Assembly: GCF_002209355.2 (NCBI RefSeq)
Contig: NZ_CP106855.1
Location: 1,116,001-1,180,000, forward strand
Source: Bdellovibrio sp. SKB1291214
GTDB taxonomy: Bacteria; Bdellovibrionota; Bdellovibrionia; Bdellovibrionales; Bdellovibrionaceae
Length of the DNA: 64,000 nucleotides
Direction of reading: 5' to 3'
The position numbers and the translations under genes are program-made. Positions within the stretch are counted from its first letter, which is position 1. Every line of letters begins with the position of its first letter. The notes beneath the pieces were generated by a model that worked only from the letters and a program-made list of their open reading frames with translations, was not told the origin of the DNA and did no database searches. Shown one piece after another: positions 1 to 64,000 of the stretch.

Positions 1-732
1 GATTTCGCCTTGAGAAGTGAGAGCTTTAGTTACTTTACCCCCGCTCATCTCAAGATCGATCAATTCGCAGTTTTCAATGATTTCGCCACCGTGTTTGCGA
101 GTTTCGTCTGCCATTGCTTGGACAACCTGGAACGGTTCGCCCATAGCTTCTTGGTCAAAGTAAACACCACCCAACATTGGCGGACGGAATGCAGGTTCGA
201 AAGCCATGATCTCTTCACCAGTCATTTGCTTACCAGTGACGCCGACACCACGAACATATTCAAGTTCTTCGACAGCTGCTGCCACGCCTTCTTTAGTGCG
301 GGAAACCATCAAAAGACCTTTTTGCTCGAAACGAGTTTTTGGATATTTCTCGCCGAGCTTTCTGTATTCATCTACGGATTTTTGAGAAAGAACAACCAAG
401 CCTTCAACCGCGCGACGAGCTTGTGTTTCGTTCATCGCTTTCATGAAATGGAACAACCAAGCAGCCAAGTCCAAAGACAAAGATGGTTTGATGTGCAGAG
501 GGCTGTTCGGATTTGCCAACCACTTCATTGATTTTAGGAACATACCTGGCATTGGCAAAGGCATCGAAAAGCAAGGTGTCATCCAACCTGCATTTCCGTA
601 AGAGCAACCGCGACCTACAGTGCCTTTGTCAATCACACCCACTTTAGCGCCACGTCGAGAAAGTTCCGCAGCCACGGAAGTTCCAATAATGCCGGCACCG
701 ACAACTAAGATATCAAATTCTTTATTTTGCAT
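1..732 (-). CDS. FAD-dependent oxidoreductase, DadA-like (D-amino acid dehydrogenase family), C-terminus cut
   Basis: The N-terminal 244 residues of a glycine oxidase/D-amino acid dehydrogenase-type flavoenzyme are present. The reading frame has no stop down to base 1, so the C-terminus lies outside the window. The start begins MQNKEFDILVVGAGIIGTS, a Rossmann dinucleotide-binding motif (GAGIIG, residues 12-17), followed by an acidic beta-2 end (VIDKG) and GCSYGNAG, typical of DadA-type proteins that oxidatively deaminate D-amino acids and pass electrons to the respiratory chain. The family is clear, the substrate is not: proline, sarcosine and glycine oxidases share this N-terminus. The ATG at 732 has only a weak AAGAG-like ribosome site. 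The gene reads away from the protease pair on its right, on the same strand. Confidence 0.85.
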   Translation of the reverse strand, partial: MQNKEFDILVVGAGIIGTSVAAELSRRGAKVGVIDKGTVGRGCSYGNAGWMTPCFSMPLPMPGMFLKSMKWLANPNSPLHIKPSLSLDLAAWLFHFMKAMNETQARRAVEGLVVLSQKSVDEYRKLGEKYPKTRFEQKGLLMVSRTKEGVAAAVEELEYVRGVGVTGKQMTGEEIMAFEPAFRPPMLGGVYFDQEAMGEPFQVVQAMADETRKHGGEIIENCELIDLEMSGGKVTKALTSQGEI

Positions 733-798
733 ACTGTTAATGGATTTACTCTTTTTTAATGGAAAAGCAAGTCCCGCCCGACGGCGCATTTTGGCAAT

Positions 799-829
799 GA
801 AAAAACCCGTGGTTTTTAGGCCACGGGTC
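799..829 (-). terminator. Rho-independent terminator after the first trypsin gene
   Basis: On the minus strand ACCCGTGG, an 8-base loop and CCACGGGT are followed by a run of T. It lies about 25 bases past the stop of the trypsin-like gene and before the flavoenzyme gene, so the two are probably separate transcripts. Confidence 0.85.
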
Positions 830-854
830 CATTTAATTGAGTTTAAAGCTCAGA

Positions 855-1634
855 TTATTCAGCGATCGTTGTCTTAACCCATTCAACTGCTGCGTTGACT
901 TTGGAATAAACGCCTGGGTACCCCGCACGAGCACAACCTTTACCCCATGAAACCACACCGATAAGGTAAGTTTGACCATCGTCAGCTTTAGCGACCAATG
1001 GACCGCCAGAATCACCTTGGCAAGAATCTTTACCACCAGAAGTATAACCAGCGCAGATCATACGATCTGTGATTTTACCAGCATAAGACTTGTTACAAGC
1101 AGCTTGAGTAACCAACGGCACTTCAACTTTTTGCAATTTGTCTGGAAGACCATAAGAACCTTCAGAAGTTGCGCCCCAACCAGCAGTTGTAGCCATTAAT
1201 TCCGTATTGTTCTCAGGAATTTGGATTTCAGTCGTATTCAGTTCAACCGGAGTGTATTGAGAATTGCCATCCAATTGGATCAAAGCGAAATCCCAGTCAG
1301 TGCCAGAACCTGGGTAACCAGCATTAGCGACAACTTTAACTGGTTTGAACACTTCAACGTTTGTTGTGTCTTTTTGGCTGTGAAGACCAATCTTGATAGC
1401 TTTGATTGTTGAACCCTTCACACAGTGAGCTGCTGTCAAAACCCAGTTAGGTTTAATCAAAGAACCACCGCAGAAGTGACCGCCGTAAGAACCTTGAAGA
1501 GAAACGATATATGGAAACTCACCCGCCGCTGCTTCCTCGCCGCCAACGATTTTCGCGCCAAACTTTGGAGCTGCTTGAGAAATTGCACCCGTAAATACTA
1601 GACCTGCTACTAATAGGTAGTTCAAAACTTTCAT
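855..1634 (-). CDS. Secreted trypsin-like serine protease (S1 family)
   Basis: A 259-residue chymotrypsin-fold endopeptidase, exported by a Sec signal peptide (residues 1 to about 21, ending SQA-AP). The triad is visible as H70 (LTAAHC), D115 (DWDFAL) and S209 (GDSGGP). D203, six residues before the serine, is the pocket residue that gives trypsin-type cleavage after Lys/Arg. The mature N-terminus IVGG (29-32) follows Lys28, so the enzyme is a zymogen that a trypsin-like activity, possibly itself, can activate. Six cysteines pair as in S1 proteases (AHC, CGGS, and the C-terminal set). The start at 1634 is chosen over an in-frame ATG at 1664 because GAGAGGAC lies just upstream and the signal peptide begins there. 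The gene follows a paralogue on the same strand. A role in prey digestion is inference. Confidence 0.93.
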   Translation of the reverse strand: MKVLNYLLVAGLVFTGAISQAAPKFGAKIVGGEEAAAGEFPYIVSLQGSYGGHFCGGSLIKPNWVLTAAHCVKGSTIKAIKIGLHSQKDTTNVEVFKPVKVVANAGYPGSGTDWDFALIQLDGNSQYTPVELNTTEIQIPENNTELMATTAGWGATSEGSYGLPDKLQKVEVPLVTQAACNKSYAGKITDRMICAGYTSGGKDSCQGDSGGPLVAKADDGQTYLIGVVSWGKGCARAGYPGVYSKVNAAVEWVKTTIAE

Positions 1635-1746
1635 GTCCGTGTCCTCTCTTTTTGAATCCTTCAAAAATAAATGTGCTTAGACATTGTTCAATGAATTTAA
1701 AGGGGGCTCAAAGGCTAGTTCCAATTTGGGTATTTTCTATTTCTTG

Positions 1747-1760
1747 GTCCAGTACTGGAC
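1747..1760. repeat. 14-base perfect palindrome between the two trypsin genes
   Basis: GTCCAGTACTGGAC is a perfect palindrome touching the stop codon of the upstream trypsin gene, about 113 bases before the start of the downstream one. It could be an operator or a small hairpin that dampens read-through. No T-run follows it. Confidence 0.5.
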
Positions 1761-2575
1761 TAAGGTTTAGGTTCCTCCGCACCTATTGTTTGTTTAATCC
1801 ATTCAGTCACCGAGTTTACTTTCGCATACACGCCTGCATAACCAACGTCACCGCAGCCCATTCCCCAGCTTACGATACCTGCTAACAGAACTTTATTTTC
1901 CGACTTGATCACCATCGGACCACCACTGTCGCCCTGACAAGAATCTTTTCCACCCGCTTCAACACCTGCGCACAACATGCGGTCCGTCACTTCATAACCA
2001 AATGGTGAGTAAACTTTGTTACAAGATTCTTGCGGCACCAATGGAACATCCACTTTATTCAAGATATCGGGCGTCGTGCCGTTCGACTTCAAAGTTCCCC
2101 AGCCGGCAACTGTCGTCATTACCTTTAGAGCCGAAGAATCGGAAGGAACTGTGATTTCTTCTTTGTTGAGAGCCACAGTCGGAAGAGCCGACGCTTCTTT
2201 CAGCTCGATCAATGCAAAATCATAATCATTCGAAAAATATTTTTTACCTGGATGAACAATGATACGACCGGGAGCATGAACCTCAGCGCCCGTTTCATCT
2301 GTCATTGAGTAAAGTCCCACAATCACAAGATCCGGCGGACCATTTTTTAAGCAATGAGCAGCGGTTAACACCCACTTCTTATCAATTAAGCTGCCCCCGC
2401 AATACGCCCATCCTGATTTATCCTGCAAAGATACGATCCAGGGAAATTCGCCCCGTGCGGCTTCAACTCCACCCACAATATTATGGCTGATTTTTTGTGC
2501 AACAGATGAGTGTGAGAAAGCCGACTGGCTTACAATCAATAGAACGGAAAACAAAAGGCTCCGGAACGCTCGCAT
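1760..2575 (-). CDS. Secreted trypsin-like serine protease, tandem paralogue
   Basis: A 271-residue S1 protease with an N-terminal signal peptide (residues 1 to about 21, AFS-HSS). Catalytic residues are H74 (TAAHC), D119 (NDYDFAL) and S217 (GDSGGP), with trypsin-type pocket residue D211. The overall layout matches the neighbouring protease closely, so tandem duplication is likely. One clear difference is the activation site: IVGG at 33-36 follows Asn32 rather than Lys or Arg, so a trypsin would not be expected to activate it at that bond. It also has a short GAEEPKP tail. AGGGGAAAG lies just ahead of the ATG at 2575. The 125 bases between the two genes hold a palindrome but no obvious terminator, so co-transcription is possible. 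Confidence 0.92.
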   Translation of the reverse strand: MRAFRSLLFSVLLIVSQSAFSHSSVAQKISHNIVGGVEAARGEFPWIVSLQDKSGWAYCGGSLIDKKWVLTAAHCLKNGPPDLVIVGLYSMTDETGAEVHAPGRIIVHPGKKYFSNDYDFALIELKEASALPTVALNKEEITVPSDSSALKVMTTVAGWGTLKSNGTTPDILNKVDVPLVPQESCNKVYSPFGYEVTDRMLCAGVEAGGKDSCQGDSGGPMVIKSENKVLLAGIVSWGMGCGDVGYAGVYAKVNSVTEWIKQTIGAEEPKP

Positions 2576-2663
2576 ATCTTTCCCCTAGCTCTGGTGATAT
2601 TGAACGGTAATTACAGTCTTCGCCTGTGTTGCAGAACTCGCAAACAAGTCAGGGTCTTGGCTT

Positions 2664-2906
2664 TTAAATTACACGTTCAAACTTAATGATGTTGGGATCA
2701 AAAATCTGAAATTCAAGAGGGTCCGCACACTTAACTTGAAGGCGGACTGACTGGCCCTTTTCCAAGGGCTGAGCCGTATGATTGGCGATTCTTAATAAGT
2801 TCCCTTGGAAGTTACAAAGGACATCTGAACCCGATTGTTTTTCTTCGACAACTGAGTGCAGGATCTGGCCTTTGGTTAGAGACTTTAAGAATGCGTTGCT
2901 TGCCAC
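2664..2906 (-). CDS. Small protein with a predicted beta-barrel fold, FliK-N-like
   Basis: An 80-residue protein read from GTG at 2906, three bases after the stop of the DUF2802-like gene, so almost certainly translated from the same mRNA. The sequence (LTKGQILHSVVEE, then VLCNFQGNLLRIAN, then LEKGQSVRLQVKC) has the alternating pattern of a small beta barrel and recalls the segment seen in FliK-like hook-length proteins, where a G-Q-x-L or G-Q-x-V turn is typical. That likeness is from memory and weak. No signal peptide or membrane segment. Function unknown. The partner gene makes a flagellar or chemotaxis role a reasonable guess only. Confidence 0.65.
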   Translation of the reverse strand: MASNAFLKSLTKGQILHSVVEEKQSGSDVLCNFQGNLLRIANHTAQPLEKGQSVRLQVKCADPLEFQIFDPNIIKFERVI

Positions 2907-2909
2907 GAT

Positions 2910-3833
2910 CTATTCCAAGTCTTTAACCAGATCGATGCGGCGGAATTCAACGGGACGGATATTAGGGCCCGTCGCTTCTTTCGTGGCAGAAGGTTTTACC
3001 GCGGGTTTTCTATTGTTCGTGACTGCCGTCGGAGTTGCCGGTGTCGGCTTTTCTCCTAAAAAGTTTTGCGCAATATTATGAGTCACGTCAAAGATGCTTG
3101 GAGCTTTATGAACTGCGGCTTCTTCCTCATCTTTAACTTCTTGGCAAGCGGCTTTAAATGCATCACCTAATTTCTTCATCGCGTCGTTTTCCGTTCTTGG
3201 AACATCGAACGCCGTCGTGATGTCATTGTCGCCTGCTCGTTGTAGCGGCTTCATAAAACTGATGTTATCGACATCACTGAAATCTTGAACAGAAGATGCA
3301 GCCGTTTCATCAAGTTCTTCATTTGCCCATTCTGGCAAGCTGTCTTCACAAAACATCAACTGATCTTTATTAACCTTCGCAATAAATTCAATTTCCCCAC
3401 GGGAAAGGTCAACTTGAGAGGCAATTTCATCAGCGCTTAAACCTTGGTGAGCCAAACGTGCGGCTTTGACATATTTAATAGTATTCTGGCGCTCCATGAT
3501 TTCTTCATGTGGAATGCGGTCCTGGAAAATCTTTGCGACTTCCATACTCTTCTGCATGCTTTGATCGATCTTAGCGATTTGCTTTTCAGAGGCCTGAATT
3601 TTAGATTGGATGTCTTTAACTTTCTGTTCCAGCAAAGCCGTTAATTGATTTACTTGAGTCTCCGTACGGTCGGAAAGATCCTCAAGAACAGCAATTTTGC
3701 TTTGTAGAAGTTGTAAGCCTTTGCTCAAGCGGGGATCATCTTTAGCGGGGCGATTCATACGAACCCAAACACCGATAATTCCAGCTAAAAGAATAACGTT
3801 CACCAACAATTGAGTTAAAAACCAAAAGCTCAC
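2910..3833 (-). CDS. Membrane-anchored coiled-coil protein with DUF2802-like domain
   Basis: About 307 residues. A single N-terminal membrane helix (residues 2-24) is followed by a coiled coil (about 38-95) rich in Q, K and E, then a compact helical domain around 110-150 (YVKAARLAHQGLSADEIA, then QVDLSRGEIEFIAKV) resembling DUF2802, a helix-turn-helix-like module that in gamma-proteobacteria lies beside cheW in flagellar gene clusters. The C-terminal half is acidic, then rich in P, T and K, and probably disordered. The GTG at 3833 is preferred over TTG at 3836 because AGGAGG then sits at proper spacing. The protein likely stays inside the cell, tethered to the inner membrane. Function unknown. 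The small downstream gene is probably its partner. Confidence 0.75.
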   Translation of the reverse strand: MSFWFLTQLLVNVILLAGIIGVWVRMNRPAKDDPRLSKGLQLLQSKIAVLEDLSDRTETQVNQLTALLEQKVKDIQSKIQASEKQIAKIDQSMQKSMEVAKIFQDRIPHEEIMERQNTIKYVKAARLAHQGLSADEIASQVDLSRGEIEFIAKVNKDQLMFCEDSLPEWANEELDETAASSVQDFSDVDNISFMKPLQRAGDNDITTAFDVPRTENDAMKKLGDAFKAACQEVKDEEEAAVHKAPSIFDVTHNIAQNFLGEKPTPATPTAVTNNRKPAVKPSATKEATGPNIRPVEFRRIDLVKDLE

Positions 3834-3911
3834 CAAGCCTCCTGACTAACGTGGATGGCAGACATGGATCTAATTCTATTATTTACTGGACGGATATCAC
3901 AATGAGACGAA

Positions 3912-3937
3912 AGTCTGGTTTGTCTCAAACCCAGACT
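3912..3937. repeat. Strong hairpin in the divergent 3.83-4.0 kb intergenic region
   Basis: AGTCTGGTTTG, a three-base loop and CAAACCCAGACT form an 11-pair stem with one bulge. It sits between divergent genes and just upstream of the -35 of the vWA lipoprotein promoter. No T-run follows on either strand, so it looks like an operator or a 5' untranslated structure rather than a terminator. Confidence 0.5.
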
Positions 3938-3951
3938 GGACTTGGTAAATT

Positions 3952-3981
3952 TTGAGACACGGTCGCTTCCTGTGCTATTCT
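3952..3981 (+). promoter_or_regulatory. Sigma-70-type promoter of the vWA lipoprotein gene
   Basis: TTGAGA (3952-3957), an 18-base spacer and TATTCT (3976-3981) lie 22 bases before the ATG at 4004. A similar TTGAGAC and CTATTCT pair occurs before the lipoprotein gene at 63703, but there the spacing is only 14, so the second site is less convincing. Confidence 0.5.
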
Positions 3982-4003
3982 GGGCCAAAGGGGAAATGGA
4001 AGT

Positions 4004-5359
4004 ATGTTTTTGTCTCTACATAAAAAGGCCACGTTATTGCCAATTCTAATGTTGGGCCTTGCGGCTTGCAGCCCGGTGCAATTCGACTCACCTTCAGTTA
4101 AAACATCAAGCTCGCCTTCACCGACCGAGACACCAACGACGTCTCCTACGGCGTCTCCGACGACGTCACCTACGACTTCGCCCACAACATCTCCGACGAC
4201 GTCGCCAACGACATCCCCTACTACGTCGCCTACCACGTCACCGACGACGTCTCCTACGACTTCGCCGACAACGTCTCCGACGCCGACGCCTACTACTACG
4301 CCGACAAAGGATTACACTTACAGCAGTACCGTCGAGGCTTCGAACAACAAACTTGATATCGTACTTGTGGTGGATGATTCCAACTCGATGCTTGCGGATA
4401 ACCAAAAAATGGCGGCGAAACTTGCAAGCTTCGTATCCACTTTGCAATCGACTAAGAACCTTGACTGGCAAATGTGTGTGACGGTCACTCGAGCCCTTTC
4501 GACAGGTAACAACACGTCAGCTTGGGGTCCATCTATTTATTGGCAGACAAATGCAGCTGCTCCGAATACGACTTTGGGACTTGTCCTTAAAAAAGGAACT
4601 GCAAATCTTTCCACAATCTTCACTCAAACGATCAACTATGTTGGTGCAGGCTGGGCAGGCTCTAACGACGAGCGCGCGATCAAAGCGGCTTATCACCACG
4701 TCTATAATGGTGACTATCACTACTCTGGCGTAAGTGGTTGTTACCGTGCTGATGCCGCGATTGCATACATTATCATTTCTGATGAAGATGAACGCAGTAT
4801 TGGTGGCGATCAGTCTCAACAGTATTATAAAGACGAATATCAACCACTTGAAGACGCTGATAAGCCGCAAGTGTTTGTGGATTACGTGAAAAAGACTTTC
4901 GGTGATAAAAAGCGTTTCACTGTAAATTCAATTATCGTTAAACCAGGCGATTCTGCTTGTATGAAAACTCAGGATGCGGAAGGTTCTAAATCCCATTACG
5001 GTGTTCAATACGCGGCTCTTTCGACACTGACTGGTGGTGGGGTTGCAAGTATCTGTGCTGCAGACTTCGGTACGAATATGAATTTGTTCGTGGATAAGAT
5101 CGTCGACTCTTTAAGCAAAGTGAACCTGGAATGTACTCCGGTTGGAACTCCGACGGTGACAATCACTCCAGCGCTGTCGTCTTTAAGCTACCGTGTTGAG
5201 GGTATGAGTATCGTATTTGATACTCCAGTTCCGGCAGGCAGCAAAATCGTGGTGAATTATAAGTGTGATGCGAATCGTTCACCAAGCTCGGTCGGTGAAG
5301 CTCAAGCAGAAGTTACTTTCTTTGGTAAGATTATGAACTTCTTTAAAAATCTATTCTAA
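4004..5359 (+). CDS. Lipoprotein with Ser/Thr/Pro repeat stalk and von Willebrand factor A domain
   Basis: A 451-residue exported protein. The lipobox LAAC places the lipid on Cys22. Residues about 36-101 are a low-complexity S/P/T stalk containing ten consecutive SPTT units, a spacer that would lift the rest off the membrane. A vWA domain follows (about 115-385): the first strand DIVLVVDDSNSM carries the metal-site pattern D124-x-S126-x-S128, and a further acidic strand IIISDEDER matches a late vWA strand. The C-terminus (385-451) looks like a beta domain ending in an amphipathic tail FFGKIMNFFKNLF. vWA domains bind protein ligands through a metal ion, so adhesion or complex assembly at the cell surface is likely. 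A promoter and a hairpin lie upstream and a terminator downstream. Confidence 0.85.
   Translation: MFLSLHKKATLLPILMLGLAACSPVQFDSPSVKTSSSPSPTETPTTSPTASPTTSPTTSPTTSPTTSPTTSPTTSPTTSPTTSPTTSPTTSPTPTPTTTPTKDYTYSSTVEASNNKLDIVLVVDDSNSMLADNQKMAAKLASFVSTLQSTKNLDWQMCVTVTRALSTGNNTSAWGPSIYWQTNAAAPNTTLGLVLKKGTANLSTIFTQTINYVGAGWAGSNDERAIKAAYHHVYNGDYHYSGVSGCYRADAAIAYIIISDEDERSIGGDQSQQYYKDEYQPLEDADKPQVFVDYVKKTFGDKKRFTVNSIIVKPGDSACMKTQDAEGSKSHYGVQYAALSTLTGGGVASICAADFGTNMNLFVDKIVDSLSKVNLECTPVGTPTVTITPALSSLSYRVEGMSIVFDTPVPAGSKIVVNYKCDANRSPSSVGEAQAEVTFFGKIMNFFKNLF
4154..4273 (+). repeat. Ten tandem 12-base units coding SPTT
   Basis: Inside the vWA lipoprotein, ten copies of a 12-base unit coding Ser-Pro-Thr-Thr lie head to tail. 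The codons vary from copy to copy (tct, tca, tcg; acg, aca, act), so the peptide is kept while the DNA has drifted. Confidence 0.85.
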
Positions 5360-5380
5360 TCCGAAACCGCTCCCTAAACT

Positions 5381-5410
5381 AAAAACCCCGCTTCGAGCGG
5401 GGTTTTTTAT
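5381..5410. terminator. Bidirectional rho-independent terminator
   Basis: AAAAACCCCGCT, TCG and AGCGGGGTTTTTT form a GC-rich stem with A-run and T-run on opposite sides, between the convergent vWA lipoprotein and the small exported protein gene. It serves both strands. Confidence 0.92.
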
Positions 5411-5785
5411 TTATTGGCACTGAAGTTTTGCGATTAAATCACCGGCTTCGACGTGTGCCATATCTTCTTCACCAGCAAAGAATGCCGTACTGTAGATGGC
5501 GTTCACAACAAGCTTCGTAAGAACCGGTTTGTTGTCTACAAGGCCTTGAAGGTCTGTACCTTTCACATCATAAGATTCGCCTTCTTGGAAATGGATCGTT
5601 AAACCTTTAATTGGATTGCCAGAGTACTTATTAAAGTCGCGAGGATTCATATGAAAATGGACAGCTACTGACTCTTGTTTTTGTTCGATTGTGAGTGTCA
5701 TGCGGTCCGTTGTACCGACACACTTAGTCGCCGCGGAAGCTGCTGTGGAAGCCAAAAGAAGTACAGATAGAACGATCGATTTCAT
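5411..5785 (-). CDS. Small exported protein of unknown function
   Basis: A 124-residue protein with a clear Sec signal peptide (MKSIVLSVLLLASTAASA, cleavage near residue 19). The mature part is mainly beta-strand in pattern (MTLTIEQ, VAVHFHM, LTIHFQEGESYDV) and has one cysteine near each end (TKC and LQC at the C-terminus), which could form a disulfide. The start at 5785 is chosen because AAAGGAG lies six bases upstream and it begins the signal peptide. An in-frame ATG at 5872 would add 29 residues without one. I do not recognise the family. A similar size and layout (signal peptide, beta pattern, C-terminal CQ) is seen in the exported protein at 47566. Confidence 0.75.
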   Translation of the reverse strand: MKSIVLSVLLLASTAASAATKCVGTTDRMTLTIEQKQESVAVHFHMNPRDFNKYSGNPIKGLTIHFQEGESYDVKGTDLQGLVDNKPVLTKLVVNAIYSTAFFAGEEDMAHVEAGDLIAKLQCQ

Positions 5786-5981
5786 TGAATTCTCCTTTAA
5801 AAATCCAAACTTAGCCTCGGTCGCAAGCATCTTCAAGTGACCAAGTCGAAATGTAGAAAATTCACGGCACATTAAGTTTAGATTAAATATTCAATTTCGC
5901 CTCATTTTCTCTCATCTAGGAATAGACAAAGCATTAAAGCTTTGGGATACGACACGAACTTTTCTGAGGGGAAATTTTTAC

Positions 5982-6962
5982 ATGAAAATTTGGTGCATCT
6001 TAGTATCTGCGATTTGCGCACTTCAAGTTAACGCATTTGCCGCCGACGACTGCTCAACAGTCGACGTCCGCGAAAGCCTACCAGCCGATGTAAAATCATT
6101 TATGACTACTCCATCCGATCAAGGTGATATCGGTTGGTGCTATGGATATACTGCTGCTGATATCGTCAGCCAAGCCGTGGGCACTCCGGTTTCGGCTCTT
6201 CATTTATCTGCGTATTATTCCAGCCAAGTTACCTTGCTGGGAAAAATCGGTCGCGGTGTTGTGAACAAAACGACAACTCCTGAAGGCGGCATGGTGGGTA
6301 TCGCCGTTAGAAAAATGAACGAACTTGGTCACGTTTGCCGCGAAAGCGACATTCCTTCTCAAGGTACTAAAGAAGTTCATATCTCTTCTCGTACGACTGT
6401 TCATAACGGCATGGCTTATTTGATCAATCGCATGAAAGACGTTCGTAAAGGCCGCTGCACAGGCCTTTGTGAGATTTCCTTCAACCAATTGGTTGAGGGA
6501 TTCTTCCCTGCTGTTCCTCCACAAACTATTAAGAACTATCTTTTGAACAATCGTAATGTGAGCATTGAAGACGTAGTTTTCAATTTCTTGGATTCTTCTT
6601 GTCGTTCAAAGGCGATCTCTCTACGTAACGATTTAGATTATAAAACTTGGGGTAAGAAAACTCACCCGTTTGAGTCTATTACAGACCAGATCGACTGGTT
6701 ATTAAACCGTCGCAAACTGATCTCGATGGAATACGACGCTTCAGAAATCACTGACGTGGGTGGTATTTTCGGAGCGGGCCACGCTTCTACAATCGTGGGT
6801 CGTAAAAAAGTCGGTGCAGGTTGCTACTATATGGTACGCAACTCTTGGGGTACGTCATGTGATTACCGTAAAGGGGTCATCTGCTTAAAGGAACAAGGTT
6901 CATACCTTGTTCATGAAAATACGATGAAAAGCATGGCTAAAAAGCTGATCTGGATCGACTAA
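5982..6962 (+). CDS. Exported papain-like cysteine protease (C1A-like)
   Basis: A 326-residue protein with signal peptide (residues 1-20, AFA-ADD). Papain-fold active-site residues appear in the right order: oxyanion Gln47 and nucleophile Cys53 in DQGDIGWCYGYT, then His267 in GAGHAST and Asn287 in RNSWGT. The usual central tryptophan next to Cys is present. There is no long inhibitory propeptide before the catalytic domain: the Gln lies only about 27 residues past the signal cleavage point, so activity may be controlled by a partner or by localisation. Several extra cysteines (24, 119, 159, 163, 207, 281, 293) suggest disulfides outside the cytoplasm. It ends overlapping the stop codon of the convergent aminotransferase gene by four bases. 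Confidence 0.88.
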   Translation: MKIWCILVSAICALQVNAFAADDCSTVDVRESLPADVKSFMTTPSDQGDIGWCYGYTAADIVSQAVGTPVSALHLSAYYSSQVTLLGKIGRGVVNKTTTPEGGMVGIAVRKMNELGHVCRESDIPSQGTKEVHISSRTTVHNGMAYLINRMKDVRKGRCTGLCEISFNQLVEGFFPAVPPQTIKNYLLNNRNVSIEDVVFNFLDSSCRSKAISLRNDLDYKTWGKKTHPFESITDQIDWLLNRRKLISMEYDASEITDVGGIFGAGHASTIVGRKKVGAGCYYMVRNSWGTSCDYRKGVICLKEQGSYLVHENTMKSMAKKLIWID

Positions 6963-8161
6963 ACCAACTGTCCTACAAAATCCTTCATACGTATCACGGC
7001 GCGCTTCATCGTTTCCTCGGAAACGGCGAAGCTTAAGCGCATAAAGCCATCCAAGCCACACTCCACTCCAGGTACTGTGGCTACGAAAAACGTTTCCAAC
7101 AAAACATCGCAGAAGTCTTTAGAAGTGCGGATCAATTTGCCATTATACGTTTTGCCCAAGGAAGATTTGATATCTACCCAGAAATAAAACGCACCATCGG
7201 GTTCTGCCACTTTAAAACCAGGAACCGAACGAAGTTCCGCCAATCCGGAGTTTTTTCTGTTGGTCAGCTTTTTTACAACTTGTTCAATATCTGGCTCACA
7301 CTGATCAATCGCTTTCATAGCCGCATGTTGGGATATGCTGGAAGGTGAACCTGTCGCTTGGCTTTGATAATCAGCCATTGCCGTTATCAACTTTTCGGGG
7401 CCTGCTGCCCAGCCAATTCTCCAGCCTGTCATTGAGTAAGCTTTGGAGCCTCCGTTCACCGCTACCGTGCGATCACGCAAATCAGGAGCCACTTGCAGAA
7501 TATGCGGCGCCACTTTTCCGCCATCGAATACTAAACGATTGTACATATCATCTGAGATGATAGCGACCTGAGGATGTTTTCTTAAAACCTCAGCCAAAGC
7601 CTTTAATTCGTCCTCTGTGTACAGCAAACTTGTAGGGTTACTAGGAGAACAAAACAACAGTGCTTTTGTTTTCGCATTGATGGCGTTTTCCAATTGGGCC
7701 GGAGTAATTTTATAATTTTCTTGTTCACCACATTCAATGATACGGGGAACACCATCAGCAAGCTCTACCATCATAGGATAGCTGACCCAATAAGGCGCAC
7801 CGATGATAACTTCATCACCGGGAGAACAAAGCATCTGCAAGGCCGCAAAGATGATAAACTTTGCGCCGGAAGCCACGGTGATTTCTTTTGTCGAGTATGC
7901 TTGATTAATTTCGAACTTAATTTTTTTCGCAATTGCTTGGCGAAGTTCCACCGTGCCATTTGCAGGAGTGTACTTTGTGATATTTTTTTCGATCGCCTCA
8001 ATACCAGCTTTGCTTGGAACTTCGAATGTTGGCCAGTCTGGCTCTCCCACTGTTAGAGAAATCACGTCGTGGCCCTGGGCCGCGAGTTCCTTGGCTTTAG
8101 CAACCAAGAATAATGTCGGAGAAGTCTTTAAGTTTTGGGCGCGCTTTGAAAGCTGCAACAT
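6959..8161 (-). CDS. PLP-dependent aminotransferase, class I (aspartate aminotransferase-like, Ib subgroup)
   Basis: A 400-residue fold-type I aminotransferase. The Schiff-base lysine is K240 in GGSKAYSMTGWRIGW, the pyridine-binding asparagine is in SPSNPT (N175) and the following acidic residue in ISDDMY. SLTVGEPDWPT and KYTPANGT are typical of the AspB/AspC Ib subgroup that transfers amino groups between aspartate and 2-oxoglutarate, often with prephenate as a further acceptor. Length matches the family. It is the last gene of a long leftward run, 11 bases after coaD, and converges on the papain-like protease gene with stop codons overlapping by four bases. AGGA lies about ten bases before the ATG. 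Exact substrate not provable here. Confidence 0.9.
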   Translation of the reverse strand: MLQLSKRAQNLKTSPTLFLVAKAKELAAQGHDVISLTVGEPDWPTFEVPSKAGIEAIEKNITKYTPANGTVELRQAIAKKIKFEINQAYSTKEITVASGAKFIIFAALQMLCSPGDEVIIGAPYWVSYPMMVELADGVPRIIECGEQENYKITPAQLENAINAKTKALLFCSPSNPTSLLYTEDELKALAEVLRKHPQVAIISDDMYNRLVFDGGKVAPHILQVAPDLRDRTVAVNGGSKAYSMTGWRIGWAAGPEKLITAMADYQSQATGSPSSISQHAAMKAIDQCEPDIEQVVKKLTNRKNSGLAELRSVPGFKVAEPDGAFYFWVDIKSSLGKTYNGKLIRTSKDFCDVLLETFFVATVPGVECGLDGFMRLSFAVSEETMKRAVIRMKDFVGQLV

Positions 8162-8172
8162 ACGAAAATGTC

Positions 8173-8655
8173 CTACTTTTTAAGTTTTTTAGTGATCGCC
8201 TCTTTAACTATTTCCGGAACAAAACCAGTCAGATCACCACCGTTTACGGCAAGCTCTTTTACTCCCCGTGAAGAGATGTAGTAACACTCGGGACTTGCAA
8301 ACATCAAAAGTGTTTCTATTTCTGGTGCGATCTTTTTATTGATCTGAGCCATCGTCAATTCGTATTCGAAATCCACCACTGCACGCAACCCACGAATGAT
8401 CACTTGAGCTTTGTTCTTTTTCATATAATCAACGGTCAAGCCTTCAAAGAAATCCACTCTGACATTTTTTAAATGAGCCAGAGATTTTTCGATCAGGTCT
8501 TTTCTTTCCTGAGCATTGAACATGGATTGCTTTTGATTCGATTGCGCCACCAAAATCACTATTTCTGAATAAAGTGGAGAGATACGATTGATAATATCAA
8601 CGTGGCCCATTGTAATTGGATCAAAGCTGCCGGGATAGACTGCGATTTTACTCAT
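8173..8655 (-). CDS. coaD: Phosphopantetheine adenylyltransferase
   Basis: A 160-residue enzyme that transfers AMP from ATP to 4'-phosphopantetheine in coenzyme A synthesis. It starts MSKIAVYPGSFDPITMGH, carrying the nucleotidyltransferase T/HxGH motif (TMGH), and has the second motif as ISSRGVKELA, close to the family's ISSTxxRE. Length is typical. The start at 8655 is set by AAGAGGAAC upstream and by the family's N-terminus. The longer in-frame ATG at 8730 would add 25 residues buried inside rsmD. The gene overlaps the end of rsmD by eight bases, the usual rsmD-coaD pairing in bacteria. Confidence 0.95.
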   Translation of the reverse strand: MSKIAVYPGSFDPITMGHVDIINRISPLYSEIVILVAQSNQKQSMFNAQERKDLIEKSLAHLKNVRVDFFEGLTVDYMKKNKAQVIIRGLRAVVDFEYELTMAQINKKIAPEIETLLMFASPECYYISSRGVKELAVNGGDLTGFVPEIVKEAITKKLKK

Positions 8656-9241
8656 CGGCTTGTTCCTCTTCTGCGGAATCTTTTTCAATAGCGCTTTCAT
8701 GACAGAACATACTGAGAATTTTATCTCCATAGTCCTTCTTACTAAAACGAATCAATGGGCCGTAGCGATCTTCCATACGCTCTTTTGCTTGGGACTCGAT
8801 CGCCATCACAGTGGCCGCACCAAACGCCGCACTCGAGCTAGCTGCTTCAACCACAGAATGAGCCATTTTTTCAGTAAACGGAGGATCTGCGAAAATGATA
8901 TCAAAGGGTTCACCGGTGTATGATTTCAAAAACGCAAGAACGTCCATGCTAATCACTTTGTAATTGCTGGCCGGGACTTTTAGTTTTTCGAAATTTTGAC
9001 GAGCAATTGCTAAAGACTTTGGATTCTTTTCAACAAAAGTACAGAAACTCGCTTCACGAGAAAGGGCTTCAATACCCAGGTTCCCTGTCCCGCAGAAAAG
9101 ATCTGCAACCTTGGCGCCTTCGATCTGAAACTGCAGTTTATTGAACAATGTTTCTTTTACGCGATCGGTAGTGGGACGGATATGATCCGCCTTGAATGCC
9201 ACCAATTGGTGACCACGATATTTACCCGCAATGATTCTCAT
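8648..9241 (-). CDS. rsmD: 16S rRNA (guanine966-N2)-methyltransferase
   Basis: A 197-residue SAM-dependent enzyme that methylates G966 of 16S rRNA. It begins MRIIAGKYRG, the standard RsmD start. RPTTDRVKETLFN and the SAM loop DLFCGTGNLGIEALSR follow, and the catalytic N/DPPF/Y motif is FADPPF. The C-terminal 15 residues are very acidic (EEEQADE). The ATG overlaps the stop of the response-regulator gene as ATGA, and the end overlaps coaD, so translation is coupled across all three. Confidence 0.95.
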   Translation of the reverse strand: MRIIAGKYRGHQLVAFKADHIRPTTDRVKETLFNKLQFQIEGAKVADLFCGTGNLGIEALSREASFCTFVEKNPKSLAIARQNFEKLKVPASNYKVISMDVLAFLKSYTGEPFDIIFADPPFTEKMAHSVVEAASSSAAFGAATVMAIESQAKERMEDRYGPLIRFSKKDYGDKILSMFCHESAIEKDSAEEEQADE

Positions 9242-9591
9242 GACAATAAATCCTCTGCCATCTTGACGATAGCAAAAATATCTTCGAATGGTTTTGGCAC
9301 AAACATTTCTGCTCCCATTTGCAAAGCAGTTTCCATATTGTGTTCTCCGGCAAAGGCCGACATCAAAATCACTTTACCAGAACGGTTCGTGCCAATCTCC
9401 TTCAACACTTCCGGACCTGTGAGCCCGGGCATCAATACATCAAGAAAAACCAAGTCAGGAGATGTCTTCTTCCACTGCTCAAGTCCTTCGTTACCATTTT
9501 CAGCTTCAACGACTTCATGCCCTTTAGCGCGAAATGCACGAGACAAGGAACGGCGAACCAAAGCTTCATCATCAACGATCAGTACCTTCAC
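9238..9591 (-). CDS. Single-domain response regulator (CheY-like)
   Basis: About 117 residues, only a receiver domain. The acidic pocket is VDDE (D7, D8), the phosphoacceptor is D51 in LVFLDVLMPG, the Ser/Thr switch is in LMSAFAG and the conserved lysine is K100 in VPKPFED. There is no output domain, so it acts by protein contact. GTG at 9591 is preferred: the SD-like TAAGGAA overlaps the stop codon of the histidine kinase gene six bases before it. An ATG at 9621 lies inside the kinase gene. Ten bases separate kinase stop from this start, so kinase and regulator form a pair. It is coupled to rsmD by an ATGA overlap. Confidence 0.9.
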   Translation of the reverse strand: MKVLIVDDEALVRRSLSRAFRAKGHEVVEAENGNEGLEQWKKTSPDLVFLDVLMPGLTGPEVLKEIGTNRSGKVILMSAFAGEHNMETALQMGAEMFVPKPFEDIFAIVKMAEDLLS

Positions 9592-9601
9592 AAAAAATTC
9601 C

Positions 9602-11602
9602 TTACTTACAAGGCAATGCAATCACAAAACGAGCGCCATGCGGCTGAACTGAATGTAACGTGATGCTGCCCCCAAATTTCTCAATGACCGACTTAGACAT
9701 ACTTAACCCAAGACCGGTGCCCTGTCCCTCTTTTTTTGTCGTGAAGAAGGGCTCGAAAATACGTTTTTGAATTTCCTCAGGAACACCGGGCCCCGAGTCC
9801 TCAATCTCCAAAATCACCTGATTTCCAGAGTGATGAGAAGCGATTCTAAGACGACCTGGGTCCTTCATGGCCTGGCATGCGTTGTTGACCAAATTAAATA
9901 CAACCTGTTGAACCAAGTGTGGCTCAACGTGCACAGTTTTATCCACACTCTCCAGGGAAACTTCCAAGCGATGAATTCGCAGTGCGGATTTCAACATAGG
10001 TAAAGTACGCTCGACAATTTCATCCACTGAAATGTCTTCCGCGGGTTGATCCTCACCCTTAGAAAAATCCAATAGATTTTTAATAATGCGCTGTGAACGA
10101 GCGGCGGCCTTCTCAATTTCTATTAGATCAGAATAAAGATCGGTCTTTTTATCCGCCTCTTGCAATAGAACCTGCGTCAACGAACGAAGTCCTGTCAGGG
10201 GATTGTTCAACTCGTGTGCGATGTTTCCAGCCAGCATCCCGATCGCACCCATCTTTTCATTTTGCAACATGCGCAAATAAAGCTCCCGCGACTGTGTGAT
10301 ATCAACGTATTGATTCACTACATTTGTCGCCTGACCATTATCTAAAACAACGGGATAGCTGTGAACTTGATAAAGGCGTCCATCGACCTGGATTTGCTCC
10401 ACGTGGGGTTGTCCATCGGCCAGCGCTTTATTCGCCGGCGAATCCTCAATGGCTTGTTTTCTGTCAGGGAATCTTGCGACGAATTTTTTATTCGCTCGAA
10501 TCACTTCTTGATCAACATCAATGATCGCAATGGGATCACGCATGCCATCGAACGTTTTTTCCCAGCGATAAGAAAATGCGGAAAGCTGGCTTTCCAACAG
10601 CACGCGATCCAGGGTCATACTTAACGGACGCATACGATCACTCATGAACTCCACAAAGGGAGGCATTTCTTTGTCGTTCAACGAGTTTTCAATACATAGA
10701 ATGGCTTCACCATTTCCACCCAAAAGATGGTTGGTCAAACGAAGCTCCAAAGGCATAACATAGGTTTTTGCAAAGGGACGTCCAAAGTGATTGGCCAACT
10801 GACGAATCAAATCCGCTGACGGAACCTGTGCGTTTTTGGGAAATTCAAAATGAGTGGATGATTCAGACTGGTTCATCATTCCCAATTGAAAACTGATGAA
10901 ATGCGTTTTTGCACTGTCAGTCCTATACACTAAAATCGGATCACCTATTTTGTGAAACTTGCGAAGTTCCTTGCGAATAATTCCCAAAACATCTTCAAAG
11001 GAGTTTTGATTGGCAAGGTCCTTAATCAATCGAACCAGATTTCTCTCACGATTTAGTTTATCGCTTTCTTCCTTGTGGGACATCTCAATGTACTGGGTGC
11101 GCTCGTCGACCAAGCCTTCCAAGGAATGAGTCAGCGCTTCTAATTCTTTATTCTGCGACGAGGATTCTTTCAGTAGCAAAGACCTAGACAGATATGTCGA
11201 ATGCTTTGCTAAGGCGTCCTCCAACTGCTGCCAGATGTCTCGTTCCGCTATTGGCCAACGAATGAAACGATAGACCTGGGCTTTATTGATTCCCTCGCGT
11301 ACTTTTTCTTCGTTCAATTCATTGGAAATATAAAATCTGGGAGCCATCGGTTGCAGATGGCGTGCCTGAACCAAAAGATCTAAGGCATCCGGGCTGCCAT
11401 CATCCTGGACTAAGATCGAGGAAAACTTTTGATTCTGTAAAAGCGAACGGGCTTCCGGAAAAGAAGCCCGCAAAATAATCTCAACTTCTCGTTTTTGAAA
11501 CGGAAAGTATTGAGGCAGCCTAATTGGCGATACGTTTCCAACCCATAGGATTGGATCGATTTTGTTCGGATTGTTCAATTGATCCGTTGCTGCTGTCCCC
11601 AT
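9602..11602 (-). CDS. Cytoplasmic sensor histidine kinase with degenerate receiver, GAF-like and PAS domains
   Basis: A 666-residue kinase with no membrane segment. Order: an N-terminal receiver-like domain (about 15-135) in which the usual acidic pocket reads WVGN and the switch lysine region reads IRWPI, so phosphorylation is unlikely; a coiled coil (about 140-195); a GAF-like region (about 200-340); a PAS domain (about 350-440, AIIDVDQEVIRANKKF); then HisKA with H463 in NIAHELNNPLTG and an HATPase domain with N-box NLVNNACQAM, G1 DSGPGVP and G2 TGLGLSM. The start at 11602 has GGAGAAGG ahead of it, giving an 83-base overlap with the upstream gene. The single-domain regulator directly downstream is its likely partner. 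Confidence 0.9.
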   Translation of the reverse strand: MGTAATDQLNNPNKIDPILWVGNVSPIRLPQYFPFQKREVEIILRASFPEARSLLQNQKFSSILVQDDGSPDALDLLVQARHLQPMAPRFYISNELNEEKVREGINKAQVYRFIRWPIAERDIWQQLEDALAKHSTYLSRSLLLKESSSQNKELEALTHSLEGLVDERTQYIEMSHKEESDKLNRERNLVRLIKDLANQNSFEDVLGIIRKELRKFHKIGDPILVYRTDSAKTHFISFQLGMMNQSESSTHFEFPKNAQVPSADLIRQLANHFGRPFAKTYVMPLELRLTNHLLGGNGEAILCIENSLNDKEMPPFVEFMSDRMRPLSMTLDRVLLESQLSAFSYRWEKTFDGMRDPIAIIDVDQEVIRANKKFVARFPDRKQAIEDSPANKALADGQPHVEQIQVDGRLYQVHSYPVVLDNGQATNVVNQYVDITQSRELYLRMLQNEKMGAIGMLAGNIAHELNNPLTGLRSLTQVLLQEADKKTDLYSDLIEIEKAAARSQRIIKNLLDFSKGEDQPAEDISVDEIVERTLPMLKSALRIHRLEVSLESVDKTVHVEPHLVQQVVFNLVNNACQAMKDPGRLRIASHHSGNQVILEIEDSGPGVPEEIQKRIFEPFFTTKKEGQGTGLGLSMSKSVIEKFGGSITLHSVQPHGARFVIALPCK

Positions 11603-12206
11603 TGAGTGCCTTCTCCAAGTATTGCAAGTGCTCTTTCCACATTTGCAGTACATTGTTTAAATCATACTCTAGGACATCTGCTAAAAGAACAAAATCCTTA
11701 TTTTCCAAAGCACCAAGTGCTTCAGTTACGGTCTTTTTGCTTTGTTGCTCAGCCTTGATCCAATCAACTGGACTCGCCACCAAATAACGATCTCCCATAA
11801 GGATCTTAAGAGACATCACGCTGTCGATCAGGTATTCGCAGTTTGAAACCAGATCGTGGATATGTTTTAGCAAACCACTAAATCCTTGCGCACGCATACG
11901 CTTGGAAAGTTGATCTGTTTTATCCATAAGCTCTGGCAAGGAATCAATCCATGCACGCAAAACATCCAGAACCAAGTCATCACTATTTTCCGTCATGTAT
12001 TCCAGTGTTTCCACCTCGCTCAAAGACACAGAACCGAAACGCTTCTCTTCTGTCTCCTTTACTTCCAAACCATTGACGATAAAACGGCATACCACTGCAT
12101 TGGTATCTCGGAGGTCATTTTCAATGTCTTCGAAAACGCGAGAAAGATTTGTTTCAGTCTGATAGAAATTTCTGAGCTGTTCGCCCGTCACTTTAAAGCG
12201 TTCCAT
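11520..12206 (-). CDS. Helical cytoplasmic protein of unknown function
   Basis: A 228-residue acidic, mostly alpha-helical protein with no signal peptide or membrane helix. It starts MERFKVTGEQLRNFYQTETN. GGAGG sits eight bases before the ATG at 12206, so the longer in-frame start at 12284 is rejected. The family is not recognised. The long helices between 75 and 215 (DVLRAWIDSLPELMDKTDQ, LADVLEYDLNNVLQMWKEH) suggest a bundle, as in scaffold or chaperone proteins. It overlaps the preceding glycosyltransferase gene by 14 bases and the following kinase gene by 83, so it is made from the same mRNA and may link flagellar modification to the kinase. That link is inference. Confidence 0.8.
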   Translation of the reverse strand: MERFKVTGEQLRNFYQTETNLSRVFEDIENDLRDTNAVVCRFIVNGLEVKETEEKRFGSVSLSEVETLEYMTENSDDLVLDVLRAWIDSLPELMDKTDQLSKRMRAQGFSGLLKHIHDLVSNCEYLIDSVMSLKILMGDRYLVASPVDWIKAEQQSKKTVTEALGALENKDFVLLADVLEYDLNNVLQMWKEHLQYLEKALNGDSSNGSIEQSEQNRSNPMGWKRIAN

Positions 12207-13653
12207 CTTTAGCCTCCACAGTCGTGACTTTCTCGTCACGAGGAACATAAACACGAAGATGGCGTTTAAAACGCTCATGAACACTCAAAGTTGCTGCAAT
12301 AATTTCCTCTTGCGTGCCTGGTGCAACACGGATTTTCTCGGCATGGTACCAGTCAATCATTGGACGCAATTCAGGAACAATTCGGCTAATTGATTTGATC
12401 ACATCTTCGCCACCATCGATAAACGCGGAAACCGCATTTACACCCTTTTCAGGGATCAGGGCGAATTGGCTCATCATAAAGTCGTTAATTTCATCCAACT
12501 TCATAGCGCCTTCAATAATTTCAATACGTTCTGCGACTGGAAATTCACCCCCCAAATAAAGGGCTTGAACCAATTTCCAAGCAAACTCTTGCTCCGGTGT
12601 TTCGACCTTGTCATAGCTAGCAAGCCCCCCGGTGCGCATGATCAACTGAGGATCGGCGTGTCCTTCCAACAGCTGCGCTATCACCTCACCGATACGCTCA
12701 GGTACGATTTCTTGACCTTCTTCGATTCTGTAAATCATGCCCAAAGTTGCCTTAGGACCGGTCTCCCAGAAATTCACATTCCCCACACTGATGTTCAAAG
12801 TAGGAGTATCCGTTAACGATGCCATATGAATCGGAGCACTATCACAACCAATCAAAAGTTCGGAACGTTTTAGGATCGTGAACAAATCATACATGCGTGT
12901 CTGACCGACTAAATTGATGATTGTGGCATTTGGAGCCCGAGAAATAATCTCTTGGGCGATCTCAGCTTCGTTTGGAGCACCGATAAGAACTATCGGCATA
13001 CCTTCATAGCGACGCGTGAAATAGTTGATTAAGCGTCCCCAAGCGTCTCCCGTTAAAGCTTTGTGCTTTTCGCTGGCACCAACGTGCACAGTCAAATACA
13101 GATTCGGCAAATCGATCTTTACTTCGGGCAAAACAGGAGCTTCCCAATCTTGCTCGGTGTACTCAGTTCCAATCATAGAGGCAAACACATCTGACACGTG
13201 AACGCGATTTGGTTTATTGATACCAACCTGGGCGTAAAAGTAAGCACTGACTTCGTCAGCAGCACAAAAGAAACCATCTCTAAAACGTGTATAGCCCAGT
13301 ACGGAGGTATGAGGCATCGTTAAGGAATGAGTTAAATAGCTCGAGAAAGGGGAAAACGTCAGATTAATAATCTGGTCATAGTTTTCCGCGCGAACTGTTT
13401 CCACGAACTCTTCCATGCGATTCAGAGATTCTTCAGTATTTACATTATCAGTCACCAGCGGCATCAAAATATGCCCACTTGGCAACGTCATATGTTTATC
13501 AATCGCAGTCAAACCCTCAACAGCACCCTCAAAGCGAGGGCGAGTCAGAAGATGAATCTCAGCATCGGGATTCAGACGGCGAACCGCACGAACCGCAGGC
13601 CAAGAAATATAAATGTCTCCCAGTCTAGCGAGTTGCAGGATAAGAATTTTCAT
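12193..13653 (-). CDS. GT9-family (heptosyltransferase-like) glycosyltransferase with C-terminal extension
   Basis: A 486-residue protein. The first 330 residues have the GT9 fold: N-terminal MKILILQLARLGDI, the first Rossmann unit HLLTRPRF, and in the second half VLIGAPNE and the sugar-nucleotide motif GCDSAPIHMASL. GT9 enzymes usually add heptose to lipopolysaccharide. Some add sugars to flagellin or autotransporters. The C-terminal 150 residues are helical and not part of the standard fold. AAGGAAC lies 11 bases ahead of the ATG, inside the small overlapping ORF. Adjacent TPR, second GT9 and flagellar genes point to a flagellin or surface glycosylation role, by context only. Confidence 0.85.
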   Translation of the reverse strand: MKILILQLARLGDIYISWPAVRAVRRLNPDAEIHLLTRPRFEGAVEGLTAIDKHMTLPSGHILMPLVTDNVNTEESLNRMEEFVETVRAENYDQIINLTFSPFSSYLTHSLTMPHTSVLGYTRFRDGFFCAADEVSAYFYAQVGINKPNRVHVSDVFASMIGTEYTEQDWEAPVLPEVKIDLPNLYLTVHVGASEKHKALTGDAWGRLINYFTRRYEGMPIVLIGAPNEAEIAQEIISRAPNATIINLVGQTRMYDLFTILKRSELLIGCDSAPIHMASLTDTPTLNISVGNVNFWETGPKATLGMIYRIEEGQEIVPERIGEVIAQLLEGHADPQLIMRTGGLASYDKVETPEQEFAWKLVQALYLGGEFPVAERIEIIEGAMKLDEINDFMMSQFALIPEKGVNAVSAFIDGGEDVIKSISRIVPELRPMIDWYHAEKIRVAPGTQEEIIAATLSVHERFKRHLRVYVPRDEKVTTVEAKDGTL

Positions 13654-13798
13654 CTTTAATTTGTTCCTTCGCTAGTTCAGCAACAAGTTTGATAGTTTCG
13701 GCTTCTTGATTATAAGGCTGCGTCTTCACGATCTCGCGGTACGCTTCCTCCAGCTTCTTCAAAGCCGTCGATAGATAATTGTCCAATTCCTGCTGCAT
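13625..13798 (-). CDS. Overlapping small ORF, 57-residue charged helical protein
   Basis: A reading frame of 57 codons begins ATG at 13798 (MQQELDNYLSTALKKLEEAY) and ends TAG at 13625. It overlaps the last 89 bases of the upstream GT9 gene in another frame and the first 29 bases of the downstream GT9 gene. GGAAGGGG sits eight bases before its ATG, as strong as any ribosome site in the operon. It covers exactly the gap between the two long genes, in an operon where every other junction is closed by an overlap. The protein is highly charged and predicted to be all helix. I know no family. It could instead be chance, with its translation serving only to carry ribosomes to the next gene. Confidence 0.5.
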   Translation of the reverse strand: MQQELDNYLSTALKKLEEAYREIVKTQPYNQEAETIKLVAELAKEQIKDENSYPATR

Positions 13799-15284
13799 AA
13801 TAGGCCCCTTCCTTGAGAACTATTTCTAAAGAGTGAATGAACTGACCTCGCGACTGCAAAAGTCCTCGAACTTCTGCTAAAGCTGTCTGCATCTTCTCGT
13901 GAAATTGCAACGTGCTAGAAAAGCGAGTCATCAGAGTTTCAGTGATCGACTGGAAATACCCAGCCGTGTCTTGTTTTGATTTAAGTATGTCTTGAGCTGT
14001 CAGGATGAACTGTCCGATATCCTGACTTTTCAATTGTGCTTTCTTTGATATTTCCTGGCGTGAAGGCAAAGAAGTTTCCAATGCCTGCAACCATTTTTCA
14101 AATTGTTTTTGCAGACGAGTAGCTTCAGTCAAAACCTGTCCCAAATTGTTTTTTGGAAAAGATTCCGAACATTTCAGTGCCGTGCTTGCATAACTCAGAA
14201 CGTGGGACTGTGACCCACCATCCAACTGCAACGACCATGCGATTTTGTCCAGATCACCAAGAGTGAAAGCTGATGGCGAATTTTTCTTGCTGAGTTTATC
14301 CCAAGCCGCTGCGAACACCTGGTCCACAGTGATTTGTTCTGCACAGATTTGGAACTTTTGAGAACAACCTTGGGAATGTCCACACGGTGCACACGGCACC
14401 TTCGCGGAGATAATTTCAGATGTTTCCGAAAACGCGGCAGTCTTTGTAAAGTCACTGCTACCCAAGGCAAGTTCCACCATTGGAATGCCTAAGTGGGCTG
14501 CCATGTGTTTGATACTGGTGTCCCCAGTAACTAACAAACATGATTGCTTAAGAACCTCTCGGGCTCCCATCAAATCACAAGCAATCAGTTCATCTTCGGA
14601 AAAGTGCGCAAGCATTGTGCCCTTTTCAAACGGAGCACAAAGAACCTTCACCTTATAGTCTACCAGTGAAGATTCGATGGTTTCCTTTAACTTTTTAAAA
14701 TTTAAAAGCCCCCAGTTCTTTTTTGTATCGCTAGTTAGGCATTGAAAAAGAACTAGTTTTGATTTCGTCGCAGCAGCGGCAGCCGTCTTTTGAATTGGAA
14801 GATCAAAAGATTTACCCAGAAGTTCCACATAATGGAACAACGAGGGCTGTACTCCGGAGAAGCGATCATTGAAATATCTTAACCAAGGATTTTCCAATCC
14901 TTGGAAACGACCTTCCGCATGATACAATCCATTTTTTTGAGGGATCTGCAATGCACCCAAAAGGTAAGCACTCAACTTATTGTGCGTAAAATTTAAAACT
15001 TGCCCGTAGTTTTCAGCATTCAAAGTTTGTACCAATTCAGCCAGCTGTTGATGCGACCATAAGATATTGAACGACGCCTCGCCCAGGCCCCTTTGCAGAG
15101 TTTCCCGGTCAAAATAGAAATACCTATCAACCAAACCGTCCAGCAATCCCTCAACTTGAGAGAACTGGCGATTTACTAATAAGTGGATTTCTGCTTGAGG
15201 ATTCTTATCACGCAGAGCCTTTAGTAAAGGCTGCTGCTGGATAATATCCCCTAAGCGTAAAAGCGAGACGACCAATATCTTCAT
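13710..15284 (-). CDS. GT9-family glycosyltransferase with long helical C-terminal extension
   Basis: A 524-residue protein starting MKILVVSLLRLGDIIQQ, the GT9/heptosyltransferase opening, with HLLVNRQF next and the nucleotide-sugar motif VTGDTSIKHMAAHLG at about 257-271. A cysteine group CAPCGHSQGCSQKFQIC (about 299-315) resembles the CAPC-x-C-x-C insert of heptosyltransferase II-type proteins and may bind metal. From about 350 to the end the chain is helical and coiled coil in pattern, unlike standard GT9 enzymes. Its start directly abuts the stop of the Rossmann-fold gene. Both GT9 proteins here carry extra helical tails, which may dock them on a shared partner such as the TPR protein. Confidence 0.85.
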   Translation of the reverse strand: MKILVVSLLRLGDIIQQQPLLKALRDKNPQAEIHLLVNRQFSQVEGLLDGLVDRYFYFDRETLQRGLGEASFNILWSHQQLAELVQTLNAENYGQVLNFTHNKLSAYLLGALQIPQKNGLYHAEGRFQGLENPWLRYFNDRFSGVQPSLFHYVELLGKSFDLPIQKTAAAAATKSKLVLFQCLTSDTKKNWGLLNFKKLKETIESSLVDYKVKVLCAPFEKGTMLAHFSEDELIACDLMGAREVLKQSCLLVTGDTSIKHMAAHLGIPMVELALGSSDFTKTAAFSETSEIISAKVPCAPCGHSQGCSQKFQICAEQITVDQVFAAAWDKLSKKNSPSAFTLGDLDKIAWSLQLDGGSQSHVLSYASTALKCSESFPKNNLGQVLTEATRLQKQFEKWLQALETSLPSRQEISKKAQLKSQDIGQFILTAQDILKSKQDTAGYFQSITETLMTRFSSTLQFHEKMQTALAEVRGLLQSRGQFIHSLEIVLKEGAYYAAGIGQLSIDGFEEAGGSVPRDREDAAL

Positions 15285-15896
15285 CTATTTCACCAATTCA
15301 CCCAACATACGGAAGATTTGTTTTTTTTCTTCCGCTACTTGGGACGATTCAACTACCGGCAAAATGTCCTTGATTGATAGCAAGTTAGTATTTTGGAAGT
15401 AAAGAGACTTCATGTTCATTTGAAGGTCATCAAGATGGTATTTAACCGCCTCGACGGAACGACCCGTTAAATGTCCAAAGAACTGAGAGAACAACTGAGT
15501 TTGCTGGCCCCAACATTCTCTGAATGAAACAACATAAGCACGATCAGCTACAACCGATGCATACACATCATTTTTCATCAAATCTTGGACGTTATCAGCG
15601 ATCACGATTTCCACTCGACCAGCTAACTCAGGGAACTGCGATCTGAAAACTGGCAACAACGAATCTCGGGATTCAACCACAGTGATTTTAATGTCTTGAT
15701 CCATATCAGCCAAAGCTTCGACATGAAAGCCAGAGCCCAAGCCCACGATCACTACATGGGAAGAAGGAATCGGACCCAAAGAGTAAGTCCATTTCAAAGC
15801 TTCTTCACGAGGTGTATTTACATTTGCCAACGCAGTACCTGCTTCAAAAGAAATAAGAGAGGACTCATGGTTCTCAGAGAAAGTAATCATGGACAT
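15285..15896 (-). CDS. Rossmann-fold protein, SAM methyltransferase-like or Maf-like
   Basis: A 203-residue protein with the glycine loop VVIVGLGSGFHVEAL (about 48-62) followed by an acidic strand end VVESR (about 74-78), the pattern of a class I SAM-binding or NAD-binding fold. A similar start is found in the Rossmann core of Maf-type flagellin-modifying proteins, but no clear Maf domain can be claimed. No signal peptide. The start lies two bases after the TPR gene stop and the stop abuts the next GT9 gene, so it is part of the same run. A substrate cannot be named. Confidence 0.75.
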   Translation of the reverse strand: MSMITFSENHESSLISFEAGTALANVNTPREEALKWTYSLGPIPSSHVVIVGLGSGFHVEALADMDQDIKITVVESRDSLLPVFRSQFPELAGRVEIVIADNVQDLMKNDVYASVVADRAYVVSFRECWGQQTQLFSQFFGHLTGRSVEAVKYHLDDLQMNMKSLYFQNTNLLSIKDILPVVESSQVAEEKKQIFRMLGELVK

Positions 15897-15898
15897 TT

Positions 15899-16957
15899 TT
15901 ATGCTGCCTTTACTGATGGTGTGATTTTCTTTTTAAGATTTCTAACTTCGGTGTGATCTGGATTCCACAAAAGTACGCGCTCGATTTCGAGCAAAGCCTG
16001 ATCCATTTGACCTGTCGTGCAGAACAAGTTGATTAGAACCAAAGACATGTCTTCATCTTGCTCAACTTGTGATAGATATTCTTCTAAAGCTTCGATGGCT
16101 TTAGCCAATTGGCGATCGCGCAAGCCCCAGTTTGCAGCCAAATGCACGGCGGTACGGTTTCTTTTATTAATATCTAACGCCGCATCGATATTCGCCCAAG
16201 CAAGTTCTGCATCACCAAACTGGTGATGAACCATCGCAAGGCCCACCCATGCTTTGTCATTTTCTGGATTGATTTCAACCGCTTTACGGAAACAGTATAA
16301 AGATTTATCAAAATCTCCGCGTTGAACTTCCAAAGTACCAAAGTTCACCAGCAATACATCTGACGTCGTATTGATAGTGTAAGCTTTGTTGTAGTACTCC
16401 TCTGCGCCATCAAAGTCGCCTTGACGAACATAAATGTTACCCATGTTTTTATAAACTTCAAAAAGCTGATCATTTTCTTCCGTAATGACTGATAAAGCTT
16501 CAAAGTACTTCTCCAATGCTTCTTGATCACGGCCCATTCTGTAAAAAGCATGGGCGAGGTATGCCAGGCTATCAAAGCCATAGTCCACCTTGTTCCAAGC
16601 ATTCAATGCGAACAAAGCCTCCTCATGTTTACCGATTTTTTCCAAAGACCGAGACAACATAGAAAGTGTTGCGGGATTCTTTGAATCAATATTACAAGCC
16701 TGGCGCAGTAAATTAAGCGCCAAATGATTCTCGCCATGTTTCGAAAGTACTTCCGCATTCTGCAAATATTTAGAAATGCGCGGATCAGTATTAGGTTGTG
16801 TTTTATTAAGTGTGGCTTCTGATTCAAAGTCCGCAAGCGCTTGTACAGAATCAAAATAAATTCTGCCGGAACTTTCTGGGGTAGTAGTTTCCGTCGAAGT
16901 ATTTACTCCGGTATTTTCACTGGACTTTTGAACGAACTGATTTTCCAACATCTGCAT
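15899..16957 (-). CDS. TPR-repeat protein, first gene of the glycosylation-type operon
   Basis: A 352-residue protein. The first 60 residues are polar and probably disordered (a run of S, T, E). From about 64 to 345 it is a chain of about eight tetratricopeptide repeats, e.g. AEVLSKHGENHLALNLLRQA, KNMGNIYVRQGDFDGAEEYY and FGTLEVQRGDFDKSLYCF. TPR arrays bind peptide segments, and TPR proteins often accompany O-linked and flagellin glycosyltransferases. GGAGGAG lies five bases before the ATG at 16957, and a sigma-54-type promoter is directly upstream, so this gene opens the run of eleven leftward genes. No catalytic domain is visible. Confidence 0.88.
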   Translation of the reverse strand: MQMLENQFVQKSSENTGVNTSTETTTPESSGRIYFDSVQALADFESEATLNKTQPNTDPRISKYLQNAEVLSKHGENHLALNLLRQACNIDSKNPATLSMLSRSLEKIGKHEEALFALNAWNKVDYGFDSLAYLAHAFYRMGRDQEALEKYFEALSVITEENDQLFEVYKNMGNIYVRQGDFDGAEEYYNKAYTINTTSDVLLVNFGTLEVQRGDFDKSLYCFRKAVEINPENDKAWVGLAMVHHQFGDAELAWANIDAALDINKRNRTAVHLAANWGLRDRQLAKAIEALEEYLSQVEQDEDMSLVLINLFCTTGQMDQALLEIERVLLWNPDHTEVRNLKKKITPSVKAA

Positions 16958-16981
16958 GAATCTCCTCCGAAGAGATAGATG

Positions 16982-16997
16982 AGCAACACAGATGCCA
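16982..16997 (-). promoter_or_regulatory. Sigma-54 (RpoN) type promoter for the TPR/glycosyltransferase operon
   Basis: On the minus strand TGGCATCTGTGTTGCT matches the -24/-12 consensus, with GG and GC twelve bases apart and a perfect TTGCT. The predicted start near 16972 leaves a short leader that includes the GGAGGAG site of the TPR gene. RpoN control of flagellar genes is common. The activator is not visible here. Confidence 0.6.
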
Positions 16998-17101
16998 AAC
17001 CTATAGATGGATTATTTTACATCTGAGGCAAGTTCAGCACAGGAGTTTGACTCCCAGACCGACCTTGCCGTCAGCTTTTTGTCGGGAAAAAATTGCCGGG
17101 T

Positions 17102-17539
17102 CTAGGCCTCTTCGTCCAGATATTGATCGTGGATTTTAGATTTATAGCCACCGATAGCTTTTTTATTACGACGAACATCTTGCAATTCACGGATGATGGA
17201 GTTTTTTGCCATTTCGATGCAAGCCAACACTTGGATGTCTTGTTCGATGATGCGAGCCACGTATTCATCTTTAATTGTTAGAGATTCCTTAATCTGCTTG
17301 CGATCAGCCTGTGTCATAACAGCTTCAGGACTCATTTCGTTGTGAGCTTTGTCGATTTGCGAGTCTACATACTTAAGAACATCCAGAATTTTCTCACGCG
17401 TAGTATAAAAGCTCTGCAAGTTGTCGAACTGACCTTGAGCGAAATTTACTAGCTCTACTTCATTCAATGAATAGAACTTCTCAAGGTAATGATTTTTCTC
17501 GTTCAACAGGCTGATGATTCTGGTCACGTTACCCTCCAT
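17102..17539 (-). CDS. FlgN/FliT-like flagellar export chaperone candidate
   Basis: A 145-residue, all-helical cytoplasmic protein (RIISLLNEKNHYLEKFYSL, then QFDNLQSFYTTREKILDVL). Helical proteins of this length directly after fliD-fliS usually are FliT, the FliD chaperone, or FlgN, the hook-filament junction chaperone. The pattern of repeated L, E and K with a C-terminal amphipathic helix fits either. The gene begins four bases after the fliS stop, so fliD-fliS-this gene is one operon. Sequence likeness is too low to choose between the two names. Confidence 0.7.
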   Translation of the reverse strand: MEGNVTRIISLLNEKNHYLEKFYSLNEVELVNFAQGQFDNLQSFYTTREKILDVLKYVDSQIDKAHNEMSPEAVMTQADRKQIKESLTIKDEYVARIIEQDIQVLACIEMAKNSIIRELQDVRRNKKAIGGYKSKIHDQYLDEEA

Positions 17540-17543
17540 GGTA

Positions 17544-17945
17544 TTAACCCGCTTTCTTTCCGTCGTCTGATTCTTTTTTAATTTTTTCTACAGCTTGTAC
17601 CCAGCCATCATACAAAGTATTCAACAACTTCAAATTTGCATGAAGTGGTGCCGCGTCTCCGCTGATGTTTGCTTTGGTATATTGTTCCATCATGAACATA
17701 TAAAGTTGTTCCAGCTGATTTGCGATATCGCCGCCCACTTTATGATCAAGGGTATTGTTCAATTCCATGATGATATCGAACGCTCTGCCAATGTTTTGGC
17801 CGCGATCCGCGATCTTTTTTTCTTCGATGGCTTTAATGGCAAGTTTCGTGAACTTGATCGCACCTTCATAGAGCATCAATAGGATTTTTTCCTTGCTGGC
17901 ACTTTGCACCGAAGTCTGTTTGTATTTCTGATACGCGTTCTTCAT
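17544..17945 (-). CDS. fliS: Flagellar secretion chaperone FliS
   Basis: A 133-134-residue helical chaperone that holds flagellin unpolymerised before export. Diagnostic pieces: AYQKYKQTSVQSASKEKILLML near the start (the Y...T...S..LI-ML-Y pattern), then LYEGAIKFTKLAI, and NTLDHKVGGDIANQLEQLY with VKMF-like YMFMMEQ. Two ATGs lie back to back at 17948 and 17945. GAGG is two bases from the first but five from the second, so 17945 is chosen. It follows fliD by about 50 bases. Confidence 0.95.
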   Translation of the reverse strand: MKNAYQKYKQTSVQSASKEKILLMLYEGAIKFTKLAIKAIEEKKIADRGQNIGRAFDIIMELNNTLDHKVGGDIANQLEQLYMFMMEQYTKANISGDAAPLHANLKLLNTLYDGWVQAVEKIKKESDDGKKAG

Positions 17946-17998
17946 CATTTCCTCTTTTTAGTTCCTAATCCGTTCTGAGTTCCAATTTACTGTTTAAA

Positions 17999-19369
17999 CT
18001 AACCGCCACCTTGGCGGGCCATCGCTGCAAACTTAGCTTGCTGAGCTTGCATCTCTGACATTTTTTGCTCGAGGTTGGCGAACTTCTGACGAAGTCCATC
18101 TTCCTTTTTCTCGAGCTGTCGCTCTTTGTTGTCGATACGCTGATCAATTTGTTTGATCTGCGACTCAAGACCTCTCTTACGGTTGGCGATACCGCCGTAC
18201 TCCCCATTTGTTAAACTGGAGACCGTCTGTCTAATCACCGACACAAAACCTGTTTTAAATCCGTCACCACGGAAAAAGGCAGCGACCCCCACTGGATTTG
18301 AATTGAGGACTTTATTAAATTTGTCCTGATTCAACTCCAATGTTCCGTTTCGATTAAAAGTAATACCTAACTCATTAATATGTCTGACTGGAGACTCAAC
18401 TCCAGACACTGGGTTTAGGATCGCACTTCTTAACGAACTTTCGATCGTTCTTAAAAGTCCGTCACCACCCAACGGTCCTAACTTTGGATTACCACCTTTA
18501 TCGCCCTGCAATTGATGTTGCTTTTGGATAAATCCCAAAGCGCCATTGTAGGCATCAACAAAGCTCTTCACTTTGCCACTGATAGCTTCCAAGTTTTCTT
18601 TAACCGACATATTGATCGTTTTACCCGGAGCTGCCGATTTTAAATCCAGAACTACGCCTGGAATCAGATCTTTCGCTTTGTTATCCGGTAACTCGATCTC
18701 AAAACCGTCAACTTTCACTTTCGCATTCTTAGAGGCACGGGACTGTTCAAAGTACATGTCCTGATCGCCATCCAAGAGATAGATTTTTGGAAACGTAACT
18801 TGGTTGTCATCACCAGTCGCCATCCCAGAAATCAAAAGTTTGAAAGGATTATCTTTATCCTTACGGTCCTCAAGAACCTGTGCTTTCAGGCCCACATCAG
18901 CATTATTAATTTGCTTAGCTACACCTTCGAGAGTCGAATTCTTACCCGTGATGTAAACTTCTTTAGTGCCCTCAGCCGTTTCAAACTTAATATACCCAGT
19001 ACCAATTTGTGTTTCGTTCTTATCAGGGAATCCGTTAGAGATTGCTGCTGGCTTTTCTGCAAGCTGCACAACTTCTATCGAGTACTCCCCGGGCACTGCA
19101 GAGTTTGGATCAAGCTGACCATCAACAACTGCGGTGTCACTCGATGTAAACTTTTTATCTGCAAAACCGCGAACGTTCGTAAGCTCGCCCAAGTTTTTCG
19201 TGATATCCATCACCTTGGTTTCAAGCTCTTTAACAAGCTTGAGCTTTTCGTCCTTCTCGGTCTTCTTAGTCTCCATCTGCTTCACAGGAATACGCTCAGC
19301 ATCCATCAGCTGATCGACGATATTTGGTGGTAGCCCAGAGGCCATGCCTGTAATTCGTATTCCTGCCAT
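17999..19369 (-). CDS. fliD: Flagellar cap (hook-associated protein 2) FliD
   Basis: A 456-residue filament cap protein. It starts MAGIRITGMASGLPPNIVDQL, the typical FliD opening GLASGLDTxxIVxxLM. The middle carries the FliD N-domain (VDGQLDPNSAVPGEYSIEV) and C-domain (FVDAYNGALGFI, GITFNRNGTLELNQDKF). The last 80 residues form the coiled coil that inserts in the filament (ESQIKQIDQRIDNKERQL), ending in a Q/A/M-rich stretch. FliD sits at the filament tip and folds flagellin arriving through the channel. No good SD precedes the ATG. A TATAAT hexamer lies about 90 bases upstream but lacks a convincing -35. Confidence 0.95.
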   Translation of the reverse strand: MAGIRITGMASGLPPNIVDQLMDAERIPVKQMETKKTEKDEKLKLVKELETKVMDITKNLGELTNVRGFADKKFTSSDTAVVDGQLDPNSAVPGEYSIEVVQLAEKPAAISNGFPDKNETQIGTGYIKFETAEGTKEVYITGKNSTLEGVAKQINNADVGLKAQVLEDRKDKDNPFKLLISGMATGDDNQVTFPKIYLLDGDQDMYFEQSRASKNAKVKVDGFEIELPDNKAKDLIPGVVLDLKSAAPGKTINMSVKENLEAISGKVKSFVDAYNGALGFIQKQHQLQGDKGGNPKLGPLGGDGLLRTIESSLRSAILNPVSGVESPVRHINELGITFNRNGTLELNQDKFNKVLNSNPVGVAAFFRGDGFKTGFVSVIRQTVSSLTNGEYGGIANRKRGLESQIKQIDQRIDNKERQLEKKEDGLRQKFANLEQKMSEMQAQQAKFAAMARQGGG

Positions 19370-19578
19370 GAAACAATCGTCTCAAATTCATACAGCGAAC
19401 GTGAGTCAATTAAATGTCCGTCGAAAGGGCCAGCAGGCAGGGATTTGCGCTTCTTATGCATTATACGCAGGATAAATTTTGACATCCCCCTCTAGAGCTA
19501 GACTAGAAGCTGGGAATCAAATGCTATTAGGTTTGAAAATTATGAAGAGATCGCAAAGTCGATCACTGAGATGTCTAG

Positions 19579-19950
19579 TTAGGCGGACCGTTTTAGAAGT
19601 TGTCCCCTCGGAGAATCATCACTTGGAAGAGTCCACAATTCAGATTCAGGAATTTTACGAATTAGAGTTCCCAAATTATCTCGAACCATCACAAAATTCT
19701 CCCCACCAATATCTTCAAGTTCCACCGTCCACCGGTGTTCTTTGAATGCGGGAAGCTTGCGGAGATGTTCCATCGAGGCTTCCAATTGTTCTGGGGTCAT
19801 CGGCGGCTTCTGATCTTGTTGCTGTTGATACGCTTCTTGACCGTTACCGTCTCTGTCGTGTGCTGAATCGGATTGAATCGCCCGGCCTGTTCGGTCTATC
19901 GACTTTACATCGCTCGGTTGAATGTTCGGAATCAATCCTTTGATATTCAT
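19579..19950 (-). CDS. FlaG-like flagellar protein
   Basis: A 123-residue protein placed between fliD and the flagellin, the usual site for flaG. The first 55 residues are polar and Q-rich. The C-terminal half NFVMVRDNLGTLIRKIPESEL resembles the FlaG core, where a strand V.V.D..TGEVIRQIP..E is standard. FlaG affects filament length in other bacteria. A FliA promoter lies directly upstream with its predicted start at about base 19951, one base before the ATG, and there is no Shine-Dalgarno sequence, so the message is likely leaderless. The FlaG match is by pattern and position. Confidence 0.7.
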   Translation of the reverse strand: MNIKGLIPNIQPSDVKSIDRTGRAIQSDSAHDRDGNGQEAYQQQQDQKPPMTPEQLEASMEHLRKLPAFKEHRWTVELEDIGGENFVMVRDNLGTLIRKIPESELWTLPSDDSPRGQLLKRSA

Positions 19951-19957
19951 GAGTAAC

Positions 19958-19984
19958 TTATCGGTATTTCTGGATCAAACTTAA
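19958..19984 (-). promoter_or_regulatory. FliA (sigma-28) promoter of the FlaG-like gene
   Basis: On the minus strand TTAAGTTT, an 11-base spacer and ACCGATAA match the TAAAGTTT-N11-GCCGATAA consensus at 14 of 16 positions. The -10 element ends eight bases before the ATG. Confidence 0.75.
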
Positions 19985-19990
19985 ACAGCT

Positions 19991-20010
19991 GGACTTAAGT
20001 ATTTAAGTCC
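19991..20010. repeat. Inverted repeat next to the FlaG-like gene promoter
   Basis: GGACTTAA, four bases, TTAAGTCC: a perfect eight-base inverted repeat six bases upstream of the -35 of the FliA promoter, and downstream of the flagellin terminator. Possible operator. Confidence 0.45.
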
Positions 20011-20022
20011 CCTCTTTAAGTA

Positions 20023-20093
20023 CCCCAGGAAAAACTTTTTAATTTTTTTCCTGGGTAGGTTGGTACCGGGAGAGCACGGAGGCGCTCTCCCAG
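20023..20093 (-). terminator. Double hairpin terminator after flagellin 1
   Basis: On the minus strand a GC-rich hairpin (GGGAGAGC at 20068-20075 with GCTCTCCC at 20084-20091) is followed by a second stem, CCCAGGAAAAA with TTTTTCCTGGG. Tandem structures of this kind are common after highly expressed genes such as flagellins. Confidence 0.7.
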
Positions 20094-20107
20094 GCAAACT
20101 TTATTTA

Positions 20108-20941
20108 TTAACCAATAAGTTTCATCGCTACGCCGGCCATTTGATTCGCTTGAGAAAGAACGCTTGTGTTAGCTTGTAACAACACTTGGTTCTTCGCTTG
20201 GTCAGCAGTTACTGAAGCGATATCTGTATCACGGATACGAGAGTTCGCTGCAGAGATGTTCTCATGTTGGACACCCAAGTTGTCGACTGTAGAAGTCAGA
20301 CGATTTTGAAGGGCACCAAGATTTGCGCGATAACCATTCACTTTAGTTTGAGCAGCGTCGATTTTCTCTAGAGCTTCTTGAGCACCAGTTTTAGAAGAGA
20401 AATCGAAACCATCGATACCTAGTGAAGCTGTCGTTGCGTCTGTTTCACCTGCATTGAAGGAGATACGGTCCGCAAAGTCATCATTACCGATACCTACTTG
20501 GAAGTCATACTTGTCGCCAGAACCATCAAGTAGTTTTGTAGTACCAAATTTAGTAGATTGAGTGATACGTTGAGACTCAGCTTTCAATTGTTGAACCTCT
20601 TTATCAAGGAAGCCACGCTCAGTATCACCGATAGTATCTGAAGAAGCTTGGATACCCAACTCACGCATACGAGTTAAGATATTTGAAACTTCGGACAAAC
20701 CACCCTCAGCAGTTTGAACCATTGAGATACCGTCATTCGCATTTCGTTGTGCTTGGCTGTAAGATCTGATTTGCGACTTCATACCTTCAGAGATTGCCAA
20801 GCCGGCAGCATCGTCTGCAGCTTTGTTGATGCGCGATCCAGAAGCCAATTGCTCCATAGATTTACCGATAACGCGTTGAGAACCTTGTAGAGTTCTTTGT
20901 GCATTTACCGCTGCGATATTAGTTGAAATTCTCATTCCCAT
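20108..20941 (-). CDS. fliC: Flagellin
   Basis: A 277-residue filament subunit. The N-terminal D0/D1 part (MGMRISTNIAAVNAQRTL, ASGSRINKAADDAAGLAIS) and C-terminal D1/D0 part (ENISAANSRIRDTDIASV, QANQMAGVAMKLIG) are intact. The central variable region is very short, as in other small flagellins, so a thin filament surface is expected. The frame is open up to 21112, but the FliA promoter begins transcription near 21108, so the ATG at 21112 is not on the message. The ATG at 20941, preceded by GGGGGT, is the start. Its exported N-terminus is recognised by FliS and the type III export gate. A paralogue lies 1.8 kb upstream across a transposase gene. Confidence 0.96.
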   Translation of the reverse strand: MGMRISTNIAAVNAQRTLQGSQRVIGKSMEQLASGSRINKAADDAAGLAISEGMKSQIRSYSQAQRNANDGISMVQTAEGGLSEVSNILTRMRELGIQASSDTIGDTERGFLDKEVQQLKAESQRITQSTKFGTTKLLDGSGDKYDFQVGIGNDDFADRISFNAGETDATTASLGIDGFDFSSKTGAQEALEKIDAAQTKVNGYRANLGALQNRLTSTVDNLGVQHENISAANSRIRDTDIASVTADQAKNQVLLQANTSVLSQANQMAGVAMKLIG

Positions 20942-21114
20942 TTGGGACCCCCATAAATTTTTGGCCGCCTTATACCTACTTAGGCTGACCGGTTTAACAC
21001 GTCGGGACTCTACGTTGGTCTTGGCACTCTGCAATCGAGTATTCGTCAGGCAGTCACACCCTTCGAAGCTCTCAAGTACTTTCGACTTCGGTATCGTCGT
21101 TGCTTCTGACATAC

Positions 21115-21141
21115 CTTTCGGCGAGGTCTGGAAAGGCTTTA
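21115..21141 (-). promoter_or_regulatory. FliA (sigma-28) promoter of flagellin 1
   Basis: On the minus strand TAAAGCCT, an 11-base spacer (with CAGACC) and GCCGAAAG match the sigma-28 consensus at 12 of 16 positions with exact spacing. It gives a leader of about 167 bases before the flagellin start. Confidence 0.65.
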
Positions 21142-21182
21142 GTCGCGTCCTGCAAAACTAGACCATCATCCAGCCGCAACTA

Positions 21183-21235
21183 GACCTTCGTATTGAAAAC
21201 CAGCCCTTCCTCGCGTTTTTTTCAATACGAAGGTC
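21183..21235. repeat. 17-base perfect inverted repeat upstream of flagellin 1
   Basis: GACCTTCGTATTGAAAA and its exact complement TTTTCAATACGAAGGTC are separated by 19 bases, about 45 bases upstream of the FliA promoter. Both arms contain the ACCTT stretch also found in the spacers of the flagellin 2 promoters. It may be a binding site array, or the terminator of a transcript arriving from upstream. Confidence 0.65.
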
Positions 21236-21516
21236 CAGCAAAAATCTAGATCGCACATTAGTCCAACAGACCTTGGGGCCGGAAAATGATCCCAAGATTT
21301 AAGATATAGAAGCCTGAAGCACTTCAAGACGTATGGTCTGCACTATGAAAAGACAAAAAATCAAACTCCCGACAAAAGCACCATCGTTCTCACTCTTTCC
21401 GAGAGGAGAAAACCCACGAATTCAGACGACACGCCACATGCCACACGCGCACGGCGCTCTGCCTTCTGAGTTCAACGCCGCATTTTTGTTCCGGGAAAGA
21501 TAGCGGCGTGCGGCGC
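21236..21516. other. Intergenic stretch before the REP-like elements
   Basis: I see no gene here. It contains GCTCTGCCTT at 21456-21465, whose exact inverse AAGGCAGAGC lies at 21546-21555, and ACGCCGC/GCGGCGT nested inside, so a large cruciform or long hairpin brackets the first REP-like copy. Confidence 0.4.
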
Positions 21517-21541
21517 CCCCGTGAAAAGGGGTATCGGTCAT
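21517..21541 (+). repeat. REP-like hairpin, copy 1 (forward)
   Basis: CCCC, a short loop, GGGG and then the tail TATCGGTCAT. The same G-run plus TATCGGTCAT unit recurs three more times around the transposase gene, all pointing toward it. Confidence 0.75.
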
Positions 21542-21677
21542 GCCTAAGGCAGAGCAACTTTCTCATTCGTATCGAGTGCTTGTTCTGGCTCGACTCCGCC
21601 AATCGGATCACCAATCCAATCACGCCCCATAAATTCGTCTTCCCGCTGGGACGGCAATTGCATTTCAGGGAACTAAA

Positions 21678-21704
21678 CCTTCGGGGGAAGGGGGTATCGG
21701 TCAT
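21678..21704 (+). repeat. REP-like hairpin, copy 2 (forward)
   Basis: CCTTCGGGGGAAGG hairpin followed by GGGTATCGGTCAT, ending 20 bases before the transposase start codon. Same orientation as copy 1. Confidence 0.75.
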
Positions 21705-21724
21705 CGATCCCTGTGAAAGGATGC

Positions 21725-22279
21725 ATGCAACAACAATCATTTCTATCTTTAAAAACAAATTGGAAACATCGCTACTGCCACGGAGGTAGCCTGAGGAAAT
21801 CTGCTAAAGGCAGATCCGCGCGTCCCTTATCAACAAAGGATCCGATTCACTTAGTATTAAAGATAAATAAATCAAAGCTGAAAGGCGGCCTTCGAAATCC
21901 CTATGCATTCCGTCTGATGAATATAGTTATCAAAAGATACGCGTTGAAGTTCTTTGTGAAGGTAGAACAGCACTCAATCCAAAATGACCACGTACATCTA
22001 TTAATTCGCGGAACTCGCAGATCAAAAATCCAAAGTTTCTTAAGAGTGGTCCCAGGTCAATTCGCCCAAAACCTGACCGATACCCTCAAGAACAAAGAAG
22101 CAAAAGAAAAAATCTGGAAATACCGTCCGTTCACCCGAGTCATCAAAGGCTTCAAACCCTATCAAATAGTAAGAGACTACATCCAGTTGAACGAATGCGA
22201 AGCAAACGGCCGACCCTATTTAAAGACACGTCTGAGAGGATTAAGTCAGGAACAACTCCGAGAACTCTGGGAGTATTGA
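21725..22279 (+). CDS. REP-associated tyrosine transposase (RAYT, Y1/IS200-like HUH enzyme)
   Basis: A 184-residue single-strand DNA nuclease of the Y1 family. The metal-binding HUH motif is H89-V-H91 in QNDHVHLLIRG, and the likely catalytic tyrosine is Y152 in RDYIQLNECEANG. The N-terminal lead (CHGGSLRKSAKGRSARPLS, then HLVLKI) is typical for RAYTs. Such enzymes cut and join at REP hairpins, and two REP-like copies lie on each side in inverted orientation. The frame is intact with no stops. AAAGGA lies four bases ahead of the ATG at 21725. It interrupts an otherwise continuous flagellar block and is the only rightward gene there, so it probably arrived after the flagellin duplication. Confidence 0.88.
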   Translation: MQQQSFLSLKTNWKHRYCHGGSLRKSAKGRSARPLSTKDPIHLVLKINKSKLKGGLRNPYAFRLMNIVIKRYALKFFVKVEQHSIQNDHVHLLIRGTRRSKIQSFLRVVPGQFAQNLTDTLKNKEAKEKIWKYRPFTRVIKGFKPYQIVRDYIQLNECEANGRPYLKTRLRGLSQEQLRELWEY

Positions 22280-22298
22280 AATCAATCACCGCCGCCCA

Positions 22299-22321
22299 AT
22301 GACCGATACCCCTTTTTTGGG
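22299..22321 (-). repeat. REP-like hairpin, copy 3 (reverse)
   Basis: On the minus strand CCC, a six-A loop, GGGG and TATCGGTCAT. It begins 20 bases after the transposase stop codon, a mirror of copy 2 at the other end. Confidence 0.75.
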
Positions 22322-22412
22322 AAGGACCACGCGGAATAAATAATCAAATAATTAGATAGATCGGATTGAGAGAAAGTGAGTGAGTGAGGGGAACGGCGCA
22401 AGCCAACAACAC

Positions 22413-22437
22413 ATGACCGATACCCTCTCGCGATGGG
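22413..22437 (-). repeat. REP-like hairpin, copy 4 (reverse)
   Basis: On the minus strand CCCATCGCGAGAGGG followed by TATCGGTCAT. Same orientation as copy 3, so the four copies form two inverted pairs around the transposase. Confidence 0.75.
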
Positions 22438-22486
22438 ACTTTGAGAAAAGGAAGTGAGCAGAGGCGAATCAAAAGGGCCCGAGTGC

Positions 22487-22570
22487 AAGGCGGAGGTGGC
22501 GAGCTGCCACGTAGGCGTACTCTAAGTACGCCGGAGAGCAAGCTCGGCGCCGACAACGCAGCAATCGGGT
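22487..22570 (+). repeat. Dispersed palindromic repeat unit, first member
   Basis: AAGGCGGAGGTGGCG, then palindromes GTGGCgagctGCCAC and GGCGTACTctaAGTACGCC, then GCCGACAACGCAGCAATCG. The first 15 bases recur exactly on the opposite strand at 43199-43213, also beside a palindrome. From memory, many proteobacterial genomes carry repeats with a GTACGCC-type palindrome and a GACAACGCAG tail. This is not verified here. Confidence 0.6.
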
Positions 22571-22610
22571 ACTTTTCATTCGCCCGTCGTGTTTAGCAAA
22601 AGACGAAACG

Positions 22611-22650
22611 AAAAATCCCACAAGGACCCCGTCGAGGGCCCTTGTGGGTG
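22611..22650 (-). terminator. Rho-independent terminator of flagellin 2
   Basis: On the minus strand CCCACAAGG...CCTTGTGGG with a GC-rich inner stem, then ATTTTTCGTTT. It lies about 115 bases past the flagellin 2 stop and before the REP/transposase unit. Confidence 0.85.
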
Positions 22651-22763
22651 GGCTGTAATGAAGTAGTTTTTGTGGGCGACTACTCCAGAGGGAGATTTAT
22701 CCCGGAGTCCCCCTCGCAACTTGAAGGAACAAAATTAATCTAAAACGAGGTTCTACTTACCTA

Positions 22764-23591
22764 TTAGCCAACTAGTTTCATCGCAACGTTTGGCAACTGG
22801 TTGGCTTGCGCCAGAACCGATACCGCCGTATTTTGCAGAATGTTGGCAGAAGCCATTTCTGAAGTCTCCTTAGCGATATCTGTGTCACGGATACGAGAGT
22901 TCGCAGCAGACAAATTCTCGTAAGAAATGTCTAAGTTACTCACTGTGGATTCCAGTCGTGATTGGGTCGCACCGAAGCCGGCGCGCATTTCACTGACTTT
23001 TACGAGCGCTTTATCGATACTTTCTAACGAAGAGCGCGCTCCACCTTTATCTTCCATATCAATACCATCGATACCGAGATTACCCGCGGAGGCATCCGCA
23101 TCGAAGGTTACTTTAATCATATTATCATCACCGGCATTTTGACCGACTTGGAACTCTAGCTCACCGCCAGATCCATCGAGAAGTTTTCGATTACCAAACG
23201 TTGTCGTTTTGGCAATACGATCGGCCTCTTGCAGCAGTTGTTGGGTCTCTTTGTTTAGGAATCCGCGTTCTGTTTCACCGATAGTATCTGATGAAGCTTG
23301 TACACCAAGCTCGCGAAGACGGATTAGGATATTGGAGATCTCATTCAGACCACCCTCACCCACTTGCGCAAAGGAAATGGCGTTGTTCGCGTTGTTTCTC
23401 GCGGCAGCAATACCTTTTAATTGTCCTTTGAAGTTTTCTGAGATCGCCAGACCAGCGGCGTCGTCAGCAGCATTTACGATACGGGAACCTGAAGCAAGAG
23501 CCTGAGCGGCGTGCTCAGTTCTTTTTTGTTGCGTGGACAATACACGCTGAGCAGCGATAGACGCTGTATTTGTCGCAATTCTTAAGCCCAT
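22764..23591 (-). CDS. fliC: Flagellin, second paralogue
   Basis: A 275-residue flagellin. It keeps the polymerising ends (MGLRIATNTASIAAQRVL, ASGSRIVNAADDAAGLAIS at the front; ENLSAANSRIRDTDIAKE, LAQANQLPNVAMKLVG at the back) and has a short middle. It is close to flagellin 1 in length and core, but the C-terminal helix has LPN where flagellin 1 has MAG, and the surface region differs, so the two subunits likely occupy different parts of the filament. GAGGAGG lies six bases ahead of the ATG at 23591. Two FliA-type promoters lie 280 and 385 bases upstream, leaving a long leader with alternative hairpins. Confidence 0.96.
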   Translation of the reverse strand: MGLRIATNTASIAAQRVLSTQQKRTEHAAQALASGSRIVNAADDAAGLAISENFKGQLKGIAAARNNANNAISFAQVGEGGLNEISNILIRLRELGVQASSDTIGETERGFLNKETQQLLQEADRIAKTTTFGNRKLLDGSGGELEFQVGQNAGDDNMIKVTFDADASAGNLGIDGIDMEDKGGARSSLESIDKALVKVSEMRAGFGATQSRLESTVSNLDISYENLSAANSRIRDTDIAKETSEMASANILQNTAVSVLAQANQLPNVAMKLVG

Positions 23592-23775
23592 TACATTCCT
23601 CCTCGGGATATGTTTGGATCTTAGGACGCTGTTTTGTTTTGGATAAAAAGATTGCACTGTGGTCGCACCACTTACCTGCAGAACACCTTTGAACCCGACA
23701 ACGTACTATGATCGATTTTTTGTTTCGTTCAAAAAACTCTTAAATTTTTAAATACAAATATTTTGGTTGGAGCAG

Positions 23776-23829
23776 GTCTCCCGCAGCATGGGTGACTGAC
23801 CATGTTTGCAGGAGACTTTGTCCGGGAGA
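23776..23829 (-). promoter_or_regulatory. Structured leader of flagellin 2 with alternative hairpins
   Basis: In the leader RNA the segment CGGGAGAC (bases 23783-23776) can pair either with TCTCCCG (23829-23823) or with GTCTCC (23816-23811), not both. An inner CATGG/CCATG stem supports the second form. Such exclusive pairing is what attenuators and riboswitches use. No known riboswitch consensus fits. Confidence 0.4.
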
Positions 23830-23877
23830 TCTTTTTTGAGGAGAGGTCCGCGGAAGCCCTAACGTGTTACGAATAAC

Positions 23878-23904
23878 TTATCGACAAAGGTCTAGGAAAC
23901 TTTA
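23878..23904 (-). promoter_or_regulatory. FliA (sigma-28) promoter of flagellin 2, with overlapping palindrome
   Basis: On the minus strand TAAAGTTT, CCTAGACCTTT (11 bases) and GTCGATAA match the sigma-28 consensus at 15 of 16 positions. The 14-base perfect palindrome TAGACCTAGGTCTA runs into the -35 element from upstream, where a bound protein would block or help the polymerase. Confidence 0.85.
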
Positions 23905-23975
23905 GACCTAGGTCTAGGAATTTTTGCGGGAACAGGCAAAGTGCCTGATTTTATTGATTATTGAGTAATAACTTT

Positions 23976-24002
23976 TTTTCGACAAAGGTCCAGGAAGCAC
24001 TA
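23976..24002 (-). promoter_or_regulatory. Second, weaker FliA-type promoter upstream of flagellin 2
   Basis: A diverged copy of the main promoter: TAGTGCTT, CCTGGACCTTT, GTCGAAAA, with the same spacing and the same ACCTTTGTCGA centre, preceded by a partial copy of the palindrome (CCTAGGTCTA). A duplication about 98 bases apart. Confidence 0.55.
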
Positions 24003-24065
24003 GACCTAGGTAGGTAAAGCTGAACAATTTCAACGCTTATGTTACAGAAAATGAGGGGATTTTAT

Positions 24066-24848
24066 TTACTCGTGTTCAGCATCAGAAGGCGGAGAGGTGA
24101 TAGATAAGTTCGAAATTCTTTCGAGCGCACGAATGACAATCACGTTCTTTAAACCCGGATAACCACGTCTTTCTCGAGTGAGCTGCGCCTCTTCCTCTGT
24201 CGCCATTCTGTAATCGAAACGTGCATAAGGGTCGCCAAATCCTAAACGAGCAATGATGTTGTCCTTGGACGCATGATTATAAAAGCCCGTGAAGAAATCG
24301 AATCGCCCTTGTCCTAAAATGCGGGCTCCCCGATCACGAATAATTACGAAACCATCGTGTGTACTTCCATCTGGCATAGGAGCTCCGACTAAGCGAGGAA
24401 CAAATACAACCTCACCTGCCTTATAGATCGAAAGATCTGCCGCCACCGTGTAGTACGGATCTAAACAAGCAGAATTTACTCCATATCCAAAAGGGCATTT
24501 GCGTAAGTCCACCTCGACAAATCGAGGAATGTCTTTGATGCGAGAATGATAATTGAAAGAGCGAACACTGCCTGCTTTATCAACAAAACAGGAACCTTCG
24601 ATCAGACAACGGTCAAAATCCTTAGTACAAATCGAGGTAAGGATTTTCCCGTCTGGAGTGAGCATGTCCTTCATCTCTTCTTGAGTACATTTAGCCGAAT
24701 CGAAATGGACGGTGGGCTTGTAGTAAATCGACGGAGATAGCAGCTCAGCATCACCCTCCATGACCTTCGTTTGGGCACAGGATACTAGATGAAGCATGAA
24801 AATCGCCACTGCAGCCGCGTGTGAAACAAAATTCAGTTTAATTTTCAT
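24066..24848 (-). CDS. Lipoprotein with 3D (MltA-like) domain
   Basis: A 260-residue lipoprotein. The signal ends in LVSC, so the lipid is on that cysteine. The C-terminal half holds a 3D domain, the double-psi barrel of MltA and Rpf-related murein hydrolases: TVAADLSIYKAGEVVFVP, then GFVIIRDRGARILGQGRFDFFTGF with the aspartates that name the domain. The domain acts on peptidoglycan, so this is probably a wall-modifying enzyme at the membrane surface. Six cysteines in the middle (KC, SIC, RC, GSC, KC, AC) suggest disulfides. Of the ATGs at 24866, 24851 and 24848, the last is four bases from GGAGG and is chosen. Confidence 0.8.
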   Translation of the reverse strand: MKIKLNFVSHAAAVAIFMLHLVSCAQTKVMEGDAELLSPSIYYKPTVHFDSAKCTQEEMKDMLTPDGKILTSICTKDFDRCLIEGSCFVDKAGSVRSFNYHSRIKDIPRFVEVDLRKCPFGYGVNSACLDPYYTVAADLSIYKAGEVVFVPRLVGAPMPDGSTHDGFVIIRDRGARILGQGRFDFFTGFYNHASKDNIIARLGFGDPYARFDYRMATEEEAQLTRERRGYPGLKNVIVIRALERISNLSITSPPSDAEHE

Positions 24849-24908
24849 CATACCTCCCAAGCTCATCGTTACTTATTCATAACCATTCCCCATTAAAATT
24901 TCACTCCC

Positions 24909-24950
24909 GCAGACAAAAGACAAATTACAAGGCACGAACAATTTGTCTGC
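24909..24950. repeat. Inverted repeat between the 3D lipoprotein and the hybrid kinase genes
   Basis: GCAGACAAA and TTTGTCTGC are separated by 24 bases and overlap a second pair, GACAAATT/AATTTGTC. It sits midway in the divergent intergenic region and could be an operator for both genes. Confidence 0.45.
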
Positions 24951-25087
24951 ACTCTGAAAGTGACATGCTTCAGCACGGTTACAAATGCACAACAACCATA
25001 GAAAAACGACCTGTTTTCAGAGAGAGAAACAAGTACTCGTTGATTGAATTGGATTCACTCTGTACTACTAAATTGAAGGCAACAAAA

Positions 25088-27790
25088 ATGACATTACGTT
25101 TGAGAATTTTCCTATTCAATTTAGTCTCGGTATTCCTGGCTACCTTTGTTGTTGCCTTGATCGGTCTTAAAATCGTGGAATCGACGATTGTTGATAGTAC
25201 TTATGAGCGCCTGACTCAAATCCGTATTGCCAAAACGACAGCTATCGAAAACTATTTCCGCGATTTACAGATGGCGATTAATTTAATTTCCTCGCATGAG
25301 TTAACTGACAACTTGCTGACTTCATCCAGCGCAGAGTCCTTCCCTGAGTTCCGCCGTTTGCTAGATAACTATGTGTTAGATTTCAATATCTATGACATGG
25401 CATTGATAAATCCTGAGGGCCGAGTTCTCTACACGACCCGTAAAGATTTCGACGACGGCATTTCTGTTTTTGATGAGACTCCAGGAACCGCGAAATTGAA
25501 AGCCCTTTTCAATTGGGCCCAAAAGGCTCAAGAGGGTTCCACTCTGTTCCTGGATTTTGAAAAAGACCCCGTTAGCGTAAAATTCACGACAGGGTATGTG
25601 GCGTCCCCGATCATTCGTTCAGGAAAATTCCTGGGCGCAGTGGTGATTAAAATTTCGATCTCCGAAATTGATCGTATCACCAGTGATAACTTTGCTTGGG
25701 CCACGCACGGGATGGGCCAAACGGGTGAAACCTTGATTTACGGCGAGGACTGGAGCTTACGTAATACAGGTCGTTTCCGCACGGAAGATACCGAAGGTAC
25801 GACGACGGCCCAAAACACCCCAACAAGCAACCGCGGTGACGAAGACATTAAGAAAATCGAAAACCTCAGCGAGGTTCGCGAGCTTGGAACCGATTATAGA
25901 ACTCAAAAAGTCATTCGCTCCATTGGGAAAATCTATTTGCCGAATGGCGAGCTTTGGTACATTCAGACTAAGATCGACGAAAGCGAAGCGTTTGCAGTCC
26001 TAGATCGCATCGCTATTGCCTCTAGTGCGGCGGCGGTCCTAATCTTTATCCTGTTCTTTTTTGCGACATTTGCAGCAACCGGAAAAGTCGTCGAACCGAT
26101 TCAGCTATTGACCGATCGCTTAGAAAAGCTAGGAACCAGCAACCTGACTCAAAAAATAAACTATCAATCTCGGGATGAAATCGGGATGCTAGTGACCAAA
26201 TACAACCAGCTTGCGGATCGTTTGGAAACCACAACAGTATCCAAGGAATTCCTTGATAGCGTTATTCAATCGATCAAGGCCTTCCTCTTTATCGTGAAGG
26301 TTATCCATCACGATGACTGGCGCCAATCTTCGTATATGATTTCACAGGCGAATGAATACGCTTTGAAGTTGTTGGGGCTTTCTCCGAATCAAGTTTCTCA
26401 AGTCGATTTAAAAAACCTGATCCACGCGCAACCCGAATTTAAAAACTATACGTGGCTTTTACAAACTCGTCACAGTATCCAGGCCGAGATCACCAATGTT
26501 GACGGTCACCGCATCCCGATTCTTATGAACTGGGCGGCGTTGCCAAATCGTACCTCCAAAGATTTAACATTCGTATTCGTTGGAACAGATATCACAGATC
26601 GTATCCAAAGCGAGCAGGCCTTGATCCAAGCCCGAGAGCAAGCGGTCAAAGCATCTCAAGCAAAATCAGAGTTCTTGGCACGTATGTCTCATGAAATCCG
26701 CACGCCTCTGAATGCGATCATCGGTATTACGGATATCTTGTCAGAGTCCGATCTAAAACCCGAGCAATCTCAGCTGGTTCAGGTTTGTGCGAATGCGGGC
26801 GAAAATTTGCTTTCATTGATCAATGATATTCTGGATATTTCAAAGATCGAGGCCCGCGAAGTTCGTATCGAAAAAATTGCCTTCGATCTGATTTCTACGA
26901 CCAAGAACATTTGCGACATCTTGAAACAAAAAGCATCCGAACGGAATTTAGACTTCAAGCTGTCCGTGAATTTACAAGGAGAGCGCCCTCATATCATTGG
27001 GGACCCGACTCGTTTACGCCAAATTCTATTTAACCTTATCGGTAATGCCATCAAGTTCACGCAATCTGGCGAGATTGCGGTGAACGTTGATTTCGAAGAT
27101 GATTCTAAGAAAAGCGTTCGCTTCCAAATCCGCGATACAGGAACTGGGATCCCACAAGATAAGCAGCACTTGTTATTCCAAAACTTTGTACAGGCTGACA
27201 GCTCGATCACTCGTAAATTCGGTGGTAGCGGTTTAGGTCTGACGATCTCTAAGAACTTAGTAGAGCTTATGGGCGGTCGCATATGGTTCGACAGCCGCGA
27301 AGGCAAGGGCAGTACTTTCTCGTTCACAATTCCTTACGTACCAACGGATTCAGTGATTGAAATACCTCGTCCATTTGAAAAAAGTGAAGTTCCGCAAATC
27401 ACTCAAAATGTAAACCGCAATGGTCGCATCTTGATCGTTGACGACACAGAAGATAACCGTTTCCTGTTACTAACGTATTTAAAGAAATATCCATTCGATA
27501 TTGTTCAAGCTGAGAACGGAGAAGTTGCCGTCGATAAAGCCACAAACGAAAGCTTTGATTTGATTTTGATGGACATACAGATGCCTGTCATGGACGGCTA
27601 TGTGGCGACACGTAAGATCCGCGAATGGGAAAAGAATCAAAAGCACAAGCCCACACCGATCATCGCTGTCAGTGCCAACGCGATGACAGAGGATATTCAA
27701 AAATCACTGGATGCGGGTTGCACAGAGCACTTAACTAAGCCCGTTAAAAAGACCGCGCTGCTTGAGATGGTTCAGCGCTATACAATCTAA
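25088..27790 (+). CDS. Hybrid sensor histidine kinase, membrane-bound
   Basis: About 900 residues. Membrane helix 1 (about 6-28), a periplasmic Cache-type sensor domain (about 30-300), membrane helix 2 (about 306-330), HAMP linker (EPIQLLTDRLEKLGTSNLTQK), a PAS-like domain (about 385-515), then HisKA with H535 in RMSHEIRTPLNA, an HATPase domain (NLIGNAIKFTQSG, DTGTGIP, GSGLGLTISK) and a C-terminal receiver with D829 in LILMDIQMPVMDG. It senses an outside signal and passes phosphate from His to its own Asp, so a further phosphotransfer protein is expected elsewhere. ATG 25088 begins the first helix. An ATG-started 41-residue extension from 24965 is polar and lacks a ribosome site. Convergent with the ThiQ-like gene, seven bases away. 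Confidence 0.92.
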   Translation: MTLRLRIFLFNLVSVFLATFVVALIGLKIVESTIVDSTYERLTQIRIAKTTAIENYFRDLQMAINLISSHELTDNLLTSSSAESFPEFRRLLDNYVLDFNIYDMALINPEGRVLYTTRKDFDDGISVFDETPGTAKLKALFNWAQKAQEGSTLFLDFEKDPVSVKFTTGYVASPIIRSGKFLGAVVIKISISEIDRITSDNFAWATHGMGQTGETLIYGEDWSLRNTGRFRTEDTEGTTTAQNTPTSNRGDEDIKKIENLSEVRELGTDYRTQKVIRSIGKIYLPNGELWYIQTKIDESEAFAVLDRIAIASSAAAVLIFILFFFATFAATGKVVEPIQLLTDRLEKLGTSNLTQKINYQSRDEIGMLVTKYNQLADRLETTTVSKEFLDSVIQSIKAFLFIVKVIHHDDWRQSSYMISQANEYALKLLGLSPNQVSQVDLKNLIHAQPEFKNYTWLLQTRHSIQAEITNVDGHRIPILMNWAALPNRTSKDLTFVFVGTDITDRIQSEQALIQAREQAVKASQAKSEFLARMSHEIRTPLNAIIGITDILSESDLKPEQSQLVQVCANAGENLLSLINDILDISKIEAREVRIEKIAFDLISTTKNICDILKQKASERNLDFKLSVNLQGERPHIIGDPTRLRQILFNLIGNAIKFTQSGEIAVNVDFEDDSKKSVRFQIRDTGTGIPQDKQHLLFQNFVQADSSITRKFGGSGLGLTISKNLVELMGGRIWFDSREGKGSTFSFTIPYVPTDSVIEIPRPFEKSEVPQITQNVNRNGRILIVDDTEDNRFLLLTYLKKYPFDIVQAENGEVAVDKATNESFDLILMDIQMPVMDGYVATRKIREWEKNQKHKPTPIIAVSANAMTEDIQKSLDAGCTEHLTKPVKKTALLEMVQRYTI

Positions 27791-27797
27791 TAAAAAT

Positions 27798-28439
27798 TTA
27801 ACTTTCTGAAATGATCGACCCATTGCGGATATAGAAGACTTTATTCGCAAGAACTTCGATGTCTTTGGGATCGTGTGTGACCAACAGGGTTGGAATTTTT
27901 TCGGCTTCGATCACTGATTTTACCAAACGACGACTATCCTCGCGCAGCTCTTGATCCAACGCCGAGAATGGCTCATCCAATAGCAATAAACGAGGCTCCC
28001 CGATTATTGCCCGAGCGATCGCTACACGTTGTTTTTCCCCGCCCGAAATGATCGAAGCTGATCTTTCCAGGAAAGATTCCATTTTCAAACTCTGTGTCAG
28101 GTCTTTTAAACGGGTGCGAACTTTTTCTTCTGAAATGCCGCGCGCACGGGCTGCAAATAGAATGTTCTCTTTAGCCGTCATGTGCGGGAAAAGATCTAAA
28201 GTTTGAAACACAACTCCTAGGCGTCGATCGGGAGTTTTCAATTTTGCTAAATCCTGGTTATCGAAAGTCCATTTCATTCCAGGACAGTCTTCTAACCCCA
28301 ATAGCATTCTAAATACGGTGGTTTTTCCAGAACCCGAGGGGCCCGACAAAACAGTTACTCCCTGATCAAGGATTTCCCAGCGAGGAATGTCTATTTTGAA
28401 GTCTCCATAATCACGACGTAAGTTTTCGACGAAGGACAC
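27798..28439 (-). CDS. ABC transporter ATPase, ThiQ-like
   Basis: A 213-residue ATP-binding subunit. Walker A is GPSGSGKTT, the Q-loop is VVFQTLDLFP, the signature is ISGGEKQRVAIARA, Walker B is LLLLDEPFSALD and the switch histidine is in VTHDP. The short length without a regulatory C-terminal domain matches ThiQ-type ATPases. GTG at 28439 is preceded by GGGGGGAA and overlaps the permease gene by 29 bases. It powers the permease encoded just upstream. Confidence 0.88.
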   Translation of the reverse strand: MSFVENLRRDYGDFKIDIPRWEILDQGVTVLSGPSGSGKTTVFRMLLGLEDCPGMKWTFDNQDLAKLKTPDRRLGVVFQTLDLFPHMTAKENILFAARARGISEEKVRTRLKDLTQSLKMESFLERSASIISGGEKQRVAIARAIIGEPRLLLLDEPFSALDQELREDSRRLVKSVIEAEKIPTLLVTHDPKDIEVLANKVFYIRNGSIISES

Positions 28440-29871
28440 GGCTTCCCCCCACACATAAAGAAAAACAAATAATACCAGCAACAACGATCAACAGACTTAA
28501 CACTGTGGCTTGGTTTAGGCGATAACTCGACATCAAAGTTTCAGTCATCATCGCAATGCTTAAATCACGATGAGCCAGAATACGTGAAACTGCAAAATCA
28601 CCACATGCCCATACGGCACCGATGCCAGCAAGCACTCCTGCCCGAGCGGAAATCTGCGGGAACATAACCTCTTTAAAAATCTGATTTGGCGAAGCACCCA
28701 TGGCATAGGCCACATTTAACTGGGATTGCAAAGAGCGAAGTTCGCTATCCCATCCCATGCGAAACAAACCGTTTAAGCTTAATAACACCAATGCCACCGG
28801 AATTTTGATAAAGGGATAAAAGCTTTCATTGGGAGTCAGGATCAAAAGACAGAAACAAGCCAATGAGGTACTGGGTGCCACGTAACCGTTCAAAAATTTT
28901 TCAAACCAAGGTTTTGGCCAGCAGTAGGCAATTAACATCAACCCCGCGTAACACAAAACACCTACCGTCATGCCAATGACGATACTACCTAAAAAACTCC
29001 AAATAAGAGCAGACTGATATTCATACAGCGTCGACATCATGCCAAATCCAGCGATCAAACCTTGAACATATCCTGTTAGATACATCAAGGAAATCGCAAT
29101 TATAATAGCGATGCCCGACTTCATACGAAGCAGACTTAAATTTGCATAACGAGTGGCAAGACTGCCTTTTCCTTGGGTTACGATCAGGGAAAGACTAAAA
29201 ATAAAGATCGACTGGATCGCTGCCAAAAAAACTGCGCTCCCCCAATCACTGCTTAAACGAATTTTCTCATAAATCAGAACTTCGATCGTTGTTCCTTTTC
29301 CGCCGCCCACTATTAAAGGAACAGAGAAGCTACCAAAACACACCACAAAGATGAAAAGGCCTAATAGCCACAGATCTTTTTTCAGCATGGGAAGCAAACC
29401 GCGTGTAATAAATTGGAAGCGGCTGGCACCTTCAACGTAGGAAAGCTCGGCGACTCCGCCAACTTTGTTCTCAATAACAGCGGTAAATAGGACTGCGACC
29501 AAACCAAAGTTCATGACCGTATGAACCAAGGCAATTCCTATTATACCCATGGGAAATGGATCAACCACATTTAATACGGATAGCAGGATGAAAAGTGGCG
29601 GCAAGAAATTCGGAACCAGACACAGAACTTCCAAGACCAAACGCAAACGATTTTTCCCTGACGAAAAATTCAAAATACCAAAGGTAGCCCAAACACCTAG
29701 GAGCAGCGAGCATACAGATGACAGTAGAGCTTGAAAGACTGTGTTTTTAAAAGCCCAAACAAGCTCTGCCAATTCTGGAACTTGCTGAGGACTGAATTGC
29801 GTCAGCAAGAACAGAAAGGGAAATAGCAGAAACAAAACCAGAGCTATGCGGAGAATTTTGCGCAAACTCAA
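28411..29871 (-). CDS. ABC transporter permease, two fused membrane domains (ThiP-like)
   Basis: About 486 residues with 12 or so membrane helices in two homologous halves, as in ThiP and FbpB-type permeases. The EAA loops are LSYVEGASRFQFITRGLLPML (first half, about residue 145-165) and NVAYAMGASPNQIFKEVMFP (second half). The start is probably TTG at 29871: it overlaps the substrate-binding protein stop as TTGA and GAGG lies eight bases ahead. Another TTG at 29901 gives a longer version. It forms the membrane pore for the substrate caught by the binding protein. Confidence 0.85.
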   Translation of the reverse strand: MSLRKILRIALVLFLLFPFLFLLTQFSPQQVPELAELVWAFKNTVFQALLSSVCSLLLGVWATFGILNFSSGKNRLRLVLEVLCLVPNFLPPLFILLSVLNVVDPFPMGIIGIALVHTVMNFGLVAVLFTAVIENKVGGVAELSYVEGASRFQFITRGLLPMLKKDLWLLGLFIFVVCFGSFSVPLIVGGGKGTTIEVLIYEKIRLSSDWGSAVFLAAIQSIFIFSLSLIVTQGKGSLATRYANLSLLRMKSGIAIIIAISLMYLTGYVQGLIAGFGMMSTLYEYQSALIWSFLGSIVIGMTVGVLCYAGLMLIAYCWPKPWFEKFLNGYVAPSTSLACFCLLILTPNESFYPFIKIPVALVLLSLNGLFRMGWDSELRSLQSQLNVAYAMGASPNQIFKEVMFPQISARAGVLAGIGAVWACGDFAVSRILAHRDLSIAMMTETLMSSYRLNQATVLSLLIVVAGIICFSLCVGGSRVLRRKLTS

Positions 29872-30908
29872 TTGAGAGCGCCTCGACGTACTTCGGTCCA
29901 ACGCTTCAACAAGCGATCCACTTCAGACGTAGATAAGATTTCGAACTTAGGTAAAGATTTGTATTCTGGAACTGCCGCGAATGGAGTGCCCTCTCGAACA
30001 CCTTTCATCACTGGCATCATATAGTTTTTTTCCATAATAAACTTTTGACCTTGAGTCGAAAGCATCAGATTTACGAATTTTTCAGCCAACTCGCAGTGAC
30101 GACAGAATTCTGGAATACCAACAAATTCAAACTGTACTGGCAGTGGTTCCTCAAAAACGAGGGCTTGGTAGTCTTTCTTTTTTTCTTCAATTTCATGATA
30201 CAAAGGTGACGTCACATAGGAATAGGCAAGTTTCGTTTGCTTACTGGTGAACAATCCATATGCCGCTGACCATGTGGGAGAAAAGCTGTGAACTTGGGGC
30301 ATTAATTTTTGCAAGAATTCGAAAGCTTCGTCTTCGCCTTTGGACTTTACTAACCAGTATAAGAACTGCATGCCCGGTGAACTGGTGCGCGGATCTTCCA
30401 AGGATATTTTTTTCGTTAATTCAGGATCTAAAAGATCGTCGATCTTAGAGGGGTTTTTCTTAAGTTCCCCCGAACGCATCACAAAGGTCAATGCACCCCA
30501 GTCATAGGGAACAAAAAAGTTGTTCGCCAAAGCAGGCTTTACCACTTCGTAAACATTCAAATCACCCAAGCTCATCTTGCGCCATTGCTGTTCAGAAGTT
30601 GCTTTGGAAATGTCGAATTGATCAAGGCCCACAACAAGGTCTGCACCTAAGCTTTCGCCCTCGATTTTCAAACGTTGAAGTAAGATTCCAGAATCGCTGC
30701 CTTCGATAAACTCCACTTTACAGTTACAAGTTTTTTCAAACTCAGCTTTTAAAAGTGGTCCTGGGCCATAGCGCCCGGTGAAGGATGAATAACCAAACAC
30801 ACGCAGGGTTGGGACGGAGGCTGTCGTAGAATTAGTTTCGGTGCGGTTTAAGACCGCTAAAAATAGTCCTAAAAAAACAATGGCGATAAAGACGATAAAG
30901 TTTTTCAT
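29868..30908 (-). CDS. ABC substrate-binding protein, ThiB/TbpA-like (thiamine type)
   Basis: A 346-residue periplasmic binding protein with an N-terminal membrane anchor or signal helix (NFIVFIAIVFLGLFLAVL). The mature part shows the pattern of ThiB/TbpA: LRVFGYSSFTGRYGPGP, LLQRLKIEG, ADLVVGLDQ, FVPYDWGALTFV and WSAAYGLFTSKQTKLAYSYVTSP, each aligning with the thiamine-binding protein by memory. Thiamine, its phosphate or a related compound is the likely ligand. Iron or polyamine binders share the fold, so it is not proven. No TPP riboswitch was found upstream. ATG 30908 follows the DoxX-like gene stop by only five bases. Confidence 0.82.
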   Translation of the reverse strand: MKNFIVFIAIVFLGLFLAVLNRTETNSTTASVPTLRVFGYSSFTGRYGPGPLLKAEFEKTCNCKVEFIEGSDSGILLQRLKIEGESLGADLVVGLDQFDISKATSEQQWRKMSLGDLNVYEVVKPALANNFFVPYDWGALTFVMRSGELKKNPSKIDDLLDPELTKKISLEDPRTSSPGMQFLYWLVKSKGEDEAFEFLQKLMPQVHSFSPTWSAAYGLFTSKQTKLAYSYVTSPLYHEIEEKKKDYQALVFEEPLPVQFEFVGIPEFCRHCELAEKFVNLMLSTQGQKFIMEKNYMMPVMKGVREGTPFAAVPEYKSLPKFEILSTSEVDRLLKRWTEVRRGALN

Positions 30909-30913
30909 AACGG

Positions 30914-31396
30914 CTACCACCAAATACCGCGGCGGCGTTTAAAGAAATAATAATCCAGTCCCAAGCAGCGACCAGCGCCCACCCAAGCCAGGATCAAATG
31001 AATAGCTAAAAATGTTTTGTAAAAATCTTCGTGTCCTGGGCCGGAAATGAAAAGCATGGTCACGCACAAAAGCATGGCAATGATGGCAATCGGACGAACC
31101 ACGTAACCAATGATGTAGGAAATCGCAATGGCGAATTCTAACCCGACGATAATAAAGGCCACTGTTTGCCAGTTCGGAATCATTTGCGCACTCGCAAAAA
31201 TTTTAAACCAATTCGGAGCGTGGCTAGATGGCAACCACTCGGCAATTTGATCTGCGATACGAGGACGAGTTAAAAAATCGCCGCGATATTTTTGCAAAGC
31301 TTGTTCTAAATAGTAATAACCCAGGAATATTCTTAAAAAAGAAATGGGCAGAAGATGTCCTACGTATTTAACGCTCTCAAAGAATGAAACAAACAT
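30914..31396 (-). CDS. DoxX-family membrane protein
   Basis: A 160-residue protein with four predicted membrane helices, built like DoxX/MauE proteins: ISFLRIFLGYYYLEQALQKY at the front, then AFIIVGLEFAIAISYIIGY, IAIIAMLLCVTMLF and FLAIHLILAWVGAGRCLGLDYYF. DoxX proteins sit in the inner membrane and are linked to thiol or quinone redox chemistry. Start 31396 begins the first amphipathic segment. The frame extends further upstream into nth, but that part is charged. Its place just before the ThiB-like gene suggests it belongs to the same transcript. Confidence 0.78.
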   Translation of the reverse strand: MFVSFFESVKYVGHLLPISFLRIFLGYYYLEQALQKYRGDFLTRPRIADQIAEWLPSSHAPNWFKIFASAQMIPNWQTVAFIIVGLEFAIAISYIIGYVVRPIAIIAMLLCVTMLFISGPGHEDFYKTFLAIHLILAWVGAGRCLGLDYYFFKRRRGIWW

Positions 31397-31409
31397 GAGA
31401 CCATTGTGC

Positions 31410-32069
31410 CTAGACTCCCCGCTTCGGGCAAGTTGTCTCAAGGAAGCAGTGTTCGCAATTTGGTTTTCTCGCCTTACAGATAGCTCGACCATGAGAAATC
31501 AAAAGATGCGATAACAAAATCCAATCTTCTTCTGGCACCACTTTGCACAATATCTTTTCAATTTGGATGGCGTTTTCAGTTTTTACCCATCCCAGGCGAT
31601 TTGATAAGCGAGTCACGTGTGTATCTACAACGATGCCACTTGGGATATCGAAAGCATTTCCCAGCACCACGTTAGCCGTTTTGCGCCCCACTCCCGCAAG
31701 CCCGACCAAAGCCTCAAGATCCTGGGGAATTTCACCGTCATATTTTTCGACCAGATCTTTAGAAGCTGATTTTAAATTCTTAGCTTTGTTTTTGAAAAAG
31801 CCCGTCGATCGCACCAGATTTTCCAAAGATTCCAGGGGCGCTTTAGACATCGCCAAAGGCGTAGGATACTTTTTAAATAGCGCAGGGGTGACCATGTTCA
31901 CCCGCTCGTCAGTGCACTGAGCAGATAAAACGGTTGCCACTAATAATTCGAATGGATTTTTATGATCGAGAGCGCAGTGAGCGTCGGGATAATAGCGCTT
32001 TAATAGGGAGATCGTTTGCTCAAGAGGAGCTTTCTTTTTAGTTGTCACCGTCGTTGCCGATAGCTTCAA
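31410..32069 (-). CDS. nth: Endonuclease III (DNA glycosylase/AP lyase)
   Basis: A 219-residue base-excision repair enzyme that removes oxidised pyrimidines. It carries the helix-hairpin-helix LVGLAGVGRKTANVVLG with the catalytic lysine (GRKTA), the catalytic aspartate in VDTHVTRLSNRLGW, and the C-terminal iron-sulfur loop CKARKPNCEHCFLETTC with the family's C-x6-C-x2-C-x5-C spacing. TTG at 32069 is chosen because AAGG is eight bases ahead. GTG at 32048 is possible but has no ribosome site. It overlaps the ferredoxin gene by 32 bases, so the two are coupled, fitting a shared iron-sulfur theme. Confidence 0.92.
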   Translation of the reverse strand: MKLSATTVTTKKKAPLEQTISLLKRYYPDAHCALDHKNPFELLVATVLSAQCTDERVNMVTPALFKKYPTPLAMSKAPLESLENLVRSTGFFKNKAKNLKSASKDLVEKYDGEIPQDLEALVGLAGVGRKTANVVLGNAFDIPSGIVVDTHVTRLSNRLGWVKTENAIQIEKILCKVVPEEDWILLSHLLISHGRAICKARKPNCEHCFLETTCPKRGV

Positions 32070-32274
32070 CCGGACAGCCTTCCATTGCCTCTTTCACAAG
32101 CTCTTGCTCTTCAGGAGACTCCGGTTGCTTAGAAACGAAGGCGTGACCGTCCTCTTCGTGCATGGCGAAGTTATTTGGCGCCGTCAAAACGCAGGCATCG
32201 CAGGCAATACAAGATTGATCCACGAACATCTTACCTGGTTTATTTTCAGACCACTTAGAACTCTTATCAGCCAT
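32038..32274 (-). CDS. Small ferredoxin, single [4Fe-4S] or [3Fe-4S] cluster
   Basis: A 78-residue electron carrier. Cysteines 22, 25 and 28 (CIACDAC) and C67 before proline (EGCPVEAI) make one cluster site. The rest is acidic (ESPEEQELVKEAMEG), as in ferredoxins of the soluble bacterial type. AGGAGA lies before the ATG at 32274. Electron partners are unknown. The gene overlaps nth. Confidence 0.9.
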   Translation of the reverse strand: MADKSSKWSENKPGKMFVDQSCIACDACVLTAPNNFAMHEEDGHAFVSKQPESPEEQELVKEAMEGCPVEAIGNDGDN

Positions 32275-32432
32275 GAGCTTCTCCTAATACGCCCTTAAAT
32301 ATAGGGTAAAACCCCCTTCTGTCAAACTGACCTTCCGGACTTGTGTCGCATTTTCAGGCCCTTATTTGTTGATTCACTGGGGTCGAGGCCCAAATCCCGG
32401 TATTCTAGGAGGGATTGTCAAAAGGAGGGTTC

Positions 32433-33524
32433 ATGGAAGGACCACGTTCGCCTAGGGAAACTGAGCTTCCCCAAGTTTTGGATTTTTTAAATAAAAAACT
32501 ACGCTCGGAAGCTCCTTGGTCCATCGCCGCTGAGTACCCCACCGCATTTACTTCTAACAACTTGCACAATATGCGCATCATTTCTGATGAAGAACGCGTT
32601 CTTTCCCATGCGGTATTGAAACCTCTTATTATTAAGTCCCCACACGTTATCTATAAAGTGGCAGCCATCGGCTCGGTTGTTACTGATGATCAGCATCGCG
32701 GTCAGGGTTTAAGCACGACCGTAATCAAAGACTGCCTAAGATCTGCTCAGGAACAATCCTGTGATATCGCGATTTTATGGACGGATCTTTTCGATTTCTA
32801 TCGCCGTATGGGCTTTGAATTAGCTGGCAGCGAAATCAGCTTCGTCATCGAAGACAATTTCGATATGCCAATTACTAATTTGAGCTACTCCACAGATTCA
32901 AAAGTGGCGCCAGATGCAATTTATCGACTGTACTCGCAACACTCCGTGAATTCTGTGCGATCCATCGAAGAAACTCGTAAATTTTTAAGCATCCCTCAAA
33001 CGCAGATTTACACAGCCTGGGAGCCAAATGGTCAACTTGCTGCCTATGCGATTGAAGGCAAAGGTGTCGATTTAGGTGGTTATATCCACGAATGGGGTGG
33101 CTCGACTTCAAAGCTGCTTTCATTATTAAGCTTTATTCGTGCTAAAAAAGGCACCCCATTTACGATCATTTGTCCTAAACACTCTCAAAACTTGATTCGT
33201 GAGTTGGAAAACCGCGCAGTTACTAAAAACAGCGGCTTTTTGGGCATGATCAAAATCGTCAAATTTGATCAGTTATCGGCAAAAATCAAACGTGCTTTCC
33301 GTGCTGAAGGAGTTGCCGATTTCGTTTTGGAAAAACAAGGTGAGCACTTTGTATTTGGTATCGGTGCCGATCTGTACACAATCAACAGCGAAACGGATAT
33401 GGTTCGTCTGCTGTTCGGCCCGATCGACTATCGTGCGATTGGAATCTTTAAAGAAGAAACAGTAAAGAAGTTTGAAAAAATCATGCCTCTTCAATTGTGG
33501 ATTTGGGGTTGGGATTCTATATGA
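32433..33524 (+). CDS. GNAT-family N-acetyltransferase with C-terminal extra domain
   Basis: About 363 residues. The acetyl-CoA motif A lies at about 78-115: AAIGSVVTDDQHRGQGLSTTVIKDCL, with the R/QxxGxG/A pattern QHRGQGLS, followed by motif B (CDIAILWTDLFDFYRRMGFE). The first 150 residues are the GNAT fold. The rest (about 160-363) is a second alpha/beta domain, as in Eis-type enzymes, but the match is loose. Substrate unknown. AAAGGAGGG lies just before the ATG at 32433. The gene ends ATGA-overlapped with the lipoprotein gene, so the two are coupled. Confidence 0.82.
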   Translation: MEGPRSPRETELPQVLDFLNKKLRSEAPWSIAAEYPTAFTSNNLHNMRIISDEERVLSHAVLKPLIIKSPHVIYKVAAIGSVVTDDQHRGQGLSTTVIKDCLRSAQEQSCDIAILWTDLFDFYRRMGFELAGSEISFVIEDNFDMPITNLSYSTDSKVAPDAIYRLYSQHSVNSVRSIEETRKFLSIPQTQIYTAWEPNGQLAAYAIEGKGVDLGGYIHEWGGSTSKLLSLLSFIRAKKGTPFTIICPKHSQNLIRELENRAVTKNSGFLGMIKIVKFDQLSAKIKRAFRAEGVADFVLEKQGEHFVFGIGADLYTINSETDMVRLLFGPIDYRAIGIFKEETVKKFEKIMPLQLWIWGWDSI

Positions 33525-34453
33525 ATAAAAATTTACAAAGACTTTTGATTCTGGCAACCGTCGCCGGATCATTGTCTTGCATGAAAACGCCTGAACTTGA
33601 AGACAAAGTCACACCGGCCAGCGCTGAAGAAGTTAGCAATGCGCTAGTAGACAGTTGGGGTACTATCAGTCCTCTGACAATGCTTAAAGGTGATTTTATT
33701 TATCAGGAGACGGAACAGCAAATCGACACAATGGAATCGCGCGTGGTTTTACAAGAAGGCACGACGATATCAAATATCACCGAGACTGCTGAAAAATATG
33801 ACTACACGTTCTTGTATCAGACAGCCGTGATCTCTGGGGAAAACTCCTCACAATCGACCCGCGAAGACCATAGAACAGTTACCAAGAACAACGCAAGCTC
33901 CGTTCAAACTAGTGCTGCCAAGAAAGTAAAATCGAGCGAAAGCTCCGCTTTGCAAATGGCAAAATCAGTATTAGGTAAAAAAACGAGTGACGTCACCACT
34001 ATGGGTGACGACTACGAAATGACCTTAGGATTTGAGCGAGTATTGATGTTGGCGAATTCTTGTGTCATGACGGATGATCTTCAAAATTATTGCAAAGAGA
34101 CCCTGAAACTTGATTCCTGCGAAATCAAATGTGGCAATCTGACGAAAACGACTGAAGTACGCCCTGCTCCCGACCTTATTAAACAGCAATCCAACTGCGG
34201 TGGTCTTGCGAATTGCAAAATGAATGTTAAAAAAGTGACATTTGATTGGCAGATTCTAATGAAAACCGGTGGCAACACAGAGAAACAAAAGGTTACTTAC
34301 ACAATCTCTATGACTCCGGATTTGCCATTCTTGCCTCGCGTTTTAGATTATTGCTCACGTGGCCTGGTACAAATTCCAAATTCATCCACAAAAGTTTTAG
34401 TCACGGTGTGCAACCGACTTAAAAATTTTCAACGCAACACAAGCCAGAACTAG
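33521..34453 (+). CDS. Lipoprotein of unknown function
   Basis: A 310-residue lipoprotein: signal MNKNLQRLLILATVAGSLSC with lipid on Cys20. The mature part is S/T/E/K-rich. A central stretch (SVQTSAAKKVKSSESSALQM) is probably disordered, and a cluster of cysteines at about 180-230 (SCVMTDD, NYCKETLKLDSCEIKCGN, SNCGGLANCK) must form disulfides. I do not recognise the fold. It overlaps the GNAT gene by four bases. The mixture of disordered linker and disulfide domain suits a surface or periplasmic protein. Confidence 0.75.
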   Translation: MNKNLQRLLILATVAGSLSCMKTPELEDKVTPASAEEVSNALVDSWGTISPLTMLKGDFIYQETEQQIDTMESRVVLQEGTTISNITETAEKYDYTFLYQTAVISGENSSQSTREDHRTVTKNNASSVQTSAAKKVKSSESSALQMAKSVLGKKTSDVTTMGDDYEMTLGFERVLMLANSCVMTDDLQNYCKETLKLDSCEIKCGNLTKTTEVRPAPDLIKQQSNCGGLANCKMNVKKVTFDWQILMKTGGNTEKQKVTYTISMTPDLPFLPRVLDYCSRGLVQIPNSSTKVLVTVCNRLKNFQRNTSQN

Positions 34454-34478
34454 ACGCGCTTGATTGCCATCAGATAAG

Positions 34479-34514
34479 ACCTCCTGTAGAGTGAAATCTC
34501 CCGGAGGTTTTTTT
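34479..34514 (+). promoter_or_regulatory. Hairpin covering the elbB ribosome site
   Basis: ACCTCC (34479-34484) pairs with GGAGGT (34503-34508), and a run of T follows up to the elbB start codon. The same stem is a possible terminator of the upstream gene and would hide the elbB Shine-Dalgarno sequence. Confidence 0.5.
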
Positions 34515-35168
34515 ATGAAAAAAATCGCAGTAGTCCTTTCTGGTTGCGGTTATCTTGATGGTTCTGAAATCACTGAATCTGTAAGCTTGTTCATTGCTTT
34601 GAATCAAGCTGGAGCTGAAGTCAGCTGCTTTGCACCTGATATCGACTTGAATGAAGTCGACCACATCACTAAATCTCCAACTGGTACAACAAGGAATGTT
34701 TTAAAAGAATCCGCACGTATTGCACGCAGCGAAGTAAGATCACTTGCTGAGTTGCATGCTAAAGATTTCGATGGTTTGGCTTTTCCGGGTGGCTTTGGTG
34801 CCGCTAAAAATCTTTCTAACTGGGCTGAAAAAGGTGCTGCCTGCGAAGTGAACGCGGAAGTTAAGCGCGTGATCTTGGAATTCTTTGAGGCCAGCAAACC
34901 GATTGGTGCATGCTGTATCGCTCCTGTTCTGCTTGCCAAAGTTTTGGGTAAGAAAAAAGTGACACTAACAATCGGCGATGATGCCGCTACAGCTGCAGAG
35001 ATTCAAAAAACAGGAGCGCAACACGAAGAATGCCCTGTTGATGACTATATCACAGATCGCGAAACCAAAGTCGTTACAACTCCAGCTTATATGTACGGAA
35101 ATGCGAAGCCGAATGAAGTTTTCGCTGGGATCTTCGGTCTAGCTCACGAACTAGTCGAGTGGGCATAA
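34515..35168 (+). CDS. elbB: ElbB-like class I glutamine amidotransferase-like protein
   Basis: A 217-residue DJ-1/PfpI-superfamily protein. It starts MKKIAVVLSGCGYLDGSEI, the ElbB opening. DGLAFPGGFGAAKNLSNWA and the nucleophile elbow PIGACCIAP follow. ElbB is annotated as an isoprenoid biosynthesis protein with amidotransferase-like domain and has glyoxalase activity in E. coli (from memory). GGAGG lies just before the ATG at 34515, inside a hairpin. It precedes ddl by about 25 bases, and the two may share a transcript. Confidence 0.9.
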   Translation: MKKIAVVLSGCGYLDGSEITESVSLFIALNQAGAEVSCFAPDIDLNEVDHITKSPTGTTRNVLKESARIARSEVRSLAELHAKDFDGLAFPGGFGAAKNLSNWAEKGAACEVNAEVKRVILEFFEASKPIGACCIAPVLLAKVLGKKKVTLTIGDDAATAAEIQKTGAQHEECPVDDYITDRETKVVTTPAYMYGNAKPNEVFAGIFGLAHELVEWA

Positions 35169-35192
35169 TAATAATTCATGGATGGAATTAAA

Positions 35193-36281
35193 ATGAAAAA
35201 GACAGTTGCACTTATTTTCGGTGGTAAATCAGCAGAACACGAAGTGTCTTTGCGTTCGGCAAAAAACATCGCGGATGCATTGGACAAAGAAAAATACTCG
35301 CCGATCTTAATCGGTATCAGTTCCGATGGAACTTGGTACCGCTTTCCCGATAAGAGTGTATTCACTCAAGTTACTAAGATTGATGACAAAGCTTTGCCTC
35401 CAAATGCTGAACCGGTCGCACTGATCTGCGATCTTGGGAAACCGGTTATTTACTCTCTGAAAAACAGTACTAAGACTTCTGTGGACTGCGCTTTCCCAAT
35501 CATGCACGGAACAATGGGCGAAGACGGTACGATCCAAGGCATCTTTAAAATGGTGAATATTCCATTCGTAGGTTGCGGTGTGTGGTCTTCCGCAGCAGGA
35601 ATGGATAAAGCCGTTATGAAGCACATTTTGGCCGATGCAAAGATTCCGAATGCCCGCTATATGCTGCTAACTCCATATAAAAATAATTCTTACGATGAAA
35701 TCGTTAAGAATTTAGGGACTCCGTTCTTTATCAAGCCCGCGAATGCGGGTTCCTCTGTTGGTGTTCACAAAATTAAGTCAGCGGAAGATTTTGCAGTTAA
35801 ATTAAAAGATGCTTTCCAATTTGACTATAAAGTTTTGGCTGAGGAATTCATTCAAGGCCGCGAAGTCGAATGCTCGGTCATGGGCCACAACCACGCACCT
35901 GAAGCATCGTTGCCAGGCGAGGTTATTCCTCAACACGAATTCTATTCTTACGAAGCTAAGTACATTGACGACAATGGCGCTTTATTGGAAATCCCAGCAA
36001 AGATCCAAGGCGAAACTTTGCAACGTCTACAAGATATGGCTAAGAAAACTTACCAAGCGATGGGTTGCGATGGCTTGACTCGCGTGGACTTCTTCTTAAG
36101 ACCGAATGGCGAGTTGTACATCAACGAGATCAACACGATCCCAGGGTTCACAAAAATTTCCATGTACCCGAAGATGTGGGAAGCAACGGGGCTTGGTTAT
36201 AAAGAATTGATTTCGAAACTGATCAACCTGGCTTTTGAGCGTTACGAATCCGAATCAAAGTTAAAAACCACTTATCTATAA
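35193..36281 (+). CDS. ddl: D-alanine--D-alanine ligase
   Basis: A 362-residue ATP-grasp ligase joining two D-alanines for peptidoglycan. Visible motifs: [19 protein letters not shown] at the start (glutamate E near residue 16 binds the first D-Ala), [12 protein letters not shown], the ATP-grasp segment [16 protein letters not shown] and the metal site [13 protein letters not shown]. Length matches. ATG at 35193 is chosen over 35178 because GGA lies seven bases ahead and the family starts there. A terminator follows. Confidence 0.95.
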
Positions 36282-36284
36282 ATA

Positions 36285-36312
36285 AAGGCGCGAGATGTTC
36301 GCGCCTTTTTTA
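36285..36312. terminator. Bidirectional rho-independent terminator
   Basis: AAGGCGCGA, five bases, TCGCGCCTT and a T-run. It closes ddl on the plus strand and the collagen-like lipoprotein gene on the minus strand. Confidence 0.88.
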
Positions 36313-37143
36313 TTCAAATTTACAATCTGGTACTGCATCCCCTAATTTTACACAAATAGTTTGAGTTTCCCCCGCAGGTCCTCGCGGTCCGCGATCACCG
36401 ATGGGTCCTGCTTCCTGACAGGAAGCCTGGGGCTCACCACCGTCACCGCCAGGACCGCCCTCTCCACCTTCACCACCTAAGATGGATCTTTGCAAATCCA
36501 ATCCCTGTGCATCCACGATCTCAATAAATACTTTTCCCGAATTTCCTCCAGGAAGACCGGGATAACCAGGAAATCCCTTTTCTCCCTTCACGCACTGATA
36601 AGAAGGATAATCTCCTCCTAAACCCAGCTCTTTATATTGCCCCCGCATGCCTTCGGTCGGAGGTGCTCCCTTGGGTCCTTCTTTACCTTTAGCACCTCGC
36701 CAATGAATGCCTAGTCTGCCGCGAGCCTTCGAGACGTTCAGTTTAAAATTCCCACCCCCACTGCCTGAAATATTCAATAGGGTTGATTCCGTAGGAAAGG
36801 TCGAGATTATTCCTCCCAAGGCATCCAGTTCGTTCACGTTCATTTGAAGATTGGCGCCCATGGTATAAATAGCACCGTTCTCTTTGATTAGAAGGTGGTC
36901 AAAATTCAACTGATAGATGGTCTGATCTGCAATTGCTTTGGGATCGGGACTAAAAGCGCCCGGAAAATCTCTACGAGGCACCAACTCTCCACGAACTAAA
37001 ATGTAGGGCTCATCAATCACCACCGATGAAAGAGATTTAATTTTTATCGGTGTGTTCTCTTCATTTTTATCTCGAATTTCAACGCACGCCGACAGCATCA
37101 GAAAGGTGATGGGTAGTAGATATAACAAAATAATTTGCTTCAT
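36310..37143 (-). CDS. Lipoprotein with collagen-like Gly-X-Y segments
   Basis: A 277-residue lipoprotein: signal MKQIILLYLLPITFLMLSAC with the lipid on Cys20. The first half of the mature chain is beta-rich and unfamiliar. From about 148 there are short collagen-like stretches: GAKGKEGPKGAPP, GEKGFPGYPGLPGG, GGEGGEGGPGGDGG and GPIGDRGPRGPAGE. They are broken by cysteine-bearing inserts (YQC, ASC, TIC, DC). Bacterial collagen-like segments can trimerise and present an adhesive end. The runs are short and interrupted, so a full triple helix is uncertain. TTGGAGGAATT lies ahead of the ATG. Confidence 0.8.
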   Translation of the reverse strand: MKQIILLYLLPITFLMLSACVEIRDKNEENTPIKIKSLSSVVIDEPYILVRGELVPRRDFPGAFSPDPKAIADQTIYQLNFDHLLIKENGAIYTMGANLQMNVNELDALGGIISTFPTESTLLNISGSGGGNFKLNVSKARGRLGIHWRGAKGKEGPKGAPPTEGMRGQYKELGLGGDYPSYQCVKGEKGFPGYPGLPGGNSGKVFIEIVDAQGLDLQRSILGGEGGEGGPGGDGGEPQASCQEAGPIGDRGPRGPAGETQTICVKLGDAVPDCKFE

Positions 37144-37321
37144 AATTCCTCCAAGTCCGCCCGATTTGCTAAATCGGAACCAGAGTTATGAGATGCAGAA
37201 ACGAATAGGTCGACGACTTCGCGGACGCAGTGCCGGACTTAGGGCTGTGAACGGATCTTGCATTGGCACATCAATGCTTCCCCGCATGGATGCGGGAACG
37301 ACAACTCAAGGATGAGGCAGC

Positions 37322-37528
37322 ATGGAAGATACTAAGATCAATTATTTCGAGAAAACCGAAACTCCGAAGCATCGCGAGTTTATAATTTCCCAAAACAATT
37401 GCATACTTTGCGGTACTGTCCTTGAACTTAGACACGTGTCTGATCGAAATATCGCAGAGATCACGGAAGAAGCTTTTTGTTCCCATTGTGATTTCAAAAC
37501 TCGGGCAAGAACGCACATTTTGAATTAA
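37322..37528 (+). CDS. Small zinc-ribbon-type protein
   Basis: A 68-residue protein with two CxxC pairs, NNCILCG and FCSHCDF, spaced about 27 residues apart as in zinc ribbons. GAGG is five bases ahead of the ATG at 37322. Basic C-terminus (KTRARTH) could bind nucleic acid. No family name is known to me. It stands alone between a lipoprotein gene and the aldehyde dehydrogenase gene. Confidence 0.7.
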   Translation: MEDTKINYFEKTETPKHREFIISQNNCILCGTVLELRHVSDRNIAEITEEAFCSHCDFKTRARTHILN

Positions 37529-37572
37529 ATCGCGTCAACAATTCGACATGCCATTTCGTCACTTATTTGACG

Positions 37573-38955
37573 TTATGGCACCATCGTCAACTTTTTCACA
37601 TCCGAATAAAAAGATCCTGCCCAAGACATCTCGGTGATGCCGAAACTTGATTGCTTAACGCCAAACACAGGGCTCATGACGTCCGTCATCCAGGAATTGG
37701 AAGTGACCAGTCCCACATCTAACTTGTCGGCGACCTTCATGAATTTTTCTTCTGGAGCCCAAATAATGGCTGAGTGACCTAAATAAGAAGTATTCGTCCA
37801 TTTCACGGATTCGTGTTGGTATTTAACTGATGTGATCAGGAACAGAGGAGCAAACAACTCATCCTGTTGCATGACTGAGCAATTTGGCAGGTCCACCATG
37901 AAGGTCGGCTTCACAAAATTACCGGAAATCTCGCCTTCAGTTTGCGCCAAAAATTTTCCATGTTCGGAAACACCGAACTGAATTTTTAGATTCAAAATAT
38001 CAGCACGATCCTTCGAAATCAAAGGCGTCCAAATCGAATCACCTTCTGGTGAAGTCAATGGCTTCAAAGTTTTCAAAAAATTTGAAAGCTCTTCGTTAAA
38101 TTCCTTCGCGAAAGAATCCAACACAAACAAACGAGTCGTATTCCAACACATCTGTCCTTGCCCCAATAAAAACGGCGTCAGGATTTCAGACATGCGATTT
38201 TTAAAATCGAAATCAGTGAGAACAATGGCCGCATTTTTAGCTCCCCCACTTAGCTGCAGTTTTTTCATCTGCGGCAAAGCAGCCTTAGCGATGGCTTCCA
38301 TTGTTGATGATTTACCTGCTGCCGTGATAGCGCGTATACCCGGGTGACCTGCGATAATTTGTGCAACCTCTGCTCCACCATTTAAAACCTGAACTAGTCC
38401 CACTGGCAGTTCAATGGCCTTAAAAGCATCGCCCAAAATTTTTGCGGTGATTGGAGACTGTTCTGAAACTTTAATGATAACTGCATTCCTAGCAGCCAAC
38501 GCCGGGGCCAGTCTTTCCGTGACCAAACGCAGAGACAAGCACCAAGAAGTGATAATACCGACAAGGCCCGTGGCTTTCACAGACCGGCCCTCTGGTAAAG
38601 GCATCAGTAAGTTTCGTGCGGTTTCACGCAAAACAGAAATGGAAGCTTGTACGCCGTATTTAAGAACGAACTTTTGTGGAAGACCTTGATGAAGAGCTTC
38701 CTGATAAGCGATCTCTGCTGAGTTTGCTTCGAAGTACTGTGCAAGCTTATTGAGAATATCTACACGCTGCTCAACCGTAGAAGTTTCAAAGGCAGTCAGA
38801 GCCTTTTTAGAGCTTTGCAGACAACGAATCACATCCATCGCATCCGAATCAGATACCTGAGCCAGTTCAGAATTATCAAATGGAGAAAGCTTCGCAAATG
38901 TTTTTTGGTTTCCAGAGGCAACGTACTCTCCAGAAATGAAATTCAAAATTTCCAT
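37573..38955 (-). CDS. Divergent aldehyde dehydrogenase-superfamily protein
   Basis: A 460-residue ALDH fold. The nucleophile Cys270 is present in LGQGQMCWN, and the cofactor lysine is K162 in NAVIIKVSEQSP. The catalytic glutamate segment, usually LELGGK, reads LQLSGGAK here, with Gln234 in place of Glu, and the NAD-binding loop ITAAGKSST differs from the standard FTGS. TSWCLSLRL replaces the usual PWNFP. An enzyme with Cys but no Glu may act on CoA thioesters or be slow. The fold is clear, activity uncertain. ATG 38955 begins the conserved N-terminal strand (FISGEYV); 38991 is longer and charged. Confidence 0.82.
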   Translation of the reverse strand: MEILNFISGEYVASGNQKTFAKLSPFDNSELAQVSDSDAMDVIRCLQSSKKALTAFETSTVEQRVDILNKLAQYFEANSAEIAYQEALHQGLPQKFVLKYGVQASISVLRETARNLLMPLPEGRSVKATGLVGIITSWCLSLRLVTERLAPALAARNAVIIKVSEQSPITAKILGDAFKAIELPVGLVQVLNGGAEVAQIIAGHPGIRAITAAGKSSTMEAIAKAALPQMKKLQLSGGAKNAAIVLTDFDFKNRMSEILTPFLLGQGQMCWNTTRLFVLDSFAKEFNEELSNFLKTLKPLTSPEGDSIWTPLISKDRADILNLKIQFGVSEHGKFLAQTEGEISGNFVKPTFMVDLPNCSVMQQDELFAPLFLITSVKYQHESVKWTNTSYLGHSAIIWAPEEKFMKVADKLDVGLVTSNSWMTDVMSPVFGVKQSSFGITEMSWAGSFYSDVKKLTMVP

Positions 38956-39010
38956 ACGGGTATAAATACGCTTCAATATCCATTTATGCAAGGCACGAAG
39001 ACAGCGTATT

Positions 39011-40564
39011 CTAGTATAGATTTTGATTTCGATACTGCATGAGATATCCCGCTAAGGCATCAGCTTTAAGGACCTCATCCGCCACACCCAGTTCAATGGC
39101 TTTTTGCGGACCGTAAGGGAATTGAGCTTCATCCGGATTCTGCACAACACTGGCGCCACCTAGTTTTTGTACTTCGGTCAAACCGTTTACCCCGTCTGTG
39201 CCAAATCCTCCCAGTAAAACTGCAAATACCCCTTTTCCAAACGAATTAGCAGCTGATTGAAAGAGGACGTTGCTGGAGGGAATTTGGGATGCCACAGGCG
39301 CCCCCTTTTCCAGTCTAAGAACAGGTCCCTGAGGACCCGTGACGATTTTTCCATGGAATTCTGAAGGAATGAAGTACACGTGCCCCATTCTCAGGAAATC
39401 CCCGTCCTTACCCACAACTGGAGTGACCTTGGACTTGCCATTAAGCTTGGAAATATATGCTGTAACAAAGTTTGCGACCGTACTGCAAGACACAACCACG
39501 GGTGGTGTATCCGCTGCTAATGTCGATACAAATCTTTCTAATGAATCGGCGCTGCCGGCATTGCCGCCGACAACGACGACTTTCAGTTCTGCCGCACGAC
39601 GAACTGTTGAAGTCGGCGTAGACACGCGCGCTTCGGTAGCTGGTGCGTCTTTAATTTGTTTAATCACATTCACAGATGCAGCAGCACGAACTTTTGTAAC
39701 TAATGTTTCTGCCAACTCTTTCAATACCTGAGGATCAAATTGCGAAGGCTTGTGAACGAATTCAACGGCCCCTAAATCCAAAGATTTCAAAGCAGCTTCT
39801 CCGGTATTTGCCAGCGAAGAAACCATCACCACCGGGATTGGGTGATGCTTCATGATTTTTTCAAGGAACATTACACCTGACATCTTCGGCATCTCGATAT
39901 CCAAAGTCATCACATCAGGTTTTTTATTTACGATCAAATCGCGGGCTTGGTAAGCATCCGCAGCCGCGCCAACCACTTCCAAACCACTTTTATTAAAGAT
40001 ATTTGAAAACAAAGTACGAACTGTTGCAGAGTCATCCACAACAAGGACTTTCACAGCTTTCGCAACAGCTAAACGTTTAAATCCAGAAACGTCGACGGGT
40101 GCCTCTGCAGAGCCTTCCTTCGTTGTATTGTGAAGGATGGTTCCGGTGCCCGTGTTGAACTTAATGGTGCGGGCAGATTCACCACCCACATTTTTATCAA
40201 CCACAGGGATGCCCATTTCAAAAAGCATCTTTTCAGCAAGTTCAATGTTACGTTTACCAATTGCATCCCCTAACGAAGACACACTGATAACGTTACCCCC
40301 ACCATAAACCTTTGCTTGCAGCTGCGAGCGATTGGCACCCAGCCTTAAACAATCATCAACCAACATTTGTATCGCGTGATTTCCATAACGAGAGTTTTGT
40401 CTTTCGTTAGGTTGAGCATCAGGTAACAGATAGTGATTTAAACCACCAATCTTAGTCGTGGGATCATAGATCGCCACGGCCACGCAGGACCCCAGAAGAG
40501 TTGAAATAACAGTCTCTTCTTTGAACGCCGCGTACTTACCCGGAAATAGATAATGTGAATTCAT
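39011..40564 (-). CDS. CheD-receiver-CheB fusion with degenerate methylesterase site
   Basis: A 517-residue fusion. Residues 1-155 are CheD, the receptor glutamine deamidase: T22, C27 and H44 (TLLGSCVAVAIYD, GLNHYLLP) are the catalytic set. Residues 170-290 are a receiver domain with D222 in LDIEMPKMSG and the switch lysine in VHKPS. Residues about 325-515 are the CheB methylesterase fold, but the serine motif GASTGG reads GGNAGS (N335) and the QHMP histidine position reads SCST (C360). Only the acid residue D457 (GFGTDG) is kept. So the deamidase part looks active and the esterase part does not. Last gene of the cheA-cheW-like operon, overlapped by ATGA. Confidence 0.88.
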   Translation of the reverse strand: MNSHYLFPGKYAAFKEETVISTLLGSCVAVAIYDPTTKIGGLNHYLLPDAQPNERQNSRYGNHAIQMLVDDCLRLGANRSQLQAKVYGGGNVISVSSLGDAIGKRNIELAEKMLFEMGIPVVDKNVGGESARTIKFNTGTGTILHNTTKEGSAEAPVDVSGFKRLAVAKAVKVLVVDDSATVRTLFSNIFNKSGLEVVGAAADAYQARDLIVNKKPDVMTLDIEMPKMSGVMFLEKIMKHHPIPVVMVSSLANTGEAALKSLDLGAVEFVHKPSQFDPQVLKELAETLVTKVRAAASVNVIKQIKDAPATEARVSTPTSTVRRAAELKVVVVGGNAGSADSLERFVSTLAADTPPVVVSCSTVANFVTAYISKLNGKSKVTPVVGKDGDFLRMGHVYFIPSEFHGKIVTGPQGPVLRLEKGAPVASQIPSSNVLFQSAANSFGKGVFAVLLGGFGTDGVNGLTEVQKLGGASVVQNPDEAQFPYGPQKAIELGVADEVLKADALAGYLMQYRNQNLY

Positions 40565-41328
40565 GCCGCCACCAGTTTTTCAATGTCTAACACCATCACA
40601 CTGTGCTCGTCTTTAACGAAGAACTGCTTAATAAAAGGCACTGAAAGCATTGTGGGATGATCACTTAAGTTTTGCATATCTTTGTCTTTAAGACTTAAAA
40701 GTTCATCAGTCTCTGTAACTTGTAATGAAAAGCGCGTCCCCTCATGTTCGCAAATGATATAATAATATTTTTGCGTTTGAGACGTCATAAATCCGTACGA
40801 TTTTAAGTCAACCACCGGAATTGCCTCGCCTCTGAATGGGATAACTCCTGCCAGACCTGGCCTTAAATCAGGTAACGGAAATAAGGGAAGCACTCCGCTA
40901 ATTTCGATCACATTTTGTACCGGCACCACAAATTCTTGAGCACCCGTTTTGCAATGAAGAAACAGAGCTTCTTTAGTGCTTTGTGCGACCAGTGGAAACT
41001 GCAATCCAAGCTCTACGCTGTCTTTGCCGTCGACCAGTAAAGCTGAAAGATACTTTTGTAACAGGCTTAAGGCCTTTATCATCTGTTCTGCGGAATCTAA
41101 GGAATCAATCTTGGCGTTGAAATCAGTTAACCAAGATTCCAGGGAGTTAAACTCATTTGATTTCGCATCAACTACCCACGACTCTGCCTTTTCGCGGATT
41201 TCGACCGTGATTTTATTCAGCGTGCTTTCATCAATTAGATCGATAAAGGATTCAACCTCTTTAATAGTTGCATCCAAGTAGTACTTTTTCAGTTCCCCTG
41301 TAAAATCGTCGCCAAAGAAGTCACTCAT
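40561..41328 (-). CDS. CheW-like coupling protein with N-terminal helical extension
   Basis: A 255-residue protein. The C-terminal half (about 115-255) is a CheW domain: EALFLHCKTGAQEFVVPV, NVIEISGVLPLFPLPD, and GVIPFRGEAIPVVDLKSYG, the highly conserved CheW core. The first 110 residues are helical and not part of normal CheW. CheW links receptors to CheA. The gene overlaps cheA and the CheD-CheB gene by four bases each (ATGA), so the three proteins are made in fixed ratio and probably act in one array. Confidence 0.85.
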   Translation of the reverse strand: MSDFFGDDFTGELKKYYLDATIKEVESFIDLIDESTLNKITVEIREKAESWVVDAKSNEFNSLESWLTDFNAKIDSLDSAEQMIKALSLLQKYLSALLVDGKDSVELGLQFPLVAQSTKEALFLHCKTGAQEFVVPVQNVIEISGVLPLFPLPDLRPGLAGVIPFRGEAIPVVDLKSYGFMTSQTQKYYYIICEHEGTRFSLQVTETDELLSLKDKDMQNLSDHPTMLSVPFIKQFFVKDEHSVMVLDIEKLVAA

Positions 41329-43055
41329 GCTGCAACCTCCACAGAGACCGCGTGGCTTAACATCGCCATGATTTGCTCTGGATCAATGATATAAGTTACT
41401 TTTTCGTCGGCTAGAATCGAGAACCCTTTAAAGCCTTTTTGCTCGCGGATAATTCCACCAAAGTGTTTCACGACAAGGTCCGTCTGCGCTTCAACACGAT
41501 CGACTAATAAAGCCAGAACCGAGTTTTTAATTCTAATAAAAATTGCCGTGTGCTTTGCAATATCCGCCTCGCTGACAATCAAATGACCTTCGCGAATTTC
41601 CTGATATGTCAGCAGAGGTACAGTCAAATTATGGAACTGGCAATAGCGGGAATGTTCAACATAGGTCAGTTGCAGACTTTCACATGAAGTAATGTGAGCA
41701 ACTGATGTCAACGGCACGGCTACCTGAAAATCGTTCCAGCTTGCAACCATGGCTGTTTCCACTAAGATATGAGACACCGCAGGGTAGACCAATGTAAACG
41801 TCGTCCCCATATTTGGCTCAGTCGAAATCGAGATGTGTCCGCCGTACTTTTCAACCAACGTGGATACAACATCCATACCTACACCACGGCCAGAGACGGT
41901 CGTGATTTTATCTTTAGTTGAAAAGCCCGCTTCAAAAATACATTTATAAATTTCTTCGTCGGAAATAGAGTCAACTTGATCCGCCTGAATCAAATCATTG
42001 GATAAAGCTCTTTGCAGAATTCTTTCGCGATCAAGCCCCTTACCATCGTCTTTCATCACGACATGCACGGCACCATTTCTGTCACTCATCTCGATCGTTA
42101 GCTGTCCAATCGATGGCTTGCCAGCGACAGCGCGCTCGAACTGATCTTCGATACCGTGGTCTATCGAGTTACGCACCAAATGCACAAGTGATTCTGAAAT
42201 ATCTTTGGCCAAGGATTTATCAATTAGGAAATCAAGCCCCAGCATTTCCAGCTGTACGGTTTTATTAAGCTCTGTTGCCGTCTGCCGAACCAATACTGGG
42301 ATGCTTTGGAAAGCATCTTCTGCTTTTTCTTTACGAATCACCTGCAGCTGAGACTGGAACTGATCAGTAATCTTATTCAAATTTTGAGAAAAATCAGACT
42401 GGCGGCGTTCAAATAACTCAGGCTGTGACCTGAAGTTCACGGTTTGGTTCATCATTGAAAAGAAGTTTTTTAAAACTAAAAGCTCCCCGCTTAGACGAAG
42501 CATTTCATTAAGCTGCTTGGTCGACATCCACACACCGTCTTCATCAGCTGAAGTTGCGGCAGTCTTGGGAATTGCTTTCTTAATCTTTTTTGGCGCCACG
42601 CCCGAGAACTGAAAACCGTTATAGCGTGTGATTGTTTCAATCACCTCGCTGAGTTCTTCGGGATACATATCCCGCTTTTCGCGCAGGGCTTCGGCCAACT
42701 GCTTCATCAAACGCGAACTTAATAAGAATAAATCGATGCACTCTTTAGTGACCGTTTGTGATTCTCGTTTGATCCGATTTAACAGTGCTTCGAACTCATG
42801 AGATAGTGACGCCAGCAACTGACCACCTGGCACTGAGCCTACGCTGCCTTTAATCGTATGAACTTTACGGAACAAAACGTTAATGTGTTCGATGTCATTG
42901 GGTGAATCTTCAAGACGCATGATCAACGAATCGAGACCATCCAAAATTTCTTTGGACTCCTCAAAAAAGACTCGAGCAACTTCTTCGATTTGCTCAAAAT
43001 CTATTAGGCCAGATAAATCCGGCATTTCATATGCGTCGTTTTGATCGTCACTCAT
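41325..43055 (-). CDS. cheA: Chemotaxis histidine kinase CheA
   Basis: A 576-residue kinase. The HPt domain carries H66 in RKVHTIKGSVG. A short linker replaces the P2 domain that normally binds CheY and CheB. The dimerisation and ATP domains follow (VHLVRNSIDHGIE, MKDDGKGLD, IFEAGFSTK, SGRGVGMDVV), and a CheW-like regulatory domain ends the protein (about 430-570). The overall order is standard. Lack of a clear P2 suggests transfer to a regulator with low affinity or one fused elsewhere, such as the receiver in the CheD-CheB protein. No convincing sigma-28 promoter was found, though a TCCGATAA -10-like element lies upstream. Confidence 0.93.
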   Translation of the reverse strand: MSDDQNDAYEMPDLSGLIDFEQIEEVARVFFEESKEILDGLDSLIMRLEDSPNDIEHINVLFRKVHTIKGSVGSVPGGQLLASLSHEFEALLNRIKRESQTVTKECIDLFLLSSRLMKQLAEALREKRDMYPEELSEVIETITRYNGFQFSGVAPKKIKKAIPKTAATSADEDGVWMSTKQLNEMLRLSGELLVLKNFFSMMNQTVNFRSQPELFERRQSDFSQNLNKITDQFQSQLQVIRKEKAEDAFQSIPVLVRQTATELNKTVQLEMLGLDFLIDKSLAKDISESLVHLVRNSIDHGIEDQFERAVAGKPSIGQLTIEMSDRNGAVHVVMKDDGKGLDRERILQRALSNDLIQADQVDSISDEEIYKCIFEAGFSTKDKITTVSGRGVGMDVVSTLVEKYGGHISISTEPNMGTTFTLVYPAVSHILVETAMVASWNDFQVAVPLTSVAHITSCESLQLTYVEHSRYCQFHNLTVPLLTYQEIREGHLIVSEADIAKHTAIFIRIKNSVLALLVDRVEAQTDLVVKHFGGIIREQKGFKGFSILADEKVTYIIDPEQIMAMLSHAVSVEVAA

Positions 43056-43122
43056 GCTGTGAATTTATCGGAATTTCGAATATTTAGGTGAGGCTTAGAA
43101 CTTAAATACGAGGACCAGAAAT

Positions 43123-43147
43123 AGAAAGGCGACCCGGAGGTCGCCTT
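43123..43147 (-). terminator. Terminator-like hairpin of the di-heme oxidoreductase gene
   Basis: On the minus strand AAGGCGACC, TCCG, GGTCGCCTT followed by TCTATTTCT. It lies downstream of the di-heme gene at 43326 and upstream of cheA. Confidence 0.6.
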
Positions 43148-43159
43148 ATATGTAGAATT

Positions 43160-43213
43160 CTTTCGAATCCTTGGCGAAGGTCGAGTCGGCTATGAAGCCG
43201 CCACCTCCGCCTT
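43160..43213 (-). repeat. Dispersed palindromic repeat unit, second member
   Basis: On the minus strand AAGGCGGAGGTGGCG, then GGCTTCATAGCC. The first 15 bases are identical to 22487-22501. Both copies lie between genes. The right end differs from the first member. Confidence 0.55.
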
Positions 43214-43325
43214 GGTTATGTCACATGTTTTAACCATAAGACCACCCCCTTCCCAGCCCCAATAGAAGCTTTACCTAACTATACATGAGTTAGTTCGGGG
43301 ATTTCTACTAATAGAAAGTCCGGAA

Positions 43326-44837
43326 TTATAAAGAACGGATGAATTGAATCAAAGCGATACGGTCGTCTTTGGGAAGTTGAGTAAATTTAGTTTTAGAATA
43401 CTCCGCCTCTCCACCATGCCACAAAATTGCCTCTTCAAGATTTCTTGCGCGGCCGTCATGAAGGAAGCCCGCACGTGGATTGATTGTTTGCGTTTGGCCC
43501 ATACCCCACAAAGGACGAGTCTTCCACTGATTCCCTGTCGCATCGAAGTCTTGGCGGCCATCCGCTAAACCCGGGCCCATGTCATGTAAAAGCATATCCG
43601 TGAATGGATAGATTTTTTGGTTCGCGAAAGCAGAAATCTCGTGATTCCCCGTCGTGAAACTGGGGTGATGACAGCTGGTACAGCTTGTTTGATGAAATAA
43701 ATTTGCGCCACGGATAACAACAGGATTATCCACATTACGACGAGAAGGCACCGCCAACGTGCGAGAATAGAAAACCAAATCATCGGCAACTTCTTTTGAA
43801 GCTTGCGGTTCTGGAAGCGGTGGACGAGTCGCCATGAACTTATCGTACAATGCTGTGCCGGAAATGCTTTCGTCTGGGAAAGCGTAGTTAGTCACACCGA
43901 TGTCACCGCGCAAAGCGCCTAGAGATTGATGAAAAACTGAAGGCGTATTATTTTTCAACCCAAAGCGTCCCATTGAAACAGGATATGGATCGCCGGCCAT
44001 TGATTTTTCGATATCGAAGACCATGTTCACCTGACCGTGAATCCCTTCAGCAGACAAATCACGTGCGGCAAGTGCACGGATATCTGATTCTTTGATCGCC
44101 TCTAGCAAACCTAAACCTATCATTGGAGTTCCCATACGGGGGCCCATTTTGACATCTTTTTCGTAAAGACGGCTGCGTGTTTTACCAGTCACCGAATCAA
44201 AATATTCATCGTAAGGCGCCGTCACTGTAAAGATGGGTTTGCGAAGCTCAACCGTGCTGCCATCTGGATAGGTGAATGTGGACTTTTCAAAGCTCATCCA
44301 AACTTGCGCTTGGCCAGCACCTTCGATGTCTTCACGAACGCCATAAGATCCTAAATGAAATAGCTGATCTGAAAAACCAGGGACTGGAACTGGTGCACCC
44401 CAGTGATTTTCAGCTGTCTTAGTTTTTTTGATGCCATCTTCAATGCTAATGCGCAGAAAGACCGCTTCGTTTTGGCGAAGTAAAACTTTCTCTTGGCCAA
44501 TCGGAAGAACGGGTAAAGCGCCGCGGCCGTCTTTGGCGTGGCACGCATTGCAATTTGTGTTGTTGTAAACCGGACCCAAACCGTGATCGAAGCGAGATGC
44601 TTCGTCGGAAAAATTTCTCTCAAAAAGAGCGTCGCCCGCCATGTGACGGCGAATTTCTTCTTCAGATAAATTTGCCGCAGGATTGCGGAATGCCTGAATC
44701 GACTCTCTTTTGAAAATAACTGTCGTATCACCACCCGACATAACTGCATTTACGTAGTCCATCTCGATGGCAGGACCCGCCATTGCAGCTCCACTAAAAA
44801 ACAATTGAATAGCCAAAAGAAGAGTCGATTTATTCAT
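43326..44837 (-). CDS. Di-heme oxidoreductase (DUF1111-type c-type cytochrome)
   Basis: A 503-residue exported protein with signal peptide (about 1-20, AMA-GPA). Two heme c sites are present, CNACH (about 96-100) and CTSCH (about 386-390). The layout is that of the DHOR/DUF1111 family, di-heme proteins related to MauG and cytochrome c peroxidase. In gamma-proteobacteria such proteins sit beside imelysin genes (memory), as here. A periplasmic electron transfer or iron oxidation role is plausible. The gene follows imelysin by four bases on the same strand. Confidence 0.88.
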   Translation of the reverse strand: MNKSTLLLAIQLFFSGAAMAGPAIEMDYVNAVMSGGDTTVIFKRESIQAFRNPAANLSEEEIRRHMAGDALFERNFSDEASRFDHGLGPVYNNTNCNACHAKDGRGALPVLPIGQEKVLLRQNEAVFLRISIEDGIKKTKTAENHWGAPVPVPGFSDQLFHLGSYGVREDIEGAGQAQVWMSFEKSTFTYPDGSTVELRKPIFTVTAPYDEYFDSVTGKTRSRLYEKDVKMGPRMGTPMIGLGLLEAIKESDIRALAARDLSAEGIHGQVNMVFDIEKSMAGDPYPVSMGRFGLKNNTPSVFHQSLGALRGDIGVTNYAFPDESISGTALYDKFMATRPPLPEPQASKEVADDLVFYSRTLAVPSRRNVDNPVVIRGANLFHQTSCTSCHHPSFTTGNHEISAFANQKIYPFTDMLLHDMGPGLADGRQDFDATGNQWKTRPLWGMGQTQTINPRAGFLHDGRARNLEEAILWHGGEAEYSKTKFTQLPKDDRIALIQFIRSL

Positions 44838-44841
44838 GAAT

Positions 44842-45930
44842 CTATTTATCCACCAATGGAAGAACTTGTTGCTCTAGAACCGTCTGAAGTTGATTCAATG
44901 ATTGGATCGCTTGTTGAGCGCGTTGACGACCATCTGGAGTGAAGATCGCTTGACCGAAGTCACCACCACCCGCTGGACGGATAGCTTGGATCAACTGCAT
45001 GCAACCCAAAATGTGTTGTTCAATCTGTTGAGCCAATTGTGGATTGTGACGCTCCACCAATGCTTTTACGCCAGGACCTTGAGAAGTTCTGTAAGTACCC
45101 GTATAAACGGAATAGATAGAACGAACGTTGAATGTAAAGTCGTTCAAAGAGTTCCATGAGAATGGAGATTCCACCAACGCCATATTTGCAGAACCGATAT
45201 CGCCACCCAATGGATCTGCGATTTTACCGTTCGCTACTTCGTCAGCGATGGCGATCATGCCTTTAACCAACTCTTCCAAAACCGCCGCTTCAGAAGTGTA
45301 GAACTGATTGTTCCAACCTGGTGTCGCCAAAATAGAAGCGTAACCTGGAGCGGAGGCGTCTTCCGGATTCCAGTTTGTCGTCCATGCATTTGCCAAAGCC
45401 GCTGCATGTTCCATTTCAACTTGTGCAGTCGATTGAAGATATTCAAATTGTTTTGCAGTGAAAGCAGACACAGGTTTTGTGTTCGAGTGAATACCATCGC
45501 CAAACAATAGATACTCAATTGTGTGAAAACCTTGAAGGTTTGTACCTAATGAACGAATCATTTCCGGCGTGATTGTTCTGCCAGACGCTAAAACGGCGTC
45601 AAGATCCAATCTGTTCAAAGGCCAAGTATCAAGCATTGGATCAATACCCAAAGAGTCCACCGGACCGAATAAAAAAGCTTCAGAAGCTTCCCACGGCATA
45701 CGAGCCCCGCGCCATGCATTTTGGGCCTGTGCCAAAGTTGCTTCGTTCGGGTTTTGAACAAAGATGTCGATAGCTTGTTTCATCGCCACGGTTGCCTGTG
45801 CAAGCTCTGTGTAGGTCGCTGTGATCACGTTGTAAGAAACGTGCGTGATGATTTCTTGATTCGAAGCTGCCGAAGCCTTACCGCCGATTACCAGCGCAAG
45901 AGCAGCTGTCATTAACTTAAGAGCCTTCAT
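44842..45930 (-). CDS. Imelysin-family protein (IrpA-like)
   Basis: A 362-residue exported protein with signal peptide (1-22, ASA-ASN). The imelysin signature GxHxxE appears as GFHTIEYLLFG (about 132-142), the site thought to bind metal. The rest is helical bundle in pattern. Imelysin proteins are induced by iron limitation in several bacteria and are periplasmic. The gene lies between a di-heme protein and an outer-membrane barrel, a common set. CAGGAGA lies ahead of the ATG. Confidence 0.9.
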   Translation of the reverse strand: MKALKLMTAALALVIGGKASAASNQEIITHVSYNVITATYTELAQATVAMKQAIDIFVQNPNEATLAQAQNAWRGARMPWEASEAFLFGPVDSLGIDPMLDTWPLNRLDLDAVLASGRTITPEMIRSLGTNLQGFHTIEYLLFGDGIHSNTKPVSAFTAKQFEYLQSTAQVEMEHAAALANAWTTNWNPEDASAPGYASILATPGWNNQFYTSEAAVLEELVKGMIAIADEVANGKIADPLGGDIGSANMALVESPFSWNSLNDFTFNVRSIYSVYTGTYRTSQGPGVKALVERHNPQLAQQIEQHILGCMQLIQAIRPAGGGDFGQAIFTPDGRQRAQQAIQSLNQLQTVLEQQVLPLVDK

Positions 45931-45983
45931 TTTTTCTCCTGTTCAGACTTCGATTTTCAAAGCCTTGAGAGTTTTTTAAATTA

Positions 45984-47369
45984 TTAATTAAATTTCGCGA
46001 TATCAAATCCGAATGCCAATCCGAACCACTTCGTATCTGGCATGCCGACTAGTTCCGTTTTGTCTTCAGCATATTGAAACTTCATGAACGCACCTTGATC
46101 CCAAGCCCACATAATCCCTGCAGACTGACGTGTCCAATCATAACGAGGATATACGGAGATAGAACCTTGAACTTCTTCAAACGTATTAACGTGCTCCCAA
46201 CGAGCATAAGGAACAAGCGTGTTGTCGTCGAAAATGTCGAATGCTAATTGCACGCTATCAAGAACAGCCTTGTGTCCCAATGGGGCAAAAGATTTCGGTT
46301 TTGCCAAACCACCTAATGTGGAGTTTGCCAGTGCAACCTTGTCTGAATTTTCCAAAGTACCACGCAAAGACTCGCCCGTAAGTTGGAATTTCCAAATGCG
46401 GTAGTTGACCATCAGTGACCAGATTTCAACTTCCGCACTGACCGTTAGCTTGTCTTTCTTGTAGCGATTGTTTTGCGTATTACCGTTGTAGTACGCCAAG
46501 CCCACTCCTGTGCCCTTAGCCACAGAACCGAATTCGAGAGATGCGACTGTTGCCAGATCATCTGCATTGACGTTTTCAAATTGGCGTTGGTAACCACCAC
46601 CCACCCATGAGTAGGAGCGGAAAAATTCGGAGTTCAATCCCGAAACCATACCCAAACGTCCAGTGAACATCCAAAGTTTTTGCTCTGCCTGAACACCCAG
46701 CTCATTCCAGTGATAGGGAATCATCGCCGCTTCAACATCCGAAGAAAGGATTGCCGGGAAACGACCTGGTTTTTCCAAAACTGTTCCCAAAGAAATGAAC
46801 AATGGAAATTTACCAACCTTCAGCGCACTACCGGTAATAGGGAAAGTTTTTTTATACACGAACTCTGGAAGTGCAACCTCACCGCCCTTTTCAACTTCGG
46901 TTTCAAACTCTCCGAACTCCTCAAACGGATCGAATTCCATCGCAGTACCTACACCACCGTGCTCGATTTCAACTTCGAATTCGATTTTGCTTGTCGGTGT
47001 CAGTTCGTAGTTACCTTCAAATGCGATCTCAGCCAGATCCATCTTACGACGGTTGTACTTTGTCAGATCATTAACGGCTTTAAATGTCTCCGCTTGAGAG
47101 AACGTAAAGTAACCGTAGGACTTAAAGCTGAACTTAGGGAAAGTCTTGTCAAATTCGTTATTCATTTTCGCAACAAAAGTGGAATCGGCAGATTTTTCCG
47201 CTTCTGTGTTTGTTGTTGGTTCAGGAGTACCACCTGGAGTTGGAGAAGGTGCTGCGCTTGGCGAAGCAGCTGGAGCAACGGCCTGAACCGATGGAGTCAC
47301 CTCATTAACAGTTTTCTCTTGAGCGAAGGCCTGCAAAGATAGAAGAAGGGAAAGGGCTATAACACGCAT
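45984..47369 (-). CDS. Outer-membrane beta-barrel protein, porin-like
   Basis: A 461-residue protein. Signal peptide MRVIALSLLLSLQAFA, then a P/A/S/T-rich linker (PSAAPSPTPGGTPEPTT, about 35-55), then about 400 residues of alternating hydrophobic beta strands (FSFKSYGYFTFS, KIEFEVEIEHGG, LVPYARWEHV), ending LAFGFDIAKFN. This is the pattern of a large porin. It opens the cluster with imelysin and the di-heme protein, and a Fur-like sequence lies upstream, so an iron-linked channel is reasonable. ATG 47369 starts the signal peptide. The frame extends to 47567 but the extra part is not signal-like. A TTG two codons earlier is better spaced from GGAG. Confidence 0.8.
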   Translation of the reverse strand: MRVIALSLLLSLQAFAQEKTVNEVTPSVQAVAPAASPSAAPSPTPGGTPEPTTNTEAEKSADSTFVAKMNNEFDKTFPKFSFKSYGYFTFSQAETFKAVNDLTKYNRRKMDLAEIAFEGNYELTPTSKIEFEVEIEHGGVGTAMEFDPFEEFGEFETEVEKGGEVALPEFVYKKTFPITGSALKVGKFPLFISLGTVLEKPGRFPAILSSDVEAAMIPYHWNELGVQAEQKLWMFTGRLGMVSGLNSEFFRSYSWVGGGYQRQFENVNADDLATVASLEFGSVAKGTGVGLAYYNGNTQNNRYKKDKLTVSAEVEIWSLMVNYRIWKFQLTGESLRGTLENSDKVALANSTLGGLAKPKSFAPLGHKAVLDSVQLAFDIFDDNTLVPYARWEHVNTFEEVQGSISVYPRYDWTRQSAGIMWAWDQGAFMKFQYAEDKTELVGMPDTKWFGLAFGFDIAKFN

Positions 47370-47461
47370 AATCAATTTAAATTCTCCAGTGGCGGCAGTC
47401 ATATCGGCGCCCCTCACAAACGTCAATTTACGGCACCGTATTAGAAATTTGTGAATGCTAA

Positions 47462-47490
47462 CTGAGAATAAGTTGAGAATAAATGATAGC
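47462..47490. promoter_or_regulatory. Fur-box-like sequence upstream of the iron-type cluster
   Basis: TGAGAATAA occurs twice 11 bases apart, followed by ATGATAGC. This resembles the repeated GATAAT-type hexamers of a Fur box. It lies between the outer-membrane barrel gene (leftward) and a small exported protein gene (rightward). Confidence 0.45.
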
Positions 47491-47565
47491 GCCTTGTAAA
47501 TATGACAGACCACCCCGAAGGAACTTGGGGACAGGTTACGTTTCAGAATGTTCAAGGAGGAACTC

Positions 47566-47907
47566 ATGAGATCACTAGCATTGGCAGCATTGACGATCTT
47601 TGCAGCAACGACTGCTCAAGCCGTCGATTTAAAAGTATCTTGTACGGTGACGGAAAATAACGACAAGCAATTGGAAACCGTGATCAAGCCCGCATTAAAC
47701 GGCTACGGCAAAATCGGTGATATCGACGGCTTTAGCTTTCGTATTCGTAACAACGATGGGTCCCGAGTATCCTTGGAAATTTTCGATATCGCTGGCGAGG
47801 GTCGTTACTATGCCGACGCGACTTTGACAAAAGCGGGTGATTCAGTCGTAAACACAATCTGGAGAAGAGACGTGCTGCTTGAAGTAACCTGCCAAATCCC
47901 CGAGTAA
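47566..47907 (+). CDS. Small exported protein of unknown function
   Basis: A 113-residue protein with signal peptide (MRSLALAALTIFAATTAQA, cleavage near 19). The mature chain is beta-rich (LKVSCTVTEN, FSFRIRNNDG, SLEIFDIAGEG) with one cysteine near each end (SC and TCQ), as in the protein at 5411. GGAGG is seven bases ahead of the ATG. No family recognised. A terminator follows. Confidence 0.75.
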   Translation: MRSLALAALTIFAATTAQAVDLKVSCTVTENNDKQLETVIKPALNGYGKIGDIDGFSFRIRNNDGSRVSLEIFDIAGEGRYYADATLTKAGDSVVNTIWRRDVLLEVTCQIPE

Positions 47908-47926
47908 AAGGTACGAACACACTTTA

Positions 47927-47963
47927 TACGTCCTTATCTTACCAGGTAAGGACGTACCTTTTT
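47927..47963. terminator. Bidirectional rho-independent terminator
   Basis: TACGTCCTTA and TAAGGACGTA with a 10-base loop, followed by CCTTTTTTAT, between the convergent exported-protein and DUF1653 genes. Confidence 0.88.
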
Positions 47964-47974
47964 TATCACCTTTT

Positions 47975-48205
47975 TTATTGGTATTGGAATTCGAAGCGGG
48001 GAACTTTTTTGCCGTCGACTTCGACAAGTTCAGACCACATGGCTAACGGTCTTGCCCACAATCTTCCCAATGAATTGTCGTACAAGCATTGATACAAAAC
48101 GATGTCTTCCATTGTTTCGGAATGTTTTCCGACACCGAATACCTGATAGAGTTTTCCCTTGTAATGTTTGTAGATTGCTCCACTCACTGGCAGTTTATCG
48201 CTCAT
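47975..48205 (-). CDS. DUF1653 protein
   Basis: A 76-residue protein with the DUF1653 pattern: GAIYKHYKGKLYQVFGVGKHSETMED, then VLYQCLYDN and LWARPLAMWSELVEVDG. No catalytic residues are known for this small domain. The stop lies beside the terminator, and the gene follows the HIT gene by four bases, so they are co-transcribed. Function unknown. Confidence 0.9.
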   Translation of the reverse strand: MSDKLPVSGAIYKHYKGKLYQVFGVGKHSETMEDIVLYQCLYDNSLGRLWARPLAMWSELVEVDGKKVPRFEFQYQ

Positions 48206-48209
48206 GAGG

Positions 48210-48602
48210 TTACCCCAAGTGTTTGATGATTTCTTGCTGGATCTTTTTCATTTCCTCATCGGAACGACGAGTTGCTTTTTTAAAATCCAAATCTGGAATC
48301 GACCACGCCGGAATCAAATGCAAATGGTAGTGCGGAACTTCAAAACCGGCCACCATTTGTCCCACTCGAGGCGACCCCGAAGCTTTCAAAATAGCTTTGC
48401 CGATTTTTTGCGAAACTTTATGTAAATGCGCATAAGTATCTGCAGGAACTTCGGTCCAATGATTGATTTCCTCTTTGCAGATTACCAAAGTATGTCCCAA
48501 ATTGACCTGATCCAAAGCGAGAAACGAAAGAACTTTGTCGTCTTCATAGATTTTGTAACATGGAAATTCGCCGCTGATAATTTTAGTAAATACGGAAGCC
48601 AC
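48210..48602 (-). CDS. HIT-family nucleotide hydrolase
   Basis: A 130-residue Hint-type protein. The histidine triad is H-x-H-x-H in VPHYHLHLIPA (about 90-100). The N-terminus FTKIISGEFPCYKIYEDD and VCKEEINHWTEVP are standard for the group, which hydrolyses nucleoside phosphoramidates or AMP-lysine type substrates. GTG at 48602 is the start, with AAAAGG eight bases ahead. It precedes DUF1653. Confidence 0.92.
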   Translation of the reverse strand: MASVFTKIISGEFPCYKIYEDDKVLSFLALDQVNLGHTLVICKEEINHWTEVPADTYAHLHKVSQKIGKAILKASGSPRVGQMVAGFEVPHYHLHLIPAWSIPDLDFKKATRRSDEEMKKIQQEIIKHLG

Positions 48603-48725
48603 TTCGCACCTTTTCCTCTGGCTGTTAATGAAGCCTTTTAATGGGCCTAAGTATAAAGTTCCCCCTAAAGTCAGGCAATGACATTCGCATCTGACAAGGA
48701 GTAGAATAATGGCTATGAGGTGTTT

Positions 48726-49619
48726 ATGCCGTCAAAATATATGTTAATTGCTGACGATGTTTTTGATGTAACTCCTGGTGCCCGCGCAAGATCCCAACTC
48801 GTCCGTGAATGCGGATTCGATCTTGCGGAGAAATTAAAAAGTCCCACCAAGCTTTTGTATGTGCAAAACCCCAACGATGCCACGATGAAAAGTACAGATC
48901 GTGAACGCATCAAGTCCACTCTTCAACAAATTCGTCAGAGCAATAAAAAAACTCAAGTCGTCGAAGCCTTTGGTAATCCTGTTGATGAGATTTTCAGAAT
49001 GGAAACCGGCTCGTCAGCGCCCGGAATGGTAGTGATGGGAACCGCTGGAAAGAAAGGTCTGGAAAGGTTTTTTCTAGGCAGTGTTGCTGAAGAAGTCGTG
49101 CGTAATGCTGTCGTTCCGGTGATGGTCATCGGACCAAAAGTTAAAGCCGCGCCCTCTGCCAAAGCAAAAATTTTAGTCGCAACCGATTTAACAAGCAACA
49201 GCCGCCGAGCCGAAGCCTATGCAAAAAAATTGGCGAAGGCTCTGAATGCCGAAGTCGTTTTTTTGCATTCAACAATTGAAACGTTACGAGTCGCAGACCA
49301 ATACGCGGCAGCTTCTGGAACGGCTTTCATGGATCAAACAACCATGGATACTTTGAATGCGAAATCCAAAGAGGCTTTGCTTAAAAAAACCAAACTCTTT
49401 AAGAGCGCGGGAGTAAAATGCACTTTTAAAATGGATCAGCACCAACCGACCTCCCAAGCCGCAATAGCTGCTGAAACAGCCACCGGAAAATATCGTTATT
49501 TGGTGATGGGAACCCATGGTCGCAGTGCTTTTGTAAAGGCATTCTTAGGAAGTACCGCTCGTGAAACGATCATGAGCAGTGCTGTTCCCACGATCGTTAT
49601 TCGCTCTCATAACAAATAA
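48726..49619 (+). CDS. Tandem universal stress protein (two Usp domains)
   Basis: A 297-residue protein of two Usp domains (about 1-135 and 143-297). Each ends with the ATP-binding pattern: GMVVMGTAGKKGLERFFLGSVAE and YLVMGTHGRSAFVKAFLGSTARE, both of the G-x2-G-x9-G-S/T kind, and the second is followed by VPTIVIRS. Such proteins bind ATP or act as stress-related scaffolds. ATG 48726 is chosen with GAGG five bases ahead. A GTG at 48720 is in frame but closer to the site. A terminator follows. Confidence 0.9.
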   Translation: MPSKYMLIADDVFDVTPGARARSQLVRECGFDLAEKLKSPTKLLYVQNPNDATMKSTDRERIKSTLQQIRQSNKKTQVVEAFGNPVDEIFRMETGSSAPGMVVMGTAGKKGLERFFLGSVAEEVVRNAVVPVMVIGPKVKAAPSAKAKILVATDLTSNSRRAEAYAKKLAKALNAEVVFLHSTIETLRVADQYAAASGTAFMDQTTMDTLNAKSKEALLKKTKLFKSAGVKCTFKMDQHQPTSQAAIAAETATGKYRYLVMGTHGRSAFVKAFLGSTARETIMSSAVPTIVIRSHNK

Positions 49620-49650
49620 AAAAAGCTCCTAGCAGGAGCCTTTTTTTTAG
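49620..49650. terminator. Bidirectional rho-independent terminator
   Basis: AAAAAAAGCTCCT, AGC, AGGAGCCTTTTTTTT. It lies between the stress protein and L,D-transpeptidase genes, which converge. Confidence 0.92.
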
Positions 49651-51251
49651 AACGGTGCTCTCATTAATGAAAGTACTTTATTATTTTGTTTGTAGGCGTC
49701 CTCTGTGAATCGAATCACCCTATCCGAAAACATTTGCGAAGTGATGTATCCAATGTAAACCGCAGTCGGTTCTTTCAGCGGAATTTTAGTATCCTTAGTC
49801 ATCACCTGTCCTGGCTTAGCAATTGTGCTTTCGATAGCTTGGCGAGTCCACTGTGTTCCACGCAGTAAGTACTCTGCCAGATCAAGGGGTTTTTCCAAAC
49901 GCACACAACCGGAACTTAATTGACGATTGGCTTCTACAAAAAGTTCACGTTGATTTGTATCATGCAGATAGATAGCAAACGCATTCGTTAATTCAAATTT
50001 CACGATGCCCAGGGCGTTACCTAAATGAGGTTTTTGTCGAATATAGATATCCGCATCTTGTGTTCCATCATAGGCCCACCAATTAATACTTGCTGGATCT
50101 AAACGTCGCGTGAATTCCTTGTTCCAAACTTCATAATTGTGGGAATCAAAATACGAATTGATCTCCCAGTAGTTAAGTTTCTTAATATCCTCAACCTTGT
50201 CTTGAATAAAGATTGTGGGTGGCACAACCCAGTATGGATTCAAAATCACCCGTACAACGTTATCGGCCATCGTCGGAGTTTTTCGTGCTGGACGACCATT
50301 GATAGTTTTAAACGCCATGGTAAAACGCTCTGGCTGAGTCTTATCCACCAACCCAAAATATGTCATCGCCGTATTTACGAAGATATATTTCTCTGGAAAA
50401 GTTTGTGGAAACCAACGCATTTTTTCCATGTCAGCCTGCATTTGACGAGTACGATCCTTACAAGACACACTTAAGAATTTCCAAGTGCGTCCGCCGGGTG
50501 AAAGCACTCCATCGGGTTTCCAATGTAGATTCCACTGAATGTCATTGATCGCAAGCTGCGTTTCTTTGTCATATGTATCGTCAAAGCTTGAAATCTGGTA
50601 ACCCAACAAACTCAAACGATTTTTAAGTTCGATGACCCCGACGCTTTTCGTACCGAGTTTCAACGGTTTTTTAAAAGGTTTTAATGGGGCCCACGTGCCG
50701 TCTGCGCACGCAGGATACAGTTTTGCCATTGCTGCTCGCAAGGCGATGTAAGGTGGATTTTGCGGAGCCAAGTTGTCCATCACCAAATCCGGGCGGCTGC
50801 CGCTGGCGCTGACAAGCATCTGCAAATATTTTGGAGACAAGAACGCCCGTTTTACAAATTTAATGTCATTGCCCACAGAACCCGGGTTTGCACTGCCAAC
50901 TGAGATGTCTTGGAGAAGTTTTAAATAGTTCGCATCAGCTTTGGCTTTCAATCCTGGTGCTGTGGCGCCCCCTGCTTGATATGCTTTTTCCATCTCTGGC
51001 TGCCAATAATAAGCAGGATTCACCCCGTGCATCCATGATTTCAACATAGTCGCACGCAAATCATCCACACTCATATTGCTAAAAAGCGAGATGTAATCCG
51101 CGGGCGCAAACTGTGGCTGGATTTCTTGAACAGGGTGATAGGGCTGATTTCGAGCCTCGAACTCTTCGCGCGATTGCGCCCGGGCTTGCTCGACATTAAA
51201 CACACCAAAAGCAATCAATAGACCGAGAACTTTTCTCCAGTAAATTTTCAT
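49647..51251 (-). CDS. L,D-transpeptidase (YcbB/YkuD type)
   Basis: A 534-residue exported enzyme with signal peptide (1-25, ARA-QSR). A helical scaffold domain leads (about 30-190), then a peptidoglycan-binding segment (LKNRLSLLGYQISSFDDTY, about 205-260) and a YkuD catalytic domain (about 280-510) with the active-site cysteine C449 in LSSGCVRLEKP, and a histidine in AIYLHDTNQREL. It makes 3-3 crosslinks in peptidoglycan or attaches proteins to it. In predators of this group many such enzymes modify wall during prey invasion (memory). Length is typical of YcbB. Confidence 0.9.
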   Translation of the reverse strand: MKIYWRKVLGLLIAFGVFNVEQARAQSREEFEARNQPYHPVQEIQPQFAPADYISLFSNMSVDDLRATMLKSWMHGVNPAYYWQPEMEKAYQAGGATAPGLKAKADANYLKLLQDISVGSANPGSVGNDIKFVKRAFLSPKYLQMLVSASGSRPDLVMDNLAPQNPPYIALRAAMAKLYPACADGTWAPLKPFKKPLKLGTKSVGVIELKNRLSLLGYQISSFDDTYDKETQLAINDIQWNLHWKPDGVLSPGGRTWKFLSVSCKDRTRQMQADMEKMRWFPQTFPEKYIFVNTAMTYFGLVDKTQPERFTMAFKTINGRPARKTPTMADNVVRVILNPYWVVPPTIFIQDKVEDIKKLNYWEINSYFDSHNYEVWNKEFTRRLDPASINWWAYDGTQDADIYIRQKPHLGNALGIVKFELTNAFAIYLHDTNQRELFVEANRQLSSGCVRLEKPLDLAEYLLRGTQWTRQAIESTIAKPGQVMTKDTKIPLKEPTAVYIGYITSQMFSDRVIRFTEDAYKQNNKVLSLMRAPF

Positions 51252-51370
51252 AGCTTCTCCTTGCCTCTCTTTCCATACTCGTCCTGAGCTGATGATTATG
51301 TTAGAGCGTTCCAGGCTGTGGGCCAGAAAATTTCCAAAAATAAACGCACACTTTGTAGAGTGGCAAAAAG

Positions 51371-51400
51371 AAAAAGGGAGTCTATTCGACTCCCTTTTTA
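51371..51400. terminator. Rho-independent terminator after citrate synthase
   Basis: AAAAAGGGAGTC, TATTC, GACTCCCTTTTTA. Symmetrical A and T runs, about 60 bases past the gltA stop. Confidence 0.88.
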
Positions 51401-51459
51401 ATTCTAATTAATTTTAGAATGCAAACTACCCCGACATGTCGGAGTGAAGGCCCACGCAA

Positions 51460-52599
51460 CTAGCGTTGCGCAACTGGCTTCCAAGTCAAACCTTCTTTAC
51501 CAGCCCATTTACCACGAGGACGGTAGATACGGTTGTTCGCGTATTGCTCGAATGCATGCGCACACCAGCCAGAGATACGAGAAGCTGCGAAGATTGGCGT
51601 GAACAAATCAGTTGGGATACCCATTGAGAAGTACACAGTCGCAGAATAGAAATCCACGTTCGGCATCAAGCCTTTTTCGTTGAACATTGTATCGTCGATC
51701 AAAGTCGACATTTGATACATAGTTTCCATACCCGCTGCTTTAGTCAATTTTTCAGACATACCGCGAAGGATACGAGCACGAGGGTCGCCATTTTTATAAA
51801 CGCGGTGACCGATACCCATCACTTTTTCTTTCGCTTGAAGAGCGTCTTTTACGAATTGTTGAGCTTTATCCATTGTGCCGATTTTTTGAAGCATTAGGAT
51901 AACTTGCTCGTTCGCACCACCGTGCAAAGGACCTTTCAAAGCACCAATCGCAGAAACGATTGCAGAGTGAAGATCAGACAATGAAGAAGCCGTTACGCGA
52001 GTCGCGAAAGCAGAGCAGTTCAATTCATGGTCAGCATGAAGGATCAAGCAAGTGTCCATAACTTTTACGTGTTCAGCATTTGGCTCTTTACCACCGCCCA
52101 ACATGTACATCATGTTCCAAGCCATAGACTTGTCAGTTTTAGGAGCCACTGGCTCTTTACCTTTACGGATTGCATCGAATGCGCAAAGAAGAGTTCCCAT
52201 TTTAGCTGTCAAACGAACAGACTTGCGAAGGTTTGCTTCAGCAGACATGTCGTTAGCATCTTTATCATAGTGAGCCATCAAAGATACAGCCGTGCGCAAC
52301 CACCCCATCGGATGAACGTCAGTTGGAATACCTTTCAAAACTTTGATGAAGTCTGGAGACAATGCCATCTCGTTGTGAAGTTCTTTAGAGAACTTTTCCA
52401 ACTCAGAAGCATTTGGAAGTTTGTCATTCCAAAGAAGATAAGTAACTTCTTCGAATGTAGAATTCGCAGCCAAATCGTCGATTGTGTAACCGCGGAAATT
52501 AAGATTATCGCCAACGATAAAAGATACTTTCGTTGTACAAGCGACTACGCCTTCAAGACCTTTATCTAAAGCGCCTTCGTAGATATTTACTTCAGCCAT
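51460..52599 (-). CDS. gltA: Citrate synthase
   Basis: A 379-residue enzyme joining oxaloacetate and acetyl-CoA in the TCA cycle. Catalytic residues are H226 in KGPLHGGANEQ, H265 in GIGHRVYK and D316 in NVDFYSA. FRGYTIDDLAANSTFEEV at the start is the usual N-terminal region. The length matches the short Gram-positive or PrpC-like class rather than the long E. coli type, so 2-methylcitrate synthesis cannot be excluded. Single gene with its own terminator. Confidence 0.93.
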   Translation of the reverse strand: MAEVNIYEGALDKGLEGVVACTTKVSFIVGDNLNFRGYTIDDLAANSTFEEVTYLLWNDKLPNASELEKFSKELHNEMALSPDFIKVLKGIPTDVHPMGWLRTAVSLMAHYDKDANDMSAEANLRKSVRLTAKMGTLLCAFDAIRKGKEPVAPKTDKSMAWNMMYMLGGGKEPNAEHVKVMDTCLILHADHELNCSAFATRVTASSLSDLHSAIVSAIGALKGPLHGGANEQVILMLQKIGTMDKAQQFVKDALQAKEKVMGIGHRVYKNGDPRARILRGMSEKLTKAAGMETMYQMSTLIDDTMFNEKGLMPNVDFYSATVYFSMGIPTDLFTPIFAASRISGWCAHAFEQYANNRIYRPRGKWAGKEGLTWKPVAQR

Positions 52600-52650
52600 G
52601 TGGGGTTCCTTTCCAGTGGAAGTAGAATAAAATTAGTTCTATTAAAACAG

Positions 52651-53544
52651 CTAGTTCTTGGCAAGCTTGATCACTCGATCCTTCACCTCAGTGACGATCA
52701 GAGTTTGATCACGAACGGGATCTTCTTTGCCGGAATATTTTTGATTCGCGTATAAGATCTCGTTACGCAGCTCGTGAACACCCTGACGTGGCGCCTTTGA
52801 TATGGCGTCCATCACATTGTGCCCACCCCATCCAACCCCCAACGAGTTCTGAGAGTTTTTAAGGCCTTCAGTCGCCAGTATCAGTCTATCACGAGGATTC
52901 AGTTGAATCGTGCGACTTTGAGGCTCCGTGTTAAAATCCTTACCCAGACTTGGACCGGTCGCAATCAATTCTGAAAGCGCATCCTTGCCGTAAATCTGGT
53001 GGAAGCCATCGATGTCGCCCACGGAACAATACTGAAATTCATAACTGCGTCGATCAACCACTCCGTAAAAGATGTTCGCTCGATCTTCGTTCTGAATATT
53101 TGGGAGTACGTCCTTAGCCAATATACTCACAACTTTGTGAGCTTCAAGGCCACGTCGTGCTTCCATCTGAGATGAAATTTTAATGATAACTGACAATAGC
53201 AGCGACGACAGAGAATAACCCGTTGCGCTGGAAATCAAGATTCCAAATTTGAGTTTGTCTTCATGCTCAAAGATATCAAAGTAGTCACCACCCGAGCGGG
53301 TTCCTGGCAAAAACTTTGTGGAGAATTCGAAACCTTGTACGTTTGGAAGCTCAGTAGGAGAAAGTTTCTTTTGCAGAGCCTGAGCCATTTTCAGCTCTTG
53401 ACCCATTTGATGAATCATTTTTTCTAAAACTTGATTGGCTTTGCCTAACTCGAGGCGATAGCGATGAAGCTCGGCTTCTTTGACAGCGAGTTCATGTTCA
53501 AGATCGGAAATTCGTTCTTTAAGAGCGTTTGGGTCATTAGACAT
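52651..53544 (-). CDS. PP2C/SpoIIE-like phosphatase-fold protein with altered metal site
   Basis: A 297-residue protein. An N-terminal coiled coil (about 5-55) leads to a PP2C/SpoIIE fold (about 70-290): the first metal motif is SGGDYFD (D87), and the last segment VRDQTLIVTEV keeps a motif aspartate. The central motif, usually GDVSGHG, reads SSATGYS (105-111), so its metal-binding aspartate is replaced by serine, and the TDG motif reads TEG. It may have low or no phosphatase activity, or act as a binding partner in a sigma-factor switch. No anti-sigma partner lies beside it. Confidence 0.8.
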   Translation of the reverse strand: MSNDPNALKERISDLEHELAVKEAELHRYRLELGKANQVLEKMIHQMGQELKMAQALQKKLSPTELPNVQGFEFSTKFLPGTRSGGDYFDIFEHEDKLKFGILISSATGYSLSSLLLSVIIKISSQMEARRGLEAHKVVSILAKDVLPNIQNEDRANIFYGVVDRRSYEFQYCSVGDIDGFHQIYGKDALSELIATGPSLGKDFNTEPQSRTIQLNPRDRLILATEGLKNSQNSLGVGWGGHNVMDAISKAPRQGVHELRNEILYANQKYSGKEDPVRDQTLIVTEVKDRVIKLAKN

Positions 53545-53642
53545 AACGCTCTTATTTTAGAGAGAATTTTAGGCCGAGTCAGGCAGTGATTCCTGAGTCG
53601 GCCCTAAGTCGGGTGGTTAAAGCCTGAGGTTAGCCCAGACTA

Positions 53643-54047
53643 CTACTCTGCTTTGAAGTTCAAGATCAATTCAGCTTTCTGCTCGTCAGTCGCTTTCATC
53701 TTTTCATTCATAAGCTCAAATGCTTTGGCCAACAATGCAGTACGAGAACCATCAGCCATAAAAATAGCGGCGTCTTCTTTAGATTGGGCAATCACCTGCT
53801 TATAAGCGCAACCTGGTCCAGATGCACAGCTAATCGCCAACGAAGCAAACATCGCAGCAGTCACTGCGCTCATCGCAGACATTTGATCGTCTTGTTGAGT
53901 ACGGCCGTATCCGCCACCGCCATGGTAACCACCGTTACCTGGATAGTAAACCGGACCTGGAGGAGGAGGAGGCGGAGCTGGATAGTATTGTGCCAATGCG
54001 GAAACACTTGTAAGCATAATGATTGCTGTAAGTACCGTCTTTTTCAT
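53643..54047 (-). CDS. DUF2388-like exported protein, proline/glycine-rich
   Basis: A 134-residue protein with signal peptide (1-19, ALA-QYY), then a P/G/Y-rich segment (YYPAPPPPPPGPVYYPGNGG). The C-terminal 55 residues carry YKQVIAQSKEDAAIFMADGSR, the same pattern as two neighbours at 56212 and 56517 (YKQ, then A-x-D/E-DAA-x-F-x-A). This resembles DUF2388, known to me from Pseudomonas. It follows the DUF4105 gene by 13 bases on the same strand. Confidence 0.7.
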   Translation of the reverse strand: MKKTVLTAIIMLTSVSALAQYYPAPPPPPPGPVYYPGNGGYHGGGGYGRTQQDDQMSAMSAVTAAMFASLAISCASGPGCAYKQVIAQSKEDAAIFMADGSRTALLAKAFELMNEKMKATDEQKAELILNFKAE

Positions 54048-54060
54048 AAGGACACCTTTC

Positions 54061-56013
54061 CTACTTCGAACGAAGTAGCGCTTGTAACATTGTTATATTC
54101 TGATTGCTGGTTTCGATTTCCTTCAGCAAAGCTGGGTCAGTCATCTTGTCAGCGATTTTTTTAGTTTCTTCTGAAATCTTGATTGCATCTTCCGCTTTTC
54201 TATTAACGATGGCGCTCGCCGATGCCATTTCCGAAGCATCTGGCAAACCATAACCGAGTCCGCGCGGTAGGAACGCAGATGGTTTTGCAAATAACTGTGA
54301 AAGTTCCAAATAATTATCTGCGGCTTGCTTGCCATCCTGACTTGCTTTGCCCTCTTTCGAAGTCGTCAAGGATTGCGTCAATTCGCTCATGATGTAGTTT
54401 TGAATCTGTCTTTGAGCTGCAAGTTCCAATACGAACAAAGCGGCCGTCATTTTCTTGTATTCAGGCTGGGACTTCTTAATCATCGAAATAACTTCTTTAC
54501 GATAAGTCGCTGCCGATTCGATCCATTGTTTAAAATCTTTAGCACTCGTCAGACCCGCATCTTTCACGATGCCGAAAGTTTTTTGGTAGCGTTCTTCATA
54601 AGAATCAAAATAGTAACCAAGCTCCAAGGCTTGCTTTTTATCCGCGAACACGCGCTCATTACCAAGACCTTGTTTCAACAAAACATCGTAAAGACCTTTT
54701 GGAGTTTTGATCTCTGTGTTCATCATTCCTGGAGACAATAACACGGATTGCAATAGGTCCATTGTTTCTGTCGCGCAGTTGTTTGTGATGAATTTATATT
54801 TACCATTGTAGCCCCAGTGAATTTCCACAGAGCGTGCGATGAAATCGTTGATTTGCTGACGAGTGAAAGCCAAGGGCAAACTGCGAAGTGCGCGGAACTG
54901 ACCTTTAGGATATTCATCAATTACTTGATTCAATGGCAAGATGAACAAACGTGACGGATAATCGCCCACCATACCGGCCCATGCGTTCAACTGCAGGGAA
55001 TCCACAAAGGCACGGAAGCTCAACACCAGATGAAATTCAATATCACGAAGACAATCAGGTCCCACGACTTTACGCTGTGGAGAGCACATCACCAAACGGA
55101 TCATCGAGTGACCCCAGCCAGATGATAACTCGCTACCCTTTTCTGCAAAAAGATAATGAATTTGGTAAACGCGTGAGGGATCAATCGCTTGAACTTGTGC
55201 TAATTTATATGAGCTATTTGGAATGACGTAACCCAACTGTTGATCGCAGGTTACATTTTGAAATGGCGTGTGTCTGAATTGGCTGGAAAGCACCTTATAC
55301 ATGCCAGGACGGCGGCACTTGTACTGAGGATCCATCAGGAAATATTCCATGTTCACAGCCAAGTATTCTTTAGTGTTTTCTAATTCATAACGATCTGGAG
55401 AACGTTGATTCAAACCGTTCTCGGACTGACCTGTCCACCCTGCCACTTGCAAGAAGTACGGGTTTTTCGAAAACGACGTCGTCATGTTTTCATAGTACTT
55501 ACAAGCATACGGGCGAGCGCCATTTTGAATGCGCTCTTCTTTAGATTTTGCGAATTTCGTATCGCAACGCTCGATCCACTGTTTTTCGGAATCACTGTGA
55601 ACGTTTGCAAAGTCATACAAGTGAGTTGTTTCATGAAGAACTGTCGCCAGGATTTCCGCATACATTGTTTTATGGGAACGATCTGTACGAGTAGAGTTCA
55701 TGGGGCCTTTAACGATTTCAGCCAACGTGCTGTTATCCAAAGTCAGGTCCCGGCGGCTAAAGCTTGCCGCCCCCAATGCTCTTTGTAAACCAAAGGAGGG
55801 CAATTTACCGAAACGAATCTCCACTGTGCTTAATGCTGATTTTAGAGTTTCTGGAAGTCTTTGATCCGCTTCTTTCAATAAGGCTTGAACTGCCGCCTTT
55901 TGATTCGCCGATAGAGGCGTCACCACTTGGTATTCAAACGCATGAGCCGATACCGCTGTGATCAGTGGCAGAGAGAAAGCTACAATATGTTTGAAACAGG
56001 CTTTTTTAAGCAT
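54061..56013 (-). CDS. Exported metallopeptidase-like/DUF4105 two-domain protein
   Basis: A 650-residue exported protein with signal peptide (about 1-25, AHA-FEY). The first half holds a zinc-peptidase-like site HETTH (127-131), with later glutamates in LENTKEYLAVNMEYF as a possible third ligand. The second half matches DUF4105: GWGHSMIRL (H302) and ITNNCATETMDLL (C413), a Cys/His pair typical of that family, which is thought to act as a papain-like enzyme. The C-terminal 230 residues are helical. Two active sites in one chain is unusual. Three DUF2388-like genes surround it, as in Pseudomonas (memory). Substrate unknown. Confidence 0.8.
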   Translation of the reverse strand: MLKKACFKHIVAFSLPLITAVSAHAFEYQVVTPLSANQKAAVQALLKEADQRLPETLKSALSTVEIRFGKLPSFGLQRALGAASFSRRDLTLDNSTLAEIVKGPMNSTRTDRSHKTMYAEILATVLHETTHLYDFANVHSDSEKQWIERCDTKFAKSKEERIQNGARPYACKYYENMTTSFSKNPYFLQVAGWTGQSENGLNQRSPDRYELENTKEYLAVNMEYFLMDPQYKCRRPGMYKVLSSQFRHTPFQNVTCDQQLGYVIPNSSYKLAQVQAIDPSRVYQIHYLFAEKGSELSSGWGHSMIRLVMCSPQRKVVGPDCLRDIEFHLVLSFRAFVDSLQLNAWAGMVGDYPSRLFILPLNQVIDEYPKGQFRALRSLPLAFTRQQINDFIARSVEIHWGYNGKYKFITNNCATETMDLLQSVLLSPGMMNTEIKTPKGLYDVLLKQGLGNERVFADKKQALELGYYFDSYEERYQKTFGIVKDAGLTSAKDFKQWIESAATYRKEVISMIKKSQPEYKKMTAALFVLELAAQRQIQNYIMSELTQSLTTSKEGKASQDGKQAADNYLELSQLFAKPSAFLPRGLGYGLPDASEMASASAIVNRKAEDAIKISEETKKIADKMTDPALLKEIETSNQNITMLQALLRSK

Positions 56014-56152
56014 ACGCTGCTACTTACAAACTTCCTGCCATAAGGACAGCGTCTCAAATAGAACCAATGGCTTTTAAGATGCGTAGATTGCTAGAGTTTT
56101 GAACAGGGTGCCGCTTTTGGGCAGCCATTATTGTTAGAATGACTCAAAACAA

Positions 56153-56178
56153 AAGCCACCCCCCGGGAGGGGATGGCT
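56153..56178 (-). terminator. Rho-independent terminator after the DUF2388-like pair
   Basis: On the minus strand AAGCCATCCCC, TCCCGGG, GGGTGGCTTTTGTTTT. It ends the transcript from 56837 and separates it from the DUF4105 gene. Confidence 0.8.
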
Positions 56179-56211
56179 TCATGGAGGGAGAAACGTACAA
56201 AAAGGGGGGAA

Positions 56212-56487
56212 CTATTTCAACTTCAAGATTTCTTCAGCGATTTGCATGTCAGTCGCTGTTGTTCTGTTCACAAAACGAACGTTTTCCAAAGCTGTCTCCA
56301 AGTTTGGACCGCGCACTTGACCACCCGTCGCTACGAACATCGCTGCGTCGTCTTGAGCGTTCATAAGGATTTGCTTATAGTCTGATTCCGCTGAGTTTTT
56401 TTGGCTCAATTTAACCGTCGTCGTGATTTCAAGAGCCATAGCATTCATAGACAGCGCTGATACCAAAACAAACAATACTGCTTTCAT
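56212..56487 (-). CDS. DUF2388-like exported protein
   Basis: A 91-residue protein with signal peptide (1-18, AMA-LEI). The mature core YKQILMNAQDDAAMFVATGG and RGPNLETALENVR, then DMQIAEEILKL, matches the neighbour at 56517 at most of these positions and the DUF2388 pattern from Pseudomonas (DDAASFVAS, RGAxLEAAL, SDxQLAxAIL). Function unknown. It follows its paralogue by about 30 bases. Confidence 0.75.
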   Translation of the reverse strand: MKAVLFVLVSALSMNAMALEITTTVKLSQKNSAESDYKQILMNAQDDAAMFVATGGQVRGPNLETALENVRFVNRTTATDMQIAEEILKLK

Positions 56488-56516
56488 AGGTTTACTCCTT
56501 CGTGTTTTTTTAAATA

Positions 56517-56837
56517 TTATTTAAGAGATAGAATTTGCTCTGCGATTTGCATGTCGGATGCAGATCTCGCTTTTTCGTTTACTGAACGAACAGCTTCCAA
56601 AGCACGCTCCAAGCGAGCACCGCGATTTTGACCATTAGATGCGATGAAAAGGGCAGCATCGTCTTTTGCCATCACCAATACCTGTTTATACTCCTCAGCA
56701 GAGGGATCTGTAGACATATCCCTAGTCGTCATAAAAGGTGACATAACCAGTTCCACTGTTGACGAGACAACCATATTCGTAGCTTGAGCAGCATTAACAG
56801 ACATCAAAACCACGACCGTAATTAATACGTTCTTCAT
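56517..56837 (-). CDS. DUF2388-like exported protein
   Basis: A 106-residue protein with signal peptide (1-19, AQA-TNM). The core YKQVLVMAKDDAALFIASNG, RGARLERALEAVR and SDMQIAEQILSL is a close match to its neighbour and to DUF2388. The N-terminal part of the mature chain is longer. A sigma-54-type site lies upstream. GGAGAATCT precedes the ATG. Confidence 0.78.
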   Translation of the reverse strand: MKNVLITVVVLMSVNAAQATNMVVSSTVELVMSPFMTTRDMSTDPSAEEYKQVLVMAKDDAALFIASNGQNRGARLERALEAVRSVNEKARSASDMQIAEQILSLK

Positions 56838-56875
56838 AGATTCTCCTAAGTCATTTAAAGATTCGGAATTCCATG

Positions 56876-56891
56876 TGCAACACGTGGACCA
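56876..56891 (-). promoter_or_regulatory. Possible sigma-54 promoter of the DUF2388-like pair
   Basis: On the minus strand TGGTCCACGTGTTGCA has GG and GC twelve bases apart and a perfect TTGCA, with one weak -24 position. The predicted start near 56866 gives a leader of about 29 bases. One site alone may be chance. Confidence 0.4.
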
Positions 56892-57068
56892 CGATGAATA
56901 CCGAATATCTTTCGTTTCAGATGGCTAAGGAATAGACACAGAGCAAATTTTGGAAACAAAAAGTGGATTACTCGCGTGTCATCGAAAAGCTCACATCCCA
57001 TTTTGGGTTGGTCATATCGCTTTAAACGGTCCCACAATCTATCCATATTTAGGCAAACATTATCAACC

Positions 57069-58718
57069 ATGCTAAGGGAACTCGCAAAAAAGGGGTTCTG
57101 TTTGTCCTTGATAACCTATTACTTTCATTTCAAACCATTGGTGGCTGAAATCTTTGTCAGAAGCGCAGCCCCACTAGCAGCTGTCTCTTTGGTTCTGTGG
57201 CTGATCACAATTTATAGAGAACAGCGAAATGAAATTGTAGAGCATTTCAATCGTAACATTTGGGGGCTTTTGTTATCAGTGGCACTCGCATCGGTGATTT
57301 TTTTGATCCTGCGAGTTGGCTATCGCGTATTAAGTGATGAAACAAATCTTTTGGGAGTCTCCCGAGACATCGCCACCCACTTTCAGTCCTATAACTTCAT
57401 GCAGGGGATCTATTTCCCTGATGATCACTATATGGTTATCGAAAATGAAATCCCCACAAGGCCTGTGATGTTTCCTCTGATGGCGGCTCTTTTGCATTTA
57501 TTTTTTGGAATCTCAGCAAACAACTTTTTCATTCTTAACTTCTTCCTGTTCGTGGCACTTTTGTTTACATTTTACTGTCTTTTGAAAAACAAGGGGCCTT
57601 GGGTCCAAGTTGCAGGGACGATCTTACTTGCCATGAATGCTTCGCTTGCTTGGCACGTAGCTTCGGCAGGATTTGATTTGTGCTCTTTGTTGTTCGCATT
57701 CTGGACGTTCCTCTTTTTATGGAAATACCTTAGCGAGCCTTGTTCCAAGAATTTTAAATTATTGGCTTTTACATCGTTGATGTTTATTCAAATTCGCTAC
57801 GAGTCGGTTATGTATATGCCGATTATTATGACAGCCATGATATGCCTTCACGGCAGAGAGACTTGGCAACGGGTGCGCCAAAGCCCGTGGCTTTTACTAT
57901 TTCCGCTACTACTTACGCCCCTAGTTCTGCAGCGCTTTCTGACATGGGGACGTTTTGAAAATGCACCGGAACTTCCTCCATTTACGTATAAAAACATCCC
58001 AAATCATGGTGCTATTTTTTTAGAATTCTTTTTTAACCACAAGGATTCAATCTACCCACTGATTACCAATGCTTTGGGACTTGCAGGTGCCATCTTACTT
58101 TTTAGAATTTACCGCGATCGTAAAACCAGACTGTTCATTCATACATGTACCGTCGCATCTTTGGCTTTGTTGATTCTGATGTTATGCCACCATATGGGGC
58201 GAGCGAATGTCTATACCCAGTATCGTTTATTTATGCCCTTAACAGTGGTCCTTCTCGCGGCATTTTGTTTCTCACTGTCGGAAAATAAAAAAGTTTTGTG
58301 GGCTTTATCGCCTCTATTAGTGATGCAAGTATTTATGGGTTATCGCTTTTTGAATGAACATAGGGACTTTGAAGATTTACCAAGAGAGATGAAAATCATT
58401 GAAGAGTTTCTGGCCCGCGATCCACAGAATAATTCTCTTTTTATCTATCATCGTCCGGGACAAATCACCTCCTCAGGACACTCGTCCGTTATTTCAAAAT
58501 ATTTTTCCTATCACAATGATTTATTCAGGGTGTGGCGAAACTTTGGATCGATTGGCAAGATTTACGAAATCAATCAGACATGGCACTTTGGTGATGTTGA
58601 ATTGCCAATATACCCGGGCTGGAGACGGATCCCCATAGAAACCTATCCTCAGTCACCGTTTTCGCATTTACAAATTGATGAGCTGATCCCGGAAGTTAAA
58701 GGCCTGCAGGATCAGTAA
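57069..58718 (+). CDS. Polytopic membrane protein, GT-C glycosyltransferase-like
   Basis: About 549 residues with roughly 11 membrane helices. Early there is an acidic pair in the first outer loop (LSDETNLLGVSRD), and PTRPVMFPLMAALLHLFFG follows, typical of GT-C enzymes such as ArnT or PMT that take sugar from a lipid carrier. The C-terminus (about 450-549) is soluble. ATG 57069 is a tentative start, since a GTG at 56976 gives 31 more polar residues and neither has a good ribosome site. Convergent with the next gene, four bases apart. Substrate unknown. Confidence 0.65.
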   Translation: MLRELAKKGFCLSLITYYFHFKPLVAEIFVRSAAPLAAVSLVLWLITIYREQRNEIVEHFNRNIWGLLLSVALASVIFLILRVGYRVLSDETNLLGVSRDIATHFQSYNFMQGIYFPDDHYMVIENEIPTRPVMFPLMAALLHLFFGISANNFFILNFFLFVALLFTFYCLLKNKGPWVQVAGTILLAMNASLAWHVASAGFDLCSLLFAFWTFLFLWKYLSEPCSKNFKLLAFTSLMFIQIRYESVMYMPIIMTAMICLHGRETWQRVRQSPWLLLFPLLLTPLVLQRFLTWGRFENAPELPPFTYKNIPNHGAIFLEFFFNHKDSIYPLITNALGLAGAILLFRIYRDRKTRLFIHTCTVASLALLILMLCHHMGRANVYTQYRLFMPLTVVLLAAFCFSLSENKKVLWALSPLLVMQVFMGYRFLNEHRDFEDLPREMKIIEEFLARDPQNNSLFIYHRPGQITSSGHSSVISKYFSYHNDLFRVWRNFGSIGKIYEINQTWHFGDVELPIYPGWRRIPIETYPQSPFSHLQIDELIPEVKGLQDQ

Positions 58719-58722
58719 AGAT

Positions 58723-59892
58723 TTAGATCAAAGATTCGATCTTTGTCAGCTCGGCTTCTTCGGCTTTAAGGCGAAGTTGGATGTGTTCGGGAACTTGCCC
58801 TTGCTGCAGGCTATTTAGACCCTGCATGTGATAACGAACTTCACTGAGGCGCTTGTGAATTTTCGCTTTAGCCCACTGATAAACACCCGCTGATGCATAC
58901 TCCTCAGAGAACCATACTGCAGAAATATATTTAGCATCCTGGATTTCGTCGACCTTCGTTGCTCCTCCGAAGTGTCCCCAAACCATCTGAGCCACGAACT
59001 CGACGCCCAAAATAATCAAGAACAAGAGCACAAATTGAACGCTTTTGTCTTGATACGCGGTCATCTCGGAAGTGTAACCCATGTTCATGGTTACACGCAC
59101 TTCACCAGCCAGCAATAAGCCCAAAATCGTTCCCAGAATAGAAGCCAACGAAAACTGCATACCCACACGACGACAATCTTGATTCAAAGATCTCGTGTGC
59201 CACCAGAACAGCAGCATGCGACCGATGCGCTCCCCTGCGACCAAGGCAATAGCTCCATTGATGGAAATCGCGTTTACGAATAACAACGACAATCCCAAAG
59301 CCAGAGACCAGAACTCCACTCGCACAACCAAGCTAATCAACGCTGCTGCCAACAAAATCGAAACAATCGAAACGATTCGTCCATCCGCCAAGAAAAAGGC
59401 GAATTCACTTTGTCCCAAGGCCATAATTAAAACGTTGGAGTTTTTTAGAACCAACTCGCCACCAATCAAAAAGATTCCTGTACCCATGATCCACTGTAAA
59501 ACTGTGCGCGTTTTAGGAGTCAGTACAGACGAAATCAGACCCAAAACACAAAGCCCCAACAGGAAGGATCCGTTAAAGCTTAAAAACAGCATTCCCAGAA
59601 GAGCCACCCACCATGCACCGATCGTGGATAAACACATCACCAGAACGGCGGGACGCAAACTTAGAACGCGCAAGTTATAAAGCCCCATTCCCGCATACAA
59701 AGATTTTTGCGGAGAGACTTCGAGCAACACCACGTCCAAGCAGTATTGAAACATTTTGATCATTTTCGGTTGATCTAAGTTTTTATCGAGGAAATATTTT
59801 TGGAATCCTTGAAAAAGCAAAGCCGCATATTTTTGCGACATCGTTAGACCAAACATCATCAGGACAAAACTACCCAACCACATAAGAATCAT
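58723..59892 (-). CDS. Polytopic membrane protein, transporter-like
   Basis: About 389 residues with eight or nine membrane helices (FVLMMFGLTMS, LVMCLSTIGAWWVALLGMLFLSF, IVSILLAAALISLVV, SLASILGTILGLLLAG), then a soluble helical tail of about 90 residues (AKAKIHKRLSEVRYHMQ). The pattern of paired glycine-rich helices recalls Na/phosphate cotransporters, but it is only a suggestion. ATG 59892 is chosen with AAAGGTGG ahead. It overlaps rsmJ by 23 bases. Not confidently recognised. Confidence 0.6.
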   Translation of the reverse strand: MILMWLGSFVLMMFGLTMSQKYAALLFQGFQKYFLDKNLDQPKMIKMFQYCLDVVLLEVSPQKSLYAGMGLYNLRVLSLRPAVLVMCLSTIGAWWVALLGMLFLSFNGSFLLGLCVLGLISSVLTPKTRTVLQWIMGTGIFLIGGELVLKNSNVLIMALGQSEFAFFLADGRIVSIVSILLAAALISLVVRVEFWSLALGLSLLFVNAISINGAIALVAGERIGRMLLFWWHTRSLNQDCRRVGMQFSLASILGTILGLLLAGEVRVTMNMGYTSEMTAYQDKSVQFVLLFLIILGVEFVAQMVWGHFGGATKVDEIQDAKYISAVWFSEEYASAGVYQWAKAKIHKRLSEVRYHMQGLNSLQQGQVPEHIQLRLKAEEAELTKIESLI

Positions 59893-60628
59893 AACGAACC
59901 ACCTTTCCTTCAAACGAATGAATCACGCCCGGCAATAGCTGTTCCGCATGGATAGGTCGTTTCACCACCACACGTCTTACGGGCCACTTCAAAGCTTCTT
60001 TTAAAACTTCAGCGGCATCATCGTCGTGACCAACTAGATCGCGGAAAACCACCATTTCCTGTTTCGGTAAAGACGATTTCTTTTTATGCGGATACATGGG
60101 ATCGAAATAAATCGAATCGATTTCGATTTTACCTTTCTGTTCACGCAAGAAATCCAAGCTGTTTGCAAAATGCAGCTGATAGGATTTGAGATATTCTTTC
60201 TGAGTTTTGGCAAAGGCTTCACTTAACAGCGCATACAAAACCGGAGAGCGCTCCACACCCGTCACTTGAAATCCCAACTGAGTCAGGAACACACTGTCGA
60301 TCCCCATGCCTACAGAAAGATCTAAGATCTTTTTGCAGCCTTTGGCAGCACCCAACGCCTTAGCGATCATTTCTTGTTTTCCGCGGTGACCCTTGCGCTC
60401 GTAATCCAGATGGTTTTTATCGAAATCAAATTCAAGCAAACGCTTGTCCTGATCGCGCACGAAAACGCGATCGCCTTCGATGTTGAATCGGAAATAATAA
60501 GAATCAATTGATGGAGGATTTAGGGGACAGTTTAAAAACTGCGACCAGTGCTGTCCCTTAGCCATTCCTGCTTCATCGGCGATGACACAGATTTTTTTTA
60601 TCTCGCCAGCAGCAGATACCAAAGACAT
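59870..60628 (-). CDS. rsmJ: 16S rRNA (guanine1516-N2)-methyltransferase
   Basis: A 252-residue SAM-dependent enzyme that methylates G1516 of 16S rRNA. It carries the SAM site KKILDLSVGMGIDSVFL with the acidic partner in VTGVERSP, and the RsmJ signature YFDPMYPHKKKSSLPKQEM. The N-terminal part (1-80) is variable. The gene overlaps the MenA-like gene by 31 bases and the following membrane gene by 23. Start at 60628 is tentative. Confidence 0.9.
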   Translation of the reverse strand: MSLVSAAGEIKKICVIADEAGMAKGQHWSQFLNCPLNPPSIDSYYFRFNIEGDRVFVRDQDKRLLEFDFDKNHLDYERKGHRGKQEMIAKALGAAKGCKKILDLSVGMGIDSVFLTQLGFQVTGVERSPVLYALLSEAFAKTQKEYLKSYQLHFANSLDFLREQKGKIEIDSIYFDPMYPHKKKSSLPKQEMVVFRDLVGHDDDAAEVLKEALKWPVRRVVVKRPIHAEQLLPGVIHSFEGKVVRYDSYVVG

Positions 60629-61671
60629 TCAAACACCCACAGTCCAATTGTGAATAAGAACAAAGTGAAACCGTATTTGAAAACCTGGCGCAGATCACCA
60701 CCCACCGGGCTTGAAAGACTTTTTAACTTAGAAATAAAGGTGAACGACAAGAACACCAGGGCAATACTCACGTAAATACCCCAGTACTTACCAGCATAGA
60801 CCAGGTGATAAAACAGATTGATGCACAAGAAAATCGCCCACCACAGCGCGATCAAACGACGAGAACGATCAAAGCCCAAACAATTCACGGTATTTCGGAA
60901 CCCCGCCTGACTGCTTGGTAAAATGTTGATGAAGTTACGAAGATGAACCACAAATAATACGGCCCAACCCCAAACAACACCAATCCATAGGGATTCTTTA
61001 TCAAACGGCGCACCCATTGCCAGCTGATATCCCACCGTTAACAACGGACCAAACATCAAGAATAACGAAATCTCGCCACCAATTTTATATTTAAACGAAA
61101 TGCGCTTTTGGAATTGTGCCCACAAACCGATGATCGCTCCCACGACTACCACATAGGCTACTTCGTTGTAGGCCATCATCACTGGGACCGCACACATCAA
61201 CGACAGGATCAAAAAAGTCGTCGAGAGATTTTTAATATGTGAAGCCGTCGTCCAACCATTTTGAATGGCGCGACTGCCACTGCGCTCAAGGACTCGATCC
61301 ACACCACGTACGTGATCAGTATAGTCATTGCGAAGGTTCACAGAGATAAAGGCAAAGATCACACCGATCGTCGCAATCAGGCAAGAGATCGGATCACGAA
61401 TCGTCTGATCCGCGATGTTTTTAGTCAGAATTAAAAAAAGAGGTACTAAGATGAATAGGAAACTTCTGAACTTGACCGTCTTCATAATGCGCACGATGCG
61501 CGGAGGAAACTCTAGGGAACTCACCGGAACGATTTTGAAGGTCACTGTTTCAGAGGCTGAATTTACATTCAGCGTCTGTACAGGCAAAGCACGCTTATCC
61601 TTGGCAAAAGTGCCAAGCAGATAGGATTCGAATTGAGGCGAGCTTTTGCTTAAGGTAACGAACTCACTCAC
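60598..61671 (-). CDS. menA: UbiA-superfamily prenyltransferase, MenA-like
   Basis: A 357-residue membrane enzyme with about eight helices. The first aspartate-rich motif is NLRNDYTDHVRGVD (about 114-127, N-D-x-x-D), where the prenyl diphosphate binds. A second, NTVNCLGFDRSR, is less clear. The N-terminal 60 residues are polar and not part of the usual UbiA fold. MenA joins a polyprenyl chain to 1,4-dihydroxy-2-naphthoate in menaquinone synthesis. Its pairing with a polyprenyl synthase and a hotdog thioesterase supports that. It overlaps the synthase by ATGA. Confidence 0.82.
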   Translation of the reverse strand: MSEFVTLSKSSPQFESYLLGTFAKDKRALPVQTLNVNSASETVTFKIVPVSSLEFPPRIVRIMKTVKFRSFLFILVPLFLILTKNIADQTIRDPISCLIATIGVIFAFISVNLRNDYTDHVRGVDRVLERSGSRAIQNGWTTASHIKNLSTTFLILSLMCAVPVMMAYNEVAYVVVVGAIIGLWAQFQKRISFKYKIGGEISLFLMFGPLLTVGYQLAMGAPFDKESLWIGVVWGWAVLFVVHLRNFINILPSSQAGFRNTVNCLGFDRSRRLIALWWAIFLCINLFYHLVYAGKYWGIYVSIALVFLSFTFISKLKSLSSPVGGDLRQVFKYGFTLFLFTIGLWVFECLWYLLLAR

Positions 61672-62627
61672 GAAGAAGGCTTCCTTCTCCAGTAAAGAAT
61701 CTCAGTCAACGGACGAAGTTGATCGATCAGTTTTTCCTCACCAGGTTTCAAATGCTTTTTCAAACGTTCCAAGTGATGATCGTACATGGCGATCAAACCT
61801 TTGTTCATTTCGTCGAAGGCTTCCACTTTCTTATCGAAAGTTTCTTTGCCGCCGATGCTTGCATAGTACTGTTCCAGATTTTTAGACTTTACGATTTGAT
61901 CGATCTCTTGGCGAGAACGACCGGCCGTGATGTAGGCACCGAAGGAATTTAGGTAACCTGATTTAAGATCTCCCAAGATCGCTTTGCCTTCTTCGTTACG
62001 GATGTCATAATCCAAAAGGTCATCAGAGCGTTGGAATAACTGACCCAGCAACGTCCCCATCTCTTCCAAGATTTGGTGAAGTTCAGCATCATAGCGTTCC
62101 TGTGCAATAAATGGAGCGCGAATACACCATTTGAACAACGAAGCCGTTTTCAAATTATGAATGCGATCCAACTGTTCAAGAGTCACAAAATAATCGCCGA
62201 TCACAGAGTCCTGCAACCACTCGCCTTCCAAAAGGTCCGAGATGATTTCAGCTGTGTATTGAACAAGTTTGATATTGCCGTGGCCAGAAAGATTCACCAT
62301 CACGCGTGCAAGCAAGTAATCCCCTGCAAGGACTGCGTACTCCGGAGTAAACTTTAACCATGCCGTCGTTTTGCCACGACGAAGATGCGAACGATCGATC
62401 AAATCGTCATGCAACAACGAAGCGTTGTGAATAAACTCAATCGTTTGCGCCAACAGATGTTCCGATTTTCCGTCCAAGGAAATACTCGAAGCCATCATGC
62501 GAATCAATTTCGCGCGGAATCCTTTGCCTCCAGAAAAGAGGTCGTCATAAAGCTTATTCAGCTTTGGTAGGTAGGCAGGGAAATCCCTGGAATCATAGAC
62601 TTTCAGATCAATGACATTGCGCGACAA
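61668..62627 (-). CDS. Polyprenyl (octaprenyl-type) diphosphate synthase
   Basis: A 319-residue trans-isoprenyl synthase. The first aspartate-rich motif is LLHDDLIDRS (DDLID) and the second is RSDDLLDYD (DDLLD), with GGKGFRAKLIR at the start. It builds the long side chain of quinones from isopentenyl units. Length fits IspB/HepT-type enzymes. Since it is coupled to menA, menaquinone side chain is the expected product; chain length cannot be read here. Confidence 0.92.
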   Translation of the reverse strand: MSRNVIDLKVYDSRDFPAYLPKLNKLYDDLFSGGKGFRAKLIRMMASSISLDGKSEHLLAQTIEFIHNASLLHDDLIDRSHLRRGKTTAWLKFTPEYAVLAGDYLLARVMVNLSGHGNIKLVQYTAEIISDLLEGEWLQDSVIGDYFVTLEQLDRIHNLKTASLFKWCIRAPFIAQERYDAELHQILEEMGTLLGQLFQRSDDLLDYDIRNEEGKAILGDLKSGYLNSFGAYITAGRSRQEIDQIVKSKNLEQYYASIGGKETFDKKVEAFDEMNKGLIAMYDHHLERLKKHLKPGEEKLIDQLRPLTEILYWRRKPSS

Positions 62628-62708
62628 TTAAGACTCCTAATGAGGCCCCAAAATGGCGATATTCGCGCTTGCTGTCAAGGGCAGAACAGCCTTAAAGTTC
62701 CAGTCATT

Positions 62709-63131
62709 ATGAATAAAGTCTTCCGAACGAAAAAGACCCTGACTTTCAGGGAAGCTGACCCTGCGAAAATCATGTTTTTCGGGAATATTTACGGTTTTGC
62801 CCACGATGCCTTCGAGCAATTCATTGTGGATGCCGGGTATACCTGGAAAGAATATTTTCACGATCCGGATTTTGCGATCCCCCTTCGTCACTCTGAAGCC
62901 AATTATCTGGCGCCGTTTTTCCCCGGAGAAACCTACGACATCGCAGTTACAGTTGCGAGTTTTGGGGAAACTTCGTACAAGATGAAATACGTTTTCACTC
63001 AAGGGACCAAAACACATGCCATCGTTACGATGGTGCATGCCGTTTTGGATATGAAGACGAAACAGAAAGCGGCGATTCCAGCGAAAATGAAATCGCGCTT
63101 GGAACCTTACCTCGAACAACCGGGAGTTTAA
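62709..63131 (+). CDS. Hotdog thioesterase (4HBT/YbgC type), possible DHNA-CoA thioesterase
   Basis: A 140-residue single hotdog domain. It opens KKTLTFREADPAKIMFFGNIYGFAHDAFEQF, where the aspartate D18 and following residues match the YbgC/4HBT active site. Neighbours for menaquinone synthesis make 1,4-dihydroxy-2-naphthoyl-CoA hydrolysis a reasonable role. ATG 62709 begins the fold. The frame extends to 62640 but the added part is not family-like, and no strong ribosome site is seen at either. A long frame on the opposite strand is only its shadow. Confidence 0.82.
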   Translation: MNKVFRTKKTLTFREADPAKIMFFGNIYGFAHDAFEQFIVDAGYTWKEYFHDPDFAIPLRHSEANYLAPFFPGETYDIAVTVASFGETSYKMKYVFTQGTKTHAIVTMVHAVLDMKTKQKAAIPAKMKSRLEPYLEQPGV

Positions 63132-63587
63132 TTGGAAGAGTTCAAGTTCACAGGCAAAGAATGGTGGCGTGAAGGCGTTCGTTTTGAATGCACGGGTTCA
63201 GGCAAATGCTGTACTTCTCACGGAGAATACGGATTTGTTTATTTGAATCTTGAGGACCGCCAACGTTTTGCTAAGCACATGAACATCAGCACTGCTGCGT
63301 TCACCCGTCGTTACTGCGAAAAAACGGGCGGCATCTGGCACTTGAAAGAAGATCCAAAAAATACCGACTGCATGTTCCTTAAAGGCAAGGGCTGCGGAAT
63401 GTATGAAGCTCGCCCGACACAATGTCGTACATGGCCGTTCTGGCCGGAAGTTATGAATGCCAAATCTTGGGCAAAGGATGTGAAAGCATTCTGTCCTGGA
63501 GTAGGACGCGGCAACCTTGTTCCCGCCGAAAGCATCGAGCGCCAATTACGCGAACAAATCGAAAGCGAAAAGGGCTGGGGAAAATAA
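63132..63587 (+). CDS. YkgJ-type cysteine-cluster protein
   Basis: A 151-residue protein. Cysteines lie in the YkgJ pattern: FECTGSGKCCTSHGEYG (C20, C26, C27), then DCMF, GCGMYEARPTQCRTWPFWPE (C88, C98), and FCPG. Such clusters bind iron-sulfur or zinc. The TTG at 63132 immediately follows the thioesterase stop, with GGGAG at the right distance, so the two are coupled. Function unknown. Confidence 0.88.
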   Translation: MEEFKFTGKEWWREGVRFECTGSGKCCTSHGEYGFVYLNLEDRQRFAKHMNISTAAFTRRYCEKTGGIWHLKEDPKNTDCMFLKGKGCGMYEARPTQCRTWPFWPEVMNAKSWAKDVKAFCPGVGRGNLVPAESIERQLREQIESEKGWGK

Positions 63588-63702
63588 TCCCCACGTCTCG
63601 CTTTGAAACATCTTGAGACGCCAATCTTGCACTATTCTTACAATCTGAAAGTTTCTCAATCTAGGTCTTAAGACAAAAGGTTTGGGCGACGAAGAGTAAT
63701 GC

Positions 63703-64000
63703 ATGATCCACGCAAGTGTAAAATCAGCCTTACTTCTGTTCGTATCGGTGGCTATTCTATCAGGGTGTGAAGACCCTGCCGTTAACGTGTTAACGTTAGG
63801 AAGAAAATTAGCAGCACCGGTTTTAACCAGTTCAAGTCCTTTTGATCAGGATTTGGAAACACAAGGCTATGTTCGCATCACGGGTACGTGTGATCCGCGC
63901 GTGGGTTCAATCTCTATCAGTTTTGACGATGCCACTTGGAAATACGCACCGTCTTCCACGACGACGGCAACAACTGCTGGCAATACCAGTACGACAGTTA
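63703..64000 (+). CDS. Lipoprotein, C-terminus cut by window end
   Basis: The first 99 codons of a frame open to the edge. Signal MIHASVKSALLLFVSVAILSGC gives lipid at Cys22. The mature part begins EDPAVNVLTLGRKLAAP, then VRITGTCDPRVGSISISF, which recalls Ig-like adhesin domains, then a T-rich stretch. AAGAG lies just before the ATG. The product is not named. Confidence 0.75.
   Translation, partial: MIHASVKSALLLFVSVAILSGCEDPAVNVLTLGRKLAAPVLTSSSPFDQDLETQGYVRITGTCDPRVGSISISFDDATWKYAPSSTTTATTAGNTSTTV

Follow-up and report, generated by a model that had tools for sequence, protein, structure and literature searches.

The window analysed here, a 64,000 nt stretch of the Bdellovibrio sp. SKB1291214 genome, carries a chemotaxis gene in which CheD, a receiver (REC) and a CheB methylesterase fold are joined, and in which, judging from alignments, the catalytic residues of the methylesterase have almost certainly been lost. 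The altered CheB domain, here designated psiCheB, has been retained across Bdellovibrio and other families of the phylum. In the reading we propose, for which we regard the case as evenly balanced, this pseudo-methylesterase would dock CheD and place it under phospho-control by the kinase CheA1, leaving the esterase work to a separate CheB. Chemotaxis adaptation is usually described in terms of active CheR, CheB and CheD enzymes, and a dead CheB that is conserved and attached to the only CheD of the genome suggests that the CheB switch has another use besides catalysis and that receptor deamidation is here controlled directly by a kinase.

Table 1. Coordinates in the window of the fusion gene, its domains and key codons, and of the two adjoining chemotaxis genes.
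Feature	Position	Strand	Basis or remarks
CheD-REC-psiCheB fusion gene	39011-40564	-	517 aa ORF; Pfam domains; start overlaps cheW stop
CheD receptor deamidase domain, aa 1-150	40115-40564	-	T22, C27 and H44 intact
Receiver (REC), aa 169-295	39680-40060	-	D177, D178, D222 (phospho-site), S250, K272
psiCheB, CheB methylesterase fold, aa 327-512, catalytic Ser and His gone	39029-39586	-	
Asn335 (codon AAT), at the position of catalytic Ser164	39560-39562	-	Invariant in dead clade
Ser361, at the position of catalytic His190	39482-39484	-	Alignment
Asp457, sole triad residue kept (Asp286)	39194-39196	-	Alignment
cheW, 255 aa, with N-terminal extension of ~120 aa	40561-41328	-	Pfam CheW 123-254; same operon
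cheA1, 576 aa, Hpt, HATPase and CheW-like domains	41325-43055	-	Pfam; HTIKGS, N and G boxes present

The three domains of the fusion were recognised by Pfam as CheD (residues 46-144, 90 bits), Response_reg (173-276, 86 bits) and CheB_methylest (330-507, 109 bits against a cut-off of 24, spanning model positions 1-173 of 174). In phmmer comparisons, residues 8-146 matched the CheD chain 2f9z_C (E 1e-24) and residues 170-502 matched almost the entire length of CheB 1a2o (E 9e-52); the CheB structures 6ymz and 1a2o align with residues 166-502 (E about 1e-52). At the sequence level, Pfam and the alignment with 1a2o both assign psiCheB to the CheB_methylest fold, and it is preceded by a receiver with a phosphorylatable Asp. 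With CheD, REC and CheB in one chain inside a che operon, the protein belongs to the fusion family of Bdellovibrionota. It is 69-79% identical to the copies in Bdellovibrio records (74% to that of B. bacteriovorus strain kdesi). AlphaFold2 models reached a pLDDT of 45 for the full protein (from 7 sequences) and 37 for psiCheB alone, the alignment probably being too shallow.

The initial annotation had proposed that the esterase site is lost and that CheD's Cys27 and His44 are intact, and both points were confirmed by alignment. When the fusion was aligned with 1a2o and with intact CheBs, including the second CheB of the same genome, the triad Ser164-His190-Asp286 corresponded to N335-S361-D457, so the Ser-His-Asp triad of a CheB enzyme is absent. 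Asn occupies the Ser column in all 27 members of the dead clade and the His column is Ser, Ala or Thr, with Cys360 present in 22 of the 27. No alternative Ser/His pair was detected at the triad positions, and no replacement catalytic Ser or His is conserved in the psiCheB alignment columns of the dead clade. His404 was considered as a substitute and rejected, as this column varies between His, Gln and Asn and live enzymes have His or Gln there; the other His columns of psiCheB were rejected as unconserved. The same triad loss is found in every full-length Bdellovibrio copy retrieved (20 species genomes, that of the window included), and is thus not the product of chance or sequencing error. 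Receptor methyl-ester hydrolysis by the fusion is predicted to be absent. Compared with CheB (1a2o), the fusion shares the receiver with its phospho-site, the CheB_methylest fold and Asp286, but has Asn and Ser for the catalytic Ser and His, CheD in front, and invariants of its own around the old active site.

The CheD part is a complete CheD fold with its catalytic Cys, His and Thr, T22 corresponding to T. maritima Thr21 in the alignment with 2f9z_C. C27 and H44 are kept in 26/26 dead rows with letters at these columns (T22 was read in the window protein), and the same holds for the receiver residues D177, D178, D222, S250 and K272 (26/26). While sharing Cys27, His44 and the Thr with T. maritima CheD, the domain differs from it in being covalently joined to a receiver and psiCheB. 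The Met-Phe of 2f9z_C, which we take to be equivalent to the M101/F102 of B. subtilis that were mutated in a CheC-binding study, is absent at that place in all fusions examined. CheC itself, the partner in the CheC/CheD adaptation pair, was not found in the genome, where only CheX and one other protein, presumably a flagellar switch protein, carry a short CheC motif. Candidate QQ deamidation sites are predicted in the first methylation-helix region of two of the 22 receptors, and single-Q sites in others.

The occurrence of the fusion was sampled by CheD searches through the family, class and phylum, followed by reading of the loci, and by a search for relatives of the protein. The latter gave 20 full-length dead copies in Bdellovibrio, the window's included. 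Dead fusions are also present in the other genera represented by G035 (67% identity) and G032 (52%), and in G060, G097, G098, G092, G140 and G273, the last from a family of the same phylum that is more distant from Bdellovibrio. A further 26 fusions in Bdellovibrionota are live, their triad being intact (GASTGG ... QHIPP). Within this phylum the CheD-REC-CheB fusion is thus a common architecture, of which the dead CheB is one branch, and the earlier view that the fusion itself is unusual, which would have made it the novelty, was abandoned. The 27 dead CheB domains, which come from Bdellovibrio, its sister genera and other families, group in a single clade with support of 100/100, recovered with the same support in a CheB-domain tree of wider sampling (12 dead rows); these trees support the dead clade itself, its inner order being uncertain (long branches) and its position relative to the live fusions not fixed. 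Live fusions such as those of G051 and L086 (cheA-cheW-mcp-cheR-cheDB) share the domain order, a similar length and a chemosensory operon with the dead ones, but differ in their intact GASTGG/QHIPP motifs and in having a different CheA. In three other genomes, CheD is followed in the same chain by an intact CheB without an intervening receiver (L124, L128 and L146; ~350-370 aa).

Descriptions of CheD-CheB fusions, live or dead, were not found in the open literature, most subscription papers lying outside the search, and keyword searches of the open literature for a dead CheB gave nothing. The accessible parts of MiST 4.0, a Geobacter che survey, an F7 evolution paper and a Campylobacterota study make no mention of a CheD-CheB fusion.

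Substitution rates indicate that the dead CheB fold is kept under purifying selection, as the initial annotation had supposed. Within Bdellovibrio, the median dN/dS was 0.054 for psiCheB, 0.069 for CheD, 0.031 for the receiver (the most conserved domain of the fusion) and 0.20-0.22 for the linkers, compared with 0.024 for the catalytic domain of the canonical CheB, all of these being rough figures owing to saturation of synonymous sites in most pairs. Four residues of psiCheB, N335, Q427, P477 and P483, are each present in 27/27 members of the dead clade and not in live enzymes, in which the P477 column is Glu throughout and the P483 column is aromatic. A recent pseudogene is rejected by the age of the domain, its low dN/dS and these clade-specific invariants. 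An older relic on its way out, carried as a decaying passenger, might be suspected from the repeated loss of psiCheB and from its rate of evolution, roughly double that of the canonical catalytic domain, but the low ratio, the 20 species with intact copies, the lack of frameshifts, an age of order level or greater, and losses that accompany CheA1 instead of falling at random make it highly improbable. That the old active-site positions have been fixed as new invariants, and have not decayed, also fits a new chemistry or ligand, with a pocket of Asn335, Asp457, Pro477 and Pro483 binding or converting something else; such a pocket would lack a conserved nucleophile/base pair, given the variation at the His column and Cys360, and we consider this improbable.

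The start of the fusion gene overlaps the stop codon of cheW by 4 bases (ATGA), and cheW overlaps cheA1 by 4 bases. Because of these overlaps the three genes most likely form one operon. CheA1 is the likely phospho-donor of the fusion receiver. Pfam did not recognise a P2 domain in the window CheA1. Relatives of CheA1 in G032, G060 and G140 carry a receiver at the N-terminus (confirmed by Pfam in G032 alone), which the Bdellovibrio copy is without. The counterpart of the cheW extension in G032 has a Pfam Hpt domain at that place, and the ~120 aa extension in Bdellovibrio may be a decayed Hpt domain. Elsewhere in the genome, a cheA-cheR-cheB cluster lies at 3.39 Mb, its cheA at C1:3393 kb and its intact CheB at C1:3395.7-3396.7 kb. 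Also present are a third CheA-like kinase, one CheX, the 22 receptor matches and a CheB-CheR hybrid of 1608 aa (L091:3817-8643; genome C1:466.8-471.6 kb), which contributes a third CheB domain. The initial annotation had named a second complete CheB, together with a silent fusion gene, as grounds for doubting its reading; the former exists, but the cheW overlap and the low dN/dS give no hint of silence.

Natural deletions link psiCheB to CheA1. In two Bdellovibrio genomes (G018 and G013), a CheD of 154-155 aa lies in the same place with the same neighbours, and cheA1, cheW and REC-psiCheB are missing. In the CheD tree, several branches of which are weakly supported, these two and the standalone CheDs of G028, G084, G085, G086 and G033 nest inside the dead-fusion clade; therefore the C-terminal part, REC-psiCheB, was probably lost several times while CheD stayed. 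Genome-wide searches with CheA1 gave scores above 300 bits only in G014 (its fusion is spread over two contigs), G035, G092, G032, G060 and G140, all with a REC-bearing dead fusion. The best match was at most 190 bits in G003, G013, G018, G028, G033, G084, G085 and G086, and at most 219 bits among 27 genomes with a live fusion or no CheD. Exceptions are G097 (64% complete) and G273, in which a REC-bearing dead fusion is accompanied by a best CheA of 192 bits. The grouping behind this comparison was made post hoc, on genomes that are related. By these comparisons, REC-psiCheB appears to have been lost together with CheA1/CheW in relatives. In natural genomes CheA1, receiver and psiCheB are gained and lost in step, which makes the idea directly testable. 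The suggestion that the receiver would place CheD under phospho-control, made in the initial annotation, fits this correlated loss; the phosphorylation, the docking and the effect on CheD are inferences.

One genome, G098 (L145), provides a natural double loss, its dead CheD-psiCheB fusion being without a receiver and its operon without cheA1. Since psiCheB is kept there without a receiver, it would seem to be of some value without phospho-control. This bears on the possibility that receiver and psiCheB act as a phosphate sink, psiCheB forming a scaffold and phosphoryl groups being drained from CheA1 in the manner of spare receivers. The receiver is intact, is the most conserved part of the protein and is lost together with CheA1, all as a sink would have it, but a sink requires the receiver alone, leaves the clade-specific invariants of psiCheB unexplained and does not account for the receiver-less protein of G098, so that we find this explanation rather improbable.

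Six loci (G032, G060, G097, G098, G092 and G273) have an intact CheB gene whose start overlaps the dead fusion, and no live-fusion locus has a second CheB nearby. Fisher p values for this pairing were 1e-4 when counted by locus and 5e-4 when counted by lineage (one locus, too short, was left out), which serve as a guide only, the grouping having been chosen after the data were seen and the counts from related genomes not being independent. In G140, the dead fusion has no adjacent CheB. All components are found together in G060, in the order mcp-cheW-REC-cheA-cheR-cheA1-cheWext-cheD:REC:psiCheB-cheB, where mcp, REC and cheR were named from gene position and the beginning of the sequence and not by Pfam. 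In CheB-domain trees the separate Bdellovibrio CheB falls into a single clade with the tandem CheBs, and the pairing therefore looks ancestral, the Bdellovibrio CheB now residing with the other cluster. Both the translational coupling, confined to dead fusions, and the common clade could also reflect an action of psiCheB on the intact CheB, whether by competing for receptor sites or CheA phosphate or by pairing with it, so that demethylation is tuned and CheD is merely carried along. In Bdellovibrio, however, the two genes are far apart (1.16 versus 3.40 Mb), G013 and G018 have lost REC-psiCheB yet keep an intact CheB, and we know of no case of CheB acting as a heteromer. On balance this alternative appears unlikely.

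In CheB, the esterase site is covered by the unphosphorylated receiver and is opened by phosphorylation. In B. subtilis, CheD acts mostly by receptor binding, the timing of which is set by CheC together with CheY-P (PMC3513319). The likeliest reading, docking of CheD by psiCheB under CheA1, combines these two behaviours. CheA1 would phosphorylate the fusion receiver, which when unphosphorylated would pack on psiCheB as in CheB; phosphorylation would release psiCheB to bind receptors, or their methylation helices, without hydrolysis. Such docking would deliver CheD, and so set when it reaches its receptor sites, with methyl-ester hydrolysis carried out by the separate CheB that in related genomes is encoded directly after the fusion. 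As proposed, the system has in common with B. subtilis that a phosphorylated receiver controls the access of CheD to receptors, but the control would lie in one chain, the fused receiver substituting for the separate CheC and CheY-P (PMC3513319). CheD could also work without this control, which would explain its survival when CheA1 is lost, and docking by psiCheB may be useful even without the switch, as the G098 protein suggests. Extended to the phylum, and more tentatively, long-standing pseudo-methylesterases could represent a phospho-operated docking module for CheD, with CheA1 commanding deamidation and another CheA/CheB pair demethylation.

Two minor observations concern the receptors and a gene near the operon. 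A tail of the form K/H-V/I-G-x-x-D/S-G-F is common to the ends of five of the 22 receptors (L009, L011, L013, L014 and L016), and could serve as a peptide that tethers adaptation enzymes. At positions 36310-37143 (- strand) of the window lies a gene for a 277 aa protein that begins like a lipoprotein and contains collagen-like Gly-x-x stretches.
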